From the NCBI RefSeq assembly GCF_035917675.1, contig NZ_CP109104.1, forward strand, positions 4,774,001 through 4,838,000: a stretch of DNA of 64,000 nucleotides, given 5' to 3'. Under the pieces are notes generated by a model. The model did no database searches. It saw nothing but the letters and a program-made list of their open reading frames with translations, and was not told the origin of the DNA. Of this stretch, positions 1 to 64,000 are shown piece after piece (position 1 is the stretch's first letter; every line of letters begins with the position of its first letter). The stretch comes from Streptomyces sp. NBC_01775 (lineage in GTDB: Bacteria > Actinomycetota > Actinomycetes > Streptomycetales > Streptomycetaceae). Made by a program: the position numbers and the translations under genes.

Positions 1-1808
1 TCGCGCTGGCGCTCACCCTAGGAGCGCTCGCGCTCCTGAGCGCGACGGGCCTCATGGCCACCTCGGGCTGGCTGATCTCCCGCGCGGCCCAACAGCCCCC
101 CATCCTGTACCTGATGGTCGCGGTCACCGCGACCCGCGCGTTCGGGATCGGCCGCGCCGTCTTCCGCTACGCCGAGCGCCTCGTCTCGCACGACGCCGCG
201 CTCCGGGTCCTGGCGGACCTGCGCGTGTCCGTGTACCGCCGCCTGGAGCGCCTGGCCCCCGCCGGGCTGCGCGGCACGCGGCGCGGCGACCTGCTCACCC
301 GGCTGGTGGCCGACGTCGACGCGCTCCAGGACTACTTCCTGCGCTGGCTGCTCCCGGCCTCCGTCGCCGCCACGGTCGCCCTCGCGTCGGTGGCGTTCAC
401 CGCGTGGCTGCTTCCCGCCGCCGGCGCGGCCCTCGCGCTGGGGCTGGCCGTGGCGGGCGTGGCCGTCCCCGCGCTGACGGCCACGCTCTCGCGCCGCACC
501 GAGCGTCGGCTGGCGCCCGCGCGGGCCGACCTGGCGACCCGTACCGTCGACCTGCTCACCGGCACGGCATCCGGCGAACTCCCCGTCAGCGGCGCCCTGC
601 CCGCGCGGCGTCGCGAGGTCGCCGCAGCCGATACGGCGCTCACGCGTATCGCCGCGCGCTCGGCGGCCCGTACGGCGCTCGCGGCGGGGCTGAGCACGCT
701 GGCCGCCGGTCTCACGGTGACGGCCGCCGCCTGGGCGGGCGCCGCCGCGACGGTGGACGGCGCGCTGAACGGGCTGCTTCTGGCGACCGTCGTACTGACG
801 CCGCTGGCCGTGTTCGAGGCGATGACACCCCTGCCGCAGGCGGTGCAGTTCCGCCAGCGGGTACGGCGCTCGGCCGAGCGCGTGCATGAGGTCCTGGACG
901 CACCCGTGCCCGTACGGGAGCCGGAGCACCCGGCGGAGCTGGGGGAGCGCCCCTTCCCGCTGCGTACGAGGGGCCTGACCGTCCGCTACCCGGACGCTCC
1001 GGAGGGGGCGCCCCCGGCGCTCGACGGGTTCGAGCTGGAGCTGACGCCGGGCCGCAGGGTCGCCGTCGTCGGCGCCTCCGGCTCGGGCAAGACGACGCTG
1101 GCCCACGCCCTGCTGCGCTTCGTGGAGCCCGAGCCCGAGCAGGGGCGGGGGCCGGGGCGGGACGGTGCGGCGCCGTACACGCTCGGCTCCCCCGCCGTGG
1201 ACGCGACGGCGGCCGACCCGGACGCCGTACGCCGCGTCGTCGGCCTGTGCGCGCAGGACGCCCACCTGTTCGACAGCTCGCTCCGCGAGAACCTGCGACT
1301 GGCCCGGCCCTCCGCCACCGGGGCCGAGCTGCGCGCCGCGCTGGCCGCCGCCCGGCTGGCGGAGTGGGTGGACACGCTGCCCGACGGGCTCGACACGCTC
1401 GTCGGCGAACACGGCGCGAAGCTGTCGGGCGGACAGCGCCAGCGGCTCGCGCTCGCCCGTGCGCTGCTGGCCGACTTCCCCGTCCTCGTCCTCGACGAGC
1501 CCGCCGAACACCTGGATCTGCCCACGGCCGACGCGCTGACCGCCGACCTGCTGGCGGCGACCGAGGGCCGGACGACGGTACTGATCACCCACCGCCTCCA
1601 GGGCCTGGAGGCGGTGGACGAGGTGATCGTGCTGGACGGTGGCCGCACCGTCGAGCGCGGCTCCTACGCCCGGCTGGCGGCGGCGGACGGCCCGTTCGCC
1701 GCGATGCTCGCCACCGAGCGGGAGGCGGCGCTCGCCGGTCGGGACCGGGAGCGGGACGGGGCCCGGGAGACACGGCACCCGGCACCGGCCGTGGCCCCCA
1801 TCGGCTAG
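1..1808 (+). CDS. cydC: Thiol reductant ABC exporter, CydC-type ATPase/permease (5' truncated)
   Basis: The reading frame is already open at the left edge and the ALALLSATGLMATSGW stretch is the first membrane helix of the CydC family, so the true start lies outside the window. The product is an ABC half-transporter: a membrane domain of several Ala/Leu-rich helices, then an ATPase domain with Walker A GASGSGKTT (about 1071-1097), signature LSGGQRQR (about 1426) and Walker B VLVLDE (about 1483). CydDC exports cysteine/glutathione-type thiols to the periplasmic side and is needed to assemble cytochrome bd oxidase. In streptomycetes CydC is often the C-terminal half of a fused CydDC protein, so this may be such a half. 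The TAG stop lies in the CTAG flank of the downstream MITE-like element. Confidence 0.85.
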   Translation, partial: ALALTLGALALLSATGLMATSGWLISRAAQQPPILYLMVAVTATRAFGIGRAVFRYAERLVSHDAALRVLADLRVSVYRRLERLAPAGLRGTRRGDLLTRLVADVDALQDYFLRWLLPASVAATVALASVAFTAWLLPAAGAALALGLAVAGVAVPALTATLSRRTERRLAPARADLATRTVDLLTGTASGELPVSGALPARRREVAAADTALTRIAARSAARTALAAGLSTLAAGLTVTAAAWAGAAATVDGALNGLLLATVVLTPLAVFEAMTPLPQAVQFRQRVRRSAERVHEVLDAPVPVREPEHPAELGERPFPLRTRGLTVRYPDAPEGAPPALDGFELELTPGRRVAVVGASGSGKTTLAHALLRFVEPEPEQGRGPGRDGAAPYTLGSPAVDATAADPDAVRRVVGLCAQDAHLFDSSLRENLRLARPSATGAELRAALAAARLAEWVDTLPDGLDTLVGEHGAKLSGGQRQRLALARALLADFPVLVLDEPAEHLDLPTADALTADLLAATEGRTTVLITHRLQGLEAVDEVIVLDGGRTVERGSYARLAAADGPFAAMLATEREAALAGRDRERDGARETRHPAPAVAPIG

Positions 1809-2011
1809 TGCCGTGACCGGCAATGTTTGCCCGTCAAGGAGCGTCGTCCGGTGCGTGCGATCGCAAGGCGGCCGGAAGTCCTTGATTGGGGTCTCCCCTG
1901 CTCGAACGAAGTTGAGAGCTTGGGGAAGGAGCTACCAGGGCTTTTGGCCAACGCCGCGAGCGGGCGTGCCGGGCGGCGCGACGGGGCAAAGCTTGCCGGG
2001 AGGGGCACTAG
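1805..2011. mobile_element. MITE-like non-autonomous element with terminal inverted repeats
   Basis: A ~207-bp non-coding segment begins CTAGTGCC and ends GGCACTAG, a perfect 8-bp inversion. The similarity continues inward: CCGGCAA..TTTGCCC at the left matches the complement of GGGGCAAAGCTTGCCGG at the right. The interior has an imperfect hairpin (about 1892-1926, CCCCTGCTC opposite GAGAGCTTGGGG). No transposase frame is present. CTAG on both sides is compatible with an IS5-type (YTAR) or TA target duplication, so it is probably mobilised in trans; that is inference. I recall similar short elements in other Streptomyces genomes but could not search. Confidence 0.7.
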
Positions 2012-2823
2012 ACGTACGTCTCGATCACGGTGGCGACGCCGTCCTCCTCGTTGGTGGACGTCGTGTGTGTCGTGGAGACCCGCACATCGGGGTGGGCGTT
2101 GGCCATGGCGTAGGAGGTGCCGGCCCAGGCGAGCATCTCCAGGTCGTTGGGCATGTCGCCGAAGGCGACGACCTCCTCGGGCGCGATGCCCCGTTCCTCG
2201 CAGGCCAGCGCCAGGGTGCTGGCCTTGCTCACCCCGCGCCCCGAGATCTCCAGCAGCGCGGACGGGCTCGACCTGGTGAACTCAGCGTGCGTCCCCGCCG
2301 TCTTCCGGCCCAGGGCCAGGAACTCGTCCGCGTCCATCTCCGGGTGGTGCGCCAGCAGCTTCAGCACCGGGTCGGAGCCGAGCCCCGTCCCCTCCGCGAG
2401 CAGTTCGTCCGCCAGGGCGTAGGAGGTGCCGGGGTCCTGGGGGAAGGAGGGGTAGTCGGGCTCGTAGTGGATGCCCTCCGCCCGTTCGACGGCGAAGGTC
2501 ACTCCCGGTGCCGCGCTCCGCAGGGCGTGGACGACGGCGAGGGCGTCCGCCCGCGCCAGCTCCCGCACCCGCACCACGCGCGGTCCCTCGGCGTGGAGGT
2601 CGACGACGGCGGCGCCGTTGGCGCAGATGGCGAGCCCGTGGCCGTGCACATGTTCGCTGACGACGCCCATCCAGCGGGCGGGCCGGCCGGTCACGAAGAA
2701 CACCTCGATCCCGGCGTCCTCGGCGGCGGCGAGCGCGGCGATCGTACGGGGGGAAACCGTCTTGTCGTGCCTCAGCAGCGTGCCGTCCAGATCGGTGGCG
2801 ATCAGGCGAGGGGGGCTCGTCAC
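2008..2823 (-). CDS. HAD superfamily (Cof-type) hydrolase
   Basis: A 271-residue haloacid dehalogenase-type phosphatase of the Cof/YidA class, probably acting on sugar phosphates or similar small metabolites in the cytoplasm. The nucleophile motif [11 protein letters not shown] is at the N-terminus, a Ser/Thr motif lies at FFVTGRP, and GDMPNDLEML near the C-terminus is the metal-binding motif IV. The GTG at 2823 starts right before the conserved core and matches the family length, so it was chosen, although no strong ribosome binding site is visible. The frame stays open to 3111 (ATG) through a Pro/Gly/Ser/His-rich low-complexity stretch, so a longer N-terminus is possible. The TAG stop comes from the adjacent MITE-like element. 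A paralogue lies at 29913-30737. Confidence 0.85.
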   Translation of the reverse strand: MTSPPRLIATDLDGTLLRHDKTVSPRTIAALAAAEDAGIEVFFVTGRPARWMGVVSEHVHGHGLAICANGAAVVDLHAEGPRVVRVRELARADALAVVHALRSAAPGVTFAVERAEGIHYEPDYPSFPQDPGTSYALADELLAEGTGLGSDPVLKLLAHHPEMDADEFLALGRKTAGTHAEFTRSSPSALLEISGRGVSKASTLALACEERGIAPEEVVAFGDMPNDLEMLAWAGTSYAMANAHPDVRVSTTHTTSTNEEDGVATVIETYV

Positions 2824-2949
2824 GCGGGCACCCCGAGGCGGGGCGGTCACGCGGCCGTGTGCGCGGCCCGGCACGTGACTGTGCGCGTGGCTGGGCGCCT
2901 GGCTGTGCGGGCGGTTGTGCGGACGGCTGTGTGCGCTGCCGTCGGGACC

Positions 2950-3068
2950 GGCGTCCGGGCTCGGGCTCGGGCCCGTGCCTGGGCCTGGGCCTGGGCCTTG
3001 GCCTGGGCCTTGGCCTGCGCCTGGGCCTGGGCCTGCGTTTGGACTCGGGTTTGGACTCGGGCTTGGGC
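2950..3068. repeat. Imperfect TGGGCC/TCGGGC hexamer tract
   Basis: A degenerate run of 6-bp units (CTGGGC, CTTGGC, CTCGGG) just upstream of the conserved start of the HAD gene. Read on the minus strand it encodes a Gly-Pro-Gln/Ser-rich tail. It lies in the HAD-htpX divergent spacer; apart from this tract I see no gene between 2824 and 3317. Confidence 0.6.
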
Positions 3069-3317
3069 TCTTCGGGGCGAGAGGTTCAGACGGATGAGTC
3101 ACAGGCACCATCTTCGCGCATATGCCTGAACATGCGTGCGAGGTGCTGCACGGATGAGAGCACTCTCCGTACGAGCGGGAGCACGCAGGGCGCACAGCTG
3201 GGCGCCGGAGCACGGGGTGAGCGCGGTATCTCAGGGTCTTATCGCGTGATTACCGACATAAGCGGCACAATCGAAGAGGAGGCTCCGTATCCGCATGAGG
3301 AAGGGAGCGAGGCGCCC

Positions 3318-4226
3318 ATGGCCGGTCACACGCGCTATGTCCCGGACCGTGGTCTGACCACGCGCATGGTCACCACGATGTTCTTCATCGGGCTGCTCTA
3401 CGTCGTCCTCGTCGGCGTGCTGGTCGCACTGCTGGGGAAGGCCTGGCCCCTGGTGATCCTGATCGCGGGCGGGCTGTTCATCGCCCAGTTCTGGTTCAGC
3501 GACAAGATCGCGGCCTTCAGCATGGGCGCCCGCGAGGTCACCCCCGAGCAGGCGCCCGAGCTGCACGGAGCCGTCGACCGGCTGTGCGCGCTCGCCGACA
3601 TGCCCAAGCCCCGGGTCGCCATCGCGGAGAGCGACGCACCCAACGCTTTCGCCACGGGCCGTAACCAGAAGAACTCCATGGTGTGCGCCACCACCGGGCT
3701 GCTGCGCCGCCTGGAGCCCGACGAGCTGGAGGGCGTGCTCTCGCACGAGCTGTCCCACGTCGCGCACCGGGACGTCGCGGTGATGACGATCGCCTCGTTC
3801 CTGGGCGTGCTGGCCGGGATCATGACGCGCGTCGCGCTGTGGGGCGGCGTCGGGCGGGCCGCCGGGCGGAGCAACGACAACGGCGCGGGCCTGCTGCTGC
3901 TCCTCGTACCGCTGGTCAGCGCCGTTGTCTACGTCATCAGCTTCCTGCTGACCCGGCTGCTGTCCCGCTACCGCGAGCTGTCGGCTGACCGCGCCGGAGC
4001 GCTGCTGACCGGACGCCCGTCCGCGCTGGGCTCCGCGCTCACGAAGATCAGCGGCGACATGGCACGCATCCCGACCAGGGACCTGCGCAAGGCCGAGCCG
4101 TACAACGCGTTCTTCTTCGTGCCCGCCTTCTCCGGCGAGAGCGTCGCCGCGCTCTTCTCCTCGCACCCGTCGCTGGAGAAGCGGCTCGACCAGCTCGGCC
4201 GCATCTCGGCCCAGCTCGGCCAGTGA
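3318..4226 (+). CDS. htpX: Zinc metalloprotease HtpX (M48 family)
   Basis: A 302-residue membrane-bound zinc endopeptidase that degrades misfolded membrane proteins. Two adjacent N-terminal helices (about residues 18-38 and 44-62) are followed by the protease domain with the HELSH zinc site at residues 143-147, two further hydrophobic segments (about 157-172 and 185-205), and a downstream RELSADRAGA stretch that would supply the third zinc ligand (Glu). The ATG at 3318 is preceded by GAAGGGAG about 10 bases upstream; longer in-frame starts lack support. The next gene encodes PspAB, a frequent actinobacterial neighbour, which fits a joint role in envelope stress. Confidence 0.92.
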   Translation: MAGHTRYVPDRGLTTRMVTTMFFIGLLYVVLVGVLVALLGKAWPLVILIAGGLFIAQFWFSDKIAAFSMGAREVTPEQAPELHGAVDRLCALADMPKPRVAIAESDAPNAFATGRNQKNSMVCATTGLLRRLEPDELEGVLSHELSHVAHRDVAVMTIASFLGVLAGIMTRVALWGGVGRAAGRSNDNGAGLLLLLVPLVSAVVYVISFLLTRLLSRYRELSADRAGALLTGRPSALGSALTKISGDMARIPTRDLRKAEPYNAFFFVPAFSGESVAALFSSHPSLEKRLDQLGRISAQLGQ

Positions 4227-4314
4227 CACCCGGCTCCGCCCGGCCAGTGACATCCGGCTCCGCCCGGCCAGTGACATCCGGCTCCGCCCGACCCGCGACA
4301 CCCGACTCCGCTCG
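4219..4314. repeat. 24-bp tandem repeat at the htpX 3' end (3 good copies plus 1 degenerate)
   Basis: Units at 4219-4242, 4243-4266 and 4267-4290 differ by at most one base (GCCAGTGACAYCCGGCTCCG plus CCCG); a fourth diverged unit follows at 4291-4314. The htpX stop codon lies inside the first unit, so the array seems to have grown from the gene's own 3' end. Confidence 0.85.
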
Positions 4315-4346
4315 ATCTCGATGAGGCTCGATGAGAGGGGCCCGAG

Positions 4347-5024
4347 GTGGGTTTTCTGGACGCGCTACTCGGCCGCAGCAAGCCCAAGCGGCCCGACCTC
4401 GACCAGCTGTTCGCGCTGCCGTCCGCCGCGGTCACCCTCCAGGCGGGCGCCGCCTTCGTGCCCACCGGCATGGGCGCGGTCTGCTTCGCCAGCGTCGAGG
4501 GCGGCGCCTTCGCCCAGCTCCAGCGGGACGTACGGGCGCTGCTGGACGCGGACACGGAGCGCGGCGGCATCCCCGTCGAGTTCGGCCAGGACTCCTACGG
4601 CTATACATGGCTGACCGCGCGCCACGCCCCCGACGAGACGGCCGACCTGGTCAACGACCTGCACGCGGTCAATACCCTGCTCGCCGAGGGCGGGTTCGGA
4701 CCGCAGCTGCTGTGCTCGACCGTCACGTTCCGGGAGTCGGCGGACGGCACGGAATCGGTGGACGGCACGGAGTCGGCCGACGGCGGGGGGTCGGCGGACG
4801 GCGCGGAAGGGGGCACGGGAGCCGTGACCGGCGCCCCGCGCCCCCTCGCGCTGATCTACCTCTACAAACGCGGCACCTTCTACCCCTTCGCCCCGCTGCC
4901 CGGCGCGGCCGAGAAGCGGGACAACGGGCTGGAGCTCCAGGTGCGCGCCCTGCTGGCGAACGACCTGCCCCTGGAGAAGGACCTCAGCCGCTGGTTCCCC
5001 GTGTGGAGCGCACCCGGGCTGTGA
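4347..5024 (+). CDS. pspAB: PspA-associated protein PspAB
   Basis: A 225-residue cytoplasmic protein whose N-terminus (MGFLDALLGRSKPKRPDLDQ, then FALPSAAVTLQ) is typical of the actinobacterial PspAB family, usually encoded beside HtpX. It is thought to take part in the phage-shock/membrane-stress response; its biochemical role is unknown. The start is GTG at 4347 with a GAGAGGGG ribosome binding site about 8 bases upstream. Near residues 130-155 the chain is interrupted by an acidic repeat of the form (E/G)SxDGTE, encoded by degenerate 18-bp repeats at about 4735-4805; this looks like a recent strain-specific expansion in a linker. No membrane segment is seen. Confidence 0.82.
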   Translation: MGFLDALLGRSKPKRPDLDQLFALPSAAVTLQAGAAFVPTGMGAVCFASVEGGAFAQLQRDVRALLDADTERGGIPVEFGQDSYGYTWLTARHAPDETADLVNDLHAVNTLLAEGGFGPQLLCSTVTFRESADGTESVDGTESADGGGSADGAEGGTGAVTGAPRPLALIYLYKRGTFYPFAPLPGAAEKRDNGLELQVRALLANDLPLEKDLSRWFPVWSAPGL

Positions 5025-5093
5025 TCCCCGGAACGGCTGCCTGCTCGGAACGGCGGCTGCTCGGAACGGCGCTGCTCAGGACAGTGGCCCTGC

Positions 5094-6119
5094 TCAGAAC
5101 AGCGGCTTCAGGTCCGCGTGGACCAGCGAGTGGTCCGACTGCCCCTGCGGGTCGTGGACGCCGACGCCCGGCGGGTTGAAGGCACCCCGGCGCAGCAGGA
5201 TGAAGTCGAGCTTCTTGCGCTGGGGAGGGGTCCCGATCGTGCCCTGGCAGCGGGCGTCGGGCTTGGCCCCGCAGTACGGGTCGGCGTCCGCGAAGTGCTG
5301 CCAGACAGGGGCCAGCTCGCTGGACGAGGGGAGCGTGTTGAAGTCCCCCAGCACGACCGCGCGGTTGTGCGGGCGGGCCGCCGCCTCCAGCTCGCGCGCC
5401 TGCTGGGCGCGTACCTCGGTTTGCGGGTCGCCTTCTGTCTTCTGCGCGAAGTGCGTGTTGAAGACGCGCACGTCCTTGCCCGCGACGGGCACGGTGACCG
5501 CCATGTAGCCGCGCGGCTCCGTACCGCCCCGGGAATAGCGCGTGTTGACCGCGTCCTTCGCCGGCGCCGCCGTCAGCATGGCCTGCCCGTAGGCACCGCC
5601 CTTGAAGATGCCGCCGCACTGTCCCCGTTTGCGGTTCACGGTGCCGTACGTGACGTGATAGTCGAGCTTGTGCACCTTCTTGAGGGCCCTGGCGATCCGG
5701 TCGACCTTGGTCTTGCAGGCTTCCTGGAAGCCGATGACGCCCGGACGGTACTGGGCGATCTGCCGTGCCTGCTCGTACGCGCTGTGGCGGCCGGGCCCGT
5801 GCAGGTTCCAGGTGACGACTCGGTTGGAGAACGTCCCGCTCGGCGCCCGGCCGCCGCCGCCCGCCATGTCGCGCAGCTCGTCCTTGGAGCCTGCCGCTTC
5901 CTTCGCGCTCGCCTTGCCGTGCTGGCTCTCCTTCTCGGACGAGGCCGCGGCCTTGCCGCCGTCGCTGCCCCCGTTTCCGCCGCCGGTGACGGCGACGCCC
6001 ACGCCCATGACGGCGAGGGCCGCCGCCACGGCGGTGGCGGACAGGACGGCACGGCTGCGGCCCTTCTTGCCGGCCTCCCCGCTGTTCGTCGTGCGGTCCT
6101 TCTTGCTGCTCGGAGCCAT
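5094..6119 (-). CDS. Secreted endonuclease/exonuclease/phosphatase family protein
   Basis: A 341-residue protein with a positively charged N-terminus and one hydrophobic segment (about residues 24-46, AVLSATAVAAALAVMGVGVA), so it is exported or membrane-anchored. A Gly/Ser/Lys-rich linker leads to an EEP (DNase I-like) domain from about residue 100. Its motifs are VVTWNLHG (Asn), IGFQEAC (Glu), VLGDFNTLP (Asp/Asn), LDFIL and QSDHSLV (catalytic Asp-His). The family hydrolyses phosphodiesters in nucleic acids or phospholipids; the substrate cannot be told here. It is transcribed towards pspAB and stops about 70 bp from it; GCTGCTCGGAAC-type short repeats fill the spacer. ATG at 6119 is the natural start. 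Confidence 0.85.
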   Translation of the reverse strand: MAPSSKKDRTTNSGEAGKKGRSRAVLSATAVAAALAVMGVGVAVTGGGNGGSDGGKAAASSEKESQHGKASAKEAAGSKDELRDMAGGGGRAPSGTFSNRVVTWNLHGPGRHSAYEQARQIAQYRPGVIGFQEACKTKVDRIARALKKVHKLDYHVTYGTVNRKRGQCGGIFKGGAYGQAMLTAAPAKDAVNTRYSRGGTEPRGYMAVTVPVAGKDVRVFNTHFAQKTEGDPQTEVRAQQARELEAAARPHNRAVVLGDFNTLPSSSELAPVWQHFADADPYCGAKPDARCQGTIGTPPQRKKLDFILLRRGAFNPPGVGVHDPQGQSDHSLVHADLKPLF

Positions 6120-6473
6120 GACGACTCCCCTTCCCCCGTTGATTTCCCCGTTGATTTCCCGGTGGTGCTACGCGGTGCTCGTCCCACTTCGTCCCACTCC
6201 GTCGCACTCCGTGGTGCTGACGTGGTCCTCCGTGGTGCTGGACACGACGTTAGGGACCCCAGCGGCATGAACGCGTCAGACGCTGACCCGAGATTCCGGG
6301 TGGACCGGCGCGGCAGTGCGGGTCAACCCACGCGGTACGGGGCGCTCTTTCCGCCGGTCGCGGGGGGAGCCCCGCCCCTCGACAGAAGCGGACGATCGCC
6401 TTCTGGCAGGATCACCCCCTGATCCATGTCCCGAGGGCCCCACGCCCCGGGTAGCGGGGAAAGCGAGGAAGAC
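6120..6473. other. Divergent intergenic region with short direct repeats
   Basis: This ~350-bp spacer should hold both promoters for the nuclease (minus) and the lipoprotein (plus). Visible are a doubled GTTGATTTCCC(C/G) at about 6138-6165 and repeated TCGTCCCACT / CGTGGTGCTG words at about 6178-6240. I see no gene or convincing promoter hexamers. Confidence 0.4.
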
Positions 6474-7073
6474 ATGCGCAGGTGGAGTCGTGCCGTTCCG
6501 GCGGTCGTCGGTGCCGTCGTGCTGACGGTCGCATTGACCGGCTGCAACGGTTCGGGCAAGTCGGGCAAGAAGGGCGGCGACAAGTCCGGTTCGTCCTCCA
6601 GCTCGGAGGACAAGACCACGTTCAAGCTCGGCGAGGCCAGCCCGACGCAGACGAACGACGGGGCCAAGGCCAAGGGCAAGTGGACGGTCACCCCGACCAA
6701 GGTCGAGACCGGCACCGTCGAGGACATGGAGAACTCCGGCCTTGAGAAGGACAAGAAGGACGGCCCGCAGGTCCCCGTCTTCGTCTCGTCCACTCTCAAG
6801 CACCAGAGCGGTGACCCGATGGAGATCGGTGACATGAACGACGACTTGATCGTCAAGACGGACAAGGACAAGCGGACCCGCGAGCTGATCGTCCTGATGG
6901 GCGACGCCAAGTGGAAGAACTGCCCCACGACGGACACCGAGAAGAAGCTCAAGCCCGGTGACCAGGAGAAGATCTGCGGCGTCTTCCTGGTCCCCGAGGG
7001 CCAGAAGCCCGCAGCGGTGGAGCTCAGCCGGGGCTTCAACTCCCCGCCGCTGGAGTGGCCCGTCAAGGGCTGA
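6474..7073 (+). CDS. Putative lipoprotein of unknown function
   Basis: A 199-residue protein with a short Sec signal (RRWSRAVPAVVGAVVLTVAL) ending in the lipobox LTGC, so it should be lipid-anchored at Cys 24 on the outer face of the membrane. A Gly/Lys/Ser-rich linker follows, then a soluble domain with a repeated-beta look (FKLGEASPTQ, WTVTPTKVETGT, PVFVSSTLKHQSGDP) and two further cysteines that could form a disulfide. ATG at 6474 is supported by the AGCGAGGAAG site just upstream. I do not recognise a functional family; small exported DUF4352-like domains are one possibility. Confidence 0.8.
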   Translation: MRRWSRAVPAVVGAVVLTVALTGCNGSGKSGKKGGDKSGSSSSSEDKTTFKLGEASPTQTNDGAKAKGKWTVTPTKVETGTVEDMENSGLEKDKKDGPQVPVFVSSTLKHQSGDPMEIGDMNDDLIVKTDKDKRTRELIVLMGDAKWKNCPTTDTEKKLKPGDQEKICGVFLVPEGQKPAAVELSRGFNSPPLEWPVKG

Positions 7074-7386
7074 GCCGGAGCGGTCCGTCAGGCGCGGTCC
7101 GTCAAGGGCCGAGCCCGCCTGGCCGTCAAGGGCCGAGCCCGCCCCGGCCTCCGTCCGCGGAACCAGCCGAGCCCCCGAGTCAGCAGCCGTCATACCGGCG
7201 ACTTGGGGGCTCGTTCCCGTGATGCGGAGGTTGTCGGGAGGGCGGTGGGGCGGCCCGCCCAGGGTGACCGCATGGGCATCGGGGCCGGCCTCGGGTCTGA
7301 CATCGGTGCTGAAATCGGGCTGACATCGGGGCTGCCATGGGGGTGACATCGGGTCTGACATCGGGGCTGAGGAGAGTGGCGGGGCG
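7074..7386. repeat. Intergenic direct repeats between lipoprotein and amidohydrolase genes
   Basis: About 310 bp without a gene. A GTCAAGGGCCGAGCCCGCC unit appears twice near 7107-7145, following CGGTCCGTCA words, and a CTGACATCGGG(G/T)CTG motif recurs about five times between 7297 and 7375, right up to the next start codon. Confidence 0.7.
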
Positions 7387-8262
7387 GTGGCGGAGCGGGA
7401 GCGTGTTGCCGCGTTCCGGGCGCGGCTGGGGCTCGCGTCGCTGATAGACGTGCACACCCATTTCATGCCGCAACGGCTGCTGGCCAAGGTATGGGCGTAC
7501 TTCGACGCGGCCGGCCCGCTCGTGGGGCGGCACTGGCCGATCGCGTACCGCGAGGATGAGCAGCGGCGGCTGGAGACCCTGCGTGGCTTCGGCGTCCGGG
7601 CGTTCACCTCCATGCTGTACCCGCACAAGGCGGGCATGGCGCGCTCCCTCAACGACTGGGCCGCCGACTTCGCGGCCCGCACCCCCGACTGCCTGCACAC
7701 CGCGACCTTCTACGCCGAGCCGGGCGCCGCCGACGACGTACGGCGGGCCCTGGCGCAGGGGGCGCGGGTCTTCAAGTGCCACGTTCAGGTAGGCCGGTTC
7801 GACCCGAGGGACCCGCTGCTGGACAAGGTGTGGGGGCTGCTGGCCGAGGCGGGCACGCCGGTGGTCACGCACTGCGGCTCGGGCCCGGTGCCCACCGCGT
7901 TCACCGGGCCGGGGCCGATGGGCGCGGTACTGGCGCGGCACCCGGCGCTGCGGCTGGTCGTCGCGCACCTGGGCATGCCCGAGTACGCCGACTTCCTGAC
8001 GCTGGCCGAGCGCTACGCGGGAGTGCTGCTCGACACGACGATGGCCTTCACCGACTTCGTCGAGGACAGCGCCCCCTTCCCCCGCGAGGCCCTCCCCCGG
8101 CTGGCCGCGCTCGGCGACCGCGTGCTGCTGGGGACCGACTTCCCCAACATCCCGTACGCGTACGCGGACGCCCTGGAGGCGCTGGAGACCCGGACGGGGC
8201 TGGGGGAGAAGTGGCTGCGGGCGGTGTGCCACGACAACGCGGCGCGGGTTTTCGGGCTGTGA
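7387..8262 (+). CDS. Amidohydrolase family protein (TIM-barrel metal hydrolase)
   Basis: A 291-residue soluble enzyme of the amidohydrolase-2 group, which hydrolyses or decarboxylates small cyclic and carboxylic substrates. The metal-binding motif DVHTHF is at residues 21-26; later motifs are a Lys region (RVFKCHVQVG), VTHCGS, VVAHLG and LLGTDFPN with the catalytic Asp, in the order expected for the barrel. GTG at 7387 is the only start that keeps the N-terminal metal motif in a normal place; the ribosome binding site is weak. No co-transcribed neighbour suggests a pathway. Substrate unknown. Confidence 0.88.
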   Translation: MAERERVAAFRARLGLASLIDVHTHFMPQRLLAKVWAYFDAAGPLVGRHWPIAYREDEQRRLETLRGFGVRAFTSMLYPHKAGMARSLNDWAADFAARTPDCLHTATFYAEPGAADDVRRALAQGARVFKCHVQVGRFDPRDPLLDKVWGLLAEAGTPVVTHCGSGPVPTAFTGPGPMGAVLARHPALRLVVAHLGMPEYADFLTLAERYAGVLLDTTMAFTDFVEDSAPFPREALPRLAALGDRVLLGTDFPNIPYAYADALEALETRTGLGEKWLRAVCHDNAARVFGL

Positions 8263-8325
8263 TCCGGGGGGCTCAAGTGGGGGGTGAGGCCGGGGGCATC
8301 AGCGGGTGGCGAGGCCGGGGGCCTC

Positions 8326-9675
8326 TCAGGTGCTGATTCCTTCCTTGCGCAGACGGGCCGCCACCGCGTCCCAGGACGGGTCGACGGGGTCGGGGGTGCG
8401 GGTGGCGACCGCGTTGTCCTTGAAGCCGGAGGACGTCGAGACGCAGACGACGGGCCCCTCACCCTGTGGCCCCTCACCCTGTGGCCCTTCGTCCTGTGAG
8501 CCTCCGTCCTGTGAGCCTCCGTCCCTTCGGTCCGTCCGCCGGTGCGGGGTCCCGTGGGTGCGGTAGGCGGCCAGCCCCGCCGCCGCCGACAGCTCGGCCC
8601 ACATGCCGTGGGCGGCCAGTTCGCGCTGTGCCGCGCGCATCCGCTCGTCGTCCACCAGCAGGCCGCGTCCGCCGCTGCCGCGTACGGCGAGCACGCCGCG
8701 GTAGCCGCCGACCGCGCAGTCGATGCCGTACGCGTCGGTGTGGCCCACCGCCACCCGGGCGGCGGGCAGGTCACGGGAGAGGGCGGCGGACAGCGGGCCG
8801 CCCGCCGCCGGTTCGCAGGCGTGCAGGCGCGGCACCCGGTCGGTGACGCCGAGCCGCCGGAGTTCGTCGAAGCCCTTCCACAGCCCGAACAGCATCTCGC
8901 CGTAGCCCACGGGCACGAACACATCTGCGGGGACGCCGACATCGGCGTGGATCTCGTAGGCGAGCGTCTTGTAACCCTCGGGCCCGAACGCGTGACCGGT
9001 GTGGGTGGGGGTGAGGTTGCTGACGGGGTGCATTCCGCAGCGCTCGACGATCAGCCGGGTGAGCGGCCACCGCGCCTCGGCCGGTACGGGCAGCACGACC
9101 GCGCCGTACGCGCGTACGAACGAGGAGACGGCGGGCGGGGTGTCCGCCGAGGCCAGCACCACGCAGCGCAGTCCGGCGCGGGCCGCGAACGCCGCGGCCG
9201 AGGCCGCGTGGTTGCCGGAGGACGCCACCACGGTCCCGGGCGCCCCGATGCGCAGCGCGGCGCTCGCGGTCACGCGGTTGAGACGGTCCTTGTGGCTCCA
9301 GGTGGGGTTGCGGGACTCGTCCTTGACGTAGAGGCCGTCGCCGATCTCGACCAGCGGGGTACGGCCCTCGCCCAAGCCGGGCGCGGCGAGGGGCGGGAGG
9401 AGGGGGGACCAGCGGTCGATGCCGGTGTAGGGGGTGGCGGGGACTGTGGGAGCTGCGGGGGCTGCAGGGGCTGCGGGGGCTGCGGGGGCTGGGGGGGCTG
9501 GGGGTGCGAAGAGGGTGGGGTCGACCGTCTCGTACGCGTAGTCGACCTCGACCGGGTACGCCGTCTCCTCGGTGCTCGTCCGCGGACAGCCGCTGGTCAG
9601 CGGGGGCCACAGGGGGTACGTGACGGCGGGGTCGCCGAGGGAGCGCTGACCGGTGGCGGTGGAGAGGGTCGTCAT
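8326..9675 (-). CDS. Threonine synthase-like PLP-dependent enzyme
   Basis: A 449-residue fold-type II pyridoxal-phosphate enzyme. The PLP lysine lies in NPTWSHKDRLN and the following ASSGNHAAS and GYGEMLFGL segments bind substrate and cofactor phosphate, as in threonine synthase and related beta-eliminating enzymes. Two low-complexity inserts are unusual: an Ala/Pro run (about residues 55-80, coded around 9435-9515) and a Gln-Asp-Gly/Glu-Gly-Pro run near the C-terminus (coded by 15-bp repeats at about 8455-8520). ATG 9675 lies 11 bases beyond the kptA stop, so the two are probably co-transcribed; CTCCTCC just upstream is not a ribosome binding site, so coupling or an earlier start inside kptA is possible. 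Streptomycetes have a separate canonical threonine synthase, so a specialised role is likely. Confidence 0.82.
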   Translation of the reverse strand: MTTLSTATGQRSLGDPAVTYPLWPPLTSGCPRTSTEETAYPVEVDYAYETVDPTLFAPPAPPAPAAPAAPAAPAAPTVPATPYTGIDRWSPLLPPLAAPGLGEGRTPLVEIGDGLYVKDESRNPTWSHKDRLNRVTASAALRIGAPGTVVASSGNHAASAAAFAARAGLRCVVLASADTPPAVSSFVRAYGAVVLPVPAEARWPLTRLIVERCGMHPVSNLTPTHTGHAFGPEGYKTLAYEIHADVGVPADVFVPVGYGEMLFGLWKGFDELRRLGVTDRVPRLHACEPAAGGPLSAALSRDLPAARVAVGHTDAYGIDCAVGGYRGVLAVRGSGGRGLLVDDERMRAAQRELAAHGMWAELSAAAGLAAYRTHGTPHRRTDRRDGGSQDGGSQDEGPQGEGPQGEGPVVCVSTSSGFKDNAVATRTPDPVDPSWDAVAARLRKEGIST

Positions 9676-9686
9676 GGAGGAGGACG

Positions 9687-10265
9687 TTAGCCGGGGAAGG
9701 TGAGGTAGCACGGGGGCACCGCCTCCGTGAGCCATACGCCGTTCTCGCTGCGCCAGAAGGTGTGCCCCTCCTCGTGCATGAACCCCGCGGCGACCGTCAG
9801 CACGACGGCCCTGCCGCGCCGGGCCCCCACGCGGGCCGCGGTCTCGCGGTCGGGCGACAGATGCACCGCGTGCCGGGTCATGGGCCGCAGCCCCTCGTCG
9901 CGGATGGCGGAGAGGAAGCGCGGCGTCGTCCCGTGGAAGAGCACGGGCGGGGGCGGCAGCGCGGGCAGGTCGAGTTCGACGTCGACCGTGTGGCCCTGGT
10001 TCGCGCGGATCCGGATGCCGTCGGGAGAGAACGCGTAGCGCTGTTTGTCGTTGTGGGCGACGACTTCTTCCAGCTCGGCGCGGGTGAACGGGAAGTTGTG
10101 GGCCGCGGCGGCGGCCAGGAGTTCATCGGTACGGGCCCACCCGTGGGCGTCCAGCACGAGCCCGATGCGGTCGGGGTCGTGGCGCAGGTGACGGGCCAGA
10201 TACTTGGATATGCGCACATGGCGCTTGGTCGCTGTGCTGCTGTGCTCGTTCGGCTTGCCGTTCAT
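9687..10265 (-). CDS. kptA: RNA 2'-phosphotransferase (KptA/Tpt1 family)
   Basis: A 192-residue enzyme that removes an internal 2'-phosphate from RNA with NAD+, giving ADP-ribose 1'',2''-cyclic phosphate. The family signature is complete: SKYLARHLRHDP near residue 20, NDKQRYAF, IRANQGHTV, LFHGT and HAVHLSPD, including the Arg-His-His-Arg residues of the Tpt1 active site. Length matches bacterial KptA. The start is ATG at 10265. It is the first gene of a probable two-gene unit with the PLP enzyme downstream. Bacteria lack the tRNA-splicing pathway that makes 2'-phosphates in eukaryotes, so its natural substrate is unclear. Confidence 0.93.
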   Translation of the reverse strand: MNGKPNEHSSTATKRHVRISKYLARHLRHDPDRIGLVLDAHGWARTDELLAAAAAHNFPFTRAELEEVVAHNDKQRYAFSPDGIRIRANQGHTVDVELDLPALPPPPVLFHGTTPRFLSAIRDEGLRPMTRHAVHLSPDRETAARVGARRGRAVVLTVAAGFMHEEGHTFWRSENGVWLTEAVPPCYLTFPG

Positions 10266-10310
10266 GTGACTTCAGGATGCCCGGGCTGGGCCGGCGGGCG
10301 CATGTGAATA

Positions 10311-10490
10311 TGCGTCGCGGCGGTCGCGGCGGTCGCGGCGGTCGCGGGGTCCCGGCGGTCGCGGGGTCCCGGCGTCGCGGGCGTCCTGGGCGGACCAGGC
10401 GTCCTGGGCGGACCGGACCACGGCCGGTACACGGGCGGTGCATGACCGCTCCTCGGGCGGTGCATGACCGCTCCACGGCCGGGCCATGAT
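10311..10490. repeat. Tandem/dispersed short repeats between two minus-strand genes
   Basis: GGTCGCGGC units (four in a row from about 10318), GGGGTCCCGGC and GTCCTGGGCGGACC pairs, and two copies of GGGCGGTGCATGACCGCTCC (about 10434-10473) fill this spacer. No gene seen. Confidence 0.75.
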
Positions 10491-10497
10491 CGCTCGA

Positions 10498-10995
10498 TCA
10501 GGTGGGGAGGGTGTTCATCCAGGGGGTGAGGCCGCCGTATGCCATGGGGACGATCTCTTTGTACGTACGGTCGTCGGGCAGCGCCACGATCAGCCGGCAG
10601 AACGGCGGGTACCACGTCGTCTTCAGACGCGCCACGCGGTCGAACACCGCCTCCAGAAAGGCCGGGGTCGCCTCGCGCGGCAGGTCGTGGAAGGTGACGC
10701 CGTCGACGGTGATGTGCGCGTCCCCCTCCTCGAAGAGCTGCACCGAGATCTTCGGCGTCAGCGGCGTACCGGAGGGGCTGTCGCTCGCTTCGATCTCCAG
10801 CAGCGCCTCGTGGGGGAGGGACCCGTCCTCGTCGGTGACGGCGAACGCACCGGCCGCCGTGCGCCGCGAGGACTCGTCGGCACCGATCGCGTGTTCGGTG
10901 CGGACCCGCAGCCCGCGCCGCTCGGCGAGCGCCCCGAGCACGGAGACCGCGGACTCGGTGCTGTGGATCTGCGGGTGGTGGTTCATATGGTCCAT
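10498..10995 (-). CDS. Conserved hypothetical protein
   Basis: A 165-residue soluble protein with no signal peptide or membrane helix. The sequence alternates short strands and helices (PKISVQLFEEGDAHITVDGV, then a helix containing PAFLEAVFDRVARL, then FCRLIVALPDD), suggesting a small alpha/beta fold, and ends in YGGLTPWMN. Several ATG codons lie at the 5' end (11007, 10995, 10986); 10995 was chosen as a compromise, because none has a strong ribosome binding site. A His/Met-rich first segment (MDHMNHH) is noteworthy. I do not recognise a family. Third-position GC and clean reading frame support a real gene. Confidence 0.65.
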   Translation of the reverse strand: MDHMNHHPQIHSTESAVSVLGALAERRGLRVRTEHAIGADESSRRTAAGAFAVTDEDGSLPHEALLEIEASDSPSGTPLTPKISVQLFEEGDAHITVDGVTFHDLPREATPAFLEAVFDRVARLKTTWYPPFCRLIVALPDDRTYKEIVPMAYGGLTPWMNTLPT

Positions 10996-11007
10996 ACCGC
11001 TGATCAT

Positions 11008-11313
11008 GCCTGGTGAGGCGCAGTTGCGCTGCTTGGCGGGGGCGGGTGTGGGACGTGGTGCGGGTGCGGGTGCGGGTGCGGGTGCGGTGTGGGGGTGGGC
11101 GTGGGGGGCGTGGGGCCGGCTCTGTGGGGTGGGGCCCGGTTTCGCGTGAGGGGTGGGGTCCGGCTCCGGGTGAGGGGGCCGTGCCCCCGCGAGGGCGGGT
11201 CCCGGAGCGGCGCGAGGGTGGGGTCCGGCTCCGGGTGGGGGTGGGTCCGTGGGTCCGGTTCCGTGGAAGGCGGGGCGGTCGGTGGGCGGGGGCGGGGCGC
11301 ATAGGGTCGGGGT
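11008..11313. repeat. G-rich low-complexity intergenic region
   Basis: About 300 bp with repeated GTGCGG (about 11056-11090) and several (G)GGTGGGGTCCGGCTCCGGGTG blocks (about 11150-11245). No gene. A TAGGGT hexamer a few bases before the ATG at 11314 could be the -10 box of the next gene, which then would have a very short leader. Confidence 0.6.
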
Positions 11314-12207
11314 ATGCGCCTGAGCACTGTGATCCTCCCCGTCCGCCGTTGGTCCGAGGGTGGCCGGGAGGTGTGGCAGCGGGCCGAGGAGCTGGGCTTT
11401 CATGCCGCGTACACCTACGACCACCTCTCATGGCGGGTACCGTTCCGCGACGGCCCCTGGTTCGGGGCCCTCCCCACCCTGACGGCAGCCGCGACGGCGA
11501 CCTCGCGGCTGCGCCTGGGCACGATGGTCACCTCGCCGAACTTCCGGCACCCGGTCCCCCTCGCCAAGGAACTGCTCACGCTCGACGACATCAGCGAGGG
11601 GCGGATCACGCTGGGGATCGGCGCCGGCGGGAGCGGCTTCGACGCGACGGCGCTCGGCCAGGAGGCATGGACGCGACGCGAACGCACGGACCGCTTCGCG
11701 GAGTTCGTTCCCCTCCTCGACCGGCTGCTGACGCACGACGAGGTGACCCACGAGGGCACGTACTACTCCGCGCACGAGGCCCGTGACATCCCCGGCTGCG
11801 TCCAGCGCCCGCGCCTGCCCTTCACCGTCGCGGCCACGGGCCCGCGCGGGCTGCGCCTCGCCGCGCGGTACGGGCAGTCCTGGCTGACGACGGGCGAGCC
11901 CGCCGCCAACAACGGCGGGACCCCGGCCGACTCGCTCGCCGCGCTCGCCCGCCAGGTGGAAGGACTGGAAAAGGCGTGCGCCGAGACCGAACGCGACCCC
12001 GGCGCACTCGGGCGAACCCTCCTCACCGGCTTCACCCCCGACCGTCCGCTGGAATCCGTCGAGGCGTTCGTCGACTTCGCTGGGCGCGTCGGCGAACTGG
12101 GCTTCGACGAGTTGGCGCTGCACTGGCCGATCCCCGGAACGCTCTTCGAGGCGGACGAGCGCGTCTTCGAACGCATCGCCACGGAAGGCGCGGAACGGGT
12201 GCGCTAG
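11314..12207 (+). CDS. LLM class flavin-dependent oxidoreductase
   Basis: A 297-residue luciferase-like monooxygenase-fold enzyme using FMN or, in actinomycetes, often coenzyme F420. Typical features are an N-terminal strand (MRLSTVILPV), AEELGFHAAYTYDHL near residue 30, the RLRLGTMVTSPNFRHP segment, DDISEGRITLGIGAG, and a late FTVAATGPRGLRLAARY motif. The protein is cytoplasmic. ATG 11314 has no clear Shine-Dalgarno site but a -10-like TAGGGT lies close by, so near-leaderless translation is possible. No neighbour gives the substrate. Confidence 0.88.
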   Translation: MRLSTVILPVRRWSEGGREVWQRAEELGFHAAYTYDHLSWRVPFRDGPWFGALPTLTAAATATSRLRLGTMVTSPNFRHPVPLAKELLTLDDISEGRITLGIGAGGSGFDATALGQEAWTRRERTDRFAEFVPLLDRLLTHDEVTHEGTYYSAHEARDIPGCVQRPRLPFTVAATGPRGLRLAARYGQSWLTTGEPAANNGGTPADSLAALARQVEGLEKACAETERDPGALGRTLLTGFTPDRPLESVEAFVDFAGRVGELGFDELALHWPIPGTLFEADERVFERIATEGAERVR

Positions 12208-12224
12208 CCCCGAGCCCGAGGCGC

Positions 12225-12398
12225 GAGCGCCGAGGCCGGAGCCCGAGCCGCGAGCCCCGAGCCCCGAGCCCCGAGCCCCGAGCCCCGAGCCGCGAGGCGT
12301 GTGTGCCGGTTCGGTTCCGGTCCGGGTCCGGGTCCGGGTCCTGGTCCTGGTCCTGGTTCCCGTTCCCGTTCCCGTTCCCGTCCCCGTTCCGGCGCAGC
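12225..12398. repeat. Two adjacent micro/minisatellite arrays after the LLM gene
   Basis: First an array of about seven CCCCGAG 7-mers (about 12246-12290), then hexamer runs GGTCCG, GGTCCT and TTCCCG (about 12316-12385). The second array ends next to the stop of the minus-strand gene at 12400. No coding signal. Confidence 0.85.
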
Positions 12399-12399
12399 G

Positions 12400-13698
12400 T
12401 CAGCCGTACCGTTCGATGCGGAACTGGGTCTGGTCCGGCGACGTGTTCCTGCTGTGGCCCACCGACCAGGCGCCGCCCGCCGGTCCGGGCACGCTCGCCA
12501 CGTCCCGCACATACGCGTCCACGCCGTTCGCCCCACCGCGCTCCCCGGCCCACTGGGTGCCGTTCCAGCGCAGGTAGTGCGCCGAACTTGAGTCCCAGAA
12601 GTCCCAGCCCCCGATCAGCCCGGGCCCGCGCGCGCTGCCTGTGCTGCTGCCGCTGTCGGTGATGGCGTTGAGGGAGCCGATCTTGAACGGCAGAGTGTCC
12701 CCGTTCACGAACGTCCACTCCTTCCCGTCGAAGTGGCTCAGCACCACGCCCGGCGGCTTCCCCGGCGGCCCCCCGACCCCGAAGGCGGCACCGACCGCCC
12801 AGATGTCGTCCGCCGCCGTCGGCAGCAGGTCGGAGATGCCGAGGCGGATGCCGACAACGGGCGGCAGCACCGTCCAGCCGCCCTCGGCACGCACGCCGTT
12901 GTCCTTGTCCTTGTCCTTTGCCGTGCCCTTGTCCTTGCCCTTGCCGCCGTCGGCCGAGGCCCCGTTGGCCGAGGCCCCTGCCTCGTCCCAACGGGCGAGG
13001 TCGTCACCGACGGTGTACACGCCGCCATCCGTACCGCCGCCCAGCCGTACGCGCCACGGCGCCGTGGCCGAGGTGGCGTTGGGGATCGGGGGCGTCCAGG
13101 CCCACGTGCCGCCCTTCCGGCGCAGCAGCTTGGGCAGCCCCTCGTGCTGGCCCGCGACCCAGACCGCACCGTCCGGCCCGGTGGCGACCCAGGTCAGCAC
13201 GGTGGCGGGGTCTTCGCTGCCCGGATATTCCGTCTGGCGCCATGTGGTGCCGTCCCACCGCAACAGCCGGTCCGCGCCGTCCCTGTCCTCCCCCACCGCC
13301 CACGCGCAGCGCGCCGAAGTCCCGCTCACCGAGCGCAGCGAACCGTTCAGGCTCAGGTGCTTCACATCTGTCTGCGACCACGCCGCACCGTCCCAGCGCA
13401 GCGCCAGGGGACGTCCGCCCGTCCCGCTGGCCGGCAGCCCCTGCTCCCCGACCGCCCAGGCCAGATCCCGCCCGGCTGCCGATACGGCCAACAGCCGCGC
13501 CCCCGGGTCGACGGTCGGCCCGGGCATCAGCTGCCAACCGGCCTGCACGGTGGGGACGTCGGGAGCGGCGCCAGCCCCAGCCTCTGCTTCCGCCCCTACT
13601 GCCGCCGTGGCTGTGGCTGCGGCTGCGGTTGTGCCGGTGGCCGCGATTGTTGCCGTTGCCGTTGCCGCGACACCGCCGAGAAACGCGCGTCTTCGCAT
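12400..13698 (-). CDS. Tat-exported beta-propeller-like protein
   Basis: A 432-residue protein starting MRRRAFLGG, a twin-arginine motif followed by a long Ala/Thr hydrophobic stretch, so folded export is predicted. The mature part has repeated units with LRWDG(A/T)xW, (A/V)WAVGE and FDGKEWTFV words about 45-60 residues apart, as in kelch/WD-like beta-propellers. A Gly/Lys/Asp-rich insert (about residues 245-270, KDKDK) is coded by CCTTGT repeats near 12900-12950. The start at 13698 has a strong GAGGGGGAT site. The function is unknown; binding of glycans or proteins outside the cell is a guess from the fold. Confidence 0.78.
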   Translation of the reverse strand: MRRRAFLGGVAATATATIAATGTTAAAATATAAVGAEAEAGAGAAPDVPTVQAGWQLMPGPTVDPGARLLAVSAAGRDLAWAVGEQGLPASGTGGRPLALRWDGAAWSQTDVKHLSLNGSLRSVSGTSARCAWAVGEDRDGADRLLRWDGTTWRQTEYPGSEDPATVLTWVATGPDGAVWVAGQHEGLPKLLRRKGGTWAWTPPIPNATSATAPWRVRLGGGTDGGVYTVGDDLARWDEAGASANGASADGGKGKDKGTAKDKDKDNGVRAEGGWTVLPPVVGIRLGISDLLPTAADDIWAVGAAFGVGGPPGKPPGVVLSHFDGKEWTFVNGDTLPFKIGSLNAITDSGSSTGSARGPGLIGGWDFWDSSSAHYLRWNGTQWAGERGGANGVDAYVRDVASVPGPAGGAWSVGHSRNTSPDQTQFRIERYG

Positions 13699-13834
13699 CG
13701 TGTGATCCCCCTCTGATTTGTGACGGGACGAGAGGTTCACGTTGGTGTGCGGATCGTTGCGGGGCAAGAGGCGTATGTGAGTGCTTCGGTACTCCTTTCC
13801 GACGGAATTTGTCACTTGGGTCAGCCGGGAGACG

Positions 13835-14863
13835 TCACCCGGAGCCGGGGCCCGTTCCGGAACCGGTGACGGGCCCGGAACGGGCCCCGAGCCCCGACCC
13901 CGGCTCCGTCCCCGCCGTCCCCGTCCCCGTCTCCGCCGTCATCGCCATACGGTCCATCGCGCGGGCCCGTATCTCCCGTTCGGCCGCCGCCGCGATGAAG
14001 TCGGGTGCCCTCTCCTCTCCCACCAGTCCCCGTACCGCCTCCACCATGCCCGTCGGCAGCCGCACCTGCTCGCCGGCCGGGGCCTCGCCTCGTGGCGGGG
14101 GGAGCGCCGCTGCCGAACGCAGGTGGTCCCGCAGATTTCGCGCCGCCAGCTTCTGCATCGCCCGCGCCAGCTCCGCCTCGACGGTCTGCTGTGCCAACGG
14201 CCGCAGCCTGCGCACCAGCTCCGCCGCCTCCGAGGCGTCGCCGTCCGTGGGGAGGGAGCCCAGGTAGCGGATGAAGACATGCTCGTTGGTGAAGTCCAGG
14301 AAGCGGGCGGCGATGTGCTCGACCTGTCCGCGCAGCTCCCGCAGGTGCTCCGTGATCGCCAGCAGCGGCACCCCCGCCTTGTGCAGCTCCGCCGCGACCG
14401 CCAGCTCCTGTGGACTGGGCACCAGGAACTCGTCGTCCCGGCCCGCCAGCGGCACCAGCACCCCCAGCGCCACGGCCTCGGAGACCGCCGTGTCGTCGTG
14501 CTCGCCGCCGAACAGCTCGTCCAGCTCCTCGCGCGAGACCCGGCCGGACTCCTCGTCCGTCCACGGCCCGTCCACCTCCGCGACCAGGCCCAGCACCCCG
14601 CCCAGCCCCCGGCCCTCGTCCCAGGCCTGGAGCAGCTCCTTGATGGAGGCCAGGGTGTAGCCGCGCTCCAGCAGGTCGGCGATCTGGCGCAGCCGGGCCA
14701 GATGCGAGTCGTCGTACACATTGGCCCGGCCCCGCCGCTCCGGCTTGGGGAGCAGACCTCTGTCCTGGTACGCGCGGATGGTGCGGACCGTCGCACCACT
14801 GTGGTGCGCCAGATCCTCGATGCGGTACTCCGGCACGGAGTCCGGGCTCTGGGACGGGGACAT
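13835..14863 (-). CDS. MerR family transcriptional regulator
   Basis: A 342-residue regulator. Residues about 13-80 form a MerR winged helix-turn-helix (YRIEDLAHHSGATVRTIRAY, then QDRGLLPKPERRGRANVYDD), followed by a long all-helical effector domain with no cysteine cluster, so it is not a typical metal sensor. The C-terminal ~30 residues are Gly/Thr/Ser/Pro low complexity. ATG 14863 has a GAGGAG site. It lies just downstream of the truncated hydrolase gene on the same strand and close to the SDR and M24 genes, so it may regulate that group. Confidence 0.87.
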   Translation of the reverse strand: MSPSQSPDSVPEYRIEDLAHHSGATVRTIRAYQDRGLLPKPERRGRANVYDDSHLARLRQIADLLERGYTLASIKELLQAWDEGRGLGGVLGLVAEVDGPWTDEESGRVSREELDELFGGEHDDTAVSEAVALGVLVPLAGRDDEFLVPSPQELAVAAELHKAGVPLLAITEHLRELRGQVEHIAARFLDFTNEHVFIRYLGSLPTDGDASEAAELVRRLRPLAQQTVEAELARAMQKLAARNLRDHLRSAAALPPPRGEAPAGEQVRLPTGMVEAVRGLVGEERAPDFIAAAAEREIRARAMDRMAMTAETGTGTAGTEPGSGLGARSGPVTGSGTGPGSG

Positions 14864-14880
14864 GGGTCCGCTCTCCTCGC

Positions 14881-15423
14881 TCACAGTGCCGCGCGGCGGC
14901 CTATCGCCCCTGCGGCGCCCCGCGCCTCGGGGGACGTGGCCAGATGGTCCACGGCCCGCCGCGGCGAGCCTTCCTGGGAGGGATGGTACGAGCGTTTGAA
15001 ATAGCGAGGTATCGCCGAATCCAGCTCGCGCCACGTCGGCAACAGGCCCTTGGCCACCGCCACGTTGTGCTCCTTCAGCGAGCAGCGCAGCCGCCCGGCC
15101 GGCTTCGGATCGTGCCGTATCAGATACCGGGCGGCGCTCCACATCCACATCCACATCCACAGCCAGGCCGGCACCGCCGCCGGCGCCGTCACCGTCATGG
15201 CGCCCACCCGCCGGGCATGGCGGGGCGGCCCCTCCCCGGCCCGCAGGAGCAGGTGCAGGAGCGGGTGCAGCACATTGATCACGTGGGTGGCGATCGGCTC
15301 GTCCGGAATCCAGTGCGGCGGGGTCCGCTCCCAGCCGAAGGAAGCCCTGCGCGGGACGATGTCGTGGTGGAAGTCCTGGTCCTTGCTGAGGGGCTCAGCT
15401 TGCTCGGCTTTCTCGTCGCTCAT
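14881..15423 (-). pseudogene. Metal-dependent hydrolase (COG3687/DUF455-like) lacking its catalytic core
   Basis: The frame is open for 180 codons with a normal start and a GGAG site, but the product is much shorter than the ~280-300 residues of the family. The N-terminus (WERTPPHWIPDEPIATHVIN, then VLHPLL) and the C-terminus (IPRYFKRSYHPSQEGS, AVDHLATSPEAR) both match streptomycete predicted metal-dependent hydrolases. The middle part, which normally carries the GQEAMH and EEVEHR metal-binding motifs, is missing, apparently by in-frame deletion of about 110-130 codons after LLHLLL. A CCACAT microsatellite (15139-15160) encodes a Trp-Met run in the remaining membrane-like segment. It is either inactive or an altered protein. 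Comparison is from memory of the family. Confidence 0.65.
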
Positions 15424-15525
15424 ACGACGGCTCCAGGGTCGGCGGGTGTCCGGGACGCTGCGGTGGGCGAGCCCCCGGGGTGCGGGCTCTGCGATGAGTG
15501 GCTCTCTGAGGAGGGGCAGCGGCGC

Positions 15526-17334
15526 TCAGACCGGTGGCCGCAGGCGGGCTATCGCACGCAGGGTGTGCGGGGTGAAGCGGGACATCAGGCGGGCCCCGCG
15601 TGCCTCGGGTGTCACCGGCACCACCGCCTGGTTGTGCACCACGGCTCGCAAGATCGCGTCGGCGACCTTCTCCGGGGGATAGTTCCGCATGCCGTACAGG
15701 CGGGAGGTGCGGCGCCGGCGCCGCTGCTGCTCCTTCTCGTCGGCACCCGTGAACCGCGCCGTCTCCGTGATGTTGGTGTTCACGAACCCGGGGCACACCG
15801 CGGAGACTCCGATGTCCTGCCCCGCCAGCTCGGCGCGCAGACACTCGCTGAGCATGAGCACGGCCGCCTTGGAGGTGCTGTAGGCCGGGAGGACTCTGGA
15901 GGGCTGGTAGGCCGCGGCCGACGCGGTGTTGACGATGTGACCGCCCTGCCCACGTTCGGCCATCTGCCTGCCGAAGAGCCGGCAGCCGTGGATGACGCCC
16001 CACAGGTTGACGTCCAGCGTGCGTTTCCAGTCCTCCGTGCTGGTCTCCAGGAAGGAGCCGGAGATGCCGATCCCCGCGTTGTTGACGAGCACATCAGGAG
16101 TGCCGTACTCGTCGGCGACCTTCTCCGCGAGCTTCTCCATCTGCTGCTCGTCGGAGACATCGACCGTCTCCGCCCAGGCGTGCGGAGCACCGATCAGCCG
16201 TGCCATGTCGGCGGTGCGTGCCGCCGAGTCCGCGTCCCGGTCGACGGCGATCACCCGGGCCCCGGCCTCCGCGAAGGAGAAGGCCGTCGCCCGGCCGATG
16301 CCGCTGCCCGCGCCGGTGACCAGCACCAGCTGGCCGGAGAACCTGTCGGAGTGCTTGCCCGCAGGAGCCGGCTCCCTGGCCGGGATGCCCGACTCCTGGC
16401 TCGTGACGAACTCCCCCACCCACGCGGAGAGCTGGTCGGGGCGGGTGCGCGGCACCCAGTGCTTGGCCGGCAGGGTGCGGCGGGTGAGCTGCGGTGCCCA
16501 CAGCTCCAGCTCGTCGTAGAGCCGTTCGCTGAGGAAGATGTCGTCGGTCGGGGTGATGAGCTGCACCGGGGTGTGGGCGTAGCAGTCGGTGCGGGGGTGC
16601 GAGAGCCTCGCGCGGATGTTGTCGCGGTAGAGCCAGGCGCCGTGGGCGGCGTCCGTGGGCAGGGACGCGGTCGGATACCCGTTGGCCGGCACCTTCTCGG
16701 TCAGCTCCAGGACGCGCGGCCAGCGCTTGCCGAGCGGGCCCTTCCACGCCAGCTCGGGCAGCACAGGGGTGTGCAGCGCGTACACGTACCAGGACTTGGC
16801 GCTCTGGCCCAGCAACTGGGCCACCCTGCGCGGGGTCGGACGGGAGAACCGCTTCTTGATCCAGTGACCGAAGTGGTCCAGGGAGGGACCGGAGATGGAG
16901 GTGAAGGAAGCGATCCGGCCCTCGGTGCGGCTGACCGTGGCGAACTCCCAGCCCTGTACCGAGCCCCAGTCGTGCCCGACCAGATGTACCGGCTCTCCGG
17001 GGCTGACGGAAGCGGCGACCGCGAGGAAGTCGTCGGTGAGCTTCTCCAAAGTGAAGCCGCCCCGCAGCGGTTTGGGCGCCGTGGACCTGCCGCAGCCCCG
17101 CACGTCGTACAGCACCACATGGAAGCGGTCCTGGAGACGGCGCGCCACCTCGGACCAGACCTCCTTGCTGTCCGGGTAGCCGTGCACCAGCACCACCGTC
17201 GGCAGATCGGCATCCCCCAGCTCCGCGACGCACAGCTCCACCCCGCCGGTGCTCACCCAGCGCGTTCGCGCGCCCTCCAGCGGCTCCTGGCCTCGCGGCC
17301 CGCTCTCCGGCACGGCTTTCCTGTTCCGCCTCAT
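15526..17334 (-). CDS. Bifunctional alpha/beta-hydrolase / short-chain dehydrogenase fusion
   Basis: A 602-residue two-domain protein. Residues about 35-315 form an alpha/beta hydrolase whose nucleophile motif GHDWGS carries Asp (near residue 120), as in epoxide hydrolases and haloalkane dehalogenases, with oxyanion motif VHGYPD and a late KHWVP histidine. Residues about 335-590 are an SDR domain with TGAGSGIG (near 340), NNAGIG (near 416) and the YSTSK catalytic pair (near 483). It may hydrolyse and then oxidise or reduce a hydrophobic substrate. ATG 17334 overlaps the stop of the upstream M24 gene by 4 bp, so translation is coupled. The same neighbourhood with a metal-dependent hydrolase recurs in actinomycetes. 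Confidence 0.88.
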   Translation of the reverse strand: MRRNRKAVPESGPRGQEPLEGARTRWVSTGGVELCVAELGDADLPTVVLVHGYPDSKEVWSEVARRLQDRFHVVLYDVRGCGRSTAPKPLRGGFTLEKLTDDFLAVAASVSPGEPVHLVGHDWGSVQGWEFATVSRTEGRIASFTSISGPSLDHFGHWIKKRFSRPTPRRVAQLLGQSAKSWYVYALHTPVLPELAWKGPLGKRWPRVLELTEKVPANGYPTASLPTDAAHGAWLYRDNIRARLSHPRTDCYAHTPVQLITPTDDIFLSERLYDELELWAPQLTRRTLPAKHWVPRTRPDQLSAWVGEFVTSQESGIPAREPAPAGKHSDRFSGQLVLVTGAGSGIGRATAFSFAEAGARVIAVDRDADSAARTADMARLIGAPHAWAETVDVSDEQQMEKLAEKVADEYGTPDVLVNNAGIGISGSFLETSTEDWKRTLDVNLWGVIHGCRLFGRQMAERGQGGHIVNTASAAAYQPSRVLPAYSTSKAAVLMLSECLRAELAGQDIGVSAVCPGFVNTNITETARFTGADEKEQQRRRRRTSRLYGMRNYPPEKVADAILRAVVHNQAVVPVTPEARGARLMSRFTPHTLRAIARLRPPV

Positions 17335-18233
17335 ACGGTGCTTGCCTCCTTCTGCCGAAGCCGCACATGCGGCAGATCGTCATCGAGCCAAAAGGCGCTC
17401 TCCTCGGGGTCCTGGGAGTCGGTGACGACCAGGATCTCCTCGAACTTCGCGCCGGTGCCACGGAAGCCCAGGTGCGGCTCGACGGCCCACAGCCCCGGCT
17501 GCGGAGGGTGGTCGGAGAAGCGGTGCGGGCTCCACAGCGGAGACCAGCCGTCCCTGTGGCCGTGCAGCGCGTCCTTGGCCAGCCCCTTGAGGGAGTTGGT
17601 GCCGAAGCCGAAGAGAGTGGGGGACCAGCGGCGGTCGCTCACGCGGTCGACCTTGTGGGCCATGACTCCGAAGGGGTACGCGCGGTGCCTGTTGGCATAT
17701 CCCTGCCGGACCATCAGCCGCTCGACGTCCTCGTAGATCTCCCGCAGCGGACGGCGCTCGCGCACCTCGGCCAGTATCAGCTCGCGGTGGTCGCGCAGAT
17801 CCGACATCAGCCGCTGGTGCACGGGGTTGGGGCCCAGACAGCCGGAATAACCGATGTCCGAGGTGTATCCGTGGTGGATGGGCGCCATGTCCAGGATGAA
17901 GGGCATGCCGGGCTCCAGCTTCCGGTTCGTCGGGAAGAACTGGAGCGGGATCCTGAAGCCGGTGAAGGCGGTGCGGTCCCCGAACCAGGCGAAGGGGAGA
18001 TGGAACCAGTCCCGCACGCCGCGCTCACGCAGCCACTCGCGCTGCATGCGCGCGGCGTCCCGCTCCGTCACCCCCGGCACCAGCCGGGCGGCCACCGACT
18101 CCGCGCACGCGTAGCTCAGCTGCTGCACTTCTCTGAAGCCCTGCAAATCAGCCTTGACGCCCCGCAGGCCGGCCCTGGATCCCCGCAGGCCGGCGGAGGT
18201 ATTACCGATCATTGCTGGGCGCATCGCAACCAT
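17331..18233 (-). CDS. M24 family metallopeptidase-fold protein
   Basis: A 300-residue protein of the pita-bread fold (aminopeptidase P/creatinase/methionine aminopeptidase). Metal ligands can be placed: Asp in FILDMAP (near 113), Asp in SDIGYSG (near 125) and two Glu in AVEPHLG and KFEEIL (near 252 and 266); the His region is less canonical (AHKVDR, DALHGHRDGW), so it may not be a peptidase. GLRG repeats near the N-terminus are coded by a CCCCGCAGGCCGG duplication (about 18161-18200). ATG 18233 has AGGGACGG upstream. It is the first gene of a unit overlapping the hydrolase-SDR fusion and is divergent from the ABC genes. Confidence 0.83.
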   Translation of the reverse strand: MVAMRPAMIGNTSAGLRGSRAGLRGVKADLQGFREVQQLSYACAESVAARLVPGVTERDAARMQREWLRERGVRDWFHLPFAWFGDRTAFTGFRIPLQFFPTNRKLEPGMPFILDMAPIHHGYTSDIGYSGCLGPNPVHQRLMSDLRDHRELILAEVRERRPLREIYEDVERLMVRQGYANRHRAYPFGVMAHKVDRVSDRRWSPTLFGFGTNSLKGLAKDALHGHRDGWSPLWSPHRFSDHPPQPGLWAVEPHLGFRGTGAKFEEILVVTDSQDPEESAFWLDDDLPHVRLRQKEASTV

Positions 18234-18452
18234 CCGTCCCTGAGTCGTACCGGTGCGTGAGCAAGTTGACACTGATGAATGTGACATCGGGCCATGGCGC
18301 GGTCAAGGGCCCCCGTCCAGCCTGTGTATAACTTCCGACCCCCTACTCAAGGTCCTGCCCCTACGGGTGTCTCCGACCTGAGAGGTAGGCGGAAACCCCC
18401 GCCTTGTCTGACGCGGACGCGTCGAGCCGCCACTAGCGTCGAGGACGTGACT

Positions 18453-19409
18453 GTGATCGCGACCGAAAGCCTCAGCAAGCGGTACCCGAGGGTGACCGCA
18501 CTCGACCGGCTGACCGTCGGCATAGAACCGGGCGTTACGGGCCTGGTGGGTGCCAACGGCGCCGGCAAATCCACCCTGATCAAGATCCTTCTCGGGCTGG
18601 CACCCGCGACCGAAGGCACGGCCAGCGTCCTCGGCATGGATGTGAGCACCCAGGGCGGCGCGATCCGGGAGCGCGTCGGATACATGCCGGAGCACGACTG
18701 CCTGCCGCCGGACGTGTCCGCCACCGAGTTCGTCGTCCACATGGCGCGCATGTCGGGGCTGCCGCCCACGGCGGCCCGCGAGCGCACCGCCGACACCCTG
18801 CGGCATGTGGGCCTCTACGAAGAGCGCTACCGCCCCATGGGCGGCTACTCGACGGGCATGAAGCAGCGCGTCAAGCTCGCGCAGGCCCTCGTGCACGACC
18901 CCCGGCTCGTTCTCCTGGACGAGCCCACCAACGGCCTCGACCCGGTCGGCCGGGACGAGATGCTCGGCCTGATCCGCCGCGTCCACCGGGACTTCGGCAT
19001 CTCCGTGCTGGTCACCTCGCACCTCCTCGGCGAGCTCGAGCGCACCAGCGACCATGTCGTCGTCATCGACGGCGGCAAGCTCCTGCGCTCCTCCTCCACG
19101 GCCGACTTCACCCAGCACACGGCCGTACTGGCCGTCGAGGTCACCGACACCGACCGGCATCCGGACGGCACCAAGGCCCTGCGCGCCGCCCTCGGCGATG
19201 CGGGGCTCTCCCTGCGCGCCCCGGGCCCCGACAGCGCGGTCGCGCCCGGCGCCGGCCACCTGGTCACCGTCGACATCGACGACGAGTCGGTTTACGACAC
19301 CGTCCGCGACACCGCGGCCGAACTCGGCCTGGGGCTGGTCCGCATGGAACAGCGCAGGCACCAGATCTCCGAGGTCTTCACCGAAGGGAGCGCCGGCGAT
19401 GTCGCCTGA
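18453..19409 (+). CDS. ABC-2 type transporter ATP-binding protein (first pair)
   Basis: A 318-residue ATPase with Walker A GANGAGKST (near residue 32), signature YSTGMKQR (near 131), Walker B LVLLDEPTNGLDP (near 152) and switch His in TSHLLGE, followed by a ~90-residue C-terminal accessory domain. It energises the permease encoded next. GTG 18453 was chosen because GAGGA lies 7 bases upstream and the product then begins IATESLSKRYP; longer frames run to 18294 without support. The following permease start overlaps its 3' end by 11 bp, indicating translational coupling. The cargo is unknown; four-gene sets like this occur widely in streptomycetes. Confidence 0.9.
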   Translation: MIATESLSKRYPRVTALDRLTVGIEPGVTGLVGANGAGKSTLIKILLGLAPATEGTASVLGMDVSTQGGAIRERVGYMPEHDCLPPDVSATEFVVHMARMSGLPPTAARERTADTLRHVGLYEERYRPMGGYSTGMKQRVKLAQALVHDPRLVLLDEPTNGLDPVGRDEMLGLIRRVHRDFGISVLVTSHLLGELERTSDHVVVIDGGKLLRSSSTADFTQHTAVLAVEVTDTDRHPDGTKALRAALGDAGLSLRAPGPDSAVAPGAGHLVTVDIDDESVYDTVRDTAAELGLGLVRMEQRRHQISEVFTEGSAGDVA

Positions 19410-20313
19410 GCCCACCGCCACGGCGCCCGCCGCACAGCGCGGCCAGGACGTCATCCACAACATCGGGTACCGCGGCTACGAAGGACCCCGGCTGGGCCGC
19501 TCGTACGCCAGGCGTTCGCTGTTCACCCAGACGCTGCGCGGCGCCTACGGACTGGGACGGTCCGCCAAGTCCAAGGTCTTGCCCATGCTGCTGTTCGCGG
19601 TGGTGTGTCTGCCGGCGGTCATCGTCGTCGCGGTCGCCGCGTTCGCCAAGACCAAGCAACTGGAGGTCGGATACGCGGAGTACGTGCTGATGCTCCAGCC
19701 GGTCCTCGGCATCTACCTCGCAGCTGTCGCACCCCAGGCGATCTCCCTCGACCTGCGGTTCAAGACCGCCCCGCTGTACTTCTCGCGGCCCATCAAGAAC
19801 AGCGACTATGTGACGGCGAAGTACGCGGCGATCTCGGGTGCCCTGTTCATCTTCACCGCGGCACCCGTGCTCATCATGTACATCGGCTCCCTCCTGGTGA
19901 AGCTGGACTTCTCCGACCAGACCAAGGGCGCGGCCCAAGGACTCGTCTTCTGTGTGCTGTTCGCACTGCTGCACGCCGGGATCGCCTCCTACATCGCGGC
20001 GCTCACCCCACGCAGGGGCTTCGGTATCGCCGCGATCATCGTCGCGATCACCGTCCCGTTCTTCCTGATCACCGCGCTCCAGGGAATCGCGAGCACCTCC
20101 GAGAACGACTCCGGCATCGCCTGGCTCGGCCTGGGATCGCCAGGGACGCTCATGGACGGCATCCAGAGCAAGTTCCTCGGCGGGGACTCAGGATTCCCGA
20201 TGGGGGCGACTCTCAGCGCTGCACAGGGCGTCAGCTACCTCCTCGTCTTCGCGGCGCTGACGGCCGGCGCGTACGCCCTCCTGCTGCGCCGCTACCGGAA
20301 GGCCGGACTGTGA
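19399..20313 (+). CDS. ABC transporter permease (first pair)
   Basis: A 304-residue membrane protein. A charged cytoplasmic N-terminus (YRGYEGPRLGRSYARRSLF) precedes about six hydrophobic helices, starting at about residue 55 (VLPMLLFAVVCLPAVIVVAV). It should form the channel half of an ABC-2 type exporter with the ATPase upstream. ATG 19399 lies inside the ATPase gene and has the GAAGGGAG site there. A 94-bp spacer separates it from the second ATPase gene, so all four genes may form one transcript. Confidence 0.88.
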   Translation: MSPEPTATAPAAQRGQDVIHNIGYRGYEGPRLGRSYARRSLFTQTLRGAYGLGRSAKSKVLPMLLFAVVCLPAVIVVAVAAFAKTKQLEVGYAEYVLMLQPVLGIYLAAVAPQAISLDLRFKTAPLYFSRPIKNSDYVTAKYAAISGALFIFTAAPVLIMYIGSLLVKLDFSDQTKGAAQGLVFCVLFALLHAGIASYIAALTPRRGFGIAAIIVAITVPFFLITALQGIASTSENDSGIAWLGLGSPGTLMDGIQSKFLGGDSGFPMGATLSAAQGVSYLLVFAALTAGAYALLLRRYRKAGL

Positions 20314-20407
20314 GGGCCCGGACCGCGCGGGCCCGGACGGTGATCCTCCGGACCGCGACTCCCGCTCCGCGTCCCACCACGACTCCTCGAAGGAACGGGC
20401 TGCGCCC

Positions 20408-21325
20408 ATGAGCACACTCCGCATCGACCGCACCTCCCGCTGGTTCGGGAACGTCGTCGCGGTCAACGACATCACCATGAACATCGGCCCCGGCGTCACC
20501 GGCCTCCTCGGCCCCAACGGCGCGGGCAAATCCACGCTCATCCACATGATGGGCGGCTTCCTGGCCCCCTCCAACGGCAGCGTCACCCTGGACAACACCC
20601 CGATCTGGCGCAACGAGCAGTCCTACCGGCACATCGGCCTCGTGCCCGAGCGCGAGGGCATGTACGACTTCCTCACGGCCCGCGAGTTCGTCCTCGCCAA
20701 CGCCGAACTGCACCAGCTCCCCGACCCCCGCGCCGCCGCGGCGGAGGCGCTGGCGACGGTCGAGATGGAGTACGCCCAAGACCGCCGCATCTCCACCTAC
20801 TCCAAGGGCATGCGCCAGCGCGTGAAGATGGCTTCCGCCCTGGTGCACCAGCCGTCCGTGCTCCTGCTGGACGAGCCGTTCAACGGCATGGACCCCCGCC
20901 AGCGCATGCAACTGATGGAGCTGCTGCGCAAGATGGGTGACGAGGGGCGCACGGTGCTCTTCTCCTCGCACATCCTGGAGGAGGTCGAGCAGCTCGCCTC
21001 CCACATCGAGGTGATCGTCGCCGGACGGCACGCGGCCAGCGGAGACTTCCGCAAGATCCGCCGTCTGATGACCGACCGGCCGCACCGCTACCTGGTGCGC
21101 TCCAGCGACGACCGGCAGCTCGCCGCGGCCCTCATCGCCGACGGCTCCACCGCGGGCATCGAGCTGGACCAGGCCGAGCAGGCGCTGCGCATCCAGGCCA
21201 TCGACTTCACCCGCTTCACCGAACTGCTCCCGCGCGTCGCGCGCGAGCACGGCATCCGGCTCTACACCGTCTCGCCCTCCGACGAGTCCCTGGAGAGCGT
21301 TTTCTCGTACCTCGTCGCGGCCTGA
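20408..21325 (+). CDS. ABC transporter ATP-binding protein (second pair)
   Basis: A 305-residue ATPase related to the one at 18453: Walker A GPNGAGKST (near 35), signature YSKGMRQRVK, Walker B VLLLDEPFNGMDP and switch region FSSHILEEVE, then a C-terminal domain. ATG 20408 follows a GAAGGAACGGG site. It pairs with the permease 21 bp downstream. The two ATPases differ enough that they probably make a heteromeric or paired transporter rather than being a recent duplication. Confidence 0.9.
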   Translation: MSTLRIDRTSRWFGNVVAVNDITMNIGPGVTGLLGPNGAGKSTLIHMMGGFLAPSNGSVTLDNTPIWRNEQSYRHIGLVPEREGMYDFLTAREFVLANAELHQLPDPRAAAAEALATVEMEYAQDRRISTYSKGMRQRVKMASALVHQPSVLLLDEPFNGMDPRQRMQLMELLRKMGDEGRTVLFSSHILEEVEQLASHIEVIVAGRHAASGDFRKIRRLMTDRPHRYLVRSSDDRQLAAALIADGSTAGIELDQAEQALRIQAIDFTRFTELLPRVAREHGIRLYTVSPSDESLESVFSYLVAA

Positions 21326-21346
21326 GCGACGGAAGGGAGCCAAGAG

Positions 21347-22069
21347 ATGTACAACCCCACAGTCGCGCGGCTGACGTATCGCGCGCTCCTTGGCCGCCGG
21401 CGCGCGCTCCTCCTGTGCGCGCTTCCGGCCCTGCTGATCGTCGTCGCCGCCGTCGTACGCGCCATGAACGGCGCCGATGACGCGGTGGCCGGCCAACTGC
21501 TGGGCGGCTTCGCGCTGGCGACGATGGTGCCGCTGATCGGCGTGATCGCCGGAACCGGCGCGATCGGGCCCGAGATCGACGACGGATCCGTGGTCTACCT
21601 GCTGTCCAAGCCCGTCAAGCGCACGTCCATCATCGTCACCAAGCTCATCGTGGCGACCGGAGTAACGGCCGTTTTCTCCGCGGTGCCCGTGCTCGTCGCC
21701 GGGTTCATCCTGAACGGCAACAGCCAGCAGATCGCGGTCGCCTACGCGCTCGCCGCCGTCGTCGCCTCGATCGCCTACAGCGCGCTGTTCCTGATGCTGG
21801 GCACCCTCAGCAGGCACGCGGTCGTCATCGGCCTGGCGTACGCGCTGATCTGGGAGGCCCTTTTCGGCAGCCTCGTATCCGGCGCCAAGACCCTCAGCGT
21901 CCAGCAGTGGGCGCTCGCGCTGGCCGAGAAGGTGGCGGGCAGCGGCGCCGATGTGACCTCGGACGTGGCGCTTCCCGCCGCCGTCACCCTGATCGTCATC
22001 GTCACCGTCGGCGGCACCCTGTTCGCGGGCCAGAAGCTGCGCACGCTGACCCTGGCGGGGGAGGAGTAG
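21347..22069 (+). CDS. ABC transporter permease (second pair)
   Basis: A 240-residue integral membrane protein with about six helices (for example ALLLCALPALLIVVAAVV and TAVFSAVPVLVAGFIL) and a DDGSVVYLLSKPVKRT loop typical of ABC-2 permeases of the NosY type. It has a GGAAGGGAGCC site before ATG 21347 and follows its ATPase by 21 bp. It ends the four-gene transporter group. Substrate unknown. Confidence 0.87.
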   Translation: MYNPTVARLTYRALLGRRRALLLCALPALLIVVAAVVRAMNGADDAVAGQLLGGFALATMVPLIGVIAGTGAIGPEIDDGSVVYLLSKPVKRTSIIVTKLIVATGVTAVFSAVPVLVAGFILNGNSQQIAVAYALAAVVASIAYSALFLMLGTLSRHAVVIGLAYALIWEALFGSLVSGAKTLSVQQWALALAEKVAGSGADVTSDVALPAAVTLIVIVTVGGTLFAGQKLRTLTLAGEE

Positions 22070-22193
22070 GCCCGACGGGCGCGCCTCCCGCCGGCGGGCG
22101 AGGCAGCAGGAGGGACGGAAAGGCGCGGGGGCGGTTCATCGCCCGCCGCGCTTTTCCGCGTTCATCCGGTGCCGATCGGACTCTCGCCTTCAT

Positions 22194-22283
22194 CCGGTGC
22201 TCGGGCCGCGACCGGTGCTCAGGCCGCGATCAGTGCTCGGGCCGTGTCCGGTGCTCGGGCCGTGGCCGGTGCTCAGGCCGCGA
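22194..22283. repeat. 18-bp tandem repeat (5 copies) running into the MFS gene's stop
   Basis: Five 18-bp units (CCGGTGCTCGGGCCGCGA with minor changes) occupy 22194-22283. The stop codon of the minus-strand MFS gene (22273-22275) is inside the fifth unit. Two TTCATCCGGTGC words (22161-22172, 22189-22200) precede and join the array. Confidence 0.85.
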
Positions 22284-23610
22284 CGTCCCCGATCTTGCGG
22301 TCCTTGCCGGCGCCGAGGCCGAGCAGCACCAGCCCGGCGCACACGCACAGCAGCAGGGCGATCGGGACGGTCCATCCTCCGGTCGCCTGGTGCACGGCGC
22401 CCAGCACCACGGGCCCCGCGGCGGCCAGCAGATAGCCCCACGTCTGTGCCATACCGGACAGCCGAGCCGCCGTGTGCGCGTCCCCGGAGCGCAGCACCAT
22501 CAGCGTCAGCGCGATACCGAGCGCCCCGCCCTGGCCCAGCCCGAGCAGCGTCGCCCACACCCAGGCCCCACCCACCGGCGCGACCAGCAGACCGGTGAGG
22601 CCCACGGCCATGAACACCGCGACCGCCGCACACAACAGCCGCTGGCCGCGCATCCGCCCGGCGAGGGTCGGCACGAGGAACGAGCCGCCCATCTGCACCA
22701 GCGTGCTGAACGCGAAGACCAGACCGGCCGTCGCCCTGCTCATCCCGTGGTCGGTGAGGAGCGTCGGAAGCCAGGCGATGGTCACGTACGCGATCAGCGA
22801 CTGCGAACCCATGAACAGCGTGATCTGCCAGGCGATCGGGGAGCGCGTCAGCTTCGGCCCGGCCTGCCCCTGCCCCTGCCCTTGCCCCTGGTCGGTCCGG
22901 GGCGCCGATACGGCTGCCGCCTGACCGTGGCGGGTGCCCTCGCGGGAGAGCACCACCTGCGGCAGCCAGGCGCAGGCCGCGACAGCGGCCAGCAGCGCCC
23001 AGGAGACGAGCGAACCGCGCCATCCGCCCAAAGCGTGCTCCAACGGCACGGCAGCGGCGGCGGAGACGGTCGCGCCCAGGATCATCGCCGTCGAGTACAG
23101 CGCCGTCATCCCGGCGGCCTTGTCCGGGAAGTCCCGCTTGATCAGGCCCGGCATCAGCACGTTGAGCAGCGCGATGCCCGAACCGACCACCGCACAGCCC
23201 GCGAAGAGCGTCACCATGGGCGGCGCGATCCGCAGCGCGATGCCGCCGGCGAGCAGGACGAGCGCCCCGAGCAGCACCGTTTCGGTCCCCCACCGGCGTG
23301 CCAGCTTGGGCGCCAGGGGTGAGATCACGCCCATGAAGATGAGCGGAATGGTGGTGACCAGGCTGCTGATCGTCGAGGTCATCCCGAAGTGGTCGCTGAT
23401 CTCACCGAGTACGGGCGATACTCCGGCGAGCGCGGCGCGCATGTTCAAAGAGGCGAGCACGATGCCCACCAACAGCAGCACCGGATGCGTACGCAGTCGG
23501 CCGCGCGCCGCCGCGACGGGAGGCGACGGAGCGAGATCCTCCTCGGCGTCGAACAGCTCGGCCTCTATGAGCTCTTCCGTACTGAGCCCTTCCTTCGGGG
23601 ACGGCGACAT
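22273..23610 (-). CDS. MFS transporter, CynX/NimT family
   Basis: A 445-residue carrier with about 12 membrane helices starting with LLLVGIVLASLNMRAALAGVSP, a pattern typical of CynX/NimT (cyanate or 2-nitroimidazole) proteins. A Gln/Gly loop lies in the middle (coded near 22860-22890). The cytoplasmic N-terminus is acidic (TEELIEAELFDAEEDLA). ATG 23610 is preceded by AAAGAGG at about 10 bases; an in-frame TTG at 23631 is an alternative. The FCD-GntR gene on the same strand upstream suggests that the carrier is under its control, perhaps for uptake or efflux of an organic acid or aromatic compound. Confidence 0.87.
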   Translation of the reverse strand: MSPSPKEGLSTEELIEAELFDAEEDLAPSPPVAAARGRLRTHPVLLLVGIVLASLNMRAALAGVSPVLGEISDHFGMTSTISSLVTTIPLIFMGVISPLAPKLARRWGTETVLLGALVLLAGGIALRIAPPMVTLFAGCAVVGSGIALLNVLMPGLIKRDFPDKAAGMTALYSTAMILGATVSAAAAVPLEHALGGWRGSLVSWALLAAVAACAWLPQVVLSREGTRHGQAAAVSAPRTDQGQGQGQGQAGPKLTRSPIAWQITLFMGSQSLIAYVTIAWLPTLLTDHGMSRATAGLVFAFSTLVQMGGSFLVPTLAGRMRGQRLLCAAVAVFMAVGLTGLLVAPVGGAWVWATLLGLGQGGALGIALTLMVLRSGDAHTAARLSGMAQTWGYLLAAAGPVVLGAVHQATGGWTVPIALLLCVCAGLVLLGLGAGKDRKIGDVAA

Positions 23611-23731
23611 CGCGGGTGGTGCCTCTTTCAACGTACGAGTGGTCAGGTGGATGGTTCGGAAGGCAGAAGGGGTGTGAGGGGGGAGAAGGGGAGAGGGAGC
23701 GGCGCCCCTGACGGGCAGTACGCCCCGGCAC

Positions 23732-24493
23732 TCACTCGGTGCCGAGCAGCGCTTCGACGGCCTGTTTCGGTTTGGCGAGCAGCTCCCTTGCCGCCCGCTC
23801 GGCGACCTCCGGGTCGCCGGTCTCGATGGCGTCCACCAGATCGTGGTGGTCGGATTCGTGCATGCGCGGCATCTGCCGGTCGCGCAGCGACGCCACCAGC
23901 GCGTCTCGTACCGAGCTGCTGAACCACCCGTAGGTGGCGCTCAGGGCCGCGTTGTGCGCCGCGTCCACGACGGCGACGTGGAACTCGATGTCGTGTTCCG
24001 CGTACAGCTCGTACTGCCCGTCGGCGGGCTGGCCCTCGCGGTTCTTGAAGGCCGCCTGGGCGGCGAGGGCCGCGCGCATGCGGGCGATGTCCGCCGGCCG
24101 GTGCCGCAGGGCCGCCAGCCGCGCTCCCTCGGCCTCCAGCGCGATGCGCAGCTCCAGGACGTCCCGTACGTCGGCGCGCTGCACCCCGCGCATGATGTCG
24201 CCGGGGTCGGCCGTCGCGACGACGAAGGTGCCCTCGCCCTGGCGCGAGCGCAGCATCCCGGCGTGCACGAGCACCCGGACCGCCTCGCGGACGGTGTTGC
24301 GCCCGACCTGGAGCTGCTCGGCCAGCGCGTGCTCGGTGGGAATGCGCTCCCCGACCGGCCACTCGCCCGCGGTGAGCTGCGCCCGCAGTTCACCGACCAC
24401 GGTGTCCACGAGCGACTGCCGCCCAGCGGCCTGCAACGCCATGCCCAACTCCTTCGTGTACGCGTGCTCCGATTCGCCCGGTTGCCCAGTCAT
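23732..24493 (-). CDS. GntR-family regulator with FCD domain (FadR subfamily)
   Basis: A 253-residue repressor-type protein. Residues about 22-90 hold the GntR winged helix (RIPTEHALAEQLQVGRNTVR, then EAVRVLVHAGMLRSRQGEGTF) and residues about 105-240 an all-helical FCD ligand-binding domain with metal-binding candidates (RIALE, HDIEFH, HHDLVDAI). ATG 24493 has GGAG upstream; 24442 is an alternative. The gene lies directly upstream of the NimT-like carrier on the same strand, so the two are probably co-transcribed or functionally linked. Confidence 0.9.
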   Translation of the reverse strand: MTGQPGESEHAYTKELGMALQAAGRQSLVDTVVGELRAQLTAGEWPVGERIPTEHALAEQLQVGRNTVREAVRVLVHAGMLRSRQGEGTFVVATADPGDIMRGVQRADVRDVLELRIALEAEGARLAALRHRPADIARMRAALAAQAAFKNREGQPADGQYELYAEHDIEFHVAVVDAAHNAALSATYGWFSSSVRDALVASLRDRQMPRMHESDHHDLVDAIETGDPEVAERAARELLAKPKQAVEALLGTE

Positions 24494-24623
24494 CCTACAA
24501 CTCCACCGGATGAAGCGAGTCTGTGACCAGGGAGATCCGCCTCACAGCTTTCCCGACCGGACGGAGCGAGCCATCGAGAAGCGAAGCACCGAAGAAGCGC
24601 TTCATCCGAGGAGCGCGTCACGC

Positions 24624-24657
24624 GAAGGAGTACTTCGCCCGAAGGAGTACTTCGCCC
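24624..24657. repeat. 17-bp direct duplication containing GAAGGAGTACTTC
   Basis: GAAGGAGTACTTCGCCC occurs twice in tandem (24624-24640, 24641-24657). Each copy holds the near-palindrome GAAGGAGTACTTC. It lies downstream of the decayed chorismate mutase, in the spacer behind the GntR gene. Confidence 0.8.
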
Positions 24658-24794
24658 GGAGGAGCGGCTCGGCAGACCGACGGCAGCGCCCGCGCGAGCC
24701 CCTTGGTGTTGCAGGACGTCGAGGTGCCGTTCCTGGGTGGCGTGTACGGCCCCCGGGCGAGCCCGGCGCCACAGACGGCGTGGTCCGCGCGCGT

Positions 24795-25150
24795 TCGGTG
24801 TCCTGGAGCGCGTCGAGGAGCCGCGTCGTGAGGCGGTCAGCGCGGGACGCGCCTCCCGGACGAGATCGGGGCGCACGCCGGGGCGCTGACCGGAACCGTG
24901 GTTCGGGCTCTCTCCCAGGAGCTCTTTCCTGGGCGCGCCCTCCGGCGCGCGTAGAGGCCGCGCTGGACCAGCTTGTTCGCCTCGATCTGGTCCCGGGGCA
25001 CGGCGGAGGCGTACCGGGGGTCCAATGCCGCAGGCCGCCGAGCGCCGGGCCATCTCGCCCAGGACCTGGCGCTCCCGTACGGGGTCGTCGACGGGCCTGG
25101 CCGTGCCGAACGTCGCGGCTGCCACAAGCCCCGCCAGCTCCGGCCGCTCG
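24795..25150 (-). pseudogene. Chorismate mutase (AroQ type) remnant with frameshifts
   Basis: Three minus-strand frames together spell a chorismate mutase. In one frame (about 25146-25021): RPELAGLVAAATFGTARPVD followed by DPVRERQVL. In a second (about 24992-24920): DQIEANKLVQRGLYARRRA, a strong AroQ active-site helix signature. In a third (about 24841-24795): LTTRLLDALQDTERA, resembling the C-terminal helix. Two or more frameshifts are needed, so the gene is broken. Intact homologues convert chorismate to prephenate, often as exported proteins. Recognition is from family memory, without alignment. It is flanked by short duplications (GCTCGGCCGACAGCC twice near 25150-25180). Confidence 0.7.
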
Positions 25151-25421
25151 GCCGACAGCCCGCTCGGCCGACAGCCTCGCGACCCGGACGGGCCCGGCAT
25201 CCGGTGGTGCAGACGAAGCCCTGTCTCCCCACCGGAGCCTCAGTATCGGCCGGTCGGCGCTCCCCAGGGCGGACGTCCCTTCGTACGACTGGAAGCGGAG
25301 CAGAGGCCTCCGGCGAGCAGGCGCGAGAAACCCTGCACCCTCCGGCGCGCACCCGCGCACCCGCACCCTCCGGCCGACCGAAGCGGCCGACCGAAGGGTG
25401 CGCGAGGCGCGAGGCGCGAGA

Positions 25422-26207
25422 TCAGCTACGGCGAGGACGGGTGACCGGCTTGGCGCCGGTCGCCCGCATCACGCCGCGCAGGTCCCCGCGCATCTCCCGC
25501 ATCTCCTCGCCCATGTCGGCGAGACGCTGGCTCATCGAGCACACCACCTTCTCGGTGTGCTCGGTCCTGCGTTCGGTCTCCACCAGGCGACTGTCCATTC
25601 GCTCGAGCCTCTCGGAGATACGCCCGATCACCGGGCCCAACTCCTGGAGCACGGCGCCCAGCTCGGCCCCGGCCGACTCAAGCCCACTGACGCGCCGGTC
25701 GAGAGAGCCGTAGCCGACAGCCAGCGTGCGGACGGTGTCCCTCAGTTCCTCACCCGGGCATCGCGTGGCTCCGCTCCGGGTGTGGGGGTGGGTGGTTCCC
25801 TCGACGTCGAGGAGGTAGACGCGGACCCTCCGCGCGATGTCGCTGTCCCGCAGCAGCATCGCCACATTGAGGACGGCGCGGCGGTTGAACAGGGTGAGGC
25901 TGCGCCGGAGCTGTGGATAACCCGGTTCTGGGACATTTGAGACTGACAACTTGTCAGTCTCAAATTCTTGCAGGTCAGCGCCTCGAAGAGTGCTGAGACC
26001 GTTGCTCTCCAGCTCCTCCCGGTGCCGACTGACCAACTTTTCCACAGTGTTGAGCGCCACCTCGAAGTAGTTAGCCACATCCCGGGTGGTGGCCTGTGTA
26101 CTACCTGTGGAAAACGCCAACGCCTTCACTTTGTCGAGGACTTCGACCCGGTGCGCCATGCCGGAGCGCGCGCTGCGCGACTCCAGCAGGACGGAATCGG
26201 AATACAT
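25422..26207 (-). CDS. Putative DNA-binding regulator with ORF6N/antirepressor-like segment
   Basis: A 261-residue cytoplasmic protein of a streptomycete family that I know only as hypothetical. The N-terminal part (MAHRVEVLDKVKAL, then VANYFEVALNTVEKLVSRHR) looks like a helix-turn-helix region. The middle (LTLFNRRAVLNVAMLLRDSD, then IARRVRVYLLDVEG) resembles ORF6N/Bro-type phage antirepressor domains. The C-terminal ~100 residues are a long amphipathic helix, probably a coiled coil (VIGRISERLERMDSRLVETE and following). ATG 26207 has a perfect AGGAGGG site. The gene contains a 31-bp perfect palindrome and is visibly less GC-rich in its middle than its neighbours, hinting at transfer. Confidence 0.78.
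   Translation of the reverse strand: MYSDSVLLESRSARSGMAHRVEVLDKVKALAFSTGSTQATTRDVANYFEVALNTVEKLVSRHREELESNGLSTLRGADLQEFETDKLSVSNVPEPGYPQLRRSLTLFNRRAVLNVAMLLRDSDIARRVRVYLLDVEGTTHPHTRSGATRCPGEELRDTVRTLAVGYGSLDRRVSGLESAGAELGAVLQELGPVIGRISERLERMDSRLVETERRTEHTEKVVCSMSQRLADMGEEMREMRGDLRGVMRATGAKPVTRPRRS
25935..25965. promoter_or_regulatory. Perfect 31-bp palindrome inside the ORF6N-like gene
   Basis: ATTTGAGACTGACAA, one central C (25950), then its exact 15-base reverse complement. Only 11 of 31 bases are G or C. It encodes the ETDKLSVSN stretch of the surrounding protein. It could be an operator, a recombination site or a hairpin in the mRNA; the sequence does not decide which. Confidence 0.8.
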
Positions 26208-26237
26208 GCGAGAACCCTCCTGGGTCCGGACGGACAT

Positions 26238-26600
26238 GACTGGGAAACCCCGATCACCTGGGGGCCGTCAGGTGTCCGTATCCAGGAGCCAGGAGCGGAG
26301 ATCAGCTCATGTCTTCCACATACCCCACGACCGGCAAGGGGCCTTTCTCGGGCCAAGCCTCAACCGGTGACCGCTACTTCACGCTCGCTCGTCGCATCTT
26401 CTCCAGTCGCCTCCGCGCGACAAGTACAACGATGCGACGGTCGTACAGTTACGCGATCACGCTGACGTTCCCCATCGGCGCGATCGCGTTCTGCCGCGTA
26501 CCGGTGTACGCCCCGGGCCTGTTCTGCCGGAGCCACACCCCTGCCGGAGCCACACCCCTGCCGGAGCCACACCCCTGCCCGCCTCCGGGCTTCCGGCGCC
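26238..26600. repeat. Intergenic region with a 17-bp triple repeat
   Basis: Three tandem copies of TGCCGGAGCCACACCCC lie at 26525-26575. Upstream, 26380-26480 is less GC-rich than average. A plus-strand frame opening at ATG 26309 (after GGAGCGGAG) runs 106 codons to 26629 but its end overlaps the next gene and its sequence is repeat-driven, so I do not call it. Otherwise nothing recognisable. Confidence 0.6.
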
Positions 26601-28589
26601 TCAATCTCGCTCAGGAGCCCAGTGGTTGAACTGGAGGATGCCCTTCGGGTCGTGTGCGGCCTTCAGGCGCTTCAGCCGGACCGTCGTCTCCTCTCCGAAC
26701 ACGGGTCGTACGGTCTCCTCGTCCTGGGGCCCGTAGAGGAAGTTGAGGCTGCGGCCCGCCATCCGGTCGTGCGCCGGGGACAGCACCCTCTCGTGCAACG
26801 CGCGCACCGCCTCCTCGCCCGGTCCTTCCAACGGGGAGAGCACGCCCAGCAGATAGGCCGCCTCCTTGTTGCTCACAGCGTTCGGCACCTCCGGAGTACG
26901 GGAGAACGCGCCGCCCAGGTGACGCATGCCCAGCACGCACATCGCCTCGGCGTCCGGTCCCGCCTCCCGCAGCACGGTGCGCAGCACGTCACCCTCCAGC
27001 GCGTCGGAGAGCAGCAGGTTGGTGCTGCGGTAGGAGCGCGGAGTATCCGGTTCGCTGAAGACCGTGGCCGACTCCGCGTACGGCATCTCCCGCAGCTCGT
27101 CCACCAGCAGGGAGCCGATCGAACGCAGCGGCCCGACCAGTTTTTCGCCTTCCTCCGGTGAGCCGTTGAAGGCGATGTGCACCTGTGCGAGGTAGCGGCC
27201 ACGCAGCGGCTCGGGCACCCCGGGGAAGTCGGGCATCGGCAGCAGCGTCACCGCCGAGGTCAGCTCCTCGGGTACCGACGCGGTCCACGCCTGCCACGTC
27301 CGCAGCACCTCCTCGGCGACCTGGCCGCCGTCGAAGACGAGCCTGCCGCCGAAGATCCGCTCCACGGGTACGAGCCCGATCTCCATGCCCGTCACCACCC
27401 CGAAGCCGCCGCCTCCCCCGCGCAGACCCCAGAACAGCTCCGGGTCGCTCTTAGCGGTCACCTGGAGCGCCCACGCGTCACCCGTGACGAGGTCGATCCG
27501 CCGCACGTGGTCGGCCGCGTACCCGAACTGCCGTCCCAGCAGCCCGACTCCGCCGCCGAGTGTGTACGAGACCACGCCGACACCGGGCGCCGAGCCGTTG
27601 ACCGGGGCGAGGCCGTGGCGGGCCGCCTCGGCGACCAGGTCGGCCGCGCGAACCCCTGCCTCGATCCACGCCGTGCGCTCCTCCGCGTCGATCCGGATGC
27701 CCGTCATATGGCGCGTGCTGATCAGCACGCCCTTCCTCGCGGCCCGGCTCAGACCGTGCCCGGTCGCCTGTACGGCCAGCGGCAGCCCGTGCCGGTGCGC
27801 GTAGTCGACCGCTGCCTGAACGTCCTCGGCGTTCCGTGCCGCGACGAGCACCTCGGGGCGGTGCCAGGCCCCCAGCTGGAAACCGCCGCGCTCCTCGTCG
27901 TATCCCTCGTCATCCGGTACGAGCACGCTGCCGCGCACCGCGTCCTTGAGCGCACTCAGACCCTCCCGCGCGCTCCCCCGGACGCCCCCGCCGTCCCATT
28001 CCGGATCGCGGCCCAGCCAGGCCGCCAGCCGTGCGTACACATCGGCGTCCTCCGGTACCTCGCGAACCTCCCCGAACGGTGCGTGCTCGCGTCCCTCGGC
28101 GGGCAGCGCCTGATGTGCCGCCGCCAGCGCGAACTCACCCAGTTCAGGGTCCAGCGGGTCCTCCCAGCCGATGGCCTCGGCAAGGTCCCAGCTGTGGGCC
28201 ACCGTTTCCATCACCGAGCCCGCCAGAACGATCCGGCCCGGCATTCGTCCCCAGGGCACGGTCACCAGCGCGTCCAGCTTCTCGTCGTCCGCCCACGCGG
28301 CCGTCATCCGGGCGCGCGCCTCGTCATACGTCCGGGACCAGCGGTCGGCCGGAAGGTCCGCCGTCCACACGGGCACGTCCTCGCCCTCCGAGGTGCCCCC
28401 CTCGGCCGCGTTCGCGACACGTGTGGCCCCGCTGCTGACGTGGCCGAGCAGCGAGCGCACGTCGTACTCCGCGCAGGGCGTCGGCGCGTCCAGGTCGCCG
28501 GGCCGGGTGGCGGCGATCAGCGTGGCCAGTTGTCCGGCCGCACGCTCGTACACCGGCCGGGGGTCGGGGATCACAGGTGTGGCGCTCAC
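26601..28589 (-). CDS. Fusion of DinB-like (TIGR03086/mycothiol-type) domain and FAD-linked oxidoreductase
   Basis: A 662-residue protein. Residues about 8-200 are a TIGR03086/MDMPI-like four-helix domain (PTPCAEYDVRSLLGHV near the N-terminus, ETVAHSWDLAEA later), normally metal-binding and possibly mycothiol-dependent. Residues about 225-662 are a PCMH-type FAD oxidoreductase of the berberine-bridge enzyme group: AVQATGHGLSRAA, GSAPGVGVVSYTLGGGVGLL, WGLRGGGGGFGVVT, and the terminal DPKGILQFNHWAP. No His/Cys pair for bicovalent FAD is obvious. GTG 28589 has GGAGGAGC upstream. The gene is divergent from a WYL regulator 110 bp away, which probably controls it. Fusion of these two domains is unusual. 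Confidence 0.83.
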   Translation of the reverse strand: MSATPVIPDPRPVYERAAGQLATLIAATRPGDLDAPTPCAEYDVRSLLGHVSSGATRVANAAEGGTSEGEDVPVWTADLPADRWSRTYDEARARMTAAWADDEKLDALVTVPWGRMPGRIVLAGSVMETVAHSWDLAEAIGWEDPLDPELGEFALAAAHQALPAEGREHAPFGEVREVPEDADVYARLAAWLGRDPEWDGGGVRGSAREGLSALKDAVRGSVLVPDDEGYDEERGGFQLGAWHRPEVLVAARNAEDVQAAVDYAHRHGLPLAVQATGHGLSRAARKGVLISTRHMTGIRIDAEERTAWIEAGVRAADLVAEAARHGLAPVNGSAPGVGVVSYTLGGGVGLLGRQFGYAADHVRRIDLVTGDAWALQVTAKSDPELFWGLRGGGGGFGVVTGMEIGLVPVERIFGGRLVFDGGQVAEEVLRTWQAWTASVPEELTSAVTLLPMPDFPGVPEPLRGRYLAQVHIAFNGSPEEGEKLVGPLRSIGSLLVDELREMPYAESATVFSEPDTPRSYRSTNLLLSDALEGDVLRTVLREAGPDAEAMCVLGMRHLGGAFSRTPEVPNAVSNKEAAYLLGVLSPLEGPGEEAVRALHERVLSPAHDRMAGRSLNFLYGPQDEETVRPVFGEETTVRLKRLKAAHDPKGILQFNHWAPERD

Positions 28590-28657
28590 GTTCGCTCCTC
28601 CGTCTGTCCGGCCCTGCCGTCCGGGACCGGCTTCCGGGAAGAGTCTCCCGCCAAAAC

Positions 28658-28674
28658 TTGACAACTATCGTCAA
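28658..28674. promoter_or_regulatory. Inverted repeat TTGAC-N7-GTCAA between the FAD fusion gene and the WYL regulator
   Basis: TTGAC (28658-28662) and GTCAA (28670-28674) form a 17-bp dyad in a locally AT-rich stretch in the middle of the divergent spacer. The position fits a binding site for the adjacent WYL/DeoR-type regulator, and TTGACA/TTGACG could serve as -35 boxes. Inference only. Confidence 0.5.
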
Positions 28675-28698
28675 CTAATTTCCGGCACTCTGGAGTAC

Positions 28699-29700
28699 GT
28701 GAAATCCGATCGGCTGCTGTCCATCCTGCTCATACTCCAGACGCGCGAGCGGATACCCGCCGCCGAGCTGGCGGCGGAGCTGGAGGTCTCGGCCCGCACC
28801 ATCTACCGCGACATCGAGGCGCTCTCGGTATCCGGAGTGCCGGTTTACGCCGAGCGGGGGCGGCACGGCGGCATCGCGTTGCTGCCCGGATACCGCACGG
28901 ATATGACCGGGCTGACGACAGACGAGGCGCGTGCCTTGTTCGTGCTGGCGGCGCAGGGCGCCCACGCGGCGCTCGGCCTGGACAGCGCGCTCGGCTCGGC
29001 GCTGCGCAAGGTGATGGCCGCGCTGCCGGCGCCGCACCGGCCCGCCGCGGAGCTGACCAGCCGCCGGATTCTGATCGACCCGGGCCGCTGGCTGACCGGT
29101 CCGCGGTCCGAGGTCGACCTTGATGTGCTGCATACCGCTGTCTTCGCCGACCAGCGGCTGCGGATCCGTTACCGCCACGGCGGCAGCCCCGAGCAGCACA
29201 CCTACACCGTTGACCCCTACGGCCTCGTCAGCAAGGCAGGTGTCTGGTATCTCGTGGCCGACCGGCAGCGCAGGCCCGCGCTCTTCCGCGCGGACCGCAT
29301 CGGTGCCGCGCAGCTGGTCGAGGCTCCCGTACGCCGTCGCCCAGGGGTGGAGCTGGCCGATGCCTGGGAGGCGCTGCGCCGTCGTGTCGAGGAGCGGCCC
29401 AGGGCGGCCGAGGTGACGGTGCGGGTGCACCGCACGAGGTTCGACATGTTCGCCCGCATCGTCGGCCCCATGTTCGCCGACGCACCGGATACCGACGTGG
29501 AAGGCGACTGGATCACCGTGCGCGTCGCCTACTCCGTGCTCCCCGCCATCAGTCAGCTGCTCCAGTTCGGCACGTCCGTGGAGGTCCTTGAGCCGCCCGA
29601 GGCCCGCCAGGAGATGGCCCGCAGGGCGGCAGGGGTCACCGCGCTGTACGAGACGGGGGAGACCCCCGAGGTCGCCCCGCTCTACGACGGCTGGGACTGA
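28699..29700 (+). CDS. WYL-domain transcriptional regulator (YafY/DeoR-like HTH)
   Basis: A 333-residue regulator. An N-terminal HTH-11 domain (KSDRLLSILLILQTRERIPA, then AELAAELEVSARTIYRDIEALS) precedes a long linker and a WYL domain (LRIRYRH, YTVDPYGLVSKAGVWYLVAD), with a conserved C-terminal extension. WYL domains bind small ligands or nucleic acid. GTG 28699 was chosen: GGAG sits 4-5 bases upstream and the product begins KSDRLL. It is divergent from the FAD fusion gene and likely autoregulated through the dyad between them. Confidence 0.9.
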   Translation: MKSDRLLSILLILQTRERIPAAELAAELEVSARTIYRDIEALSVSGVPVYAERGRHGGIALLPGYRTDMTGLTTDEARALFVLAAQGAHAALGLDSALGSALRKVMAALPAPHRPAAELTSRRILIDPGRWLTGPRSEVDLDVLHTAVFADQRLRIRYRHGGSPEQHTYTVDPYGLVSKAGVWYLVADRQRRPALFRADRIGAAQLVEAPVRRRPGVELADAWEALRRRVEERPRAAEVTVRVHRTRFDMFARIVGPMFADAPDTDVEGDWITVRVAYSVLPAISQLLQFGTSVEVLEPPEARQEMARRAAGVTALYETGETPEVAPLYDGWD

Positions 29701-29912
29701 GCCCCGCCCAGCGGGCCCCTCCCCAGCTCCGACCGCGCCCGCAGGGCCGTGCGGATGAAGTGCGTGAAAGCGCCGCGGCCCGTGTCAGCAGCGCGGCCCT
29801 CATCAGCACGGCGAACCCGGCGCGGTCGGGCGAGCTGTTCACAGTGGCGACGGGAGTGGCCCGCACGGCCCACCGCACGGCCCACCGGGCCAAGGCAGCG
29901 GGACCGGGCTTG

Positions 29913-30737
29913 CTAGCTCTCTCCGAGGAGGCGCTCCAGGACGAGCGCGATGCCTTCCTCGTCGTTCGAGGACGTCACCTCGTCGGCGACCGACAGCAGT
30001 TCCTCGTGGGCGTTCTCCATGGCGACGCCGTGGCCGGCCCAGGCGAACATCGGGATGTCGTTGGGCATGTCGCCGAAGGCGAGCGTCTCGGCGGAGTGCA
30101 CCTTCAGGCGGCGGGCTGCCAGGGCGAGGCCCTTGGCCTTGCTGAGACCGAGGGGCAGCATCTCCACGATGTCCTCGCCGGACATCGTGACGGCCACCAG
30201 GTCTCCGGCGGCCTCCCGTGCGGCCTTCGCCAGCGCGTCGTCGTCGAGCTCCGGATGCTGGAGATAAAGCTTGTTGAGCGGATGGGCCCACAGCGCGGCG
30301 CGGTCCTCGAACGGGACGGAGGGCAGCGGCCCTTCCCGCACGCGGTATCCGGGACCGACGACGACCTCGCCGTCCACCCCGTCCCGGGAGGCGGCCAGCG
30401 CGAGGGGGCCGACCTCCTTCTCGATCTTGGCGAGGGCCAGTTCGGCCACTCTCCGGTCGAGCGTGACGGAGGTCAGCAGCCGGCCGGAGCCCGCGTCGTA
30501 GACCTGAGAGCCCTGGCCGCACACCGCCAGGCCCCGGTACCCGAGGTCCTCAAGGACGTGCTTGGTCCAGGGGACGGCCCGGCCCGTGACCACGACGTGG
30601 ACGGCACCGCGCGCGCACGCGGCGCTCAGCGCGGCGCGGGTGCGCTCCGAGACGGTGTCGTCGGAGCGCAGCAGCGTGCCGTCGAGATCGGTGGCGATCA
30701 GTCGGTAGGGGAAGGCCGGGCCGCTGTCCTGGTTCAC
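29913..30737 (-). CDS. HAD superfamily (Cof-type) hydrolase downstream of serS
   Basis: A 274-residue phosphatase related to the HAD protein at 2008-2823. It has [15 protein letters not shown] near the N-terminus, a TGR motif II (VVVTGRAVP), a Lys motif in [14 protein letters not shown] and [14 protein letters not shown] as motif IV. The Cof class acts on sugar phosphates and flavin or PLP precursors; the substrate is unknown. The GTG start at 30737 overlaps the serS stop (GTGA), so translation is coupled to seryl-tRNA synthetase, an arrangement I recall from other streptomycetes. The ~210 bp after its stop (29701-29912) hold no convincing gene. Confidence 0.9.
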
Positions 30738-32011
30738 TTGGCGGCCGGCTCCAGCGCCTCGCGTCCGCCCAGATAGGGCCGCAGCACCGGCGGCAGCCAC
30801 ACCGAGCCGTCCTCGCGCTGGTGGTTCTCCAGCAGGGCGACGATGGTGCGGGGCACCGCGCACAGCGTCCCGTTGAGCGTCGCCAGCGGCTTCACGTGCT
30901 TGCCGTCGCGCATCCGGATGGAGAGCCTGCGGGACTGGAACTGGGTGCAGTCCGAAGTGGAGGTCAGCTCGCGGTACTTGCCCTGGGTGGGGATCCACGC
31001 CTCGCAGTCGAACTTGCGCGCGGCCGAGGCCCCCAGGTCACCGGTGGCCACATCGATTACCTGGAAGGGCAGTTCGAGTCCGGTCAGCCACTCCTTCTCC
31101 CACTCCAGCAGCCTCCGGTGCTCGGCCTCCGAGTCCTCCGGCGCGACGTAGGAGAACATCTCGACCTTGTCGAACTGGTGGACGCGGAAGATGCCGCGGG
31201 TGTCCTTGCCGTACGTACCGGCCTCGCGCCGGAAGCACGGCGAGAAGGCGGCGTAGCGCAGCGGCAGCCGGTCGGCCTCGATGATCTCGTCCATGTGGTA
31301 TCCCGCCAGCGGCACCTCGGAGGTGCCGACGAGATACAGGTCGTCCTTGTCGAGGCGGTAGACGTCCTGCGCGGCCTGGCCGAGGAAGCCGGTGCCCTCC
31401 ATGGCCTGCGACTTGACCAGCGCGGGAGTCAGCATCGGCGTGAAGCCCGCCTCGTTCGCCTGCGCGATGGCCGCGTTGACGAGAGCCAGCTCCAGCAGTG
31501 CGCCGATTCCGGTGAGGTAGTAGAAGCGCGAGCCCGACACCTTGGCGGCGCGCTCGACGTCGATGGCGCCGAGCTTCTGGCCCAGCTCCAGGTGGTCCTT
31601 GGGCTCGAAGCCCTCGGCTCCGAAGTCACGGGGGACGCCGATCGTCTCCAGGACGGTGAAGTCCTCCTCGCCGCCCACCGGGACGTCCGGATGTACGAGA
31701 TTGCCGAGCTGACGCAGCAGCCGCTGGGTCTCCTCGGCGGCGTCGTCCTGCTCGGCGTCGGCGGCCTTCACAGCGGTGGACAGCTCGCCCGTGCGGCGTA
31801 GCAGCTCCGCCTTCTCCTCGCCCTGCGCCTTGGGGATGAGCTTGCCGAGCTGCTTCTGCTCGGAGCGGAGTTCGTCGAAGCGGACGCTGGAGGACCTGCG
31901 CCGCTCGTCGGCGGAGAGCACCGCGTCGACGAGGCCGATGTCCTCTCCACGGGCACGCTGCGAGGCGCGCGCACGGTCGGGGTCCTCACGGAGCAGGCGA
32001 AGGTCAATCAC
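30734..32011 (-). CDS. serS: Seryl-tRNA synthetase
   Basis: A 425-residue class II aminoacyl-tRNA synthetase charging tRNA-Ser, the exact usual length. Residues 1-105 are the N-terminal antiparallel coiled-coil arm ([36 protein letters not shown]). The catalytic core has motif 2 ([20 protein letters not shown]) and motif 3 ([20 protein letters not shown]). GTG 32011 begins the canonical [10 protein letters not shown]. The gene is followed by an overlapping HAD phosphatase gene and preceded by the DnaA-box cluster. A tRNA-Ser gene lies elsewhere in the window (53843). Confidence 0.97.
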
Positions 32012-32203
32012 TCGCCCAGGGTACCGGTGGGCACCCGGGCCTCTCGAATCCATATGGCTTTGCGCATGTTTTGTCCGTATTGAGGTATTTGCCGGGCCAT
32101 CCGGAAGAGGGGTTCGGGGGAATTCGCCGTATACGGGAAGCGCCGAGGCGGCAGCCTGACTCGGGCTCCCATGGGGGCAGTTGGGGACGGGTTTCCCTCT
32201 GAC

Positions 32204-32523
32204 TTATCCACAGCGGTGCGGGTCGTCCGCAGGCTTTTCCACAGGCTTGGATGCACTGCTGTGGAAATTGGAGCGGTGAGTTCCGGTGACTGTTCGGCTG
32301 GCGCAGAATTCCCGCGTCAAACCCGAAATACACACTCAAACGAGCGGGATTAGCTCACTCCAACGAGTTGATCAAGGGAATTGCGGTGACGAGGCGGGAC
32401 CTGAGCGCTGTGGACGGAGATGCGGTCTGCATGCTGCTTTGTCGACAGAGTCCGGTTTGTCTGTCGACTTGTGCACAGGTCGGCACCCAGCCCTGTGGAT
32501 AACTTTGCCGAGCCTGTGCACAC
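32204..32523. other. Cluster of DnaA-box-like sites in the serS-pheA spacer
   Basis: Seven nonamers close to the Streptomyces DnaA box (TTGTCCACA) fall in 320 bp: TTATCCACA (32204-32212), TTTTCCACA (32235-32243), and on the other strand ATTTCCACA (32260-32268), CCGTCCACA (32409-32417), then TTGTGCACA (32469-32477), and on the other strand TTATCCACA (32494-32502) and GTGTGCACA (32515-32523). The stretch 32280-32390 between them is relatively AT-rich. There is no gene between 32012 and 32621. From memory, S. coelicolor has high-affinity DnaA-box clusters near oriC, one called D78 in a cosmid that carries serS/pheA; this could be the equivalent locus. It is not oriC itself, since dnaA and dnaN are not adjacent. 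Confidence 0.72.
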
Positions 32524-32621
32524 ACCGCTCTTCCATGCTCACCCCGCGCCGACCGGCGCTCACCCGCCGTCGACAGGCGCTCACCCCGCGCCGATCCGCG
32601 CTCACTCGGGACGCTCTCCGT

Positions 32622-33551
32622 TCACTCCCGACCGTCGAGGCAGTGGCTCAGCCAGTCGGCAGCAGCCACGAAATCCTCGTCCGCGGTGCCCGAACGCAGC
32701 GTGGGCGGCTGCTCGTCGGCGCGCGGATACGAGCCGAGGAAGCGCACCTCGCGGCAGGAGCGCTTCAGCCCCATCAGGACGTCCCCCACCCGCCGGTCCT
32801 GCACATGGCCCTCGCAGTCGATCGAGAAGCAGTAGCGGCCGATGCCCTCGCCGGTCGGCCGCGACTCGATCCGCATCATGTTGACCCCGCGCGAGGCGTA
32901 CTCGTGCAGCACCTCCAGCAGCGCGCCCGGATGGTCCCTGCGCAGCCAGAAGACCACCGAGGTCTTGTCGGCGCCCGTCGGGGCCGAGGGCCGGGCCGGC
33001 TGGCCCAGCAGCACGAAGCGCGTCATCGCGTTCTCCGCGTCGTGGATGTCGGTGACCAGTGGCTCCAGGCCGTAGGTCGCCGCGGCGAACTCCCCCGCGA
33101 ACGCCGCGTCGTAGCGGCCCTCCTGCACCAGCCGGGCGCCGTCCGCGTTGGAGGCCGCCGACTCCCACAGCGCCTCCGGCAGGTGCTCGGCGAGCCACTT
33201 GCGCACCTGCGGCTGCGCCACCGGATGCCCGGTCACCGTCTTGACCGACTCCAGGCTCGTGCCCGGCCGCGCCAGCAGCGCGAACGCGATCGGCAGCAGC
33301 ACCTCGCGGTAGATCATCAGCCGACGGCCGCTCGCCAGCTCGTCCAGGGTCGCCGTGACCCCGCCCTCCACCGAGTTCTCGATCGGCACGAAAGCCGCCT
33401 GCGCCTCGCCGTTGCGTACGGGGTCCAAGGCGGCCGGGACCGAGACCATCGGCGTGAGCTGGCGGGTGGCGGCCTCGGGCAGGGTGTGCAGCGCGGCTTC
33501 GGTGAAGGTCCCCTCGGGACCGAGGTACGTATAGCGGCTCGCAGGTGACAT
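32622..33551 (-). CDS. pheA: Prephenate dehydratase
   Basis: A 309-residue enzyme converting prephenate to phenylpyruvate in phenylalanine synthesis. The catalytic domain starts with YTYLGPEGTFTEAAL, contains PIENSVEGGV and the NAMTRFVLLG segment with the Thr-Arg-Phe catalytic motif, and is followed by a C-terminal ACT domain (PGALLEVLHEYASRGVNMMR, then IESRPTGEG) that gives feedback inhibition by phenylalanine. There is no fused chorismate mutase, normal for actinobacteria; a broken chorismate mutase lies at 24.8-25.1 kb. ATG 33551 is the natural start. Confidence 0.96.
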   Translation of the reverse strand: MSPASRYTYLGPEGTFTEAALHTLPEAATRQLTPMVSVPAALDPVRNGEAQAAFVPIENSVEGGVTATLDELASGRRLMIYREVLLPIAFALLARPGTSLESVKTVTGHPVAQPQVRKWLAEHLPEALWESAASNADGARLVQEGRYDAAFAGEFAAATYGLEPLVTDIHDAENAMTRFVLLGQPARPSAPTGADKTSVVFWLRRDHPGALLEVLHEYASRGVNMMRIESRPTGEGIGRYCFSIDCEGHVQDRRVGDVLMGLKRSCREVRFLGSYPRADEQPPTLRSGTADEDFVAAADWLSHCLDGRE

Positions 33552-33594
33552 GCGGCCACGTTAGTCGCGGCCACGGCGCCCCCGTGCGCCGATC

Positions 33595-35001
33595 TCAGCC
33601 TTCGAGCAGCCGCTGACCCACGTACTCGCCCTCACGCGGCCCGCCAGGAACGGCGAACAGCGCGCTGGCCTCATGCCTCAGGAAGCGCGAGAGCGCGTCC
33701 CCCCGGTCGAGCTTCCGCTGCACCGGGACGAAGCCGCGCAGCGGATCCGCCTGCCAGGCGAGGAAGAGCAGTCCGGCATCCGGTGCGCCGTCGTCCCGGA
33801 AGCCGTCGTGGAAGGAGAAGGGACGGCGCAGCATGGCCGCCCCGCTGTTGGAGTCCGGGGAGGTGACGCGGATGTGCGCGTCGGCGGCGATGAGCGGCGA
33901 GCCGTCCTTGCCGCGTTTGTCCAGGTCGGGCTCCGTGTGCTCGGCGCCTCCTGAGAGGGGAGCGCCGTCGGACTTGCGGCGGCCTATGGCCTTCTCCTGG
34001 TCGTGGACAGAGTGCTTGTCCCACTCGTCGAGCAGCATCCGGATACGCCGCATCACCACGTAGGAGCCTCCGGCCATCCAGGAGGGCTGACCGGATGCGG
34101 GGACGAAGACGCGCTCGGCGAAGTTCTTCTCATCCGGCTCGGGGTTGTTCGTGCCGTCGATCTGCCCCATGAGATTGCGGGTCGTCCTGGGGCGGTCGGT
34201 GGCGCCGGGGGAGCGGTTGAAGCCCGTCATCTGCCAGCGTGGCCGCGCTGTGCCCGCCGCCTCACGCTGGAGGGCACGCAGCGCGTGGAACGCGACCAGG
34301 GCGTCGTCGGAGCCGATCTGGACCCACAGGTCGCCGTCCGAGCGCTTCTTGTCCAGGGCGTCGGCCGAGAAGTCCGGCAGCGGCGCGAGCTGCGTGGGCA
34401 GCCGCTCCTTGAGAGCCGTCCGCGTGAAGAAGGTCCGCCCGAAGCCGAAGGTCACCGTCAGCCGGGAGGGGCCCGCGTCCAGGGCGATGCCCGTGTCGTG
34501 CTCCCCGCCCACGGGGGGCTTCCCCCGCATCATCCGGTGGGCCGTTTCCGACCAGCGCCGCAGCAGGGCCGCTGCCTGTTTTCTCCCGGCATCCGGTACG
34601 AGGTCGAAAGCGACGAGGTGACCGTGGGCCTGCGCGGGGGTGAGGATGCCCGCCTGGTGGGTGCCGTGGAAGGGCACGGTGGTCGAGCCGAGGCTCGTCA
34701 GAGGCGTGGGAGGAGAGTCCTGCACCGCGGAGTGCGCGTAGGCGCCCCCGGCGCCGCCGAGCGCCAGCCCAGTGGCGCCGGCGGCCGAGGCCGTCCCCAG
34801 CAGGCGGCGCCGCGAGAACCGTCCTGCCCCGGCGGCAGCACCGTCCGAGGCTCCGGCCTCGCCCGCCCTGGCTTCTCCCGCCCCTGCCGCGTCGCCCCCG
34901 GGGCCCGTACCGGCCCCGTCTCCGGTCCCGGTCCCGTTCCCGGTCCCGGACCTGCTTCGCCCGGGGCCGCTGCCCCGCTTGTCGTTGCGCTGTGTGCTCA
35001 T
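33595..35001 (-). CDS. dtpA: Tat-exported DyP-type heme peroxidase (DtpA/EfeB-like)
   Basis: A 468-residue dye-decolourising peroxidase. A long Gly/Ala/Thr-rich N-terminus ends in a twin-arginine signal (FSRRRLLGTASAAGATGLAL, about residues 64-90). The mature part holds the distal motif IDGTNNPEP with the catalytic Asp and a C-terminal region with the heme-ligand candidate and FLAWQADPLRGFVPVQR. EfeB proteins take part in iron uptake, but no efeU/efeO is nearby. In Streptomyces lividans the orthologous DtpA is encoded next to the copper genes and is needed for maturation of the copper oxidase GlxA in hyphal development; the same gene order here favours that role. ATG 35001. Confidence 0.88.
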   Translation of the reverse strand: MSTQRNDKRGSGPGRSRSGTGNGTGTGDGAGTGPGGDAAGAGEARAGEAGASDGAAAGAGRFSRRRLLGTASAAGATGLALGGAGGAYAHSAVQDSPPTPLTSLGSTTVPFHGTHQAGILTPAQAHGHLVAFDLVPDAGRKQAAALLRRWSETAHRMMRGKPPVGGEHDTGIALDAGPSRLTVTFGFGRTFFTRTALKERLPTQLAPLPDFSADALDKKRSDGDLWVQIGSDDALVAFHALRALQREAAGTARPRWQMTGFNRSPGATDRPRTTRNLMGQIDGTNNPEPDEKNFAERVFVPASGQPSWMAGGSYVVMRRIRMLLDEWDKHSVHDQEKAIGRRKSDGAPLSGGAEHTEPDLDKRGKDGSPLIAADAHIRVTSPDSNSGAAMLRRPFSFHDGFRDDGAPDAGLLFLAWQADPLRGFVPVQRKLDRGDALSRFLRHEASALFAVPGGPREGEYVGQRLLEG

Positions 35002-35032
35002 TGTTCCGGTCGTTCCGTTCGGTCCGGCTCGC

Positions 35033-37276
35033 TCAGCCGATGGTCGCGGTCGTGGTCTCGGTGACCATGTCGATGTCCGAGGTGCGCACCGTCACCGCGA
35101 TCTTCCATTTTCCGGCCATGGGAAGCTGCACCCCCTTCGCCCTCCAGTGCCCCTTCTCCCCACGGACCGGCTCCGGCGTGAGGGGGAGCGGCCCGATGTC
35201 CTTGGCGGGCAGGGTGAGGGCGACCTTTACCTCGGGAGCCGCCAGGGGCTCGCCGCTGGGGCGGGTGGTGCGCAGTTCAAGGGTGTTGTCGCCACTGGTG
35301 CCCGGGTCGATCTCCAACTCGGCGGTGCCCTTGCCGCGCGCGCCCCCGGTGTCGAACGGCACCTTCACATCGACCGGGCCGCCGGGCTGCCGCGCCGTCG
35401 CACTGCCCGCCGCGCGCGCCTGCTCCTCCGTACGCCCCGGCTCGGTGCTGGTGAGGACCGTGGTGACGGCCAGCAGGATGACGGCGATGGCGGCCTCTGT
35501 CAGCACCGAGCGGCGCAGCCCGCTGCGCCGCGGGTCGGCGTCGCGCTCCTGCCGCCGCCTGGCGGCGTTGGAGGCCGCCCGCTGCCGGGCGAGCTGCGCG
35601 GCACGTACCGGGTCGGCGGGAGCACGCTTTCCGGCACCAGCGCCGCCATTTTCGCCTTCATCCGGTGCGCCACCGTTCCGGGAGGCGCCGACGGCGACCC
35701 GTTCCGCGCTGCGCCTGCCCGGGACAGCCGTCCGTGATGCGGCCGGAGCCGCCCGCTCGGCAGCCGCCCGTTCCGCGCGCTCCTCCTCGGGGCTCTCCGC
35801 CAGCCGTGCCGTCCACCGGCGCGATATCCACCCGACGCCCACCAGCAGCGCGACCAGCGCCACCTTCACGAGCAGCAGCTGGCCGTAGGAGGTACCGGTC
35901 AGCGCGCTCCACGAGCCGACCTGCCGCCAGGACTGGTAGAGGCCCGTCGCCGCCAGCACGGTGACGCTCGTGAAGGCGAGCCGCGAGAAGCGCGCCACGG
36001 TCTCCCGTCCGGGCGCCGGACCCCAGCGCAGAAGTGCGAACAGCGCGGCGAGACCGCCCAGCCACAGTGCGACCGCCAGCAGGTGGAGCACGTCGACGGG
36101 CATGGCGAGCGCGGACTGGATGCCGGTCGAGGCGTGTTCGGCCATGGCCCAGGTCGCGGCCAGTCCGGCGGCGACGACGGTGCCGCCGATGGACAGCCCG
36201 TACAGCAGGTCCCGCTGCGTCCGTGCCGCCTCCTTCTCCGCAGCCGCCTCATCAGCGTCGGAGGCGTCGGAGGCATCGGAGGCGTCGCTCAAGTCACCGG
36301 AGCTGCCGGAGACTCCGGAGCTGCCGGAAACGCCGGAATCGCCGGCGACACTCGCCCCCTCCGCCGTATCCGCCCTCTCCGCCCTATAGGCCGCATCCGC
36401 CCCGTCCTCCCCCTCGGGCCGCTTCGCGTACGCCCCGAACAGCACAGAGACGAACAGCGCGGCGGCGGCGAGCAGCAGCAGCCGGGAGACCAGCGCGGCG
36501 CCCGGTTTGGTGGACACCACGTCCTTGAGCCCGCCGAGGTCGAGCACATCGGCCAGCTCTCCCGAACCGGTGTACGGGCCGCGCAGCAGCAGCATCACCA
36601 GCGTGGCCGCCGTCAGCGTGACCCATCCGGTGATCGTCAGCCGCTGAACGGCGCGGGCCGAGGCGGCACGGGAGGAGCACAGCAGGACGAAGGCGGCGCC
36701 GCCCACCAGCAGGATGAAGCCCGCGTAGGCGGCGTAGCGCGCGGTGCCGTAGAGCGCGCCCACGGACCCGCCGCCCGCGTCAGCGTCCTGCCCCGGCACG
36801 GTCGCCGACGTCTTGGACGCTTTGCCGATGGAGAAGGTGAAGGCGCCGGAGACGGGGTGGCTGTCGGCGGAGACGGCCTGCCAGGCGACGGTGTAGGTGC
36901 CCTTGACCAGGCCGGGCCTGAGCGCCACCGCACGCTGTACGGCGCCGCCCTTGCCGGTGTCGCGGACCTTGCCGGTGTCGACCCGCTTGCCGCGCGGGTC
37001 CAGGACGCGGATGGCCCCGTCCGACATGGCCACGCCCTCGGAGAAGTCGAGCGTGACCTGCCGGGGCGGCGCGCCGCGCACCACCGCGCTCTCCGCCGGA
37101 CTGCTGCCGGTGAGTACCGCGTGCGCCGACGCGGGCGTGGCTGTCGCCACCACGCCCAGCAGCGCCACGGCGCCCAGCAGCGCGGCCAGCAGGGCGCGGG
37201 GTATGACGGAAAGGGCTGTACGCGCACGACAGCCTCGTCCTTGTGCGGTGGTGTACGGCACGCCTGCGAACCTCAC
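35033..37276 (-). CDS. Copper resistance CopC-CopD fusion with C-terminal YtkA-like domain
   Basis: A 747-residue membrane protein. After a signal ending ATPASA, the CopC domain begins at HAVLTGSSPA, where the free N-terminal His can bind Cu(II), with a second site at DSHPVSG. About eight helices of CopD follow (from about residue 155 to 490), interrupted by an acidic Ser/Gly/Asp-Ala-rich loop coded by GCGTCGGAG repeats near 36250-36350. A cytoplasmic Ala/Arg-rich stretch and one more helix lead to a YtkA-like beta domain (residues about 640-747). It probably passes copper across the membrane. The GTG start overlaps the stop of the PCuAC gene (GTGA), so translation is coupled. Confidence 0.88.
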   Translation of the reverse strand: MRFAGVPYTTAQGRGCRARTALSVIPRALLAALLGAVALLGVVATATPASAHAVLTGSSPAESAVVRGAPPRQVTLDFSEGVAMSDGAIRVLDPRGKRVDTGKVRDTGKGGAVQRAVALRPGLVKGTYTVAWQAVSADSHPVSGAFTFSIGKASKTSATVPGQDADAGGGSVGALYGTARYAAYAGFILLVGGAAFVLLCSSRAASARAVQRLTITGWVTLTAATLVMLLLRGPYTGSGELADVLDLGGLKDVVSTKPGAALVSRLLLLAAAALFVSVLFGAYAKRPEGEDGADAAYRAERADTAEGASVAGDSGVSGSSGVSGSSGDLSDASDASDASDADEAAAEKEAARTQRDLLYGLSIGGTVVAAGLAATWAMAEHASTGIQSALAMPVDVLHLLAVALWLGGLAALFALLRWGPAPGRETVARFSRLAFTSVTVLAATGLYQSWRQVGSWSALTGTSYGQLLLVKVALVALLVGVGWISRRWTARLAESPEEERAERAAAERAAPAASRTAVPGRRSAERVAVGASRNGGAPDEGENGGAGAGKRAPADPVRAAQLARQRAASNAARRRQERDADPRRSGLRRSVLTEAAIAVILLAVTTVLTSTEPGRTEEQARAAGSATARQPGGPVDVKVPFDTGGARGKGTAELEIDPGTSGDNTLELRTTRPSGEPLAAPEVKVALTLPAKDIGPLPLTPEPVRGEKGHWRAKGVQLPMAGKWKIAVTVRTSDIDMVTETTTATIG

Positions 37277-37794
37277 TTCTCGGGTGTGTAGTTCGTCGCT
37301 TCGACGGGAGCCTTGACCGTGACGGGGCCCGACTTCTCGAAGTGCAGGATGAAGGTGACCTCGTCGCCCTTGACCGGCTTGCGCTTGAGATCCATGAGCA
37401 TCAGGTGGTTGCCGCCCCTGCCCAGTTCGAGGGCGCCGTCGGCGGGCACCTTCAGCGACTTGACCTGGCGCATCCGCTGTTTGACGGTCTCGTGGATCTC
37501 CACCTCCCCGGCGATGTCGCTGGAGACGGAGGTGAGCTTGTCCGGCTTGGCTCCCCCGTTGCGGACCGTCAGGAAGCCGCCGGCCATCTTGTCCGTGGGC
37601 GGCTGCGGCACATAGGCGCCGCTGACCTTCAGCTCGGGGCGGCCGTCCCCCTTCTTCGCGTCCGGACCGCCGGCGCCGGAGTCGTCAGTGGACGAGCAGG
37701 CGCCCAGGGCGAGCGTCAGCGCGGCTCCCACGGCGACGGCGGCGGCACCGGAGAAGCCGCGGCGGTACGGACGGCGGGGGTGGCGCGGGCTCAC
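37273..37794 (-). CDS. Copper chaperone PCu(A)C lipoprotein (ECuC-like)
   Basis: A 173-residue extracytoplasmic copper chaperone. The signal ends in the lipobox LGAC (Cys near 33), so it is anchored to the membrane. The cupredoxin-like domain carries the Cu(I) site HETVKQRM..., then NHLMLM: the family pattern H-x-M...H-x-M is recognisable, though the first Met lies a little further from His than usual. It would deliver copper to Sco or cytochrome oxidase, or to secreted cuproenzymes. The start (ATG 37794) overlaps the stop of the sco gene by 4 bp and its own stop overlaps the copCD start, giving a tightly coupled trio. Confidence 0.88.
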   Translation of the reverse strand: MSPRHPRRPYRRGFSGAAAVAVGAALTLALGACSSTDDSGAGGPDAKKGDGRPELKVSGAYVPQPPTDKMAGGFLTVRNGGAKPDKLTSVSSDIAGEVEIHETVKQRMRQVKSLKVPADGALELGRGGNHLMLMDLKRKPVKGDEVTFILHFEKSGPVTVKAPVEATNYTPEK

Positions 37795-38459
37795 GGGTTC
37801 TCTCCCTTGATGATCTTGGGGAGGTCCTTCTCCAGGATCTCCGGCGTGGTGTTCCCCTCCGTGTAGAGGACGTGGGCCTTGTCGTCCTTGGGGGAGAAGG
37901 CCAGCATCTGGGCGCCGTGGGTGGAGACGACGTCGCCGTTCTTCTTCTTGTACGAGGGCTCAAGGCTGACGCCCACGCTGCGCGCGCCCGCCCGGATGGT
38001 GGCGAAGTCCCCGGTCAGCCCGATGAAGGAGGGGTCCTGGCCGCGCAGCCACTTGCCCAGTTCCTTGGGGGTGTCCCGCTTGGGGTCGGAGGTGACGAAG
38101 ACGACGCGCAGGTCCTTCTGCTCGTCCTTGGGGAGCTTGGACTTGGCCACCGCGATGTTGCTCATCGTCAACGGACAGATGTCCGGGCAGTTGGTGTAGC
38201 CGAAGTAGAGGAGCGTCGGGTGGCCCTTCGTCTCCTCGATCATGTCGTAGGACTTGCCGTGGGTGTCGGTCAGCGTCAGGTCGGGCTTTTCGAAGGGCTG
38301 GTCGAGGACCGCGCCGCCCTTCTTCTGCTTCTCGACCGTCGCGGGCTTGTCGGCGGCGCTCTTGCCGCCGGACCCGTCCGAGCCGCCGCAGGCGGTGAGG
38401 CTGAGGGCGGCTGCCACGGCGAACGCGGCGGCTGTCGTGGCTGTTCTCGTTGTGCGCAT
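37791..38459 (-). CDS. sco: Sco1/SenC family copper metallochaperone (lipoprotein)
   Basis: A 222-residue thioredoxin-fold protein. The signal peptide ends in the lipobox LTAC. The copper ligands are the CxxxC pair in TNCPDICPLT and the distal His in VSTHGAQ. Sco inserts or reduces copper at the CuA site of cytochrome c oxidase, and in Streptomyces it also affects development through copper supply. ATG 38459 has a GGAAA site. It is the first gene of the coupled sco-PCuAC-copCD unit. Confidence 0.92.
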   Translation of the reverse strand: MRTTRTATTAAAFAVAAALSLTACGGSDGSGGKSAADKPATVEKQKKGGAVLDQPFEKPDLTLTDTHGKSYDMIEETKGHPTLLYFGYTNCPDICPLTMSNIAVAKSKLPKDEQKDLRVVFVTSDPKRDTPKELGKWLRGQDPSFIGLTGDFATIRAGARSVGVSLEPSYKKKNGDVVSTHGAQMLAFSPKDDKAHVLYTEGNTTPEILEKDLPKIIKGENP

Positions 38460-38617
38460 AGTGCGTTTCCAAAGTGCTGCGGGCGGTGCGGCCCGGCGCG
38501 CACGCCGGAGCACGTCCGCGCCCCGTACGGGCACACGGGAGTGCGCGCCGTACGGGGGCGCCGTGCCGGGCCGCGGTGCGGGGCCGCACCGCCACGGAGG
38601 GCAGGGGCTGGGCTGGG

Positions 38618-39349
38618 TCAGGCGTTGCGGCGGCGCCCGGCCAGGACGCCGAAGGCGACGCCCGCGATCCCGACGACGATGCCGGCCCCGCCGAGCACGC
38701 GCGCGGTGGTGTCGGAGCTGTCACCGGAACCGGAGTCGGAATCCGAGGAGGCCGCGGCCTTCTCCGTCGACTTTCCGTCGTCCGACGAGGCGTCGCCGGC
38801 GCCGGATTCACCCTTTTCGGCGGCGGTGAGCTTCAGAACCGGAGCGGGGTGCTCGGGCTCGGCCGCACCCTCCTTCGGCTCCTCGATCCACCGTACGACC
38901 TCCTTGTCGTCGTAGGTCTGGAGGGCCTTGAAGACGAGCTGGTCGGCGTCCTCGGGCAGTTGGCCCATGGAGACGGGGAACTGCTGGAACCGGCCGGGCT
39001 CGACCTTGCCGCCGGTCCAGGTGACCTTGGAGACGGCCTCGGTGATCTTCTCGCCGTGCATCTCGATCGGCTTGTCGAGCTTCTTCTTTTCGACCTTCAC
39101 GTCCCAGCCGGGCACCGGCTGCGGCATGACGGAGGCCAGCGGGTGGTCGGTGGGGAAGGTGACCTCCAGCTTCACGGTGGAGGCCTTGTCCTGCTCGTTG
39201 GGGACCTTGAAGTTGACGACGCTGTAGCCGCCCTTCGCGGCCTCCTCCGGGTCGACGCTCACGTGCGCCGAGGCGGGTCCGGCGACCAGCAGGACGGCAC
39301 CGGCGGCGAGCGCGGAGACGGTCGCGGCGCGGCGGTAGGTGATCTTCAT
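38618..39349 (-). CDS. YcnI family copper-related membrane-anchored protein (DUF1775)
   Basis: A 243-residue protein. A cleavable signal ends GPASA, leaving an N-terminal His (HVSVDPEEAAKGGY), the copper-binding residue of YcnI; a conserved Trp and Glu complete that site in the family (WDVKVE, FPTDHPL). After the DUF1775 domain a Ser/Asp/Gly-rich linker (residues about 185-215) precedes a C-terminal helix and the RRR cytoplasmic end, so it is bound to the membrane facing out. Start ATG 39349 with AGGAGC upstream. It lies 158 bp upstream of sco on the same strand, consistent with a shared copper response. Confidence 0.88.
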   Translation of the reverse strand: MKITYRRAATVSALAAGAVLLVAGPASAHVSVDPEEAAKGGYSVVNFKVPNEQDKASTVKLEVTFPTDHPLASVMPQPVPGWDVKVEKKKLDKPIEMHGEKITEAVSKVTWTGGKVEPGRFQQFPVSMGQLPEDADQLVFKALQTYDDKEVVRWIEEPKEGAAEPEHPAPVLKLTAAEKGESGAGDASSDDGKSTEKAAASSDSDSGSGDSSDTTARVLGGAGIVVGIAGVAFGVLAGRRRNA

Positions 39350-39576
39350 CGGTGTGCGCTCCTGAGTGACACAGGACGCCCTGGATGGCCCAGGACGTAG
39401 TGGCATGACATGACATGGCGTGGCATCGCGGACATCGCGTGCGTGAGGAGCCGGATGCCGGGAGAAAACGCGGCGTGCGTACGCGCGTGCGCAGGACGGC
39501 CCCGCACCCGCCGCTGTCATGGCTGTGCCGCCCGCTTCAGGAGCGGGCGTTCAGGAACTGACGTGGGACAGGCGCT

Positions 39577-40500
39577 TCAGGCCGCGAGGGCGAACGCGTC
39601 GTTCCGCGTCGCCGGCGGGCCGCGCCGGTGCACCGAGTGCTGGAGGGCGACGGACCGGGGCGCCAGCTCCTCGCGCGGGGTCCGGAAGCCGACGCGTACG
39701 GGAGCCCACGGCAGCAGCCCCGCGTGCAGCGCCCGGACGAAGGCGAAGGCCAGCCGCAGCGCGCGTGCGGCCACCACCTCGTCCGTCACCGCCGCCACGT
39801 CCGCCGAGAGCCGCAACAGCCGCCAGAGGGCCGCCTCGCCCCGACGCAGCAGCCATCCGAGCAGCAGCGCCGCGAACAGGTGGGCGAGCAGCATCCGGAC
39901 GTCGAGCGTGCCGAGCGCGGCCCGCGCGGCGTCGCGCAGGCAGTCGAACGGGGTCTCGGGAAAGGGCAGGGAGGAGGCGGCGGCATCGTGCGCCGCGTGC
40001 CCGGACCCACCGTGGGCCGCGCTTCCGTGTACCGCGCTCCCGTGTACCGTGTGGCCGCCCGAAGCGGCTTGGGCGGCATCGGGGGAGAGCCCGGCGCGTG
40101 CGACGACGCGATGGGCCTGCGCCTCGGACATGCCCATCGCGCTGTCGTTGCACAGCAGTTTCCCGGCGAGCGCCTTGACCCCGCCGCCGGAGCCGCCCGC
40201 CCCGCCCGCGCCGCCCGAGCCCGCCGTCATACCGCCGGCGGATGCCGAGTGCGGTCCGGCGGAGAAGAGGAGGTGGAGGCCGATCTGGCCCAGAGCCAGG
40301 AGCCCGGCGATGCCCGGCAGCGAACGCTCGCGCCGCCCCAGCACCAGAGCCACTGCGAACACACAGGCGAAGCCCAGCGCCAGCGAGAAGAAGGGAACCC
40401 CGACTCCCGCGGCGAAGATGTGCCCGGCCGCGGACACGGTGACGCAGACCGCGGCGAACACCGCAGCCCGCAGCAGTCTCAGGTCCGCACCGGCAGTCAT
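39577..40500 (-). CDS. His-rich integral membrane protein of the copper cluster
   Basis: A 307-residue membrane protein with about four N-terminal helices (AAVFAAVCVTVSAAGHIFA, FSLALGFACVFAVALVLG, IAGLLALGQIGLHLLFSAG), a Gly/Ala/His-rich outside loop (HTVHGSAVHGSAAHGGSGHA near residues 150-170) coded partly by a CGCTCCCGTGTACCGTG-like duplication, one further helix (MLLAHLFAALLLGWLL) and a basic C-terminal tail. The His clusters could bind copper. It precedes ycnI by 227 bp on the same strand. Streptomycetes keep a similar membrane protein here; its function is not known to me. ATG 40500. Confidence 0.78.
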   Translation of the reverse strand: MTAGADLRLLRAAVFAAVCVTVSAAGHIFAAGVGVPFFSLALGFACVFAVALVLGRRERSLPGIAGLLALGQIGLHLLFSAGPHSASAGGMTAGSGGAGGAGGSGGGVKALAGKLLCNDSAMGMSEAQAHRVVARAGLSPDAAQAASGGHTVHGSAVHGSAAHGGSGHAAHDAAASSLPFPETPFDCLRDAARAALGTLDVRMLLAHLFAALLLGWLLRRGEAALWRLLRLSADVAAVTDEVVAARALRLAFAFVRALHAGLLPWAPVRVGFRTPREELAPRSVALQHSVHRRGPPATRNDAFALAA

Positions 40501-40825
40501 GGCCGCGCCATCATCTCACCGGTTGTACGACCGGTATACGGCAGGGCCGCCCCGCTCCAGTCCGGCTGGAGGGCCCGTCAGGAGAACCGGCGGAGCATCC
40601 GGTGAGGAGGCAGCGTCACACCGGGTCCGCGCGGGGAGTCCGCGCGGGCGGCCCGGGGGCGTGCGTACGCGCCGCGTGCTCCCGCTGTACCCGCACGTGG
40701 GTCTTCTCGCACGCGCCTGGCCTCCGCCGCTTCCGCCGTACGGGGGGCATAGCGATGGTGCCGCGTAGTGCTCCTCGCCCCAGGCAATAGGTAATTCCGT
40801 GTGTCGAGCCGCGTGGAGGGTGAGC

Positions 40826-41269
40826 ATGAGCAGCCTGTGGTGGTCTCTCCGGCTACGGCGCGAAGCCGCCAGTGTGCCGCTCGCGCGGCGCCTGCTGCTG
40901 AGTTCCATGGAGGCGGCGGGCGTCGATCCCGACATCGCCTACGACATGTCCCTCGCCCTGTCGGAGGCGTGTGCGAATGCCGTCGAGCACGGCACCGATA
41001 CCAGAGGCAGGGCCGGTGCGTATCGAGTATCGGCCTACCTGGAGGGCAATCGCTGCCGCATCGAGGTGGCCGACACCGGGCCGGGCTTCCCCACCGAATC
41101 CGAACCGATGACCGGTGCGGGCGAGGCGGAGAGCGGGCGCGGACTGTTCCTGATCGAGTCCCTCGCCGATCACGTCCGTTTCCGCAACCGGCCGGGCAGC
41201 CGTGGCGCCGTCGTCAGCTTCGACAAGGTCCTCGCCCGCCCCGAGGGCTCACTCCTGACCGCGTCCTGA
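40826..41269 (+). CDS. ATP-binding anti-sigma-factor-like regulatory protein (HATPase)
   Basis: A 147-residue GHKL ATPase-domain protein of the RsbW/SpoIIAB type. The N box is LALSEACANAVEHG, the G1 box VADTGPGF and the G2 box SGRGLFLIESLADHV. It lacks the long insertions of serine kinases. Such proteins bind sigma factors or anti-anti-sigma factors and often work with PP2C phosphatases; one is encoded convergently 43 bp away. ATG 40826 has GTGGAGGG upstream. The spacer 40501-40825 holds only promoter DNA; a CATCCGGTG word is seen at 40596. Confidence 0.88.
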   Translation: MSSLWWSLRLRREAASVPLARRLLLSSMEAAGVDPDIAYDMSLALSEACANAVEHGTDTRGRAGAYRVSAYLEGNRCRIEVADTGPGFPTESEPMTGAGEAESGRGLFLIESLADHVRFRNRPGSRGAVVSFDKVLARPEGSLLTAS

Positions 41270-41312
41270 CCGCCTCCTGACCGCGCCCTGAGCCCGAAGC
41301 CCGCGGTCTGGA

Positions 41313-42611
41313 TCACTCCCGGACGAACACGTCGGCCTCCCCCGCCTCCCCGAGCGCCGGCAGCAGTCCCACGTCCCGGTACCGCAGCAGCAGCATGGCC
41401 GCGTCGTCGTTCAGCGGCGAGCGCACATGCTCCTGGATGTCCTGCCGTACGGCCTCCAGCGCCCCTTCGGGGTCGGGGTCCTTGAGCAGGTGGGCGCGCT
41501 GGTCGAGGGGGTAGAACTGGTTGTCGGCGTCCCGGGCCTCGGTGACGCCGTCGGTGTAGAAGAGCAGCTGGTCGCCGGGCGCGAAGGGCACCTGGTGCGG
41601 CTTGGGCGGCTCGATCCCGTGCAGCCCCAGGCCGAGCGGCAGACAGCGCTGCGGCGGCTCGGCGAAGTGCACGCTGCCGTCGTGGCGTACCGCCAGCGGC
41701 GCCGGATGGCCGAAGTTGAGGAGCGTGGCGGTCTCCGTACGCCCCCCGCTGCCCCCGGGTGAGCCCTCCAGAAGACGCCCCGCCATCAAGGACCCCTCCT
41801 CGCGGGCGACCTCCACATCCGCGCCCACAACCTCCGCGCCCACAACCTCCGCGCCCACAACGCCCGCGCCCACAACCTCCCCGCGTACGCCCCCTTCACG
41901 TACGCCCACCGCACCGGCTGCGCGCCCCTCCTCGCGCACCTCTACCAGCACCGCCGTCACGAACTTCTCGCCCAGCAGGTGCCGGGACAGCGCGCGCTCC
42001 AGCCGCTCCCCGACCGCCAGCAGATCGGGCTCGTCGTAGGCGGCCTCGCGGAAGGCGCCGAGCACGACCGCCGCCGTCTCCACCGCCTCCAGCCCCTTGC
42101 CCTGGACATCACCGACGATGAGCCGTACGCCGTATGGCGAGGTGACGACCTCGTACAGATCCCCGCCGATCCTGGCCTCCGCGACCGCCGAGGTGTACGA
42201 GACGGCGACCCGCAGCCGCCCGGCACCCCTGGGCACCGGGCGCAGCAGCACCCGCTGGGCCGCCTCGGCGATGGAGCGGACGTTGGCCAGCTCCGCCTCG
42301 CGTTTTTGCCGCATTGCGGTGGCCAGCAGCGCGGCGACGGAGACGCCCGCGACGGAGATCAGCGTCGCGTTGCCGCGCCGCTCGCCGAGTTGGTCGTTGT
42401 AGAAGCTGAGCGCGATGGACAGCGCCATCGCGAGCGCGCCGACCAGCGCGGTGCGCCGCTTGCCGCCGGTGAGCCCTGCGAAGGCCGGGCCGAGCGCCAT
42501 CATCGGCAGCAGCCCGATCCCGGGCCCGCCGGTGAGGTCGACGGCGCCGACGACGCCCATGGCGAGGAAGGGAAACGCGGACAGCAGTCCGGCCCGCAAC
42601 CGGGAGACCAA
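41313..42611 (-). CDS. PP2C-type (SpoIIE) protein serine/threonine phosphatase, membrane-bound
   Basis: A 432-residue phosphatase. About four membrane helices occupy residues 8-95, then a short linker and the SpoIIE/PP2C domain with metal sites GGDLYE and VGDVQGKG, LLFYTDGVTEARD and the terminal NDDAAMLLL. An unusual Val/Gly/Glu-rich insert (near residues 240-265) is coded by four exact or near-exact 15-bp repeats at 41821-41880. The start appears to be TTG 42611, with GAGGAAGAG upstream; no better codon is available. The likely substrate is an anti-anti-sigma factor. Confidence 0.85.
   Translation of the reverse strand: MVSRLRAGLLSAFPFLAMGVVGAVDLTGGPGIGLLPMMALGPAFAGLTGGKRRTALVGALAMALSIALSFYNDQLGERRGNATLISVAGVSVAALLATAMRQKREAELANVRSIAEAAQRVLLRPVPRGAGRLRVAVSYTSAVAEARIGGDLYEVVTSPYGVRLIVGDVQGKGLEAVETAAVVLGAFREAAYDEPDLLAVGERLERALSRHLLGEKFVTAVLVEVREEGRAAGAVGVREGGVRGEVVGAGVVGAEVVGAEVVGADVEVAREEGSLMAGRLLEGSPGGSGGRTETATLLNFGHPAPLAVRHDGSVHFAEPPQRCLPLGLGLHGIEPPKPHQVPFAPGDQLLFYTDGVTEARDADNQFYPLDQRAHLLKDPDPEGALEAVRQDIQEHVRSPLNDDAAMLLLRYRDVGLLPALGEAGEADVFVRE
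41821..41880. repeat. 15-bp in-frame tandem repeat (4 copies) in the PP2C gene
   Basis: GCGCCCACAACCTCC occurs four times in a row (third copy with CGCCC). On the coding strand it adds five-residue Gly-Ala/Glu-Val-Val units to the protein without breaking the frame. Confidence 0.9.
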
Positions 42612-42711
42612 TGCGTGCTCTCTTCCTCTTGAGCGGCCGGGGCTCGGCGCCCGGCCGAGGCGCGGCGCGACGCGCCCCGTCAGCGTGCCCAGCTCATGCG
42701 CGTGCGGCCGG

Positions 42712-44151
42712 TCACGCCTTCAGCTCGGCCATCCACGTCTCGACGTCGGCGCTCGTGCGCGGCAGCGCCGCCGACAGGTTCCGGTTGCCGTTCGCGGTGA
42801 CCAGGATGTCGTCCTCGATGCGCACGCCGATGCCTCGGTACTCCTCGGGCACCGTCTCGTCGTCCGCCTGGAAATACAGCCCCGGCTCGACGGTCAGGCA
42901 CATGCCCGGCTCCAGCGTGCCGTCGGCGTAGGTCTCGCGCCGGGCGACCGCACAGTCGTGCACGTCCATGCCGAGCATGTGACCGGTGCCGTGCAGCGTC
43001 CAGCGGCGCTGGAGGCCCAGCTCCAGCACCCGCTCCACGGGACCCTCGACCAGACCCCACTCGACGAGCTTGGTGGCCAGCACGCGCTGCGCGGCGCGGT
43101 GGAAGTCGAGGTACTTCCCACCCGGCTTGACGGCGGCGATGCCCGCCTCCTGGGCCTCGTACACCGCGTCGTAGATCTTGCGCTGGAGTTCGGTGAAGCG
43201 GCCGTTGACCGGAAGGGTGCGGGTCACATCGGCGGTGTAGAGGGTGTGGGTCTCCACACCGGCGTCGAGCAACAGCAGCTCTCCGGAGCGCACCGGGCCG
43301 TCGTTGCGCATCCAGTGCAGCGTGGTGGAGTGCGGTCCGGCGGCGCAGATGGAGCCGTAGCCGATGTCGTTGCCCTCCACCCGCGCGCGCAGGAAGAAGG
43401 TGCCCTCGATGTAGCGCTCCGAGGTGGCCTCGGCCTTGTCGAGGGAGCGGACGACGTCCTCGAAGCCGCGCACGGTCGAATCGACCGCCTTCTGCAACTC
43501 ATCGATTTCAAACTCGTCCTTGACCAGCCGCAGCTCGGAGAGGAAGCCCGTCAGCTCCTCGTCGCGCTCGGCCGTGGTCTTGTCCGCCAGCGCCGCCTCG
43601 ATCCCGGCGTCGTGTCCGCGCACGACCCGCACCGGGCCGCTCGCCTTGCGCAGCACGTCGGAGGCGGTACGGACGTCGGCGCAGGGCAGGCCGTAGAGCT
43701 TCTCGCTCTCGGTGAGGCTGTGCCGCCGCCCGGTCCACAGCTCGCCCTGGCCGTCGAGCCAGAACTCGCCGTTCTCGCGGTTGGAGCGCGGCAGGAGGTA
43801 GAGCGTCGCGGAGTGCCCGCCGGGACCGGCCGGCTCCAGGACGAGCACGCCGTCCTCCGTCTGGTTGCCGGTGAGGTACGCGTACTCCACGGACGACCTG
43901 AAGGGGTATTCCGTGTCGTTGGAACGGGTCTTGAGGTTCCCCGCGGGAATGACGAGGCGCTCGCCCGGGAAGCGCGCCGAGAGCTTCGCGCGGCGTGCGG
44001 CTGCCTCGCCGGCCTGCGCGATCGGCTCCAGCCCTTGCAGCTCGGTGTCCGCCCAGCCCGTCTTCATGTTCTCGGCGAGCTCGTCGGAGACCCCCGCGTA
44101 CAGGCCGTTCTTCCGCTGCTTGATCGGCTGCTCCTCAGCGGCGTCTGTCAC
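42712..44151 (-). CDS. pepP: Aminopeptidase P family protein (M24B)
   Basis: A 479-residue Xaa-Pro aminopeptidase. The N-terminal aminopeptidase P domain (about residues 40-190) is followed by the pita-bread catalytic domain. Metal ligands are Asp in LLLDAGVETHTLY and in TADVTRT, His in GTGHMLGMDVHD, and Glu in TVEPGLYF and VRIEDDILVT. The enzyme removes N-terminal residues preceding proline and needs two Mn ions. GTG 44151 has AGGAGG about 7 bases upstream. It is a housekeeping gene on the minus strand between two PP2C genes. Confidence 0.94.
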   Translation of the reverse strand: MTDAAEEQPIKQRKNGLYAGVSDELAENMKTGWADTELQGLEPIAQAGEAAARRAKLSARFPGERLVIPAGNLKTRSNDTEYPFRSSVEYAYLTGNQTEDGVLVLEPAGPGGHSATLYLLPRSNRENGEFWLDGQGELWTGRRHSLTESEKLYGLPCADVRTASDVLRKASGPVRVVRGHDAGIEAALADKTTAERDEELTGFLSELRLVKDEFEIDELQKAVDSTVRGFEDVVRSLDKAEATSERYIEGTFFLRARVEGNDIGYGSICAAGPHSTTLHWMRNDGPVRSGELLLLDAGVETHTLYTADVTRTLPVNGRFTELQRKIYDAVYEAQEAGIAAVKPGGKYLDFHRAAQRVLATKLVEWGLVEGPVERVLELGLQRRWTLHGTGHMLGMDVHDCAVARRETYADGTLEPGMCLTVEPGLYFQADDETVPEEYRGIGVRIEDDILVTANGNRNLSAALPRTSADVETWMAELKA

Positions 44152-44361
44152 GTGTGCCTCCTCTTTGACGGATAAAACCACCTTCCATCGTATGGGCGGC
44201 ACGCGGCTGGTCCAGAGCTGTGCGGGTGTGACGTTCAGTTTCACGGCGCGCGGGACGGCGCGCCGTGCGGAACGGGCGAACCGGAGCGTCCCGGGAACGG
44301 GCTGGGCGCGATCCAAGAGCGGGTCGCGGCGGCCCAGGAGCAGGCCCGCGTGAGCCCGTTC

Positions 44362-45990
44362 TCAGAAGCGGGCCGCCAGCAGGACGACGTCCTCGGGGTG
44401 ATCACTCTGCTCGGCAAGCCGGCCCGGCAGCACCGTGCGCAGCACATGTTCGACGAGCACGTCCGGATCCTGGTGCGCGGCGCGGGGCGCGCTCGCCGCC
44501 GCCGACCGCAGCCGGGCGAAGGCCCGGTCCATGGAGTCTCCGGTGCGGTGCAGCAACCCGTCCGTGTAGCACAGCAGGGTCTCGCCCTCGCGCAGGACGA
44601 CCTCGGCGCTGGGCGCCTCCCAGCAGGCCAGCATGCCCAACGGCGCCGAGACGGCCGTCTCCACCGGCTCGATCCGGTGCGGCCCGACGATCAACGGCGG
44701 ACAGTGCCCCGCCCCGGCGAGGAGCACCTTGCGGCTGGCGGGCTCCACGTAGGCGAACAGCGCGGTCGCCGAGCACGAGGGTTCCGTCAGCCGCAGCAGC
44801 AGTTCGAGATCCGAGAGCACCGCGACGGGATCCTCGCCCTCCATCACCGCGTAGGCCCGCAGCGAGGCCCGCAGCCGCCCCATGGCCGCGACGGCGGCGG
44901 GCCCGCCACCGGTGACGCCGCCGACGGAGAGCCCGAGCGCGCGTTCGGGCAGCGGCAGCGCGTCGTACCAGTCGCCGCCCCCGCCCGGACCCGTACGGTG
45001 GCGCGCCGCGAGCGTGACGCCGGGCACCCGGGGCAGGGCGCTGGGCAGCAGCTCTTCTTGCAGCGTGGCCATGGCGGCACGGTTACGGGCCAGCTCGCCC
45101 AGCCGGGCCGAGTGCTCGGCGGCGTACCGCAGATAGCTGCCGACCAGTTCCCGCTGTCGTGCCGTGGGTTCGCCCGGCTCGTCATAGAGCCAGACGGCGG
45201 CCCCCAGCCGGGTCCCGCCGTCGGTGATGAGGGGTACGGCGTAGGTGGCGGCGTAACCGAGCCGCGCGGCCACCTCGCGATGACGGGGGGAGAGTTCCTG
45301 GTCGGCGGCGATGTCCGGGCAGGCGATGCCGCACCGGGCGGCCGAAGCGGAGGGCGGTGCCCCGGTGCACCGTGCCCCGGCATCCGGTGCCGCGGTGTCC
45401 CCAGGAGCATCCGGTGACGTGGTGTCCTGCGACGCGGCGTCGGCGCGCGGCGGCGCGGACCCTGCCCCATCCGCCCCGCTCTCGCGGTCGAGGACGCGGG
45501 CGTAGGCGGCGGACACGCGGGGCACCGTCTCGATCTGGCTCAGGTCCGCGTGTTCGAGGCCGAGGCCGATGGTGCGCTCGGGCAAGGTGTCGGCGCCGCC
45601 GAAGGCACCGGAGGCACCAGAGGCACTCGCGCCCCGGGCGCCGGGGACCGCGGGGGCGCCGCGCGGGTCGGTGCCGGGTTCGAGAGCGACCAGCCCGCGG
45701 CGTGCGCCGAGCAGGGTGGCGCCCGCGCGCAGCGTTTCGTGGAGCGCGGAGTCGAGCGAATCGGTGCGCGCGAGCCGCGTGGTCAGGTCGTGGAGCGAGG
45801 AGAGGTCGCAGATCCGGTCATGGTCGGTGACCTGATCCGGGTCGCGGAACCGCTCGGAATCGGTCGTCCGGTCCGCCGGAGAACCCCCGGCAGGGGAGGG
45901 GGCAGTCTGCGAGGGTGGGGAAAGCACCGGTTGGATTCCAGCCACTTTCGGCAGGCGCGGGGAGGTCATGGGCGGCGGCTTACGCTGCAT
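44362..45990 (-). CDS. GAF-SpoIIE/PP2C serine phosphatase
   Basis: A ~542-residue soluble phosphatase. After a Ser/Pro-rich N-terminus, a GAF-like domain (about residues 50-300, beginning SLHDLTTRLARTDSLDSALH) is broken by low-complexity Gly/Ala/Ser inserts (for example coded near 45385-45420 and 45600-45650). The C-terminal domain holds PP2C motifs GGDWYDALPL, SVGGVTGGG, LLCYTDGLLHR and DVVLLAARF; the second Asp of the usual GDVxG motif is replaced (VGGVTGGG), so activity may be changed. The start is uncertain: ATG 45990 was chosen; 46023 and 45969 are alternatives. It is divergent from the prim-pol gene. Confidence 0.8.
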   Translation of the reverse strand: MQRKPPPMTSPRLPKVAGIQPVLSPPSQTAPSPAGGSPADRTTDSERFRDPDQVTDHDRICDLSSLHDLTTRLARTDSLDSALHETLRAGATLLGARRGLVALEPGTDPRGAPAVPGARGASASGASGAFGGADTLPERTIGLGLEHADLSQIETVPRVSAAYARVLDRESGADGAGSAPPRADAASQDTTSPDAPGDTAAPDAGARCTGAPPSASAARCGIACPDIAADQELSPRHREVAARLGYAATYAVPLITDGGTRLGAAVWLYDEPGEPTARQRELVGSYLRYAAEHSARLGELARNRAAMATLQEELLPSALPRVPGVTLAARHRTGPGGGGDWYDALPLPERALGLSVGGVTGGGPAAVAAMGRLRASLRAYAVMEGEDPVAVLSDLELLLRLTEPSCSATALFAYVEPASRKVLLAGAGHCPPLIVGPHRIEPVETAVSAPLGMLACWEAPSAEVVLREGETLLCYTDGLLHRTGDSMDRAFARLRSAAASAPRAAHQDPDVLVEHVLRTVLPGRLAEQSDHPEDVVLLAARF

Positions 45991-46330
45991 TTGAACGGTT
46001 CCAACAGCATCGCAAACCCCCATGTCATGCTGCTCCGCTATCAATGCCACTACATGTACACACACTGTTGACGGGATGTCCAGCACTGGTCTTGCGGTGC
46101 CGAGGGTTTCCGTGAGAGGGCTCCGATGCACGGGGGCAAGCAGGGGCGTACGGAGATTGGCGCAAAACCGCTCACGTGACATGCATACTGCTGTCGACTG
46201 AGGCCATTCGGCAGCGCGTTGGCACAGCTGCTGCGGGTACGGAACCCTGTGGGGAGACATGGCGTCCTAGGTAGCAGCGGGCCCGCCCCAGCCTCCTCTT
46301 GGCGGGATTGCACCAGGCAGCACAGGCGCG

Positions 46331-46382
46331 GTACGAGCGGATTACGAGCAGTTCTCGGCAAGTAACGAGCAAGTACGAGCAG
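46331..46382. repeat. Four TACGAGC-type direct repeats upstream of the prim-pol gene
   Basis: GTACGAGCGG, TTACGAGCAG, GTAACGAGCA and GTACGAGCAG occur at spacings of about 10, 20 and 11 bp in the 570-bp divergent spacer (45991-46568). They could be iterated protein-binding sites. The spacer otherwise shows no gene; it should hold promoters for both flanking genes. Confidence 0.55.
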
Positions 46383-46568
46383 CACCGGCACAGGTGGCAG
46401 TCCACAGCGTGAACGCCATGCGCGCGCCACCCCACGCCACGTTTCACGCTCGGCCCGCGGCATGATGCGCTGTTCGGCACGCAAGGTCACGAACGATCCA
46501 CGCGGTGTTTATGGGCTAGATCTCGGACGAGACGGTCAGTTGGCGTTTACGGAAAGGAACGAGCGCTC

Positions 46569-47321
46569 ATGCGCGAGATCCTCGGAAGGCGACGCTCCCT
46601 CTGGGTCTGGGGGCAGCTCTCGGGCCGAAGGCTCTGGGCGCGGCCCCGACGGCGTTCCCACAGGTCACCGATGCGAAGCATGGCGCTTACCGCTGCCACC
46701 GAGTGGCAGTGGCCCGTCGTGCCAGGCGCGGCTCTTGCTCCCTCCCCCACCCGCCGCCAGTCCAAACAGATGCTCGCCGAGGGGGAACAGGCGTCCTGCT
46801 CGTGCCTGGACCCGGAGTGCGTGGTGCCGGGGGCACATCCCTTCGACCCGGTGCTGCTGGCGGCCACCACGGACGCGGCGATGGTGCGCTGGTGGTGGAC
46901 CAACAGACCGGAGGCGCCAGTCATCCTGGCCACCGGTGGCACCGCGCCCTGCGCCCTGAGCCTGCCCGCGGTCGCCGGAGCGCGCGCCCTGGCCAAGTTC
47001 GAGCGCACCGGGGTGCGGCTGGGCCCCGTCATCGCCACGCCCACCCGCTTCTCGGTGCTGGTGGAGCCGTACGCGATCGAGGAGCTGGGCGAACTGCTGT
47101 ACGCGCAGGACCGGGTGCCCAGTTCGCTGCGCTTCCACGGGGACGGCGGATATGTGGCGCTGCCCGCCTCCCGCACCGGGGCCGGAAGGGTCCGCTGGGA
47201 GCGGCAGCCGGAGCGCGGGACGAAGGAGCAGCCCTGGCTGCCCCGTATGGAGAATTTGCTCGATGTGCTGATCGAGGAGAGCGCCGCCACCCCCGACTCG
47301 GGGAGCAGGCTGGCCTACTGA
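46569..47321 (+). CDS. Bifunctional DNA primase/polymerase-domain protein (prim-pol-like)
   Basis: A 250-residue protein with a prim-pol-type domain of the kind common in streptomycetes. It has a basic N-terminus, ECVVPGAHPFDPVLLAATTD (substrate-binding cysteine and His), RWWWTNRPEAPVILATGG, and a beta-rich centre. The catalytic DxD of active archaeo-eukaryotic primases is not clearly visible, so enzymatic activity is doubtful. ATG 46569 has AAGGAACGAG. It is followed by a strong palindromic terminator at 47401. A second prim-pol protein, with a better DLDVK motif, starts at the right edge. Confidence 0.8.
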   Translation: MREILGRRRSLWVWGQLSGRRLWARPRRRSHRSPMRSMALTAATEWQWPVVPGAALAPSPTRRQSKQMLAEGEQASCSCLDPECVVPGAHPFDPVLLAATTDAAMVRWWWTNRPEAPVILATGGTAPCALSLPAVAGARALAKFERTGVRLGPVIATPTRFSVLVEPYAIEELGELLYAQDRVPSSLRFHGDGGYVALPASRTGAGRVRWERQPERGTKEQPWLPRMENLLDVLIEESAATPDSGSRLAY

Positions 47322-47400
47322 CGCGCGTCGGCCCGCCGGCTCGTCGGCGGTGGGCGTCACGCGCTGTGCAGGGTGTGCCGCTGGCGCGCGAGAGGTGCCG

Positions 47401-47430
47401 AGATGCGGGGGGCGTACGCCCCCCGCATCT
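47401..47430. terminator. Perfect 30-bp palindrome, probable terminator of the prim-pol gene
   Basis: AGATGCGGGGGGCGT and its exact complement form a 14-bp GC-rich stem with a minimal loop, 80 bp after the prim-pol stop. No U-tract follows, as is usual for streptomycete terminators. Confidence 0.75.
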
Positions 47431-47601
47431 TCACTCGTACGGGTACGAGCTGGCCGCAGTTGTACGGGAAACGGGCGGCCGGACGGCGGTGTGCGCCCCT
47501 TCCCCCGATATGTTCACCCCACCGGCATGGCGTCTCCGCCCGCCCGCGCCTCTCTTCGCTCCCTCTCCCCCTCCATTCCTCCAGTCCCAGGTGGGTCCCT
47601 C

Positions 47602-48327
47602 ATGCACCAGCCGCAACCGCGCGCGTCCCGGCTCCGCGTGGTCACGCTCGCCAGTACGGTCGCGCTCGCCGTCGCGCTGCCGCTCGCCGCAGCTGTCGCG
47701 GGTGAGGACGCACGCCTGGCGTCCGAGGCATCCGAGGCCGCCCGTACCGGGCTCGGCGGCGGTGAGCGCGGTGAGCGCCCGTCAGACCCCCAGCGCGACA
47801 CGGAGCGAGGCTCCGGGCACGCCGGGGGGACCGAACGCGGCCCCTCGTCGGACGGGCACCCGGAGAACGGCGGGCATACGGAGAACGGGGCCGCCAGGGA
47901 CGAGGGCAAGTCGCCCTCCGGGCTTGACGTTCCGGAGCCGGCCGGCCGGGCCGACGGCCGGGGCTCCCGGCCTGCCTCCTCCTGCGGTCCGGAAATCGCC
48001 TCACCCGAAGGTGTGGAGGCCCAGACCTGCGTCTTGACCGAGGATGAGGACACTTGGGCGAGGACGTACTACAGGAACGCGACCAACGGACAGCTGCCGG
48101 CCGTTCTCACTCTGATGCGCCCCGACGGCCGGACCGTCCAGGTGCACTGCACGATGCCCGCGGCCGACGAGCCGGGGATCTGTGAGACGCCACGGCACTC
48201 GGGCGGCGGAGCTGACGACACGGCGGAGAAGGGTCCGTATTCCGCGGTCGCGGAGGTCGCCTCGGCGGACGGGGAGCGGCGCCTGCTGCGCTCCGGAAGC
48301 AACTCCCCCAAGCAGCCGGGGAGTTAG
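47602..48327 (+). CDS. Secreted protein of unknown function
   Basis: A 241-residue exported protein. A Sec signal (SRLRVVTLASTVALAVALPL, cleavage after AAAVA or near) leads to a long disordered Glu/Arg/Gly/Ser-rich stretch (about residues 35-125) and a small C-terminal domain with four cysteines (SSCGPEI, AQTCVLTEDEDTW, VHCTMP, GICETP), probably two disulfides. I do not recognise a family. ATG 47602 has CAGGTGGG upstream. It is transcribed away from the prim-pol terminator. Confidence 0.72.
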   Translation: MHQPQPRASRLRVVTLASTVALAVALPLAAAVAGEDARLASEASEAARTGLGGGERGERPSDPQRDTERGSGHAGGTERGPSSDGHPENGGHTENGAARDEGKSPSGLDVPEPAGRADGRGSRPASSCGPEIASPEGVEAQTCVLTEDEDTWARTYYRNATNGQLPAVLTLMRPDGRTVQVHCTMPAADEPGICETPRHSGGGADDTAEKGPYSAVAEVASADGERRLLRSGSNSPKQPGS

Positions 48328-48411
48328 GCGCGGGCGTCCCGTGACGTCAGGGCCGGTCCGCACCGGACTCGGGCCCGGCCGGAGGCCGCGCTGGGTCCGG
48401 ACAGAGAAAAA

Positions 48412-48449
48412 CCCGGTCGCTGGCGACGGGGGATGCACCAGCGACCGGG
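48412..48449 (-). terminator. Rho-independent-like terminator (12-bp perfect stem)
   Basis: CCCGGTCGCTGG (48412-48423) pairs with CCAGCGACCGGG (48438-48449) around a 14-base loop. On the minus strand the stem is followed by TTTTTCTCTG, so it can end transcription coming from the DUF5926 gene, and it could also act for the secreted-protein gene on the plus strand. Confidence 0.8.
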
Positions 48450-48606
48450 CACCTAGAACGGTAACAAGAGATCGGCCGTTCGCAAATTCGATCGCCCATA
48501 TCCAGACGCCGATTCACCTGTGAGTATGGGAAGTTGAGCCCCCAGTGTGACGCGAGTCACGGTCACATTTTCTCCGCACATCCGTTTCGGAATCCGCCGA
48601 CAACCC

Positions 48607-49599
48607 TTAGCTGAGCGTCACCTGACGGTTGGTGAGCCCGCTGCGCGCCCTGCGCTCCTCCGCCGTCAACGGTGTGGTGGCCGCCAGCGCCTCGGCGAGG
48701 CGTTCGGCGAAGGCTGCGGCGGGCTTCTCGCAGTCCTCCGAGGTCATCCCGGACGGAAGGTCCCACACCGGTACGGTCAGGCCGTGCGCACGGAAGGAGC
48801 CCACCAGCCGGGACCCCTCGGTGGCGGACGCTCCGGAAATTTCACCCAGCGTGGAGGCGCCCTGTGCGTGCAGTCGGGCGAGCGCGTCCAGCAGCCGCTC
48901 CTCCGGGTGGGTCATCACCCAGCGCAGATGGTTCTTTTCCGGCGCCTCACACCAATACGCACCTTCCACCCCGGAGAGCCGGGCTGTCGGGATGGCGGCC
49001 GAATTGGCACTCTCCAAGGACGCGGCGACCTCGCCCCCGGGCTGGTCGTCCCCCTCGATCCAGAACTCGAACCCGCTGTGTACCACGGGCTCGAACGGAG
49101 CCTCCAGGTCCAGCAGATCCTGCAACCGCGGCCCCTGCGGGTCGGTCCGGCCGGCGTCGACGGGTGTGCCGGGCTCGGCGGTCAGCGCGCGGCCCAGTGT
49201 GTCCGCCAGGTCGCGGCTGATGTCGCCGGAGGCGGTGTCGTTCTGGAGGCCGAGCAGGACCTCGCCGCTCTCACGGCGCAGGGCGGGCCACGCCATCGGC
49301 AGCACCGTCGCGAGCGTCACGGCGGGAACGCCCTCGGGCAGCCCCTCCTTGAGCGTCAGCCGCGCTGTTCCGGCGGGGACCAGCTCGCGCAGGGCGACCC
49401 AGTCGCTCTCGTTGGGCAGCCCTTCGAAGGGGCGGCGCACCAGTTCGGTCGCTGCGTGCGCTGCTTCCCTGCCATGGCACGCCTTGTAGCGGCGGCCCGA
49501 ACCGCAGGGGCACGGCTGGCGAGCGCCGACGACCGGATAGTTTCCCGCGCTTCCCGCGCTTCTCGCGGGGGTTGACTGGGGGCGGCGCTTCTTAGCCAT
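48607..49599 (-). CDS. DUF5926 family protein with SEC-C zinc motif
   Basis: A 330-residue protein. The N-terminus holds a SEC-C motif (QPCPCGSGRRYKACHG, residues about 28-43), the same four-ligand zinc site that lets SecA bind SecB or ribosomes; the rest is the DUF5926 domain of actinobacteria, alpha/beta with no membrane segment. It is sometimes misannotated as a SecA subunit. A basic tail MAKKRRPQ at the N-terminus suggests nucleic-acid or ribosome contact. Start ATG 49599. Function unknown. Confidence 0.85.
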   Translation of the reverse strand: MAKKRRPQSTPARSAGSAGNYPVVGARQPCPCGSGRRYKACHGREAAHAATELVRRPFEGLPNESDWVALRELVPAGTARLTLKEGLPEGVPAVTLATVLPMAWPALRRESGEVLLGLQNDTASGDISRDLADTLGRALTAEPGTPVDAGRTDPQGPRLQDLLDLEAPFEPVVHSGFEFWIEGDDQPGGEVAASLESANSAAIPTARLSGVEGAYWCEAPEKNHLRWVMTHPEERLLDALARLHAQGASTLGEISGASATEGSRLVGSFRAHGLTVPVWDLPSGMTSEDCEKPAAAFAERLAEALAATTPLTAEERRARSGLTNRQVTLS

Positions 49600-49854
49600 A
49601 CGAGCGGTTCTCCAGGTGTGCGGCGGTGTCCGGAAGCGGCGATCCTAGTCCTTGAAAGGGACGCGCCGCCTCTCACGCTCCGCTCGGGATGCGAGGGGGC
49701 GCGGGAGACGGCGCGTGCACCGTTCCGTACCTGAGTGCCTTGTTTGTCGCGTGCCTGTGTTGTGTGCTTTTGCCGGGTGTTGTTGTCGGGTGTGCCTTCG
49801 TCGGGTGCCCGGACCGGATGCCGTGCCGGAGTGGGCCTGAGCGGGTCGAGCAGG
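49600..49854. other. Short intergenic region, T/G-rich
   Basis: About 250 bp with TGTTGT/GTGTGC-rich stretches at 49740-49800 (CGGGTGTTGTTGTCGGGTGT). No gene or clear structure seen; it should contain the promoter of the DUF5926 gene. Confidence 0.4.
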
Positions 49855-50478
49855 TCAGCCCAGCTCTTCGAGGGATGCCAGGCCGAGATCCAGGCTCGCG
49901 GCGACCCTGCCGCTGAAGGAGCCGCTCGGCGGCAGAACCGCCCAGACCGTCACTCCCTCTGTCCCGCTCCCGCCCCTGTGGCCTTCCCGTTCCGTGCTGA
50001 CGCCCCAGTCACGGGCCAGCGCCGTGATGATGGCGAGCCCTCTGCCGCCGCGTGCGGTGACCGAGGGGGTGGCCGGAAGTGGCCGTGTCGGACCACCGCC
50101 GTCCGTGACGGAGATGGTCAGCTCCCCTCGCGCGTCCCTGTGCCAGGCGGCTTCGACGACGCCGGCGCTGTTGGCCGTGTGCGCCGCGTCCGCGGTGTCC
50201 GTGGCGCTCGCGCTGTCCGCGCTGTCGCTGTTGCCGTTCGTTACGTTCGCTCTGTTCGTACCGTTCGATCTGGTGAATCCCGCGCTCAATGGGCGTGCGT
50301 GTCGGCACGCGTTGCTGAGCAGTTCGGAAAGGATCAGAATCGCATCGTCGATGACCGCGTCCGGCGCGCCGCCGGCGAGGAGTTCCTCGCGCATCCGACG
50401 CCTTGCGATCCCCACGGCCGACGGGCCATGGGGCACGGCCATGGTCGACGAAGTAGGCACCTCTTGTGCCACCACCAA
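49855..50478 (-). CDS. ATP-binding regulatory protein (HATPase, RsbW-like)
   Basis: A 207-residue GHKL ATPase-domain protein of the streptomycete anti-sigma type. N box: ILILSELLSNACRHA; G1: SVTDGGGPT; G2: GGRGLAIITALARDWGV. Between N and G1 it has a ~35-residue Asn/Ser/Ala/Asp-rich insert (NGTNRANVTNGNSDSADSAS and on), coded near 50180-50260, absent from most family members. GTG 50478 was chosen because AAAGGAGG lies 7 bases upstream; the frame is open further to an ATG at 50538. The partner sigma factor is unknown. Confidence 0.85.
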   Translation of the reverse strand: MVVAQEVPTSSTMAVPHGPSAVGIARRRMREELLAGGAPDAVIDDAILILSELLSNACRHARPLSAGFTRSNGTNRANVTNGNSDSADSASATDTADAAHTANSAGVVEAAWHRDARGELTISVTDGGGPTRPLPATPSVTARGGRGLAIITALARDWGVSTEREGHRGGSGTEGVTVWAVLPPSGSFSGRVAASLDLGLASLEELG

Positions 50479-50622
50479 CGCCACCCCCGAGACCTCCTTT
50501 GCCCCACGCCATCGGATGAATGCCCCACGCGAGTGCATAGGAAACCGGCCACTTCCGTTCTCTTGACGCACTCGCGAGTCTGCACTACGCAGCGAATGCG
50601 CCGGTGTACTCCCGGTAAGTAC

Positions 50623-50639
50623 TTCACGAATGAGGTGAA
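50623..50639. promoter_or_regulatory. Inverted repeat TTCAC-N7-GTGAA upstream of the HATPase gene
   Basis: TTCAC (50623-50627) and GTGAA (50635-50639) form a 17-bp dyad about 145 bp before the GTG at 50478 and just past the GDPD stop. It may be an operator for the HATPase gene. Confidence 0.4.
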
Positions 50640-50666
50640 TTGGGGTGATGTACGGGGCGGGTGAGT

Positions 50667-51587
50667 TCAGTCCAGCCCCAGTTGGGAGCGGACCTGGTGG
50701 GGGCGATTGGTGATGATCGCGTCGACCCCCAGGCGGACGCACAGCTCCACGTCCTCCGGTTCGTCCACCGTCCATACGTGCACCTCGTTGCCCGCGCGGT
50801 GGGCGCGGGCAACGTAGCCGGGATGCGACCGCAGGATGCGGATGCTCGGTCCCGCGATGCGTACGCCGTGCGGCAGCCGGCCGTCCCGGTGGCGGGGCAG
50901 CAGCAACTGCATCAGGTAGACCGTCGGCAGGTGCGGTGCCGCCGTCCGCACCCGCTGGAGGGAGCGGGCGGAGAAGCTCATGACGCGCACAGGCGTGCTG
51001 AGCCGGTGGCGTGCGAGCAGCTCCAGGAGGCGTTCTTCCACGTGGCCCGCCCAGCGCGTGGGGTGTTTGGTCTCGATGGCCAGCTCGACGGGGCGCGGCG
51101 CCTCGGCCACGAGCCGCAGCAGCCGGTCGAGCGTGAGAACGGAGGTGTGCTCGGCGGGGTCTGCGGCGCGGGCCGCCGCTCCGTTGCCGTTGACCGTTCC
51201 CGTGCCGGTATCCGGTCGTGCGGTGACGTGTGTGCCGGAGGAAGGGCCGGCGTCGGTGTCCGTGTCGGTATCCGGTGACTCGTACGGATCGGCGTGCCTG
51301 CCCTTCCAGGAGCCGAAGTCGAGAGCGGCGAGGTCGGCCAGCTCCAGCGTGGAGACGGCGCCGCGTCCGTTGGAGGTCCGGTTGACCCTCCGGTCGTGCA
51401 CACAGACGAGATGGCCGTCAGCGGTGAGCCGTACGTCGCACTCCAGGCCGTCGGCGCCCTCTTCGATGGCCCGGCGGTAGGCGGCGAGGGTGTGCTCCGG
51501 GGCCTCCATCGAGGCTCCGCGGTGGGCGATGACGGACAAGGGGCGGGCGAGACGGCGGCGCGACCCGGCGTCGATCTCATAGCTCAC
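50667..51587 (-). CDS. Glycerophosphodiester phosphodiesterase
   Basis: A 306-residue cytoplasmic GDPD. Motifs: VIAHRGASMEAPEHTLAAY (catalytic His and Glu), GLECDVRLTADGHLVCVHD (metal Glu/Asp and second His), ELAIETKHPTRW and VHVWTVDEPED near the C-terminus. It splits glycerophosphodiesters into glycerol-3-phosphate and an alcohol. A Thr/Asp/Gly-rich insert (about residues 105-140, with a DTDTDTD run) lies on a loop of the barrel and looks strain-specific. The GTG at 51587 is the only sensible start. Confidence 0.92.
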   Translation of the reverse strand: MSYEIDAGSRRRLARPLSVIAHRGASMEAPEHTLAAYRRAIEEGADGLECDVRLTADGHLVCVHDRRVNRTSNGRGAVSTLELADLAALDFGSWKGRHADPYESPDTDTDTDAGPSSGTHVTARPDTGTGTVNGNGAAARAADPAEHTSVLTLDRLLRLVAEAPRPVELAIETKHPTRWAGHVEERLLELLARHRLSTPVRVMSFSARSLQRVRTAAPHLPTVYLMQLLLPRHRDGRLPHGVRIAGPSIRILRSHPGYVARAHRAGNEVHVWTVDEPEDVELCVRLGVDAIITNRPHQVRSQLGLD

Positions 51588-51995
51588 CGGGTTATCGTGC
51601 CACCGGGGCGGCGGACACGTTGTGCAGGGCTTTGCGCACGGACTTGTGTGCGACTTCGTACGGGGCTCCGCGTGGGGCCTGGGTGGGCCCGGTGGACTCC
51701 GGGTGCGGTGTGCACACCCCTTCGCACGGCGGTTCCGACGTCGAGGGGCGGTGCGACCCGGCCGCGCCTACGCTGGGTCCCGTGATCACGGAGGGCGCAG
51801 GAGCGGAACGCGTAAGTGAGAGCTGAGTGGACGTCCTGTCGGTTTGGCCGTTTTAGTCGGATATAAAAACTGCGCAGCGGAGGCTGTGTGTCGGCTTACG
51901 CCCGTCTGACACCTGATGGGAAAAGCTGTCTGCGGATACCCGAATATGTGAACACCCCATCCCTGCGATGTCGTGTACCTGATGAGGAGTGAGCT
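51588..51995. other. Intergenic region before the HtrA gene
   Basis: About 400 bp without a convincing gene. An AT-rich stretch GGATATAAAAACTG (about 51857-51870) after GGTTTGGCCGTTTTAG could hold a promoter for the htrA-like gene. A plus-strand frame up to 51826 lacks a ribosome binding site and is not called. Confidence 0.4.
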
Positions 51996-53798
51996 GTGAG
52001 CACCGAGAACGAGGGCGCTGCCGTGACGCCTGCGGCGGGGCCGAACCCCACGCCCCCGGCGCCGGCGGACGCCCCGTCGACCGGCGCCCCGACGAGCCGT
52101 GAGGGCAGCGACTTCTCGCCGGCCTCACCCGACTCCCCCGCTTCTGCCGCCTCTTCTCCTTCTTCCGGCGCAGCGGCCCCCACCGCCTCGTCCAGCTCCC
52201 CCGTCGCCGACCGTACGCAGGATGGCCCAGCCGTCCAGGACGATGTAGTACCCCAGAGGGGCGGCAGGGAGGACACCGTCATCATGCAGCCGCAGCAAGA
52301 AGCACCGTCAGGTGGCCGGACGAATGCCTCGGCGGAGGGCGGCCCAGGCTTCACGGAACCGGGAGCCGGGGCCGGTGCGGGGGCCGGCGTGGCCCCTTCG
52401 GCCCCTCCAGCCCCGGCGGGGCCGCTGACCGCGATGAACAAGTCGGAGTCGGGCGGCGCGGGCCAAGGTGACAAAGGTCAAGGCGGTGCGGGTCAGGGCG
52501 GCGGCTGGGGTTACGGCGATCCGGGTACGCCGACGCCGCCACCGCCACCCCCGTACGGCGCGGGTGGCGGCGGCCAAGGCGGTCCGGTGGGCCCTGGCGG
52601 CCCCGGTGGCGTTCCGCCGCACGACCCCTGGGCGATGCCCCCGGCGGGCGGTCCCGGCCCGGACCAGGGCAAGAAGCGCCGGGGCGTCCTGATCGCGGGC
52701 GTCGTCGTCGCGGCGCTCGTCGCGGGCGGCGTGGGCGGCGGGCTCGGCTTCTGGGCGGCGGACCGCGGCTCGAACGGCGACACCACCACCATCACCTCGT
52801 CCTCGGACCCCAAGACGCTGAACCGCTCACCCAAGTCGGTCGCGGGGATAGCCGCGAAGGCGCTGCCGAGCGTGGTGACGATCCAGTCGTCCGGCGGCGG
52901 CGAAGAGGGCACCGGAACCGGCTTCGTCTTCGACAAGGAAGGCCACATCCTCACCAACAACCACGTGGTGGCCAACGGGGCGCGCGGCGGCAAGCTCACG
53001 GCGACGTTCTCCGACGGCAAGAAGTACGACGCGCAGGTCGTCGGCGAGGCGCAGGGCTACGACGTCGCCGTCATCAAGCTCAAGGGCGCGGGCGACCGCA
53101 AGCTGACCCCGCTCTCGCTGGCCAACTCCAGCGGTGCGGCGGTCGGTGACGCGACGATCGCGATCGGCGCGCCGTTCGGCCTTTCGGGCACGGTCACCAC
53201 GGGCATCATCAGTGCCAAGAACCGCCCGGTGGCCTCCAGCGACGGCCAGGGCGCCAACCCCTCGTACATGAGCGCGCTCCAGACCGACGCGTCGATCAAC
53301 CCTGGCAACTCGGGCGGCCCGCTGCTCAACTCGCAGGGCGCCGTGATCGGCATCAACTCCGCGATCCAGCCGGCAGGCGGCGGCGGAGGCGGCGGCATGG
53401 GCGGCCAGGGCCAGTCCGGAAGCGTCGGCCTCGGCTTCGCGATCCCCGTCAACCAGGCCAAGCGGGTGGCCGGCCAGCTGATCAAGACGGGCGAGCCCGT
53501 CTACCCCGTCATCGGCGCGACGGTGGAGCTGGGCGGCGGCGGCAACGGCGCCACCATCTCCCAGAACGGCGAAGGCGGCAGCGAGGCGGTCCCCTCCGGC
53601 AGCCCCGCCGAGAAGGCGGGCCTGAAGTCCGGAGACCGCATCACCAAGCTCAACGACACGGTCATCGACAGCGGCCCCACCCTCATCGGCACCATCTGGA
53701 CTCACAAGCCGGGCGAAAAGGTCAAATTGACCTACGAGCGCGACGGCCAGGAGCACACCGCCGAGCTGACCCTCGGCTCCCGCAAGGGCGACAAGTAA
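51996..53798 (+). CDS. HtrA/DegP-like membrane-anchored serine protease with PDZ domain
   Basis: A 600-residue protease. A long Pro/Gly/Ala/Ser-rich cytoplasmic N-terminus (about 225 residues) precedes one membrane helix (RRGVLIAGVVVAALVAGGVG). The trypsin-like domain outside has the catalytic triad His in LTNNHVV (near 321), Asp in YDVAVIKL (near 355) and Ser in NPGNSGGPL (near 437); a PDZ domain with KAGLKSGDRITKLNDTVID ends the protein. It handles misfolded envelope proteins. GTG 51996 has GATGAGGAGTG upstream. A terminator hairpin overlapping the tRNA start follows directly. Confidence 0.93.
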   Translation: MSTENEGAAVTPAAGPNPTPPAPADAPSTGAPTSREGSDFSPASPDSPASAASSPSSGAAAPTASSSSPVADRTQDGPAVQDDVVPQRGGREDTVIMQPQQEAPSGGRTNASAEGGPGFTEPGAGAGAGAGVAPSAPPAPAGPLTAMNKSESGGAGQGDKGQGGAGQGGGWGYGDPGTPTPPPPPPYGAGGGGQGGPVGPGGPGGVPPHDPWAMPPAGGPGPDQGKKRRGVLIAGVVVAALVAGGVGGGLGFWAADRGSNGDTTTITSSSDPKTLNRSPKSVAGIAAKALPSVVTIQSSGGGEEGTGTGFVFDKEGHILTNNHVVANGARGGKLTATFSDGKKYDAQVVGEAQGYDVAVIKLKGAGDRKLTPLSLANSSGAAVGDATIAIGAPFGLSGTVTTGIISAKNRPVASSDGQGANPSYMSALQTDASINPGNSGGPLLNSQGAVIGINSAIQPAGGGGGGGMGGQGQSGSVGLGFAIPVNQAKRVAGQLIKTGEPVYPVIGATVELGGGGNGATISQNGEGGSEAVPSGSPAEKAGLKSGDRITKLNDTVIDSGPTLIGTIWTHKPGEKVKLTYERDGQEHTAELTLGSRKGDK

Positions 53799-53815
53799 CC
53801 ACACGCTAGGCTGGT

Positions 53816-53844
53816 CCCCGCGTCGTCCACCCGACGACGCGGGG
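53816..53844. terminator. Terminator hairpin of the HtrA gene, abutting tRNA-Ser
   Basis: CCCCGCGTCGTC (53816-53827) and GACGACGCGGGG (53833-53844) form a perfect 12-bp stem with a 5-base loop, 17 bp after the stop. Its last two bases are the first two of the tRNA. Confidence 0.8.
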
Positions 53845-53929
53845 AGGTGTGCCCGAGCGGCCGAAGGGAACGGTCTTGAAAACCGTCGTGGCAGCGATGT
53901 CACCGTGGGTTCAAATCCCACCGCCTCCG
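53843..53929 (+). tRNA. tRNA-Ser (anticodon UGA)
   Basis: An 87-nt class II tRNA. The acceptor stem pairs GGAGGTG (53843-53849) with CGCCTCC (53922-53928), discriminator G 53929, no encoded CCA. D loop with GCGGCCGAAGG, anticodon loop CTTGAAA (UGA, reading UCA and other UCN codons), a long variable arm, and the T arm GGGTTCAAATCCC. Its 3' end is a classical integration target for actinomycete elements, and a degenerate copy lies at 55873. Confidence 0.95.
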
Positions 53930-53942
53930 CGCTGAGAGCAGC

Positions 53943-53985
53943 GAGAACGGCCCCTGACCAGTGAGCTTGGTCGGGGGCCGTTCTC
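53943..53985 (+). terminator. Terminator hairpin after tRNA-Ser
   Basis: GAGAACGGCCCC...GGGGGCCGTTCTC with an inner TGACCA/TTGGTC pairing gives a long near-perfect stem about 14 bases beyond the tRNA, followed by TTG. Confidence 0.85.
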
Positions 53986-54255
53986 TTGCGCAAGCGCCAT
54001 AGGTCCCCGGTCTTTCCCGTGGTTTCCCGGTGGAATCGGGCACGAGAGGCCCCAGCGCTTGTCTGCAAATCAGGCGCATCGGTCAACGATCGGATGACCG
54101 GCGGCGGCTTCGCTGATCAACTTTGGTCAACGCACAGGAGACCTATGCCTGAGTCGTGGACTGTAACGCGCACCTACCTTCGAGAAGTACCGGTAGCGCC
54201 TGCGCAAGACGGCGCCCCGTTCCGACTCAGGAACCTCACACCCCAAGGAACGATC

Positions 54256-55314
54256 GTGGAAGTTGAGAGCTCTTCCTCCCCCGGGAAGCCACCGCTGTTG
54301 CGTCGGCTGGCACCGGCCCTGGCGCTTCTTGTCCTGTCTCCTGTATGTGCCGAATACCTCATCGGCTACGACCAGATCATCGGCCACCCATGGGAGTTGA
54401 TATCCGGGCTGCTGCTGCTCGCCCCGCTCTACGGAACGGTTGCGGTGATCATCAGGGAGGTCACGCGCCGCACCGGCCGGGGCTGGCCGACCATCCTCCT
54501 GCTGAGCATGGCGTTCGGAGTCGTCGAGGCCGGGTTGATCGACCAGAGTCTGTTCAACCCGCACTCCTTCAGTGACGCTTCCTGGGCTGAAGGGCGCCTC
54601 CCCACCCTCATACCCGCCCTCGGCATCAGCGTCCACAATGTGCTGGGATTCGTCGGCGGCCACGTGATCTGGAGTTTCGCCGCCCCGATCGTCGTGATCG
54701 AGTCCTGCGTTCCCCAACTGGCCGACCGGCCATGGCTGCGCCGCGGTGGCATGACGGCGATGGTCGCGCTGTACGCACTGGCAGTCGTGATCTTCTTTCA
54801 CGAGCACACCAAGAAGTTCATGGCGAGCCCGGCACAGCTCGGCATCGCGGCCACTGTCGCCCTCACCCTCGCCGTGACCGCGTTCGTCCTGCCGCGCCGC
54901 CGTGCGACCGTGCCCGGCCGGGTGCCGCCGCCGTGGCTGGCCGGTGGTGGCGCGGTGGTCCTGTTGGCCACCCATCAACTGGTGCCGCCCAGCTGGTCGG
55001 GCACCGCTGTGGACGGGGCAGTACTCGTTCTGGGCGGCGGCCTGCTGTTGTACTGGTCGAGGCGCGAGCGCTGGGGCCGACTCCACGCGCTCATGGTCGG
55101 TGGCGCGGCCCTCGTGGTCAACGCGGGGCTTTCCTTCGCGGTCGAGCCCCTGGGCGCACCCACCTCCCACGTGGCCAAGTACGGTGCCAACGTCGTTCTG
55201 ATGCTCGCCGTCGTCGCTCTGCTGGCCTGGGCCTTCAGGCGAGTTCACCACCACGTTCGGCAAGCGGGACCGACAACCGACGCACTCCGGCACCATGCCG
55301 CAACCGCGCCATAG
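54256..55314 (+). CDS. Integral membrane protein of unknown function
   Basis: A 352-residue protein with about nine hydrophobic helices, the first being LAPALALLVLSPVCAEYLIG with a motif like the CAEYL segment of CPBP/CAAX-type membrane proteins, though no paired EExxxR motif is present. Loops carry REVTRRTGRGWPT and FHEHTKK. GTG 54256 has AAGGAA 7 bases upstream; the frame also has ATG 54145 with CAGGAG upstream, so a 37-residue longer N-terminus is possible. It sits right after tRNA-Ser and before transposase debris, so it may have arrived with an element. I do not know its function. Confidence 0.75.
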   Translation: MEVESSSSPGKPPLLRRLAPALALLVLSPVCAEYLIGYDQIIGHPWELISGLLLLAPLYGTVAVIIREVTRRTGRGWPTILLLSMAFGVVEAGLIDQSLFNPHSFSDASWAEGRLPTLIPALGISVHNVLGFVGGHVIWSFAAPIVVIESCVPQLADRPWLRRGGMTAMVALYALAVVIFFHEHTKKFMASPAQLGIAATVALTLAVTAFVLPRRRATVPGRVPPPWLAGGGAVVLLATHQLVPPSWSGTAVDGAVLVLGGGLLLYWSRRERWGRLHALMVGGAALVVNAGLSFAVEPLGAPTSHVAKYGANVVLMLAVVALLAWAFRRVHHHVRQAGPTTDALRHHAATAP

Positions 55315-55352
55315 GGGTGCCGTAGTCCGCGCTCCGAGCCGGTACTGCGCAG

Positions 55353-55593
55353 GTGCTTGCCGTCGGCATGCAGCGGCACTACTCCGGCACTGGGGGCCAC
55401 CCCGAGAATGGTCCGATCGGTGTGTTCCTCACCTACGCGACCGGGCCCCGTACACACGCTGATCGACCGGGGGCCGTTCGGATGGGCGACGGCGGTCGCC
55501 GCCTACGGCTTCAGCAAGGGCTGGCGGTCCGAACTGGAGAAGGACGACGTCTTCCACGCCATGGCCACCAACCGGCACGAGACCGTCGTCTCC
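55353..55593 (+). pseudogene. IS701-like transposase fragment (frameshifted)
   Basis: The first frame reads VGMQRHYSGTGGHPENGPIG and VFLTYAT, a standard IS701-family core segment. After a short deletion the reading continues in another frame with GPFGWATAVAAYGFSKGWRS and DDVFHAMATNRHETVV, again IS701-like. No start, end or terminal repeats are left. The mobile element is dead. Recognition is from family memory. Confidence 0.75.
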
Positions 55594-55756
55594 TACTACA
55601 TCGCCTGTTCTCCGGAACTCGACCCTGTTCAGGTCCCGGAGAACAGGTTGACGGTGTATCGGGTGTCCCCCCGGTCCCCCCCAGCTCACGCTTGGCACGG
55701 GGCAAGCTGCACCTGCATGACTTCCGGGTACGTACGCGGACCGGTCAACGACCGGT

Positions 55757-55870
55757 GTCCGGGTCTTCAATCGTTTGAAGCAGCGGCGCGGCATCGCAAC
55801 CCGATACGACACGACAGCCGAGTCCTGCACGGCAGCCGTCACACTCGCTTCGCTGCCGATGTGGGCGTGA
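55757..55870 (+). pseudogene. IS5-family transposase C-terminal fragment
   Basis: A 37-codon piece, RVFNRLKQRRGIATRYDTTA followed by ESCTAAVTLASLPMWA and a TGA stop, matches the conserved C-terminus of streptomycete IS5-type transposases (FNRLKQ.RGIATRYD...LMWA). The rest of the gene is missing. It is fused end to end with other debris from the IS701-like fragment. Confidence 0.75.
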
Positions 55871-55872
55871 CA

Positions 55873-55895
55873 TCTCAATCCCACCGCATCCGCGC
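55873..55895. other. Degenerate copy of the tRNA-Ser 3' end (possible att relic)
   Basis: The 23 bases here match 53910-53932 (T arm to just past the tRNA) at 19 positions; AATCCCACCGC and TCCGCGC are identical. It directly follows the IS5-like fragment stop and is followed by a hairpin at 55916. This is what a decayed attachment site at the far end of an inserted segment would look like, but the match is short. Confidence 0.45.
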
Positions 55896-55915
55896 ATGTG
55901 GAGAACGTGCACGTC

Positions 55916-55949
55916 AGAAGGGGTACCCGGGTTCCCGGGTGCCCCTTCT
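55916..55949. terminator. Strong hairpin after the tRNA-like relic
   Basis: AGAAGGGGTACCCGGG and CCCGGGTGCCCCTTCT pair over 16 positions with one mismatch and a TT loop. A terminator in the same position follows the intact tRNA-Ser, which suggests that both may derive from tRNA loci. Confidence 0.7.
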
Positions 55950-56016
55950 GCGTGGTCGCGTGTGCCGGCCTGCCCCCACCTGATCCCCGCTTTGATCAGC
56001 CTGTGTGGCCAACCTG

Positions 56017-56058
56017 TGGCCAAGCGAATTGGCTGCGTGGCCAAGCGAATTGGCTGCG
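56017..56058. repeat. 21-bp tandem duplication plus CCACCCG repeats
   Basis: TGGCCAAGCGAATTGGCTGCG is present twice (56017-56037, 56038-56058), followed by CCACCCG/TCACCCG heptamers to about 56098. Convergent spacer before the TetR gene; no gene. Confidence 0.85.
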
Positions 56059-56145
56059 TTCGCCACCCACCACCCGTCACCCGCCACCCGCCACCCGGCC
56101 TTAAACCCCTACCCCAATCCCGCTGAATCGGTCTCAGGCACGGTC

Positions 56146-56703
56146 TCAGGCGCTGTCGATCGTGGTGAGAAAGTCATGGAAGGCCTGGTGCGTGCGTGGG
56201 GCATCGCCGGTTGCGTCCAGGTCCATGAGGAGGCCACGGATGACGGCGAGCACGACGGTGGCCAGCTCGGGTCGCCCGAGGCTGCGCATGCCGGCCTCCA
56301 GGGGCGCGAGCCAGTCGGTGGTCGCGGTTCGCCGAAAGCCGGGCCAGAGGGGCTCTCCTGCGGTGTCGTGCAGCCGACTGAACATACGGAGGTAGGGCTC
56401 GCCCTCTGGCCCGGAGATCGCTGACCAGGCGCGGGCCAGGGTCATCGGGTAGGGCTCGTCAGGGCGCAGGCATATCAGGTCGGTGAAGGCCTGAAGCTGG
56501 CGCTGCCGGGCCTGTCCGAGGATCTCGCGGAGCAGTCCGTCACGGGTTCCGAAGTGGTAGATCAGCATCCGGCTCGAGGTGCCCGCGGCGGTAGCCAGCG
56601 GCTCGAGCCGGTCGGGGAGCCCGTGCTCGAGCGAGTAGTCGGTGCACGCGACGAGAAGCCGCTGCCTGATCTGAGGTTGCCGCTGCCTGCCCATCGCCGT
56701 CAC
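56146..56703 (-). CDS. TetR/AcrR family transcriptional regulator
   Basis: A 185-residue regulator. Residues about 10-60 are the TetR HTH (RQRLLVACTDYSLEHGLPDR, then LATAAGTSSRMLIYHFGTRD), in which the usual Gly-Val-S/T triplet is altered to AAGTSSRML. The C-terminal domain is helical. The start may be GTG 56703 or ATG 56694. It is divergent from the alpha/beta hydrolase gene with a 65-bp spacer, so it probably represses that gene and itself. Confidence 0.88.
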   Translation of the reverse strand: MTAMGRQRQPQIRQRLLVACTDYSLEHGLPDRLEPLATAAGTSSRMLIYHFGTRDGLLREILGQARQRQLQAFTDLICLRPDEPYPMTLARAWSAISGPEGEPYLRMFSRLHDTAGEPLWPGFRRTATTDWLAPLEAGMRSLGRPELATVVLAVIRGLLMDLDATGDAPRTHQAFHDFLTTIDSA

Positions 56704-56768
56704 TTTTTCACGTAATTACTGGTACGTCTAATATCGCTCCACAGCGAAGGAAAGAAGACGAAGGGGTC

Positions 56769-57467
56769 ATGATGAGGGTCGTTTTCGTGCACGGGGCATG
56801 CGTCAAGGACGGATCGTGGTGGTGGCACCGAACTGGTGAGCTGCTGGCCGAGCGGGGTGTCGCCAGCGAGGCGCCGACCCTGCCGAGCTGCGGCGAGACG
56901 GGGGAGCCGACAGGCGCGGGAGGCCCCGGGCTGGCCGAGGATGTCGCCGCGGTCCGGCGAGTATTGACCGCGAACGACGAGCCGGCCGTCGTGGTCGCCC
57001 ACAGCTACGGCGGGATCGTCACCGCGGAGGCGGCTGCGGGCGTCGACGCCGTGCACCACCTGCTGCTCGTGTCGAGCTACCTGCCCGAGGTCGGGCAGAG
57101 CCTCTCCTCGTTCGGCGGCGAGGGGCCCGCCCCGTTTCTCGACATCGATCCCGAGGCCGGCACCTTCGCCGTCCGGCCCGACGCTCTGGCCGAGACGTTC
57201 CTCCAGGACTGCGATCCGGAGATCCAGCGACAGGCCGCGGACAAGACGGCCCCGCAGAGCCTGGCGGTCCTCGAGCAGCCGGTGAAGGCAGCGGCGTGGC
57301 GGCACGTGCCCTCGACGTACCTCGTCTGCGCCCAGGACAGAGGCACCCCCGCCCGGTTGCAACGCGAGTACGCAGGCAGGGCGGGCAGCGTCGTGGAACT
57401 CGACGCCGGCCACCACCCGTTCCTCTCCCAGCCAGCCGCTGTACGCGAATTGATCCTCGGGCTGTGA
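56769..57467 (+). CDS. Alpha/beta hydrolase
   Basis: A 232-residue serine hydrolase. Oxyanion motif VFVHGACVKDGSWWW at the N-terminus, nucleophile elbow VVVAHSYGGIV (Ser), Asp in VCAQDRGTP and His in DAGHHPFLSQP complete the triad in the normal order. It resembles salicylate-esterase-like (MES/HNL-type) hydrolases found in actinomycetes. ATG 56769 and 56772 are both possible after GAAGGGG. Divergent TetR gene upstream; the substrate is probably an ester that also releases the repressor. Confidence 0.9.
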   Translation: MMRVVFVHGACVKDGSWWWHRTGELLAERGVASEAPTLPSCGETGEPTGAGGPGLAEDVAAVRRVLTANDEPAVVVAHSYGGIVTAEAAAGVDAVHHLLLVSSYLPEVGQSLSSFGGEGPAPFLDIDPEAGTFAVRPDALAETFLQDCDPEIQRQAADKTAPQSLAVLEQPVKAAAWRHVPSTYLVCAQDRGTPARLQREYAGRAGSVVELDAGHHPFLSQPAAVRELILGL

Positions 57468-58446
57468 CGGCGACCTGCCGTGTGCCGGTGGACCGTTGAG
57501 CGCTCCCGCTCCGGGCGTACGCGGCTGGTGGCCTTCGGACTGTGACCCGCGTGGCCGCAGGTCGACTTTCGGGCGCCGGGCCGCCCTCGCTTCGGAACTG
57601 GCTGAATGGAGCCGTGAACTTTTCGGCCAGGGGCCGCATCACACCTTGAGACGGGCTGGTGCGGCTCGTGGCCCGTGAGAGAAGGGCAGGATGACGGCCG
57701 GCCGGCGAGGAGCAGCGATGAGGGCAGGTGAGAGCAGTGGGTGAGTCATGGAACGAGGATGCGAAGCAGAAGTGGCGGGTCCGTCGCGGCGGCGGGGCCG
57801 TGGACAAGGGCGGCCAGCAGCCTGGTGAAGGGCGTCGACCCAGTGTTCGAGCAGCCGATGTGGTGGCCGTCCTCGCACTCGTCGTCAGCGTCGTGCTGGG
57901 AGGCGGCACGTGGCGCACATACCTCGCGGAGAGCGCGGCGGGAGAGGACGGGGAGGAAGGCGAATGCCAGGGGCGGGCCCTGGTGAAGCCCAAGGAGGTC
58001 ATCAAGCCGATGGCGGTGGCGGCCAACACCCCTCTGCACTGTTCCGGAACGCGGCGGCCGGCGGGTGTGCGCAGGCGGGCGACGCCCCTTCGGGAGAGGG
58101 CCGCGTGCCAGTGAACCGGCTCTCCCGCGGTGCGGAACTCCCGTACGGCTGTTCACGGCCCATGGGATCTTCTCTTCGGCTGCATGACCTGGCCCGGAAC
58201 CGTTCGGTCACTGCATGGCCCGGAACCGTTCAGGCTCTCAATAAACCGGTCATGGCCTCTATGAAGGGGATCGCGGTGCGTCGGAAGTGCTCCGAGGTGG
58301 CCGTCGGCGCCGGGCCCGTGACCGGGCGGCGGGCGGGTCGCTACGCCCGTGAAACGGACTTCGCTTCCTGAGTCCCCACCAAGAATTCCGCCCCCTCGGG
58401 AATATTCAGCCCCCGAGTGTTCCGCCCAGGGGGGAGCGGTGATCGG
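57468..58446. other. Nearly 1 kb without a convincing gene
   Basis: Several short open frames on both strands lack good starts, family likeness or clean codon use. A possible structure at 58111-58156 begins GTGAAC and ends GTTCAC with further partial pairing, and a GGCCCGGAACCGTTC word is repeated at about 58191 and 58218. The area may be a decayed mobile element or an RNA gene that I cannot identify. Confidence 0.4.
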
Positions 58447-58479
58447 CTGACCGCCGCCTTCATAAGAGGCGGCGGTCAG
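58447..58479. terminator. Hairpin with 13-bp perfect stem
   Basis: CTGACCGCCGCCT (58447-58459), 7-base loop TCATAAG, AGGCGGCGGTCAG (58467-58479). It closes the gene-poor region and lies about 115 bp before the UvrA-like gene, on which it could also act as a leader structure. Confidence 0.75.
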
Positions 58480-58595
58480 TCGTATGTAGCGGCCGTTTCG
58501 TCTCGGCCCGGACCAGCGGGAAAACCGGACAGGAGACGTCTGGTTTCTTGAGGAGGGTGGTGGGAGCGAGCGAGGCCGGATGTGAGGAGGAGCAG

Positions 58596-60920
58596 GTGCC
58601 GGGGGAGATTGTGGTCCGCGGTGGGCGGGAGAACAACCTGCGGGGCGTGACGCTGCGGATACCGCTGGGGCGGGTGACAGTGGTGACGGGGGTCTCGGGG
58701 TCGGGCAAGTCGTCGCTGGTGTTCGACACGGTGGCCGTGGAGTCGCAGCGGCAGCTGAATGAGGTGTTCCCCTCGTTCGTACGGAACCGGCTGCCGCGCT
58801 ACGAACGGCCGAAGTTCGAGTTCATGGAGAACCTGACCCCGGCGATCATCGTCGACCAGAAGCCCGTGGGCGGCGGCTCGCGTTCGACGGTGGGGACGAT
58901 GACCGAGGTCAATCCGGTGCTGCGGGTGCTGTTCTCGCGGTGCGGGGAGCCCAGTGCCGGGCTCTCGAATCGGTACTCGTTCAACGATCCGCAGGGAATG
59001 TGCCCGGCCTGCGACGGGCTCGGGCGGACGGTGCGGCTGGATTTGGGCAAGCTGCTGGATGAGTCGAAGTCGTTGAACGAGGGGGCCATCCGGCATCCGG
59101 CGTTCGCGGTGGGGACGAACTACTGGAAGCGGTATGCGCAGATCCGACGGTACAGGGGCACGGGAGGACCGGGCCTGGCGCAAGAGCCGACCGTTTTCGA
59201 CCCGGACAAGCCGCTTCGTGATTACTCGGAGAGCGAGCGTGAATTGCTGCTGTACGGCGGCGGGTTCCGGACGCAGCGGCCACATGGCGGCACCCTCGGG
59301 AACGTCGCGCTGAACGACTACGAGGGGGTGGTGCCGCGCTTCACCCGCCGCTTCATCAAGCCCGGCCTGGAGTCGCTGAGCATCCGGGAGCGCAAGAGCG
59401 CGGAGGAGGTCGTCACCGAGGTCGGCTGCCCGGAGTGCGGAGGGGCGCGGCTGAACGAGCGCGCGCTGGCGTCCCGTATCGACGGCTACAGCATCGCGGA
59501 CATGTGTGCGATGGAGATCCGCGAACTGGCCCGTGTGCTCGGGGAGTCGGATGTGGCACTGGACCCGGTGGGCGGCCCGGCGGTCGAGGCGGCGCTGGCG
59601 GCGCTGGGGCGTATCGACGCGGTGGGGCTCGGCTACCTGACACTGGAGCGGCCCACCAAGACGCTCTCGGGCGGTGAGGGCCAGCGGCTGAAGACCGTGC
59701 GCCACCTGGGCAGCAGCCTCACGGGCATGACGTACATCTTCGACGAGCCCAGCGTCGGACTGCACGCGCGCGACGTGGACCGGCTGAACGGTCTGCTGCT
59801 CGCACTTCGCGACAAGGGCAACACCGTGCTGATCGTCGAGCACGACCGAGATGTGATCGGAATCGCCGACCATGTGGTCGACATGGGCCCTGGAGCAGGC
59901 ACAAACGGTGGTGAGATCGTCTTCGAGGGAACCGTCGAGAAACTGGTGGAGAGCGGAACGGCCACCGCCCGGCACTTCCGGGAGCGCACGGGGCTGAAGC
60001 CGGGGGCGCAGCGCAGGCGGCCGACGGGCGTGCTGACCGTGCGGGACGCGTCGTTCCACAATCTCAAGAACGTGAGCGTGGACATCCCGACCGGGGTGTT
60101 CACCGCCGTCACCGGCGTCGCGGGGTCCGGCAAGAGCACGCTGGTCGCCGGGGCATTTGTGGCCCGCCATCCGGAGGCCATCGTCCTCGACCAGTCGGCC
60201 ACCGGGATCTCGTCCCGCTCGACGCCCGCGACGTACACCGACATCTGGGACCTGGTGCGCCGGATGTACGCGCGTCACCACGGGGCGGACGCCGGGCTGT
60301 TCAGCTTCAACTCCAAGGGCGCGTGCCCGGATTGCCAGGGGCGCGGGAGCGTCACGATGGACATGGCGTTCCTGGACCCGGTGACCACCGTGTGCGAGAC
60401 GTGCGAGGGGCGGCGATTCAGCGAGGAGGTTCTCGCGTACCGGATGAACGGCAAAAACGTCGTCGACCTGCTCGCCATGACCGTCGAGGAGGCCCTGGCG
60501 CACTTCACCGATCCCGCGATCCTGCGCCGGCTCTCCCCGCTGCGGGAGGTCGGCCTCGGCTACCTCACGCTCGGCAGGCCGCTGTCGCTGCTGTCGGGAG
60601 GCGAGCGGCAGCGGATCAAGCTCGCGCACAGGCTGCACGAGACTGGCAGCGTCTACGTGTTCGACGAGCCCACCACGGGGCTGCACATGGCCGACGTGGA
60701 GACCCTGCTGGCGCTGCTGGACCGGCTGGTGGACGCGGGCAACACGGTCGTCGTGGTCGAGCACGACCTGGACGTCGTCAAGCATGCCGACCATGTGATC
60801 GACATCGGACCGGAGGCCGGGGCGCACGGCGGCGAGGTGGTGTTCGCCGGGACGCCGGAGGAGATGGTGCGCACGTCCCACACGCACACGGCCGACTATC
60901 TGCGGCGGTCGCTGCCGTAA
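58596..60920 (+). CDS. Short UvrA-like ABC ATPase (UvrA2/DrrC type)
   Basis: A 774-residue twin-ATPase protein. First half: Walker A GVSGSGKSS, zinc-type CPACDG and CPECGG motifs, signature TLSGGEGQR, Walker B YIFDEPSVGLH. Second half: GVAGSGKST, CPDCQG and CETCEG, LLSGGERQR, VYVFDEPTTGLH. Canonical UvrA is about 950-1000 residues; this form lacks part of the insertion domains and matches the class II group that includes DrrC and UvrA2, linked to resistance to DNA-binding drugs or damage tolerance rather than basic excision repair. GTG 58596 follows GAGGAGGAG. No drug-synthesis genes are nearby. Confidence 0.9.
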   Translation: MPGEIVVRGGRENNLRGVTLRIPLGRVTVVTGVSGSGKSSLVFDTVAVESQRQLNEVFPSFVRNRLPRYERPKFEFMENLTPAIIVDQKPVGGGSRSTVGTMTEVNPVLRVLFSRCGEPSAGLSNRYSFNDPQGMCPACDGLGRTVRLDLGKLLDESKSLNEGAIRHPAFAVGTNYWKRYAQIRRYRGTGGPGLAQEPTVFDPDKPLRDYSESERELLLYGGGFRTQRPHGGTLGNVALNDYEGVVPRFTRRFIKPGLESLSIRERKSAEEVVTEVGCPECGGARLNERALASRIDGYSIADMCAMEIRELARVLGESDVALDPVGGPAVEAALAALGRIDAVGLGYLTLERPTKTLSGGEGQRLKTVRHLGSSLTGMTYIFDEPSVGLHARDVDRLNGLLLALRDKGNTVLIVEHDRDVIGIADHVVDMGPGAGTNGGEIVFEGTVEKLVESGTATARHFRERTGLKPGAQRRRPTGVLTVRDASFHNLKNVSVDIPTGVFTAVTGVAGSGKSTLVAGAFVARHPEAIVLDQSATGISSRSTPATYTDIWDLVRRMYARHHGADAGLFSFNSKGACPDCQGRGSVTMDMAFLDPVTTVCETCEGRRFSEEVLAYRMNGKNVVDLLAMTVEEALAHFTDPAILRRLSPLREVGLGYLTLGRPLSLLSGGERQRIKLAHRLHETGSVYVFDEPTTGLHMADVETLLALLDRLVDAGNTVVVVEHDLDVVKHADHVIDIGPEAGAHGGEVVFAGTPEEMVRTSHTHTADYLRRSLP

Positions 60921-60925
60921 ACAGC

Positions 60926-61030
60926 GTGCTGCCCCTGAACAGTGCGCTGCCCGGAACGTTGCGCTGCCCCTGAACAGTGCGCTGCCCGGAACGTTGCGCT
61001 GCCCCTGAACAGTGCGCTGCCCGGAACGTT
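60926..61030. repeat. 35-bp tandem repeat (3 copies) after the UvrA-like gene
   Basis: Three consecutive 35-bp units (first with one substitution): 60926-60960, 60961-60995, 60996-61030. Each contains CCTGAACAGTGCGCTG and CCCGGAACGTT. They start 5 bp after the stop codon and end 30 bp from the convergent FUSC stop. Confidence 0.92.
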
Positions 61031-61059
61031 GCGCTGTCCTGGCCGCCGAGGCGGGAAGC

Positions 61060-62298
61060 TCAGTCCGCCTCGGCCCACTCATCCTTCTCCCGGCCGTTGT
61101 CCCGCCGTGGCCGCCAGCCGAGGCTTTTGCGCAGCATCCGGTACCGGTCGCGCTGCTCCCGGGATTGCCGGTCCAGCTCCTCCCACAGCCGCTGGGAGCG
61201 CTTCTCCACATCCAGCTCGTCCAGGATGCGGTCGACCTCGGCCAGCAGCGCTCCGTGCAGCTGCCACTGGCGGGGGTGTTCCTGTACGCCGTCGAGGAGC
61301 CGGTGGGCGACCGTGTCGCGGCTGGTGCGGCTGGCGTCGAGTTCCCGCACGAGGCGTGATTCAGCCTCATCCGCGTTGGTGCTGACCTGGGTGGTGATCA
61401 GCACGGCAAAGCTCTCGATCGCGCGGGCCATGTGGGTGAACAGCTCGTGCAGCCCTTCGGCGATGTGCGGTGCGAAGAGCGGCTCTTCCGTGCGCGCCTT
61501 GGCGAGGTCGACCAGCGTCCGGCACACCGTACGCAGGACGACCGCGCAGATCTCCATGGTGTCCAGGCCGGTACGCAGCACCACGCGGGAGAGCATCCCC
61601 TCCTTGACACGCGGGTTGAGCCGGAGGCTGTCCTCGGCGCGGCGCAGGTCCGCGTCGACCTGCTCGATGTCCTGGTCGAGCTGCCGGGCCTCGTGCAGCC
61701 GCTCGGCGGCCCGCGTCACCGGGATGTGGCCGCGCACCTGTTCGCCGAGGCTCAGCAGCAGGCGCCGCATCCGGCCGGAGAGGTCGATGACGGCCTCGCT
61801 TGCGGGCTGCACCCATACGGGTGGCACGAACAGCACGTTGAACGACAGCCCGACCACAGCTCCGACCAGCGTCTCCAGCACCCGGTCCCAGGCCATCGCC
61901 GCCACTTGCGACACTCCCAGCACCAGCATGGCGCTGATCGCGGTCTCCGGGACGAACTCCCCGGCCTTGACGAACCGGCCGATGATCAGCGCGGCAAGGA
62001 TGACGATGCCCAGGCTCCACCAGGTGAGTCCCACCAGGGAGCTGAAGCCGGTCGAGATGAGCACCCCGGCGACCACCGCGTTCACACGGCGCATGCCGGT
62101 CTTCAGCGTTGTGTAGAGGGTGACCTGGGTGACCAGCAGAGCGGTCAGCGGCGCGGTGAGCGGCGCCGGCTCACTGCTCAGCTGGAGGGCGACGACATAC
62201 GCGATCACCGCGGCGACGGTTGACCGGGCCGTCTGGGTGACCACGGGCTCCCGGCGGCGCCGGACGAGATTCAGCAGGGGATCGGTGACATCAGGCAC
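61060..62298 (-). CDS. FUSC/aromatic acid exporter family membrane protein
   Basis: A 412-residue protein. About six helices in the first 165 residues (TVAAVIAYVVALQLSSEPAP, ALLVTQVTLYTTLKTGMRRV, GIVILAALIIGRF and others) form a half-FUSC membrane module; the remaining ~245 residues are a long helical, partly coiled-coil cytoplasmic domain (RLHEARQLDQDIEQVDADLR). The family is thought to export aromatic acids or related compounds. GTG 62298 with AGGGACGG upstream was chosen since it begins just before the first helix. It converges on the UvrA-like gene across the 35-bp repeats. Confidence 0.85.
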   Translation of the reverse strand: MPDVTDPLLNLVRRRREPVVTQTARSTVAAVIAYVVALQLSSEPAPLTAPLTALLVTQVTLYTTLKTGMRRVNAVVAGVLISTGFSSLVGLTWWSLGIVILAALIIGRFVKAGEFVPETAISAMLVLGVSQVAAMAWDRVLETLVGAVVGLSFNVLFVPPVWVQPASEAVIDLSGRMRRLLLSLGEQVRGHIPVTRAAERLHEARQLDQDIEQVDADLRRAEDSLRLNPRVKEGMLSRVVLRTGLDTMEICAVVLRTVCRTLVDLAKARTEEPLFAPHIAEGLHELFTHMARAIESFAVLITTQVSTNADEAESRLVRELDASRTSRDTVAHRLLDGVQEHPRQWQLHGALLAEVDRILDELDVEKRSQRLWEELDRQSREQRDRYRMLRKSLGWRPRRDNGREKDEWAEAD

Positions 62299-62505
62299 CC
62301 TCCGTCCCTCCCCGCTTTCCGGCGCGGATCGGCAGGCTCGCGCGTCGATGGGGCCGCCCGGGTGACGGAGGCACGCCACCGTGCCGTCCTGGGAAAGCGA
62401 TGAGTTCGGCCGACTCGCGTGGTCCGTTCTGGTGCGCGCGGCCTGCTCTGTACGGAGTCTGAAGGCAGACGGCGAACCGAGAGACGGAAACGGGAGGCGA
62501 GCGGC

Positions 62506-63099
62506 ATGACGGAGACAGGGATCGATGTCGGACCTGCGGCGCGGGAGATGGCCGCGCTGGCGGGCGGAGTGCGGGACGCGGCGCTGGACAGTGCCACGCC
62601 CTGCGAGCGCTTTACGCTGCGCGACCTGCTGGCACACGTGATCGAGCTGTCGGTCGGCTTTCAGTACGCCGCGCACAAGCTGGGCGAGAACACCGAGCGT
62701 GATCCCTCCGAGCACGGGCCCGGAGCCCTGCCCGGCGACTGGCGCGCGCGGCTCCCCCGCGGGCTGGAAGAGCTGACGGAGGCCTGGCACTTCCCGGAGG
62801 CGTGGGAGGGCGACACCCGGATCGGCGGGGTTTCGTTGACGGGAGCGGAAGCGGGGCTCGTCCTGCTGAACGAGCTGGTGGTGCACGGCTGGGACATCGC
62901 TCGGGCGACCGGGCAGGAGCTGGTGGCCGACGAGGAGAGTCTGCGCACCGTACACACGTTCCTGGCAGGCTTCGCGCAGGAGGAGGGTACGCAGGGGATC
63001 TTCGGGCCGATCGTCCATGTGTCCGAGGACGCGCCCCTGCTCGACCAGGTGGTGGCCCTCACCGGCCGTGACCCGGCCTGGCGCCCTGGAGTGGCGTGA
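62506..63099 (+). CDS. TIGR03086 family DinB-like metal-binding protein
   Basis: A 197-residue four-helix protein. TPCERFTLRDLLAHVIELSV gives the first metal His, and LLNELVVHGWDIARATGQE the second His region; such proteins bind a divalent metal and may use mycothiol as cofactor, like maleylpyruvate isomerase. The same fold forms the N-terminal part of the FAD fusion at 26601-28589. ATG 62506 has GGGAGGCGAG. It is divergent from the FUSC gene; the 207-bp spacer must hold both promoters. Confidence 0.88.
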   Translation: MTETGIDVGPAAREMAALAGGVRDAALDSATPCERFTLRDLLAHVIELSVGFQYAAHKLGENTERDPSEHGPGALPGDWRARLPRGLEELTEAWHFPEAWEGDTRIGGVSLTGAEAGLVLLNELVVHGWDIARATGQELVADEESLRTVHTFLAGFAQEEGTQGIFGPIVHVSEDAPLLDQVVALTGRDPAWRPGVA

Positions 63100-63141
63100 G
63101 GGCGGCGCCCCTCACGGGGTTGGCTACTGGTGCGTCGCGCG

Positions 63142-63300
63142 ACCGGATGAGGGAGGTATCGCGTCGTACCGGATGGAGCGCATAGTGCCTCGCACCGGAT
63201 GAAGGGGCGTATCGCGTCGCACCGGATGAAGCGTGTATCGCCTCGCACCGGATGAAGCGCGAAAACGCCCTCCTTGCGCTCTGCTTGCCCGGATGAACGC
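63142..63300. repeat. Degenerate tandem array of ACCGGATGAAGCG/TATCGC units
   Basis: The word ACCGGATG(A/G)A or close occurs at 63142, 63168, 63194, 63221, 63247 and 63289, mostly 26-27 bp apart, separated by (G)TATCGC(G/C)TCG. GCACCGGATGAA is exact in three units and is the complement of TTCATCCGGTGC found at 22161, 22189 and 35657. Confidence 0.85.
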
Positions 63301-63321
63301 GTCCTCATAGGGCGTAGGGGC

Positions 63322-64000
63322 TCAGCTTGTGGGGAAGCGTGCGGCACGGTGGCAGGCGGAGGCGATCGTCGTGCGGGCTTCGCGTTCGGGGAGGCCGGAT
63401 GCCATGGCCGCGTGGGCGAGCGGCTCGGCCAGCGTGTCGCCTCGCCCTGTCTCATAGGCGCGGCAGGCCGCCCAGAACAGCCGGGCGTTGCGCTGGCCCA
63501 CCGGAGCCCCGCGGACGAAGTGGATGAGCGCGGCGCCGGGCCCGCCGTCGCCGAGGCGGTCGTAGGACGCCGCGTACTGCTCGCCCACGCGCCGTCCGGG
63601 CGGCGGGGGCAACAGCAGGGCCAGCAGTCCGGGCGGTATCGGGGCAGGGGGCTGGCTGAGCGAGCCGGGGGCCAGCCGGTAGGTGCCGCGTACGGTCACC
63701 GACCCGGGGCCCACGAGGTAGCCGCCGCTGCCTCTTACGTCGATCCCGGGCGCCAGCCGTCCGACGGAGTTGGGCACGGCGGTATCCCGCGGCCCGCGCA
63801 GCCACAGGTGCCGGCCGCCGCTGGGAGTGAGCACGGTCGTGGTGGGCGGGAGGGTGAAGTCGTGAGCGTCGGCGAGGCGTTCCAGTGCGCCGAGCGAGTC
63901 CGTGCCGTTCTTCACGTCGAGGTCGAGCCCGACGAGGTGGAGCGGCGGCCGTCCGCACGCGATGCCGTATCCGGTGGCCCAGGGCGCCGCCGCGAAGAGC
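63322..64000 (-). CDS. Bifunctional DNA primase/polymerase domain protein (5' truncated by window edge)
   Basis: The 226 visible residues are the C-terminal part of a prim-pol protein; its start lies right of the window. The visible N-terminal end reads WATGYGIACGRPP and GLDLDVKNGTDSLG, which holds the DxD metal-binding pair of prim-pol active sites. TPSGGRHLWLRGP and GIDVRGSGGYLVGPGS follow, typical of the second half of the fold, then a helical tail. Such proteins are usually part of plasmid, phage or integrative-element replication modules, but stand-alone copies are common in streptomycetes. Confidence 0.87.
   Translation of the reverse strand, partial: LFAAAPWATGYGIACGRPPLHLVGLDLDVKNGTDSLGALERLADAHDFTLPPTTTVLTPSGGRHLWLRGPRDTAVPNSVGRLAPGIDVRGSGGYLVGPGSVTVRGTYRLAPGSLSQPPAPIPPGLLALLLPPPPGRRVGEQYAASYDRLGDGGPGAALIHFVRGAPVGQRNARLFWAACRAYETGRGDTLAEPLAHAAMASGLPEREARTTIASACHRAARFPTS

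What the first reader, a model, noticed from the sequence alone, without database searches (positions are those of the whole stretch)
32204..32523. Seven-site DnaA-box cluster between serS and pheA
Seven nonamers matching or near the Streptomyces DnaA box lie on both strands in 320 bp, including two exact TTATCCACA. The spacing and number resemble DnaA-titration or reactivation loci. From memory, S. coelicolor has such a cluster (D78) near oriC that limits initiation and delays aerial growth, so this may be the same locus in another species.
Basis: partly seen in the sequence, partly recalled or inferred. Interest (0 to 1): 0.75.

Follow-up and report, generated by a model that had tools for sequence, protein, structure and literature searches.

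The report
Streptomyces DnaA-binding brake beside serS
A stretch of DNA between two ordinary genes carries a conserved, precisely spaced set of likely binding sites for the protein that starts chromosome copying, very probably the counterpart of an already described Streptomyces brake on replication, and its spacing suggests one folded complex and not loose sites.

Summary
The 610-bp serS-pheA spacer holds 2 exact and 3 one-mismatch DnaA boxes plus weaker ones; a Markov model gives 0.16 and 0 of 2000 random sequences reach 5. By an ad hoc score it is the richest cluster in 398 kb round oriC, about 105 kb from oriC.

All 219 unique Streptomyces spacers examined have at least 4 boxes. Within 1.5-2 kb upstream of serS, 33 of 38 other Streptomycetaceae have 3 or more (a 34th when read on to pheA); none of 9 sister-family and 50 further class genomes does.

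New here: a block of about 300 bp with two box arms round a conserved ~90-bp core. Length changes inside keep helical register: 19 in, 2 out, against 11:11 in the pheA-side flank. This points to one phased nucleoprotein complex. In S. coelicolor a published ScbR2 target at serS has a proposed site that maps into the core. No binding was measured here.

The parts
32012..32621 (.). serS-pheA intergenic spacer
32494..32502 (-). Box A1, exact TTATCCACA
   Evidence: in 113 of 113 deduplicated blocks, by construction, because blocks were anchored on it
32469..32477 (+). Box A2 (TTGTGCACA here, most often TTGTCCCCA in relatives), facing A1, 25 bp start to start
   Evidence: 95 of 113
32462..32468 (-). 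Conserved GTCGACA motif S1 (weak-box-like)
   Evidence: 97 of 113
32439..32447 (+). TTGTCGACA, one-mismatch box; contains the second GTCGACA motif S2, usually 22 bp from S1
   Evidence: (87 of 113)
32409..32417 (-). Weak box CCGTCCACA
   Evidence: TCCACA in 52 of 113
32303..32392 (.). Conserved central core without strong DnaA boxes (CGTCA, TTCC, TTCCC ... GGGAA; a further GGAA near 32283), modal spacing of these half sites 30, 38, 29 bp
   Evidence: each half site as an exact motif in only 52-59 of 113; no RNA structure, no Rfam family
32375..32402 (-). Position equivalent to the proposed ScbR2 site of S. coelicolor serS; the site sequence is not conserved in this species
32260..32268 (-). 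Box B0 (ATTTCCACA), facing B1 at 25 bp
   Evidence: TCCACA 110 of 113; spacing 25 in 108 of 111
32235..32243 (+). Box B1 TTTTCCACA (TTATCCACA or TTGTCCACA in most relatives listed)
   Evidence: 111 of 113; partly by construction
32204..32212 (+). Box B2, exact TTATCCACA, 31 bp from B1 here
   Evidence: 90 of 113; 30 or 31 bp in 85 of 101
32514..32523 (.). Two overlapping two-mismatch boxes outside the conserved block; not conserved
30734..32011 (-). serS, serine--tRNA ligase
32622..33551 (-). pheA, prephenate dehydratase

Best explanation
This is the orthologue of the S. coelicolor D78 locus: an origin-proximal, high-affinity DnaA-binding element that keeps replication initiation down. Shown here: the boxes, their conservation in the family, the block of near-constant length, and the conserved core. 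Inferred: DnaA loads on two arms (A1/A2/S1/S2 and B0/B1/B2), which are held in helical register across the core, so that the element acts as one looped or wrapped DnaA complex. It removes active DnaA from oriC by storing it and perhaps by promoting ATP hydrolysis, as datA does. Being near oriC, it is copied soon after initiation, which doubles the sink. A non-DnaA protein probably binds the core.
For: Boxes are far above chance and the cluster is the richest round oriC. 219 of 219 Streptomyces spacers have at least 4 boxes. In 103 spacers there are 296 exact boxes in 65,039 bp against 0 for the reversed pattern, and 21 in 597,647 bp of flanks. Block length median 299 bp, CV 0.05, against flank CVs 0.86 and 0.24 in 93 spacers. 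Facing pair B0/B1 at 25 bp in 108 of 111. Core ten-base means 0.76-1.13 bits with one dip to 0.40, against 0.08-0.22 outside the block. Indels in register: 19 in, 2 out over independent pairs; pheA-side flank 11:11; Fisher p 0.0044; new loci alone 11:0 against 9:6, p 0.022. dnaA to serS 76-158 kb (median 90) in 36 genomes. One full copy in the genome; none in the plasmid or phage collections at E 0.01. datA likewise combines boxes with a bending-protein site whose spacing matters (passages).
Against: No DnaA binding, footprint or phenotype was measured for this species. The block-length CV is partly bounded, since blocks were sought with 170-330 bp between the end boxes. The register result came from exploring: a smaller test that pooled both flanks was not significant (12:2 against 15:8, p 0.26); pooled flanks in the larger set give p 0.055, because the B1-serS flank is itself partly phased (21:3); and its landmarks exist in only part of the rows (188, 117 and 141 of 253). 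No core-binding partner is known for this species.
Confidence: 0.75

Rival explanations
1. Passive titration only: independent high-affinity boxes soak up DnaA; spacing and core are incidental.
For: Number and quality of boxes; recalled plasmid-copy effects of D78.
Against: Near-constant block length, fixed 25-bp and 30-31-bp pair spacings, helical register and a conserved core.
Confidence: 0.3
2. The element is mainly a DnaA-controlled regulatory region of serS (or a long serS promoter region).
For: It lies upstream of serS, and the distance from B1 to the serS start is also partly in register (21 in, 3 out; p 0.0067 against the pheA flank in all rows, but 12:2, p 0.13 in new rows).
Against: Where the pheA-serS interval is longer (about 1.4-2.2 kb) the cluster lies near pheA, some 1.1-1.8 kb from serS (L194/L297, L195, L197, L200). 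serS changed only 0.947-fold in the scbR2 mutant although ScbR2 binds the probe. No sigma-70-like promoter was found in 31950-32700, a scan that covers one promoter type only.
Confidence: 0.15
3. A DARS-like reactivating site: facing boxes promote release of ADP from DnaA and stimulate initiation.
For: Facing box pairs A1/A2 and B0/B1; head-to-head boxes I and II are characteristic of DARS (passages).
Against: Deletion of D78 raised initiation (recalled; reviews say the cluster represses untimely initiation).
Confidence: 0.05
4. Chance or compositional cluster without function.
For: Several sites deviate from the Streptomyces optimum TTGTCCACA given in a review.
Against: 0 of 2000 Markov sequences; at least 4 boxes in all 219 Streptomyces spacers examined.
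Confidence: 0.01

Closest known systems
D78 cluster of Streptomyces coelicolor (J Bacteriol 2006;188:6184; recalled, not held)
   Same: DnaA-box cluster near oriC; serS-pheA = SCO3961-SCO3962; recalled cosmid D78 holds these genes; most box-rich cluster round oriC here
   Different: Different species; about 105 kb from oriC here; box-by-box identity with D78 could not be compared
E. coli datA
   Same: Intergenic box cluster near oriC, spacing that matters, a non-DnaA site with the boxes, negative effect on initiation (passages)
   Different: No sequence relation known; core partner unknown and no IHF-type site identified; ATP hydrolysis untested
E. coli DARS1/DARS2
   Same: Facing box pairs (passages)
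   Different: Opposite effect on initiation expected; three-box core not compared in detail
B. subtilis DnaA-box clusters (Okumura 2012, cited)
   Same: Named beside the S. coelicolor cluster in reviews as negative clusters
   Different: Not compared in sequence here

Membership tests
D78 locus | Lies between serS and pheA | tested here: met
   S. coelicolor gene numbers; that D78 lies on this spacer is recalled
D78 locus | Cluster of DnaA boxes, richer than oriC | tested here: met
   ad hoc score 17.5 against 10.0 for oriC; affinity itself not measured
D78 locus | One of three clusters round oriC (H69, H24, D78; recalled) | tested here: met
   clusters after a crgA-like gene, before dnaB and at serS-pheA, plus a fourth inside a reading frame at 25912-26114; cosmid and crgA names recalled
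D78 locus | DnaA binds about eight times better than oriC; deletion raises initiation (recalled) | not testable with these tools
   needs SPR and a deletion strain
datA | DnaA boxes plus a DNA-bending partner site with fixed spacing | tested here: inconclusive
   conserved core and helical register; partner unknown
datA | Promotes hydrolysis of DnaA-bound ATP | not testable with these tools
   needs biochemistry
DARS | Head-to-head boxes I and II with box III | tested here: inconclusive
   facing pairs exist at 25 bp; E. coli spacing not compared
DARS | Stimulates initiation | not testable with these tools
   recalled D78 phenotype is opposite

The most novel reading that the evidence does not exclude
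D78-type loci are not passive sinks but a helically phased DnaA machine of Streptomycetaceae with a control site in its core. In the S. coelicolor group the antibiotic-responsive regulator ScbR2 binds in that core, so antibiotic signalling would tune replication initiation and the onset of aerial growth through DnaA. Support: serS is among EMSA-confirmed ScbR2 targets with a serS change of only 0.947-fold, and the scbR2 mutant has precocious aerial hyphae, like the recalled D78 deletion. The proposed site maps between the two box arms. Limits: that mutant also loses three antibiotics, the site was not footprinted at serS, its sequence is found in part of the sample (48 of 265 spacers within 7 mismatches), and it is not conserved in this species.
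Probability: 0.2. Interest if true: 0.75.

Novelty: new member of a known kind. Interest (0 to 1): 0.5.

Why it matters
Streptomyces must couple chromosome copying to branching, aerial growth and antibiotic production, and how is still open. If D78 is a phased complex with a regulator-binding core, the coupling becomes directly testable with spacing changes and core swaps. It would also suggest that datA-like control arose anew in one family, since the sampled sister families lack it.

Tried and rejected
RNA element: no Rfam match beyond one chance hit and no consensus fold in the core (a random 50 of 113 rows). Mobile copies: none in the plasmid or phage collections at E 0.01; the 12 other own-genome hits are 16-29 bp pieces. 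Promoter or terminator: no sigma-70-like promoter, one weak terminator-like hit against 0.4 expected. A sigma-R reading of GGGAAT...GTTG was considered by eye; the gap is about 15 and not the recalled 18, so it was dropped. The primary D78 paper is not held. Register test: the first version misplaced A1 in rows with a short flank and was replaced. The tree-based count has a flawed control, because small steps are absorbed as drift; it is not used. The first independent-pair test was not significant against pooled flanks (12:2 against 15:8, p 0.26), so 100 more stretches were fetched and the test repeated; the bin edges were moved by one base between (14-19/20-25 to 14-18/19-24). Rows dropped: 5 of 111 stretches had no pheA and were left out; 12 of 265 spacers did not fit the block pattern, 4 of them from the two genera that lack the block; pairs less than 3% apart were not used; changes over 24 bp were not classed.

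Full report
OBSERVATION. The spacer between serS (30734-32011, -) and pheA (32622-33551, -) holds two exact TTATCCACA and three one-mismatch boxes, plus weaker ones. Five sites in 610 bp compares with a Markov mean of 0.16; 0 of 2000 random sequences reach it. In the organism's own genome the exact pattern TTRTCCACA occurs 54 times against 26 for the reversed pattern. The DnaA C-terminal domain lies at 4,701,347 on the minus strand and oriC-type boxes at about 4,700,524-4,701,087, so the cluster (4,806,204 on) is about 105 kb away. In 398 kb round oriC it is the top 330-bp window by an ad hoc score. Next come clusters after a crgA-like gene (named from recall) and before a rhomboid-like gene (4,667,513), inside a reading frame of this window (4,799,912), upstream of dnaB (4,737,642), and oriC itself.

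CONSERVATION. One scan found 156 relatives and kept the best 80 loci, 79 titled Streptomyces and one 'Actinobacteria bacterium OK074'. A genus search gave serS in 121 of 121 genomes. Of 111 stretches with serS, own locus included, 106 gave a spacer and 103 of these were unique; all 103 had at least 4 boxes, with 296 exact boxes against 0 for the reversed pattern. With 132 later loci (3 of all 132, family ones included, without a pheA stop, read as 1.5 kb), 219 of 219 unique Streptomyces spacers had at least 4. Of 49 other Streptomycetaceae genomes with a serS match, 38 were looked at: 33 had 3 or more boxes in the 1.5-2 kb upstream of serS, and G274 has 2 there but 4 when read on to pheA; the 4 without belong to two genera, g71 and g74. 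Seven genomes of these two genera carry 2 to 7 boxes within 1.3 kb 5' of pheA instead; six were also read past pheA, five of them through serS, without finding the block. Nine genomes of two sister families had at most 1 box upstream of serS, and nine (eight of them the same) at most 1 near pheA. Of 50 further genomes of the class none had 3 or more; one of them had only 40 bp upstream, and two (G191, G132) matched serS at only 39-42% identity. Where the pheA-serS interval is longer, the cluster lies near pheA.

ANATOMY. Read towards serS: A1 (TTATCCACA) faces A2 at 25 bp; two GTCGACA motifs follow, usually 22 bp apart; then a weak box; then a core with CGTCA and TTCC/GGAA half sites (modal spacing 30, 38, 29); then B0 facing B1 at 25 bp (108 of 111); then B2 30-31 bp on (85 of 101). 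The block is 299 bp at the median with CV 0.05 in 93 spacers, while the distances to pheA and serS vary with CV 0.86 and 0.24; the search for blocks allowed only 170-330 bp between end boxes, which bounds the first value. In 113 of 130 blocks kept after removal of near-identical ones, the core 32303-32392 has ten-base means of 0.76-1.13 bits with one dip to 0.40; a piece at 32273-32282 has 0.70; outside the block means are 0.08-0.22, apart from 0.64 just before A1, and stretches inside the block between sites fall to 0.14-0.38. The core forms no conserved RNA structure. Presence of A1 in every block, and partly of B1, is by construction. The core half sites are present as exact motifs in only 52-59 of 113.

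HELICAL REGISTER. Distances inside the block fall in groups about 10-12 bp apart with near-empty gaps (for example A1-S1: 21-22, 32-34, 44-47, 55-58, one at 77). The 55-58 group can reflect loss of S1, the second motif then being counted. To limit shared ancestry I compared disjoint nearest pairs of sequences at least 3% apart. Over three neighbouring intervals (188, 117 and 141 of 253 rows have the landmarks; 222 pairs) 19 changes were in register and 2 were not; the pheA-side flank gave 11 and 11 in 104 pairs (Fisher p 0.0044); A1-B1 alone gave 24 and 1 in 115 pairs. In the 123 sequences fetched or first used after the pattern had been noticed, each at least 3% from any earlier one, the block gave 11 and 0, the pheA flank 9 and 6 (p 0.022). 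Against this: the earlier smaller test with pooled flanks gave p 0.26, pooled flanks in the larger set p 0.055, and the serS-side flank is partly in register too (21 and 3; in new rows 12 and 2, p 0.13), so the phased region may reach the serS promoter.

MECHANISM. I take it as a negative DnaA element near oriC. DnaA binding is inferred from the boxes. The fixed spacings, register and core argue for one joint complex over loose titration sites, as in datA, where a bending protein is needed and spacing matters (PMC10380432, passages). Nearness to oriC (median 90 kb from dnaA to serS in 36 of 41 searched genomes, 35 of them single contigs; 3 without the block and 2 with serS at the far end of a rotated contig were left out) fits a dosage effect, as proposed for datA in E. 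coli (PMC4585315, passages), though synteny round oriC could explain it alone. In 3 of 36 genomes the locus lies on the other side of dnaA at 99-158 kb.

KNOWN OR NEW. The S. coelicolor D78 locus is known (J Bacteriol 2006;188:6184; not held; abstract recalled). PMC5742627 and PMC10950094 (passages) call the S. coelicolor cluster analogous to datA and say it represses untimely initiation. Gene identities SCO3961 serS and SCO3962 pheA are from PMC4595836 (one section with tables, and passages) and PMC6585502 (passage). That cosmids H69, H24 and D78 hold the crgA, dnaB and serS-pheA regions is recalled. Passages of PMC4285127, PMC3613396, PMC4210621, PMC3411110, PMC13152386, PMC13121528 and PMC5301196 did not place D78; PMC13220808 had none of the terms. 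I therefore file this as a further member of the D78 kind.

SCBR2 LEAD. PMC4595836 lists serS among ScbR2 targets confirmed by EMSA, with a possible 28-bp site, 0.947-fold serS change in the mutant, and precocious aerial hyphae of the scbR2 mutant, which also loses three antibiotics. The site matches two spacers with 1 mismatch (L126, L337); the 15 best matches lie 359-436 bp before serS, and in L126 and L337 between the A and B arms, equivalent to window 32375-32402 by way of L084. It was proposed by motif finding, not footprinted at serS. Only 48 of 265 spacers match within 7 mismatches. In the first 103 the median best match (13) is about that of shuffled sites (13.2; 20 shuffles on every fourth spacer), and this species is not among the 30 best listed, all with 12 or fewer. 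A search for papers with both ScbR2 and DnaA listed one, a transcriptome study seen only in the listing.

Noticed in passing
window 25912-26114: Another group of four boxes (one exact, three one-mismatch) inside reading frame 25422-26237 (-), which has only a weak match, below the cut-off, to an Rv1152-type regulator; 6 kb from the main cluster.
   Followed up: partly
L260:17642-17731 (own genome 4737642-4737731): Four one-mismatch boxes in 90 bp directly upstream of dnaB, 37 kb from oriC; probably the H24 cluster.
   Followed up: partly
L257:7513-7711 (own genome 4667513-4667711): Three exact boxes and one near box between a crgA-like gene and a rhomboid-like gene; probably the H69 cluster.
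   Followed up: partly
L270-L276: Seven genomes of two genera of the family carry 2 to 7 boxes 5' of pheA and not the serS-pheA block.
   Followed up: partly
window 32012-32235: The distance from box B1 to the serS start also tends to change in helical steps (21 in, 3 out), hinting at a link to the serS promoter.
   Followed up: partly
own genome 1929759-1929822 and 6022785-6023052: Two further close pairs of exact boxes far from oriC.
   Followed up: no
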